12,976 bases of DNA. Source: Eubacterium sp. (GTDB lineage: Bacteria > Bacillota > Clostridia > Oscillospirales > Acutalibacteraceae). This document shows positions 1 to 12,976 of the stretch, piece after piece. The translations under genes and the position numbers were made by a program. The notes under the pieces are model-generated. The model did not search any database and was not told the origin of the DNA. It saw only the letters and a list, made by a program, of their open reading frames with translations. The DNA lies in contig JAILGO010000149.1 of assembly GCA_024696725.1 (NCBI GenBank), forward strand, positions 1 to 12,976, in the 5' to 3' direction. Position 1 is the stretch's first letter. Every line of letters begins with the position of its first letter.

Positions 1-953
1 CTCAGGAATTCGTCGTAAACCTTTCCGCAGTCCTCGTCGGATAAATCGTAGCCGAGCTTCGCTACCGCGGAAAGCACGGTCTCGCGGTCGTCGTCCTTAA
101 CAAGATTTATGCCCTCAAATTCCGTGCTTACGGTTACGGTCGACTTTTCATTTTTTGCGTTATCGGTAATCCAGTTAATCTGACCGACAATTCTGTGAAG
201 CTCCGTAAAGCGGATTGAAGCGGAAATACCGTAATCAATGCCGAAGTCCTTGATAATTGAGCCGAAGGTATCGAGGCTTACGGTTTCGCCGCCTACGGCG
301 CACTTAACGCAGGTAGCGCCGTTTCTTACGGCGAGGATAGCCTGAGCGGCGGCAAGTCCCGTCTTGTCGGAGCATTTAATGCCTATCGGAACGCCCGTAT
401 TTTCGATAATTTCCTTAACGAACTGAGCGAAGTCGTCGGGAAGCATTGAGCCTGCGGTATCGCATACCGTAACCTTCTCCGCGCCCGCTTCGGTAGCTTT
501 TTTAACCGAACTGTAAAGGAAGTCGCGCTCGGCTCTCGTTGCGTCAAGAGCGCAGAATTCAACGGAATAGCCCGTTTTTTGGGCAAGCTTAACCGTCTTT
601 TCAATCCAGTCGAGCATTTTAGCGGGCTTTTTATGGCAGGTATATTCCATACCTACGGGAGACACGGGAAGCTCAATTCTTACCGTGCCCGTCTTTGCGG
701 CGGAAAGCGCCTCCGCGGCGTATTCTATACTTTCCTCGCTCATTCCCGCGCCGACCGATAAAATACTGTTTTTCGTGAACGCCGAAATAGTTCTTACTAA
801 TAGGACATCGGTTCTTCTTTCCGTAATCTCCGGCAGCTCGATAACGTCCACGCTGAGCTTTTCAAGCTGACGCGCGATTTCTATTTTTTCCTTGAAGCTG
901 AAGCTGTTGTTTTCTCTGCAGAGCGTTGCGTCTGCAATCTTGATTTTTTTCAT
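1..953 (-). CDS. Isopropylmalate synthase-like (HMGL/DRE-TIM family) protein, C-terminus cut off by window edge
   Basis: 317 codons are visible and the reading frame runs off the left edge without a stop. The N-terminus (IADATLCRENN, then FKEKIEIARQLEKLSVDVIELP) matches the opening strand and helix of 2-isopropylmalate, citramalate and homocitrate synthases, and a barrel continues with AEKVTVCDTAGSMLPDDF and GLAAAQAILAVRNGATCVKC. Key family residues differ. The usual TLRDG reads TLCRE (C12, R13), the metal-binding HxH of HCHND reads K193-C-S195-D, and the GERAGN motif is not recognisable. A true leucine-pathway synthase is therefore doubtful, and the substrate is unknown. The start is the ATG at 953-951, preceded by GAAAGGA about 8 nt upstream. 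Transcription is probably controlled by the T-box leader immediately upstream, which suggests a link to amino-acid (perhaps branched-chain) supply. The fold assignment is secure; the activity is not. Confidence 0.8.
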   Translation of the reverse strand, partial: MKKIKIADATLCRENNSFSFKEKIEIARQLEKLSVDVIELPEITERRTDVLLVRTISAFTKNSILSVGAGMSEESIEYAAEALSAAKTGTVRIELPVSPVGMEYTCHKKPAKMLDWIEKTVKLAQKTGYSVEFCALDATRAERDFLYSSVKKATEAGAEKVTVCDTAGSMLPDDFAQFVKEIIENTGVPIGIKCSDKTGLAAAQAILAVRNGATCVKCAVGGETVSLDTFGSIIKDFGIDYGISASIRFTELHRIVGQINWITDNAKNEKSTVTVSTEFEGINLVKDDDRETVLSAVAKLGYDLSDEDCGKVYDEFL

Positions 954-987
954 AGCCGTTGTCCTTTCATATATAAATTACTTAGGC

Positions 988-1253
988 AAAAATAAACCCC
1001 CGAGGCATAATGCCTCAGGGACGAATTAACGCGGTACCACCCTGATTGACTTATAAAAAGTCCTCTCTGCGGGATTCTGTCAAATCCCCTGCCTTGATAA
1101 CGGGGCAAGCCGTAGTTTCTTACTTAATTCCGAAACTCTGCTCCGAAACGAGACTTGCTTTCCGTCCGTGCCGACTTACACCAGCCGTCGGCTCTCTTCG
1201 CCGGATTTAAGAAAACAATTAATTTCTTCATAGCATTTAATATATAAGTGATT
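988..1253 (-). promoter_or_regulatory. T-box leader riboswitch controlling the isopropylmalate synthase-like gene
   Basis: The minus strand carries the diagnostic T-box sequence AGGGTGGTACCGCG (1043-1030), directly followed by a terminator hairpin. Upstream lies a recognisable Stem I. Its distal arm GCCGAC (1192-1187) pairs with GTCGGC (1175-1170) around a GGTGTAA-containing loop, and a lower helix UUGUUUU (1218-1212) pairs with AAAGCAA (1161-1155). The specifier loop follows as GTCTCG. By spacing to the conserved lower stem, the best specifier is CUC (1152-1150, leucine), although GUC (1154-1152, valine) overlaps it. Uncharged tRNA would stabilise the antiterminator and switch the downstream gene on. 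The class is certain; the amino acid is tentative. Confidence 0.95.
991..1020 (-). terminator. T-box regulatory terminator hairpin
   Basis: On the minus strand, GAGGCA (1016-1011) pairs with TGCCTC (1007-1002). The stem is extended by a U-G pair and three G-C pairs and is followed by a T-rich tract. It begins just after the T-box sequence, as expected for the terminator alternative to the antiterminator. Confidence 0.9.
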
Positions 1254-1260
1254 AGTCAAT

Positions 1261-1289
1261 ATATTATCATAAAGGTTATTTTTTGTCAA
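1261..1289 (-). promoter_or_regulatory. Consensus sigma-70/sigma-A promoter for the T-box transcript
   Basis: The minus strand has TTGACA (1289-1284), a 17-nt spacer and TAATAT (1266-1261). Predicted transcription start is near 1254, just upstream of Stem I. The perfect -35 and ideal spacing suggest strong initiation, with control left to attenuation in the leader. Confidence 0.8.
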
Positions 1290-1315
1290 TATTTTTTTAT
1301 ATAAACATCTATATC

Positions 1316-1344
1316 TGTTCAAATACAGAAAAATATGGTATACT
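1316..1344 (+). promoter_or_regulatory. Probable promoter of the GH51 gene (extended -10)
   Basis: TATACT at 1339-1344 is preceded by TGG, giving an extended -10 element. A weak -35-like TGTTCA lies 17 nt further upstream at 1316-1321. It diverges from the T-box promoter (1261-1289), leaving about 27 nt between the two. No clear operator or inverted repeat for a sugar-responsive regulator is visible. Confidence 0.5.
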
Positions 1345-1374
1345 CATTTTAAGATAATACCAGGAGGAAAAAAT

Positions 1375-4089
1375 ATGAAACGTAATTTTAAAGCAGCTTT
1401 AAGTATTATTCTTTCCGTAATTCTTATTATAACGGTTTCAGCCTGTTCAAAGGGAACGGCAAAAAATGCAGAGGTAAAGCTTAAGAGCTTCGACGGCGAA
1501 AAGGCGGATTTCAGCCTCAATATAGAAAATACCGAGGTACACGGTATAAGCGATATGCTTTACGGCGTTTTCTTTGAGGATATTAATTTCTCGGCTGACG
1601 GCGGACTTTACGCCGAAATGATTGCTAACCGCTCGTTTGAATTTACCGGGCTCGCAAAGGACGACGAGATGTATCACTGGGCTGTCGAAGGCGGGGCTGA
1701 CGCCGAGGTTAAAATCGGCGACAAGGAAAACGCGCTAAATAAAAACAACACGAATTATCTCGTTATTTCAAACTCCTCGTCAGAGCCTGCGGGAGTTAAG
1801 AACATCGGCTTTATGGAGGGTATGGCGGTTAAGGCGCAGAATTATAATTTCTCGCTTTACGCGAAAGCGCTTGACGGCTACGACGGCGGTATAACCGTAA
1901 GGCTCGACGCGGGCGGCACGGTTTTAGCCGAGGGCAGAATTGAAAAGCTCACGGATAAATGGGAAAAGTATTCGCTCTCACTCGCCTCAAACGCCGAGAA
2001 AAGCGAGGACGTTTCGCTTCAGGTTCTTATCGACGGCGGAAAAGCGGCTGTGGATATGGTTTCTCTTTTCCCCGAGAACACGTTTAAAAACCGTGAAAAC
2101 GGTATGAGAGCCGACCTCGCAGGACTTCTTGAGGATATGAAACCGCGCTTTCTGCGCTTCCCCGGCGGCTGCGTAATAGAGGGCTATGACGAAAAAACCG
2201 CTTACGACTGGAAGGCTTCCGTCGGTGCTGACGAAAACGGTAAGCCGCTTGAATTCAACGGCGGATACGGCGACGTTGCCGCAAGGCGTCAGGGCGTTGA
2301 CCTGTGGACCGATATTAACGCTACGGACGACGAGTGGCCGAGCTTTATGAGCTACGGGCTCGGCTTCTTCGAGTATTTTCAGCTTGCCGAGGATATAGGC
2401 GCGGTAGGCGTACCCGTACTTAACGCAGGACTTTACTGTCAGGGAAGAGACGGCAAGGGCGTTAATATTACCTCCGAAAAATTCGCGGGATACGTTGACG
2501 ATATGCTCGACCTCGTTGAATTCTGCAGAGGCGGTAAAAACACCGAATGGGGCAAGGTAAGGTGCAGCCTCGGACACGACGAACCCTTTGAGCTTAAATA
2601 TATATGTATAGGTAACGAAAATCACAGCGAGGTTTATTACAGAAGGTATCAGGCGTTTCTCGACGCGCTGAACAAGGCTAAAGCCGAAGCTCCCGAGCTT
2701 TATAAGGACATTGAGCTAATCTATTCGTCCGGCGGCGACGACGGTCTTTCGGGCGGAGACGCGTACCTTAACTCATATAAATACGCTAAAAAGCATCTCA
2801 GCGGAAAAACCGACGCTACGGAATTCGCGGGAGCGGTCGACGCTCACTATTATAACGAGCCCGAATGGTTTTTAGATAACGCGGACTACTACGACGAAAA
2901 CAATTATCAGCGCTCCGTTTCAAAAATGACGGACACCGCTTACGGCGGAGCTATACCCGTTTTCGTGGGCGAATACGCCTCGCTTTCAAACAATATGAAA
3001 TCCGCTCTTTCCGAGGCGGCGTATATGACGGGGCTTGAAAGAAACGGCGACATAGTAAGAATGGCGGCTTACGCTCCTCTTTATTCAAGCGTTACCGCAA
3101 GACACTGGGCGCCTAATCTTATATGGTTCAATAATCAGACCGCTCAGCCCTCCGTAAACTACTACGTTCAGAAGCTGTTTTCAAACCATGCGGGAAGCGT
3201 GCTTCTTAAATCGTCGCTTGAAGGCGCTTCGCTCGGAGACGCCGACCTGCGCGGCTCGGCAGGAGTAGGAACGTGGCTTACCTCGGCTGAATTTAAAAGC
3301 GCAGTTATTACGGATAACGAAACGAACGAGGTGCTTTATCAAAACGATTTTCTCGAAAGCGGCGAAATAAAAAAGAACTGGGAAATCCCGTCGACGGGTA
3401 ACTTCTTAATCGAGGGCGGCTCGCTCGTTCAGACCGAAACCGAAACCGATTACAGCGACTCGGGCTCGATAGCTTATTACGATAATCCGGAGCTCAGCAA
3501 TTATACCTACATGGTTACAGCGAAAAAGCTCGGCGGAAAAGAGGGCTTTTTCATTCCCTTTGCCGTCAGGGATAAGGAAAATATGTTCTTCTGGAACATA
3601 GGCGGCTGGGACAACACGGTATCGTGCCTTCAGGAAATGAAAAACGGCAAAAAGTCCGGTCAGCTTCCCGGAACGGTAAGGGAGTTCAAAGCCGAGGACG
3701 ACAGAAGCTACGAGCTTAAAATTACAATAAATAAAACAAATATAAAATGCTACATAGACGGCGAGCTTTATATCGATTATGACGCAAAGACCGCCGAGGC
3801 GCAGGCATATCAGACGGTCAGCAGGGACGAAAACCGAAACGTGATTATTAAGCTCGTTAACGTAACGGAAAAAGAAAAGACCTTCGCGATAAACGCAGAA
3901 GGCTTTGAGGGGAATTACAGCGCGGAAGCATATATTTTAAATTCCGACGAGCTTACCGACGAAAACGTATTCGGCGAGAAGGAAAAGGCGGCTGTCAGGG
4001 AATTCACTCCCGAGCTGCCCGATACAAAATTCAATTACACAGCGCCGAAGTATTCAGTAACGGTAATAGTATTAAAGGAAGCGGATTAA
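1375..4089 (+). CDS. GH51 alpha-L-arabinofuranosidase, surface lipoprotein
   Basis: This 904-residue exported enzyme is predicted to release terminal alpha-L-arabinofuranosyl groups from arabinoxylan or arabinan. It opens with a lipoprotein signal (hydrophobic stretch, then VSAC with Cys at about residue 24), so it is probably anchored on the outer face of the membrane. Residues about 55-80 (LYGVFFEDINFSADGGLYAE) are the typical GH51 start. A CBM4-like beta insertion follows at about 100-235, then the TIM barrel (RFLRFPGGCV). The catalytic acid/base is E415 in GNENH and the nucleophile is E533 in VGEYAS, both intact. A LamG/DUF1080-like jelly roll (about 618-792) lies inside the C-terminal beta domain, which resumes at VIIKLVNVT. 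The start ATG follows AGGAGG (1362-1367) by 7 nt. The gene is monocistronic and convergent with the next gene. There is no dockerin, so it is cell-bound rather than cellulosomal. Confidence 0.93.
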   Translation: MKRNFKAALSIILSVILIITVSACSKGTAKNAEVKLKSFDGEKADFSLNIENTEVHGISDMLYGVFFEDINFSADGGLYAEMIANRSFEFTGLAKDDEMYHWAVEGGADAEVKIGDKENALNKNNTNYLVISNSSSEPAGVKNIGFMEGMAVKAQNYNFSLYAKALDGYDGGITVRLDAGGTVLAEGRIEKLTDKWEKYSLSLASNAEKSEDVSLQVLIDGGKAAVDMVSLFPENTFKNRENGMRADLAGLLEDMKPRFLRFPGGCVIEGYDEKTAYDWKASVGADENGKPLEFNGGYGDVAARRQGVDLWTDINATDDEWPSFMSYGLGFFEYFQLAEDIGAVGVPVLNAGLYCQGRDGKGVNITSEKFAGYVDDMLDLVEFCRGGKNTEWGKVRCSLGHDEPFELKYICIGNENHSEVYYRRYQAFLDALNKAKAEAPELYKDIELIYSSGGDDGLSGGDAYLNSYKYAKKHLSGKTDATEFAGAVDAHYYNEPEWFLDNADYYDENNYQRSVSKMTDTAYGGAIPVFVGEYASLSNNMKSALSEAAYMTGLERNGDIVRMAAYAPLYSSVTARHWAPNLIWFNNQTAQPSVNYYVQKLFSNHAGSVLLKSSLEGASLGDADLRGSAGVGTWLTSAEFKSAVITDNETNEVLYQNDFLESGEIKKNWEIPSTGNFLIEGGSLVQTETETDYSDSGSIAYYDNPELSNYTYMVTAKKLGGKEGFFIPFAVRDKENMFFWNIGGWDNTVSCLQEMKNGKKSGQLPGTVREFKAEDDRSYELKITINKTNIKCYIDGELYIDYDAKTAEAQAYQTVSRDENRNVIIKLVNVTEKEKTFAINAEGFEGNYSAEAYILNSDELTDENVFGEKEKAAVREFTPELPDTKFNYTAPKYSVTVIVLKEAD

Positions 4090-4110
4090 TCCGCTTCCTT
4101 TTTTCTCTTT
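4074..4110 (+). terminator. Rho-independent terminator of GH51 that contains both convergent stop codons
   Basis: Positions 4074-4101 form a 28-nt perfect palindrome centred between 4087 and 4088, followed on the plus strand by a T-rich run. The GH51 stop (4087-4089) and the stop of the opposing membrane-protein gene (4088-4086) both lie at its centre. On the minus strand the following sequence is only partly T-rich, so termination in that direction may be weaker. Confidence 0.85.
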
Positions 4111-4607
4111 TTAAACCAGAATATTATACATATTATAATAACGATAAAGGTTGAATACATCAGCAGCGTTTTTATTGTCGTAAACGTACTGCCGAAGGAA
4201 ACGAGCCGCGCCGAGAGCTCGCTGCTCTTTAAAAGCATAATACTGCATATATTTTCCGCATAGTCGAACGCCGCAAGCGTTACGGGGAAAATAACAAGCG
4301 CGTTCACCCTTTTACACAGCCTTATAATAAGGAAGGTAAAAAAGAGACAGTAGGCTATCGGATAGATAAAGTCGAGCGGAAGCTGAACGTTAAGATAAAG
4401 CGCTCTTGCCTCGTCGCTGATATTACTTAAAAACGCGGACGCGTCGTCGAAGCCGTAAGCGAAATTCATATCAAAGCAGCGTATACCCGCCGAAGCTTCT
4501 ATTTTCGGTATCAGAACGAAATTCATTATTCCCGAAATAAGTGCGGTAAGCGCGCCGCCTGCGATAACCGCGGTTTTTCCTTTTTTACTTAATATAAAAT
4601 CTTTCAT
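4086..4607 (-). CDS. Small four-helix integral membrane protein of unknown function
   Basis: This 173-residue protein has about four hydrophobic helices: residues about 12-30 (VIAGGALTALISGIMNFVL), 79-95 (IYPIAYCLFFTFLI), 102-125 and 145-163. It ends in a basic tail (KKRKKEAD). The loop between helices 1 and 2 (AGIRCFDMNFAYGFDDASAF) is probably extracytoplasmic. I do not recognise a family with certainty and assign no function. The start chosen is the ATG at 4607, which has AGGTGA 5 nt upstream; a TTG further out (4625) has no ribosome site. It lies downstream of the CotH gene on the same strand, but a terminator separates them, so co-transcription would need read-through. Its stop overlaps that of the convergent GH51 gene. 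Confidence 0.8.
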   Translation of the reverse strand: MKDFILSKKGKTAVIAGGALTALISGIMNFVLIPKIEASAGIRCFDMNFAYGFDDASAFLSNISDEARALYLNVQLPLDFIYPIAYCLFFTFLIIRLCKRVNALVIFPVTLAAFDYAENICSIMLLKSSELSARLVSFGSTFTTIKTLLMYSTFIVIIICIIFWFKKRKKEAD

Positions 4608-4616
4608 AATATCACC

Positions 4617-4645
4617 TGAAAACAAGGGAGGGTTTCCCCTCCCTT
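4617..4645 (-). terminator. Rho-independent terminator after the CotH operon
   Basis: On the minus strand a 9-bp stem, AAGGGAGGG (4645-4637) with CCCTCCCTT (4632-4624), encloses a GAAA loop and is followed by TGTTTTC. It falls 8 nt past the CotH stop and ends just before the ribosome site of the small membrane-protein gene. Confidence 0.88.
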
Positions 4646-4652
4646 TTAAATA

Positions 4653-4805
4653 TTAATGAGCGTAGACGAAGTTGTTTTCCTTAACGTTCATAAAGTTTTG
4701 GAATACGGTCTTATAAAGCTGAAGGTCGTCCGATTTTTCCTTAAGGATAATCGCATAGTCCTTAGCGTTTATAACTCCGTCGGAATTAAAGTCGATTGCT
4801 ACGAC
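4653..4805 (-). other. Single-loop dockerin-like module at the CotH C-terminus
   Basis: DFNSDGVINAKDYAIILK (residues 1679-1696) has the D-x-N-x-D-G...D calcium-loop spacing and following helix of a type I dockerin repeat. The second repeat expected about 20 residues later is absent: the remaining 28 residues (DDLQLYKTVFQNFM onward) carry no matching loop. It may be a degenerate dockerin, or a helical end that pairs with the loop in another way. Confidence 0.65.
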
Positions 4806-7800
4806 GGGGATTGTAACCGAAGCGGCGTTAACCGAATCGGCGGTAAAGGATAAGGTTCTTTCAAACGTCATACCGCTGTTTGCTACGATAGTAACCGTCT
4901 CGCCGTCGGATACGGTTACGGTAAGCGTTCCGTTTTCGGTTTCGTATTCCTCGCCGTTTACGGTAACAGCCGTGTCAACCGCGTAGCTTCCGCTGTCAAC
5001 GTCGGGGTCCTCAAGCATTACGGTATTTACGGTAAGCGTATAATCGCTCGGCATCGGTACGCCCGAAAGCTCGATAGCGTTAATACCCGTATTACCCTTG
5101 GTAACCTCGAGCGGGTCGTCGAGCTCGTCGCCCTCTACCGTCTCGCCGCCGTTAATGAATACCTTGATATAGAGGTGAGCCTGATTATCGCAGGCGCTCG
5201 GAAGCGGAAGGTTATTAAAGGTTTCTACCGTCGTATCGGCTGCGTCGTTACTGATTGCTCTTGCGTTGGACGAAGCAACGTAGGTATAAGACGAGCCGTT
5301 CGTTGAGTATGCAACAGCCCAGTCGCGCGGTCCCTTATTGGACGAGAGCTGCTCAAGGTTGAGCGTCAGGTCGGTATAACCGAGCGAGCTTGTATCAATA
5401 AGCCAGTAGCCGTTGCCTGCGGGAACGTCGAGATTCTTCGTAGCGGTAAAGATATTGTCAGCCGCCCACGATACCTTAACGCCGTAGGTTTCAGTATAGC
5501 TGAGCGTAGCCGTTGTTACGCCGTTCGGACACATAGAGAGCGTACCGGCGTTGGTTCCGCCCGTATTCGACGCGGAAAAGCCGCTTGCGCTTACGTAGGA
5601 TTCAAACGGCTTCTTATCCGAATACTTGAACTGAGTTACCGTTTCGCCCTTGTAGTAATACTGCTTTGTGTTAATCTCGCTTCGGTCGCTGTCCTCAATA
5701 TCGCCTGCCCAGACGGATACGTTGTACGGTCCCGGGGACTTCGAATTGAAGGCTGCGGCGGTTGAAATCGAGATACCCGTATCGGGATAGCTTCCCGAAA
5801 CGATAATATTATTGTTAGTATCGGTTACGATATACTGCATCGGCTCGCCGTCGGGGCTTACGTACTTGATTGTACCCGTACCGAAGTAGCTCGTGCTCTT
5901 ATTCGTATAAGGCATCTTAAGCTCGCCGTTTTCGTCGCCGCTGATTGTAATATCGTTAATGTAAAGGTTACCCTTTGAAAGATTGTTGTGAAGCGTTTCG
6001 CCCGCGTTAGTCTGATTTTCCGTAGTAACAAGTCTTATAAGAACCTGCTTCTGATTATCGCAGGCGCCCGGAAGCGCGGCAAGCGTCATATAGTCGCCGA
6101 GCTCCGTCGGAAGAGCGGAATTGCTTATAACGGTATTCCACGTACTTCCGTCAAGGCTGTACTGAAGCGAGAGCGATTTCGGTCCGCTTGAGGTTGTATA
6201 AGCCTTACAGGTGAGCTTAACGTTTTCGAAGCCCGCCGTCGAAATATCAAAGGTGTAACCCGAGTCCGCGCTCCAGAGCGCGCCGTCGTCGGGTGAAATC
6301 GCGAACGCCCCGTTTTTCTCGTTCCAGAGAGGAACGTACTGTGATACGCCGTCGGTATACGCGGTCATCTTTCCGCTTTCGCCGTAGATACCGCCCGTTG
6401 AGAATACCGTAGCGTTAGTTTCGTTTTGCGGATAGGTCTCGTAGCTGAAGGAATTGATATCCGCGCCGCCGTAGGTAAGAGTAAGCGTCGTAACGTCGGA
6501 TACGATTTCGCCGAACTGCGCGTAAGCCGTTACGGTCTTTGTATCGCCGCTTACGTTAGTGCTGTCAAACGGATTGAATGCTTCGGTATAAAGCTGAGGC
6601 GTTGAGCCGTCGACGCTGAAGTATACGTCCGCACCGCCGTTATTATCCTTTACGCTGACGCTGTTGCTGCTGAATACGGTCGAGGTATCGGCAAGCTTTG
6701 AATCGGTGGAAACAGTAGGCGCGTCAAGGCTTGTAATAACGCTCTTGGAAACGCCCGTAACCTCAATATTGTTAACCGCCGCGTCGCCGCTCGTCTGATT
6801 AACTATTACGTTGATTCCGTTAATAGCCGCGTCCTCACAGACGGTCATTCGGATATATACTCTCGTTTTATCCTCGCACTCCGCAGGGAGCTGAACCTCG
6901 TTGAATACCTTAATCATCGTCTTATTATCGGTGATTATATATTCGGTATTTTCAACGGATGTGAAGTTAACGCCGTCAAGAGAATACTGAAGAAGCCAGC
7001 TTCTCGGCGCCTTCTTCGTTCCGCCGAGGTATGCGGAGAATTTAATATCCTCATAGCCCTTCGTCGAAACTGAGGTTTCAAAGTAAGGATACTGTCCCCA
7101 CGCGAGTCCGTCGGTCTTACTTGTACCCATTACGGGGACCTGGTCGGTTTCGTTGGTTCCGATTTGTCCGCCGTAGAGGTCAGCCGTACCCGACCACTTA
7201 ATCTTCGCGCTTGTGCTTGCGTTAACCGAGGCGCGAAGCTCTGCGGTATCAGCCTTTTCACCGCCCGTAGCCATATAGTAATAGCCCGTGCCGGAAGCGT
7301 CTGCGTTTACAAGCGCCTCGGGAGCGGCGGTATAGTCGTAATTCCACTGAGCTATTGACCTTGAATAGCCTGTGGGACGGACTCCGTCGTATACGGTACA
7401 GGGGTTAGAGGTAATCTGAGCGTAGCTCATATTCGTTCCGTCGCCCTTGGCGACAACCGTCAGAGCAGTACCTCTGTCGTCATCGCTTACGGTATAAGTC
7501 GGCCCGGTTGCGCCGCTTATCGCCGTTCCGTCGGAATACCACTGATAAGTGATAAAGTTATTAACCGTTTCGCCCGAGGCATTGGTTACCTCGGCGGTAA
7601 GCACGTCGCCCGAGTAAGCACCGTCGTAGATAGATACGCTACCGCCCGAAAGCGTTCCCTTTGAAATCGTGAACGGGAACGAGGCGGTTCCGGTAAACAT
7701 ACCCTTACCCGTAAGGATAACCTCAGCGTCGTAGCCTACGGCGATATTATTCGCGTATGAGAGCTCATAGTCAACGCCCTCTTCAAGCGCGATGCCGTTA

Positions 7801-9827
7801 TATGTAACAACGGGAACAGGCTTGATTTCGTTTCCCGTACAGAAGTATTCGTCGAAGGGTTCAACCGCCGCGTTGGTAATTGATTTCTGGCTTATCTGTC
7901 CGTTAATCCAGGTATTTCTTTTATTCAGCCACTGTGTAAGCGAGCTCGTTACGCTTGAAGCGCTGTAATCGTCGATACTGTGTCTTATACTGTTCATCTT
8001 GCCCGACTTTTCAATCGTAGCGGCGTACTCTGCTACGGAGCGAAGCTTTCCGCTTTCGTCAACAGCGTTTCCTAAAAGAATCTGGGTAGCGGGCTGAATA
8101 GTGGTAAACCAGTATTTTTCAACCATCGGCCAGAAGTCCGTGCAGTTATTTGCAAGCGCGCCGAAGAAGGTACGGCACATCTTTGAACCTGCGGAATACG
8201 TGGTCAAGCCGTCGGACGGCTTCCAGCGGTAAATCGCCATATTCTTAACGTACCAGGTCTGAGCGTTTGAACAGCTGTATCCCCAGCGGGACTGAGAGCC
8301 GTTATAATACCAAGCGTGGTCCATATCCCAGATAGGACCTGCGTAAATCATACCGTCTACGCTGTCACTGTCCTTAAAGAAATAGTTAGAGGTAGTAGAC
8401 GCGTCAAGGTTCTGATAGTATTCCTGTACCCAGTAGAAGAGAACCGCGGACTTTGCGTCAAGCAGTTCGGTCCACTTCTTGCCCTGATATTTCGCCGCGG
8501 GAGCGGGATTCGTTTTTGAAATAGTGGTAAGGAGCGGTCTGAACGAGGTGGTTACCGATTTATTCGGTACGACACCGTTATTATATACCGCGCCGCCGAG
8601 AGCATAGAGTAAATCGTAGCAGTAATTACACATATCGGTTGATATGTAATCGCAGCTCTTTATAGTCCAGCCCTGGCCGTTATATGCGGAGAAGCCCGCG
8701 TTTTCCTTATACCAGCGGTTCGAGATTTCAAGCTCGAATACGTAGCCGCCCGTAACGTCCGACGGACTTGTAAGACTTGACGAATATTTTTTCGCGCCGA
8801 CGTCGCCGCTCGCGCTTTCGCTTACTGAGGTCGTGCTCGTTCCCGTTAAGTCTTTCGGAGTAACGAGTCCCGTCGTTGGGTCGACCGTACCGTTAGCAAG
8901 CTCAAGATTTTCGTAAGCGTCGGTAATATTAATTCTGTTTGATTTAATCTGTACCTTCTCGGCAAGCTGATAGCTGCCGAAATACTGCTGATTGACATAG
9001 AGGTCAACCGGCTTCGTATGTACCTGATACGGAACGCCGACGTAATCGGCAAAGTCGTATATAATCTGGTCCTTTAAAAGAGAGGGGTCGGTACCGTCGT
9101 CGTTAGCGATTAAGCACCACTTTTTAGCCTTTGGCATACCCTGAAGGCTTGCGGATTCGGCAAGCTTGATATTATAAGGCTTCTTACCCGTTACGTCCCA
9201 CGTTGCGTTACCGCGTCCGTTCATTTTTGCAAGTTCGCCGTCGTAATCGACCGTTCCGTCGGGCTTCGTAACGAGAATCGTACCGTGGTCGTAGTTGCTC
9301 TGATTCGAGTTAATCGAGCTTATAGAGCCCGACGAGGTGTCGATATAGATTGCGCCTACCTCGCCCGACTTCATAGCGTTAACGCTGTAGCTCGTTCCGC
9401 CTATAGTAAAGGTATAGCCCTGAGACACGCCGCCTGCGTTAATAGCGGAAAGCGCGTTAGTCGGCTCGCCGCTTGTAAGGGTTGTATCGTCGATTTTTAC
9501 GGTCGTACCCGAGGGGAACCAGAACTTAAGATTATTACAGTCGGCGTTAGACGGAAGGAAAAGATAGTAGTTGCTTCCGCTTGAAGTCCTTTTATGAATA
9601 CCTACGGCGCCTGCCATAGTGGTTTTGTTGCCTGATTTAAACGCGGCAACGTCCTCCTGAGTCAGAACGTTTTCGGGGTCCGCCCAGACGTTTAAGAGCG
9701 AGCTCTCGAGGCTCTGGGCATCGGGCGCGCCCGAAGCGTATGCAACAAACGGTACCGCGCAGAGCGTGGCAGCGAGTATTGCAAGCGCTGAGATTACGGC
9801 TATTATTCTTTTAACTGACTTTTTCAT
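4653..9827 (-). CDS. Giant secreted CotH-kinase protein with Ig-like repeats and a half dockerin
   Basis: This 1724-residue protein begins with a Sec signal peptide (residues 1 to about 31, ending near AYA). Residues about 180-650 form a CotH kinase domain, the atypical kinase fold of spore coat protein H. Conserved blocks are NGRGNATW (203-210) and KKPYNIK (215-221), then DPSLLKDQIIYD, FGSYQLAEKV (E290, K291) and GPIWDMDHAW (D501, D503). Next come two Ig-like domains (about 656-815), three copies of a beta module (about 816-1030, 1118-1297 and 1397-1590) and a chitobiase-type FN3-like segment (about 1045-1110). The C-terminus has one dockerin calcium loop (DFNSDGVINAKD, 1679-1690). The ATG follows AGGGGA, and the gap to the upstream lipoprotein gene is 9 nt, so the genes are co-transcribed. 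It probably phosphorylates or binds partners at the cell surface; the substrate is unknown. Confidence 0.92.
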   Translation of the reverse strand: MKKSVKRIIAVISALAILAATLCAVPFVAYASGAPDAQSLESSLLNVWADPENVLTQEDVAAFKSGNKTTMAGAVGIHKRTSSGSNYYLFLPSNADCNNLKFWFPSGTTVKIDDTTLTSGEPTNALSAINAGGVSQGYTFTIGGTSYSVNAMKSGEVGAIYIDTSSGSISSINSNQSNYDHGTILVTKPDGTVDYDGELAKMNGRGNATWDVTGKKPYNIKLAESASLQGMPKAKKWCLIANDDGTDPSLLKDQIIYDFADYVGVPYQVHTKPVDLYVNQQYFGSYQLAEKVQIKSNRINITDAYENLELANGTVDPTTGLVTPKDLTGTSTTSVSESASGDVGAKKYSSSLTSPSDVTGGYVFELEISNRWYKENAGFSAYNGQGWTIKSCDYISTDMCNYCYDLLYALGGAVYNNGVVPNKSVTTSFRPLLTTISKTNPAPAAKYQGKKWTELLDAKSAVLFYWVQEYYQNLDASTTSNYFFKDSDSVDGMIYAGPIWDMDHAWYYNGSQSRWGYSCSNAQTWYVKNMAIYRWKPSDGLTTYSAGSKMCRTFFGALANNCTDFWPMVEKYWFTTIQPATQILLGNAVDESGKLRSVAEYAATIEKSGKMNSIRHSIDDYSASSVTSSLTQWLNKRNTWINGQISQKSITNAAVEPFDEYFCTGNEIKPVPVVTYNGIALEEGVDYELSYANNIAVGYDAEVILTGKGMFTGTASFPFTISKGTLSGGSVSIYDGAYSGDVLTAEVTNASGETVNNFITYQWYSDGTAISGATGPTYTVSDDDRGTALTVVAKGDGTNMSYAQITSNPCTVYDGVRPTGYSRSIAQWNYDYTAAPEALVNADASGTGYYYMATGGEKADTAELRASVNASTSAKIKWSGTADLYGGQIGTNETDQVPVMGTSKTDGLAWGQYPYFETSVSTKGYEDIKFSAYLGGTKKAPRSWLLQYSLDGVNFTSVENTEYIITDNKTMIKVFNEVQLPAECEDKTRVYIRMTVCEDAAINGINVIVNQTSGDAAVNNIEVTGVSKSVITSLDAPTVSTDSKLADTSTVFSSNSVSVKDNNGGADVYFSVDGSTPQLYTEAFNPFDSTNVSGDTKTVTAYAQFGEIVSDVTTLTLTYGGADINSFSYETYPQNETNATVFSTGGIYGESGKMTAYTDGVSQYVPLWNEKNGAFAISPDDGALWSADSGYTFDISTAGFENVKLTCKAYTTSSGPKSLSLQYSLDGSTWNTVISNSALPTELGDYMTLAALPGACDNQKQVLIRLVTTENQTNAGETLHNNLSKGNLYINDITISGDENGELKMPYTNKSTSYFGTGTIKYVSPDGEPMQYIVTDTNNNIIVSGSYPDTGISISTAAAFNSKSPGPYNVSVWAGDIEDSDRSEINTKQYYYKGETVTQFKYSDKKPFESYVSASGFSASNTGGTNAGTLSMCPNGVTTATLSYTETYGVKVSWAADNIFTATKNLDVPAGNGYWLIDTSSLGYTDLTLNLEQLSSNKGPRDWAVAYSTNGSSYTYVASSNARAISNDAADTTVETFNNLPLPSACDNQAHLYIKVFINGGETVEGDELDDPLEVTKGNTGINAIELSGVPMPSDYTLTVNTVMLEDPDVDSGSYAVDTAVTVNGEEYETENGTLTVTVSDGETVTIVANSGMTFERTLSFTADSVNAASVTIPVVAIDFNSDGVINAKDYAIILKEKSDDLQLYKTVFQNFMNVKENNFVYAH
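5055..7382 (-). repeat. Three diverged copies of a beta-rich module inside the CotH protein
   Basis: The copies lie at about 5055-5640, 5940-6476 and 6760-7382. Each has the pattern W/L-x-x-x-YS-[LT]-[DN]-G, then a conserved LP-x-[AE]-C-[DE]-[DN] and a closing [VI]NxI-x-[IVL]-[ST]-G strand. A near-identical 26-nt stretch (25 of 26) at 5181-5206 and 6051-6076 supports duplication of the module rather than convergence. The fold is unknown to me but resembles an F5/8-type or carbohydrate-binding jelly roll. Confidence 0.75.
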
Positions 9828-9836
9828 AATTATCCC

Positions 9837-11402
9837 CTATCTGTTATTAGTGGATTCGATGTCTATTACTGCCGCGCTGCCCTTCCATGCGGTCTTTGCC
9901 TTTTTACCGTTGGCAGTAGCTTCATATTCCTTATTCTTCGTTATTCCCGAGGAGGAATAAAGGAATTTTGTACATTTATTCGAGGACTTTTTAACGCCCT
10001 TTATTTCAATTATCGCAGGGACCTTACTTTCAAGCGCCGCGGCTTCCGTTCCCCTGCTCGGTTTAACAATCTTACAGGTTATGCTCGGCTGCTTTGAGGC
10101 GCTTCCCTGAACTGTTGTAATCCTTTTACCCTCGCCTCTTACGGTACCGCCGTTAATTGCGAAGGTATCCGCAGCGGTACGAACGCAGCCCTTCGGCGCA
10201 CCGATTTCGGTATTGTTAATTCTTCTTACTTTAAAGCACGCCTTTTCAAGAGCGGTACAGGTTATAGTTCCGCCGTTGATTACTATCGCGTCGTCGGCGT
10301 CGATAGCGTCGCAGGCTGAGGAGGTGAGGCTCGCCGAGCCGCTTTCCGCTATAAATTCGTCGCATCTTAAGGCGTCGCCGTTCGTCTTTGCGTAGAGGCT
10401 TCCGCTTTCAAGCGTTACCTTACTGTATGAGAAGATTCCTCTTGCGGAGCCGGTAGCAGAAGCCATCGTTGAGGTATTCTCGTTCTGCGCAGTAGTAAGA
10501 TTAAGACTGAGGTTTCTTATCTTAATACTCTTAGTTGAGCAGATACAGTTGTTAGCGGCTTTAATGCTTGCAAAGGTTGCGGAGCCGTGACCTTTAATCG
10601 TAAGCTTTGATTCGTTATAGAGAACGCCGGTTACGCTGTTTGCGCTCGTCTGGAAATAGCTTTTCGTTCCCTCGGGGAAGGAGAGCTGAACGTTCGGCGC
10701 AAGGTCGTTATCCGAAATATCCTTAATCTCGTCCGACGCGGTTTCGCTTTCGGTTTCAAGGAAGGAACGGCTCGTAGTAATGCTTTTATCTATAAGCTCA
10801 ATAATACTTCTCGAATTATTCGTTATCTTAACGTTCTCAAAGCGGAGCTCCGCCTTTTCGGAATTTTTAAGCTTTACGATAATCTTTCCGTGCCAGTCGT
10901 CCGTAGTGCTTGTAATCCTGTAGTCGCCGGGCTTTTCAATAAGCACCTCGCCGGTCGAGAGCATAACGTTCGGCGACGAGCATTTAGCTTTTCTGTTTTT
11001 CTGAAGCACTATATCGATATAAGTAATCTCGGGCTCGGTAGTCGTAGTAGTCGTATTATTCTTTTTCTTCTTATTTTTCTTTTTATTATTTCCCGTTTGC
11101 TTATTCGGAGCGCTCGTGCTTTCAAGCTTGACCGAAGAAGCCGAGGTCGAAGGAGCGGTAGTCGTTTCGCCGGTAACCGAGGTAACGTCGGTTGAAGCCT
11201 CACTTGCCGCTTCGGTTACTATTTCGGTCACAGCCGAGCCGTCGGGCGTTGTTACCGCAGAGCCGTCGGTATTGGTTACAACCTCGATTGTGGTCGTTCC
11301 CGTCTCCTCAGTGTTACCCGAAGGCACGGCGCTGCAAGCCGAGAACGTACATACAAGCAGAGCGCCGCAAAGCAAAACGGAAATTAGCTTTTTATTTATC
11401 AT
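9837..11402 (-). CDS. Cthe_2159-like carbohydrate-binding beta-helix lipoprotein
   Basis: This 521-residue protein has a lipoprotein signal (LISVLLCGALLVCTFSAC, Cys at about 23). A Thr/Ser-rich linker with a Lys/Asn tract follows (about 30-125). The rest is a repetitive domain (about 128-515) with short strand-turn repeats such as LTIKGHGSATF, VTLESGSLYAKTNGDALRC and D365-AIDADD followed by IVINGGTIT. These match the Cthe_2159 family (formerly DUF4353), a parallel beta-helix whose founder from Clostridium thermocellum binds cellulose and polygalacturonate. There is no sign of lyase catalysis. It is probably tethered to the membrane with the binding domain extended into the wall. The start has AGGTGA 5 nt upstream. 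The gap to the DUF4956 gene is 15 nt and to the CotH gene 9 nt, so it belongs to the operon. Confidence 0.85.
   Translation of the reverse strand: MINKKLISVLLCGALLVCTFSACSAVPSGNTEETGTTTIEVVTNTDGSAVTTPDGSAVTEIVTEAASEASTDVTSVTGETTTAPSTSASSVKLESTSAPNKQTGNNKKKNKKKKNNTTTTTTEPEITYIDIVLQKNRKAKCSSPNVMLSTGEVLIEKPGDYRITSTTDDWHGKIIVKLKNSEKAELRFENVKITNNSRSIIELIDKSITTSRSFLETESETASDEIKDISDNDLAPNVQLSFPEGTKSYFQTSANSVTGVLYNESKLTIKGHGSATFASIKAANNCICSTKSIKIRNLSLNLTTAQNENTSTMASATGSARGIFSYSKVTLESGSLYAKTNGDALRCDEFIAESGSASLTSSACDAIDADDAIVINGGTITCTALEKACFKVRRINNTEIGAPKGCVRTAADTFAINGGTVRGEGKRITTVQGSASKQPSITCKIVKPSRGTEAAALESKVPAIIEIKGVKKSSNKCTKFLYSSSGITKNKEYEATANGKKAKTAWKGSAAVIDIESTNNR
11030..11325 (-). other. Low-complexity Thr/acidic linker with a lysine-rich tract
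   Basis: Residues about 27-125 of the beta-helix lipoprotein are almost only T, S, A, E, V, K and N. They include a short tandem repeat (DGSAVTTPDGSAVTE) and the cationic tract NNKKKNKKKKNNT (105-117), followed by a run of threonines. The tract sits where the protein leaves the membrane and may act as a wall-spanning spacer or a binding site for polyanions. Confidence 0.7.
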
Positions 11403-11417
11403 ATTTTCACCTGTGGT

Positions 11418-12119
11418 TTACTGGAAGTGGAAGGAACGGTTAGTCGTTTCGGTAGAAAGCTGAATCTTAAGGTTACCGTTAAGAACTCTCAGGTCGTCAA
11501 TCATTTTACGGATTTCGGAGGGGTCATTCATTGTAACGTCGAAGGTTATTTCAAAGAGTGCGCCGAAGTCAACGCTCTTAACGCGCTTCATTTCAAAACG
11601 CTTAGTGTACTTTTTAAGCGTTTCGTCGAAAGCGCCCGCATAGTTAAGCGTTTCGGGAACCGTGATTTTAAGCTCAAAGCGGTTTCTGTCTCTTCCCGCG
11701 AAGTTTGTGAAGTGAAGCACGAGGATAATTACGCCGAGAACTACTACCGCAATAATCGCGTAAATCCAGTAGCCGAGTCCGCAGGTAAGTCCCATAGCAA
11801 CGCTGAGAAATACGAAGGCAATATCCTTCGGGTCGCCGGGCGCGCTACGGAAACGAACGAGCGCGAACGCACCCGCGAGTGAAAACGCGGTAGCGACGTT
11901 ATTTCCGATTACAAGGATTACCATACCTACGATAGGCGCAAGCAGGATAAGCGAAACGCAGAACGCCTGGGAATAGCCTTCCTTTTTATGAGTAAGTAAA
12001 TAAATAAGGCTGATAAAAAAGCCGATTGCCGAGGCTGATACAAGAACCGTGAGAACGCTTTTCCAGTCAAGGTTAGTCGCCCAGTCTCCGCTCGTTACAT
12101 TATATAAGAAATCCTCCAT
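11418..12119 (-). CDS. DUF4956 family membrane protein
   Basis: This 233-residue protein has an N-terminal membrane half and a cytosolic tail. Helices are at about 22-43, 53-71, 74-88, 100-116 and 118-136. The signature of the family is the block ALVRFRSAPGDPKDI (86-100) followed by VFLSVAMGLTCGLG; the Arg/Pro/Asp loop is the most conserved part. Residues 140-233 look like an alpha/beta domain (FELKITVP; ALFEITFDV; IRKMIDDLRVLNG). The molecular function is unknown. Members of this family commonly sit beside VTC-domain genes, as here, so it is a candidate membrane partner or polymer channel for the VTC enzyme. The start has AGGAGG that overlaps the VTC stop codon, and the gap is 11 nt, which implies translational coupling. 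Confidence 0.88.
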   Translation of the reverse strand: MEDFLYNVTSGDWATNLDWKSVLTVLVSASAIGFFISLIYLLTHKKEGYSQAFCVSLILLAPIVGMVILVIGNNVATAFSLAGAFALVRFRSAPGDPKDIAFVFLSVAMGLTCGLGYWIYAIIAVVVLGVIILVLHFTNFAGRDRNRFELKITVPETLNYAGAFDETLKKYTKRFEMKRVKSVDFGALFEITFDVTMNDPSEIRKMIDDLRVLNGNLKIQLSTETTNRSFHFQ

Positions 12120-12130
12120 TATTAATCCTC

Positions 12131-12910
12131 CTAATCTTCAAAGAAGTCGAAATCTATCTGTTTACCGTTTTTATCGGTTAAATAATAATTAAGCTTTCCG
12201 TCCTGGCTGTCACGTTTATAACGCACGCCGTATTTTGAAAAGCCGCGGCTGTAGAGCTTATTTTCGCTCAGTATCGCCGTCATCCACAGCGGCATAGCGC
12301 CGAGAATTTTTATCTCCATAATATACATATCGTCGGGAAGCAGCAGCTCGTCCTCGTCGCTTTCGCCGAAAACGAAATTACTTCGCCGCGTACGCACGTT
12401 ACGGTCAAAGGTCATACGAAAATTTTTATCCTCCTTACCGAAGAGGGCAAGCCGGTCGTACTGAACGTAAAGCGCGGGCTGCACCTTATTCATTTTAAGG
12501 AAATAGGCAAGCTCCTTAGCCACCTGGCCCGAAAGGTAATTTTTCGTTTCGGGTAAAACTCCGTCATTAACGAAGGGTTCAATCTCACGAAGCTTTATTT
12601 TAATCCGCCGTTTATTACCGACCTTTTCGCTTTTTTTCTTAAGCTCCATAAACACGGTATCCTCGGGGTCGGTCACGGGATAGTAGGAGCGTATTCTCAT
12701 TTTTTCCTTATAAGTAAGTCCCTGAGAGTTAGAGCGGATTACGTCGTGATTTACCGTATCATAATAAATACTGTATATCCGGTATTCCTTACCGCCTATA
12801 CAGTACTCGTCAAGCTCCATACGCTCGAGAAGCAGCGGCAAAATCTTATCAAGCTGTTCCTTTGTAATAAGATACTTTTTTTCGTATCGTTTAAAGGTTG
12901 AAATCGCCGT
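12131..12910 (-). CDS. VTC-domain polyphosphate polymerase-like protein, apparent ACG start
   Basis: This is a cytosolic tunnel-fold (TTM superfamily) protein of 259 residues from the chosen start, related to the catalytic domain of yeast Vtc4, which makes polyphosphate from ATP. The basic and acidic residues that line the tunnel are present: FKRYEKKY (6-13), KMRIRSYY (R72, R74), FMELKKK (E89), MTFDRNVR (D169, R170, R173), MEIKI (E199, K201) and FSKYG (K226). There is no SPX domain or membrane helix, so membrane association would come from DUF4956. The start is odd. GGGGAGGTGG (12924-12915) lies 7 nt before ACG (12910), and reading from there gives MAISTFKRYEKKY, the usual N-terminus of the family. 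The frame also stays open to an ATG at 12970, which would add 20 residues, but no ribosome site for it is visible. First gene of the operon as seen here. Confidence 0.85.
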   Translation of the reverse strand, partial: TAISTFKRYEKKYLITKEQLDKILPLLLERMELDEYCIGGKEYRIYSIYYDTVNHDVIRSNSQGLTYKEKMRIRSYYPVTDPEDTVFMELKKKSEKVGNKRRIKIKLREIEPFVNDGVLPETKNYLSGQVAKELAYFLKMNKVQPALYVQYDRLALFGKEDKNFRMTFDRNVRTRRSNFVFGESDEDELLLPDDMYIMEIKILGAMPLWMTAILSENKLYSRGFSKYGVRYKRDSQDGKLNYYLTDKNGKQIDFDFFED

Positions 12911-12914
12911 ATAA

Positions 12915-12924
12915 CCACCTCCCC
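12915..12924 (-). promoter_or_regulatory. Strong Shine-Dalgarno sequence facing an ACG codon
   Basis: GGGGAGGTGG on the minus strand places GGAGG (12922-12918) exactly 7 nt before ACG at 12910-12908. An out-of-frame ATG at about 12945 and the in-frame ATG at 12970 both lie upstream of this site, so neither can use it. Confidence 0.75.
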
Positions 12925-12976
12925 GAGAAAGCAAGCTTCCATAACAGTCTATTATTAATAAATTATTCATAATTAT

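Follow-up and report, generated by a model that had tools for sequence, protein, structure and literature searches.

A VTC, DUF4956, Cthe_2159 and CotH operon: a possible phosphate-polymer module of the bacterial cell surface

Background

A 2020 paper on Pel clusters reported CotH, a poly-phosphate polymerase and DUF4956 as associated, together with DUF4832 (PMC7112168). A preliminary description of the locus analyzed here had considered the combination not to have been worked out; this seems right for its function, but the association itself was already in print. A second described case is NELoc-2 of Clostridium perfringens, given as VTC, 'tubulin', resolvase, VTC, 'tubulin', CotH, a 685 aa product, HEAT and GT2 (PMC2879425). 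Mutation of R264/R266 together with E426 in yeast Vtc4 inactivates VTC (PMC9911596). Enzymes with the tunnel fold of VTC differ in the reactions they catalyze, and polyphosphate synthesis was not observed for close structural relatives of Vtc4 (PMC4641920). MgtC binds PhoR, activates it and increases phosphate uptake (PMC6658541); it is also described as acting on ATP synthase and reportedly represses cellulose, and a P. aeruginosa mgtC mutant has more EPS (PMC4469704). Bacillus CotH phosphorylates Ser/Lys/Arg repeats (PMC7821199).

The locus described here shares with the Gram-positive Pel accessory set the side-by-side arrangement of CotH, VTC and DUF4956, but its DUF4956 is of the other of two subtypes (F-type and L-type, see below), its CotH comes from another branch, and a Cthe_2159 gene is present. 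Contiguity with pelDEADAFG was not found on the contig; Pel genes occurred neither there nor among the families listed (25 of 28) for 25 F-type co-members. The CotH/VTC/DUF4956 set lies behind PelG and a DUF3492/GT4 gene in three loci (G012, G017, G023), two of which have DUF2194. From VTC onward, the order in NELoc-2 is that of the L-type loci G053:C8 and G069:C56, the latter with one extra gene before CotH; the 'tubulin' of 222-226 aa occupies the DUF4956 place and, judging by this position, would be the same protein. NELoc-2 differs from our locus in being L-type with a GT2 synthase, and no Cthe_2159 occurs in its described part. The yeast VTC complex has a homologous catalytic tunnel with the key basic residues and a synthase tied to a membrane part; in our locus, however, DUF4956 is MgtC-like and a separate protein, there is no SPX domain, and one tunnel glutamate differs.

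Organization of the operon

The window, that is, the whole 12,976-nucleotide stretch analyzed, is one entire contig (C152 of the genome) of a rumen-type gut bacterium. Four genes, all on the minus strand and at the coordinates assigned to them in the preliminary description, form one conserved operon (Table 1). The 9-15 nt gaps reported there were found again (11, 15 and 9 nt in gene order from VTC), as were the overlaps of a stop codon with the ribosome site upstream of DUF4956 (TAGGAGG) and of CotH (TAGGGG) and the single terminator at the operon end, a hairpin equalled by 1 of 200 shuffles. Since the contig ends upstream of VTC, the promoter and anything else 5' of VTC lie outside the sequence. 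A 179-aa gene at 4086-4625 was rejected as an operon member: it sits behind the terminator, has no Pfam match, and none of the ORFs at the compared loci is related to it at E 0.01.

Table 1. Coordinates of the operon genes and associated signals in the window
Feature	Position	Strand	Evidence
VTC	12131..12910	-	PF09359 1e-46
DUF4956	11418..12119	-	PF16316 9.7e-18
Cthe_2159-family lipoprotein-like gene, Lys/Thr-rich linker	9837..11402	-	PF14262 1.2e-16; lipobox by pattern
CotH-family protein, 1724 aa	4653..9827	-	PF08757 3.4e-16; F5_F8_type_C 6.5e-07
CotH kinase region, modelled, 505 aa	7836..9350	-	
Rho-independent terminator 3' of CotH	4624..4645	-	-18.2 kcal/mol, z -2.9; U-rich tail
Ribosome-binding site GGGGAGGTGG ahead of VTC ACG start	12915..12924	-	sequence

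The 5' end given for VTC, 12910, does have a well placed ribosome site, but the codon there is ACG, a non-standard start. ACG (12910-12908) is probably the start, as the likeliest reading of the sequence: it aligns with relatives whose ribosome site and spacing are similar, as judged by eye. The frame also offers an ATG at 12970 and, 8 codons upstream, a TTG.

Adjacency of the four families

Gene order was compared in 100 genomes of 99 genera from one family, drawn from a larger group. VTC adjoined DUF4956 in 69 of 70 loci, Cthe_2159 in 32 and CotH in 29, against 0.64, 0.45 and 0.71 expected under uniform placement with rounded genome sizes, and after merging CotH fragments of one gene (96 left). 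Adjacency is thus far above chance, the outcome on which the preliminary description had made a joint role depend. In 49 of the 57 loci measured, VTC and DUF4956 overlapped or had a gap of 30 nt or less, starts being taken as the first ATG/GTG/TTG. Cthe_2159 and CotH were both present at only 5 of the 70 loci, and 13 had neither in reach. Single-partner loci of known subtype comprised 27 F-type with Cthe_2159 and 23 L-type with CotH, with none crossed; Cthe_2159 typing used the main row per gene (68), further fragments nearby being left out. The full order VTC-DUF4956-Cthe_2159-CotH occurred at 3 of 70 loci, all in one clade, and at 19 of the 20 same-genus loci checked (of 30). It should be noted that the locus sets overlap (L107 is G021, L103 is G134). 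VTC and DUF4956 are the core pair, which at most loci has either Cthe_2159 or CotH as its partner; the four families do not make up one general system.

Of the co-members other than two-component genes, 41 of 43 proteins from L-type loci and 25 of 26 from F-type loci were scanned. The 41 from L-type loci included PelG (3), DUF3492/GT4 (3), GT2 (2) and GGDEF (3). Of 36 F-type loci, 20 had two-component genes, searched as two clusters, no more than 6 kb away; none were found near the other 16 or near 30 of 32 L-type loci, some contigs ending early.

The VTC protein

The VTC protein passes the curated PF09359 cut-off (159.9 bits vs 23) and has a profile match to yeast Vtc4 at 5e-21. Its tunnel residues, including the basic ones and the E..K pairs, were invariant in all 63 proteins compared from the 70 loci; seven VTC genes were left out of this count, as of the lipobox, co-member and gap counts. 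Two invariant arginines align with Vtc4 R264/R266 (placed by hand count, with chain numbers offset by 3), and the counterparts of E426 and K458 were assigned by motif, outside the aligned stretch. The bacterial proteins have one glutamate (RxExK) where Vtc4 has Thr, so their chemistry may differ. VTC is predicted to be a cytosolic triphosphate-tunnel, polyphosphate-polymerase-like protein with polymerase activity. With the tunnel conserved in the bacterial members, as the preliminary description had asked, and adjacency far above chance, a joint role is likely. No PPK1 match was found in genomes G000, G021 and G071. Across the sample, however, PPK1 presence was independent of VTC (20 of 51 genomes with VTC, 23 of 49 without; p 0.54), and VTC was rejected as a substitute for PPK1.

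DUF4956 and its kinship with MgtC

DUF4956 passes the curated PF16316 cut-off (64.9 bits vs 30.6), and the window protein is of the F-type subtype (GAFALVRFRSAPG). The predicted structure (AF2 pLDDT 86) has a five-helix membrane part followed by a cytosolic part, which fold comparison indicates to be an ACT/ferredoxin-like domain. Against MgtC, represented by 12 proteins from the same genomes (of 25 fetched), hhalign gave a probability of 98.1 over 212 columns with -glob and 96.5 over 194 columns locally, both the membrane part and the C-terminal ACT-like domain being collinear; 18 distinct control alignments reached at most 1.2, although 9 of the 14 membrane-rich control clusters hold only two sequences. 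By these profile comparisons, DUF4956 is a distant MgtC relative within the MgtC superfamily. It differs from MgtC in its own signature, GAF/GAL..RFR, and in lying beside VTC in 69 of 72 cases, and it falls under the Pfam MgtC cut-off: PF02308 matched 35 of 55 DUF4956 proteins at E up to 10 (best 1.5e-4), the window protein only at E 5.3 (7.9 bits vs 31.4). PCNA-like matches were dismissed as chance. Since MgtC is described as acting on PhoR and ATP synthase in the sources cited, the kinship leaves open the export half of the earlier proposal that VTC and DUF4956 make or export a phosphate polymer.

The probably exported partners

The Cthe_2159 protein passes the PF14262 cut-off (61.2 bits vs 25.8); a PDB sequence search with it found nothing. 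A lipobox pattern is present in 22 of 31 VTC-adjacent Cthe_2159 proteins. Ten of the 13 lipoproteins of the window clade are less acidic than every one of 60 others. Within that clade the Lys/Thr linker is absent from L112, L114 and L115, and milder linkers occur in Ruminococcus loci that lack CotH (L121, L126, L148). Of the three Cthe_2159 proteins in G000 and G021 that lie away from VTC, two are also slightly basic (L212, L218). The charge may therefore be a habit of the genus. At least 6 Lys in 12 residues occurred in 2 of 31 proteins beside VTC and in 2 of 32 complete proteins elsewhere; a Lys-rich linker as a rule for VTC-adjacent Cthe_2159 was rejected, leaving a trend of the window clade.

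CotH passes the PF08757 cut-off (60.1 bits vs 23.8). The profile match spans only 4-101 of 322, but the later motifs are nonetheless present and a CotH kinase fold was found in the modelled region. The window protein carries GRGN, the YN.KL Lys, E, NxD and WDxD, which we take to be the CotH catalytic motifs, and kinase activity is predicted. NxD and WDMD are present in 11 of 11 clade rows (10 distinct), RGN in 10 (HGN in L112) and the motif E in 9 (Q in L033, D in L112); the motif columns are conserved across 46 CotHs. The protein opens with a signal-like N-terminus, followed by the kinase region, F5/8C-like modules and, at the C-terminus, a single dockerin-like repeat. By a crude rule, 27 of 29 CotH openings, 28 of which adjoin VTC, have a signal-like hydrophobic stretch. 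Unlike Bacillus CotH with CotB/CotG, the window protein is signal-bearing and, at 1724 aa, has many additional modules. PDB sequence searches gave nothing for the one cassette CotH tested and only chance matches for the window CotH. Attachment of CotH through a dockerin or cellulosome found no support: there is only the one dockerin-like repeat, and the 93% complete genome has no cohesin or Dockerin_1 match at E 0.001. In sister CotHs, matches to Dockerin_1 stay under the cut-off.

In a tree of 58 of 65 sequences (seven free-standing stretches left out), the operon CotHs group as a single clade (100/100), surrounded mainly by free-standing CotHs and separate from 26 of 33 cassette CotHs. Uniting operon and cassette CotHs was rejected (p 1.9e-61, the groups having been named after seeing the tree). 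Exceptions are the free-standing L247 among the cassette CotHs and 7 cassette CotHs on the other side.

Proposed function and alternatives

We tentatively propose, with a probability of roughly 0.4, that the four genes provide a phosphate-polymer module specifically for the cell surface. Judged from sequence, cytosolic VTC keeps the Vtc4 polymerase tunnel and stands in a near-obligate pair with DUF4956, an MgtC-like membrane protein that has a cytosolic ACT-like domain. At the inner membrane face, VTC would use ATP to build polyphosphate, and DUF4956 would control the chain and either let it through or pass it on. Outside, the user of the polymer would depend on the lineage: the Cthe_2159 lipoprotein in the F-type, and in the L-type a CotH kinase, in some loci with an exopolysaccharide synthase. 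In the genus of the window, the four-gene operon would have arisen when an F-type module acquired one of the free-standing CotH kinases. This kinase may phosphorylate surface targets, the first candidate being the Lys/Thr-rich linker of the adjoining lipoprotein, possibly with the exported polymer as phosphate source. This proposal draws on the VTC-DUF4956 pairing, the invariant tunnel and the exported-looking partners; on the origin of the operon CotH clade among free-standing CotHs, with fold and motifs kept; on the polysaccharide co-members of L-type loci and the lack of PPK1 matches in G000, G021 and G071; and on the less acidic clade lipoproteins taken with the Bacillus CotH activity on Ser/Lys/Arg repeats (PMC7821199). 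Against it, descriptions of MgtC make it a regulator rather than a channel, VTC and PPK1 are unlinked, the RxExK glutamate is present, 13 of 70 loci have neither partner in reach, the Lys/Thr linker is patchy, and the CotH tree has its exceptions (L247 and the 7 cassette CotHs). A stronger form, in which VTC-DUF4956 is a polyphosphate extrusion machine with an MgtC-like gated conduit feeding external kinases and lipoproteins (as donor or polyanion scaffold), which would explain the phosphate supply of an extracellular kinase, and CotH was recruited several times independently, appears unlikely.

It is possible, if doubtful, that the module is regulatory and that only ordinary secreted proteins are exported. 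VTC would then make a short or membrane-local phosphate polymer, or consume ATP, and DUF4956 would act like MgtC, its ACT-like domain signalling to the adjoining histidine kinase (F-type) or to c-di-GMP/exopolysaccharide machinery (L-type) and so setting the amount of surface protein or matrix. The MgtC kinship is consistent with this, MgtC activating PhoR (PMC6658541) and reportedly repressing cellulose (PMC4469704), as are the two-component genes near F-type loci, GGDEF among the L-type co-members, and, in a single F-type operon (G070), a Na/Pi-cotransporter-PhoU gene immediately 5' of VTC. However, two-component genes were not found near the 16 F-type and 30 L-type loci noted above, and both histidine kinases tested score far under the cut-offs of the PhoR and WalK models; with the 25 best models for each, PhoR was rejected as the identity of the adjoining kinase. 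Nor does regulation account for CotH kinases joining VTC-DUF4956 more than once. We regard as quite improbable a VTC-like enzyme whose product is not inorganic polyphosphate, such as one transferring or assembling pyrophosphate or oligophosphate on a lipid or glycan carrier, with DUF4956 presenting the acceptor and the exported partners acting on the decorated glycan. The several reactions of tunnel-fold enzymes and the Vtc4 relatives that made no polyphosphate (PMC4641920), the RxExK motif and the polysaccharide synthases adjoining some L-type loci argue for it, but the basic tunnel residues are kept and no carrier-lipid/glycan-polymerising family is among the matches listed (25 of 28 families, 25 F-type co-members). 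Chance or hitch-hiking neighbours of one lineage with no joint role would fit the confinement of the four-gene order to one clade; this is very hard to reconcile with the adjacency counts, which already refute it for VTC-DUF4956, with the order at 19 of 20 same-genus loci, or with the uncrossed pairing of subtype and partner.

Significance

The VTC-DUF4956 pair is widespread in related bacteria, usually with just one exported partner. As MgtC kin beside a polyphosphate-polymerase-like enzyme, DUF4956 becomes a testable part instead of a domain of unknown function, and its two subtypes with fixed partners yield clean knock-out predictions. In Gram-positive gut bacteria, the kinship would connect phosphate polymers with MgtC biology (phosphate, ATP, matrix). 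Were the polymer exported, phosphorylation outside the cell, itself an open problem, would have a donor.

Association of VTC with DUF4956, Cthe_2159 and CotH

The preliminary description had proposed a joint role for the four families and a count of their adjacency across genomes. When all four were located in 100 genomes spanning 99 genera of the window's taxonomic family and their positions compared, VTC was found at 70 loci in 51 genomes. Within 5 kb of it lay DUF4956 at 69 loci, Cthe_2159 at 32 and CotH at 29, against 0.64, 0.45 and 0.71 expected from uniform gene placement with rounded genome sizes. VTC and DUF4956 are a near-obligate pair; Cthe_2159 and CotH were both beside VTC at just 5 of the 70 loci. 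A minority of CotH genes (29 of 96) and of Cthe_2159 genes (32 of 68) lie near VTC, and therefore both families also occur elsewhere. At least 588 named loci were retrieved via DUF4956; among the best 80, VTC was present in 77, and in the remaining three the contig begins no more than 140 bases from DUF4956. These 80 include Clostridium, Acetobacterium, Lachnospiraceae and two archaeal MAGs. In the latter (L176 and L178; Methanomethylophilaceae, Methanomassiliicoccaceae) DUF4956 precedes VTC, with Cthe_2159 next in one; transfer or MAG contamination is possible.

There are two DUF4956 subtypes with fixed partners, separated by the signatures GAFxLxRFRS (F-type, which includes the window protein) and GALSIVRFRT (L-type). 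The 36 F-type loci have Cthe_2159 in 27 cases, both partners in 3, neither in 6 and CotH alone in none; the 32 L-type loci have CotH in 23, both in 2, neither in 7 and Cthe_2159 alone in none. One locus with CotH, and one VTC without DUF4956, fall outside both subtypes. A histidine kinase and response regulator occur within 6 kb at 20 of 36 F-type versus 2 of 32 L-type loci, counted as genes of two recurring clusters whose Pfam identity comes from one pair. In the F-type genome G070, a Na/Pi-cotransporter-PhoU gene (L070:6112-7866) is immediately upstream of VTC-DUF4956-Cthe_2159 and two-component genes. Among the matches listed (25 of 58 families), L-type operon co-members (n = 41) include PelG, DUF3492/GT4 and GGDEF (3 each) and DUF2194, GT2 and HEAT (2 each), none of which was seen in 25 F-type co-members (25 of 28 families listed).

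In streptococci and clostridia, genes for CotH, a poly-phosphate polymerase, DUF4956 and DUF4832 are reported to adjoin pelDEADAFG, and phosphorylation has been suggested as one possible means of regulating Pel (PMC7112168, in part). C. perfringens NELoc-2, with VTC, a 222-226 aa 'tubulin', CotH, HEAT and GT2 (PMC2879425, in part), has a gene order close to that of two of our contigs (G053:C8 and G069:C56).

The operon in the window and its genus

The window is a single contig of a 1.82 Mb genome that is 93% complete. The same-strand layout, short gaps (11, 15 and 9 nt from VTC to CotH), overlaps of ribosome sites with stop codons and closing terminator described earlier are all present, and the terminator is a strong one.

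Features of the window
Feature	Coordinates	Strand	Remarks
HMGL-like (isopropylmalate/homocitrate-synthase-like) gene	3-953		runs off contig; downstream of T-box
T-box leader	1014-1240	minus	118.7 bits; precedes HMGL-like gene
Alpha-L-arabinofuranosidase-like lipoprotein	1375-4089	plus	convergent with operon
179-aa membrane protein	4086-4625	minus	directly behind operon terminator
CotH protein, 1724 aa	4653-9827	minus	operon gene 4
Single dockerin-like repeat (D.N.D...NA.DYA)	4653-4797	minus	CotH C-terminus; similar tail in 9 clade members printed
Cthe_2159 lipoprotein-like protein	9837-11402	minus	operon gene 3
DUF4956	11418-12119	minus	operon gene 2
VTC	ends 12131	minus	operon gene 1
Apparent VTC start ACG	12908-12910	minus	also in loci L268-L270, L272

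Among the matches listed, from which the window's own records may be excluded, the closest named relative is Ruminococcaceae bacterium UBA3751 (86% over DUF4956). VTC was matched in 38 of 60 same-genus genomes, and 20 of the 30 best loci were fetched further. The order VTC-DUF4956-Cthe_2159-CotH is kept in 19 of them (CotH runs off the contig in one), and in the twentieth the contig ends after DUF4956; the operon is therefore a stable genus-level arrangement. A divergent histidine kinase and regulator lie upstream in G021, G071, L103, L104, L106, L110 and L111. The operon CotH is a separately derived kinase and apparently a competent one; it carries the dockerin-like repeat, and no cohesin match was found in the window's genome. 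The 179-aa protein had no Pfam match and no relative among ORFs of the fetched loci. The arabinofuranosidase-like lipoprotein is compatible with a plant-fibre degrader.

Cthe_2159 proteins form a cellulose-binding beta-helix family (PMC7480376, in part). Complete members from the window's clade (n = 13, 12 distinct) carry net charges of -4.3 to +5.7 per 100 residues, and 10 of the 13 lie above the highest value among the 60 others, -2.7 (their median is -6.0). Lys/Thr-rich linkers, in the window NKKKNKKKKNNTTTTTT, occur in several clade proteins, though not in every one; milder ones occur in some Ruminococcus loci, and two same-genus proteins outside the operon (L212, L218) are slightly basic. 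As a lead, no more, the basic charge or linker may be a candidate target of the kinase or a polymer-binding site.

VTC and its apparent start codon

The conservation of VTC tunnel residues in bacterial members, on which the preliminary description had made a joint role depend, is invariant: all 63 proteins compared keep the strand-one R-E-K and the K-R-R, E-K-K, R, R-T-D, E-K and S-K positions. A profile of 32 bacterial VTCs matches yeast Vtc4 at 5e-21, although RxExK in bacteria is RxTxK in Vtc4. Counted on the alignment, bacterial R94 and R96 coincide with Vtc4 R264 and R266, which together with E426 were used to inactivate the yeast enzyme (PMC9911596, in part). PPK1 was not found in genomes G000, G021 and G071, and across 100 genomes it is independent of VTC (20 of 51 with VTC versus 23 of 49 without).

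The window VTC apparently starts with ACG. Aligned starts at 30 same-genus loci are TTG (18), ATG (6), ACG (5) and CTG (1), preceded, by eye, by G-rich stretches resembling ribosome sites. In L269 the 18 open codons upstream hold no ATG, GTG or TTG (ATT and ATA are present), and the invariant RxExK motif comes directly after the aligned start. F-type VTCs outside the clade start with ATG in 30 of 33 cases, under a rule that could return ATG, GTG or TTG alone. Among literature matches listed on ACG starts, judged by title, there was no bacterial gene.

DUF4956 and the proposed role of the operon

DUF4956 is MgtC-like. Its AF2 model (pLDDT 86) shows five long helices and, at the C-terminus, a ferredoxin/ACT-like domain; in MgtC, a divergent ACT domain accompanies TM1-TM5 (PMC4469704, in part). 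Of 55 DUF4956 proteins, 35 matched the Pfam MgtC model with an E-value no higher than 10, the best being 1.5e-4; when 60 genomes were searched for MgtC, two DUF4956 genes (G053:C8, G020:C34) gave weak sub-cut-off matches. Profile-profile comparison with 12 MgtC proteins gave probabilities of 98.1 over 212 columns (-glob) and 96.5 over 194 columns (local), collinear through the membrane part and C-terminal domain; control profiles, from 14 membrane-rich clusters (many with two sequences) and four further families, scored at most 1.2. Among matches listed in a literature search, with subscription papers mostly outside its reach, neither this kinship, nor the Cthe_2159 branch, nor a function of bacterial VTC-DUF4956 was described.

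That VTC-DUF4956 serves regulation rather than export is a strong rival reading because of the kinship of DUF4956 with MgtC, a PhoR-binding protein that promotes the uptake of phosphate (PMC6658541, in part). For the operon itself we infer that a phosphate polymer would be produced at the membrane and used at the surface.
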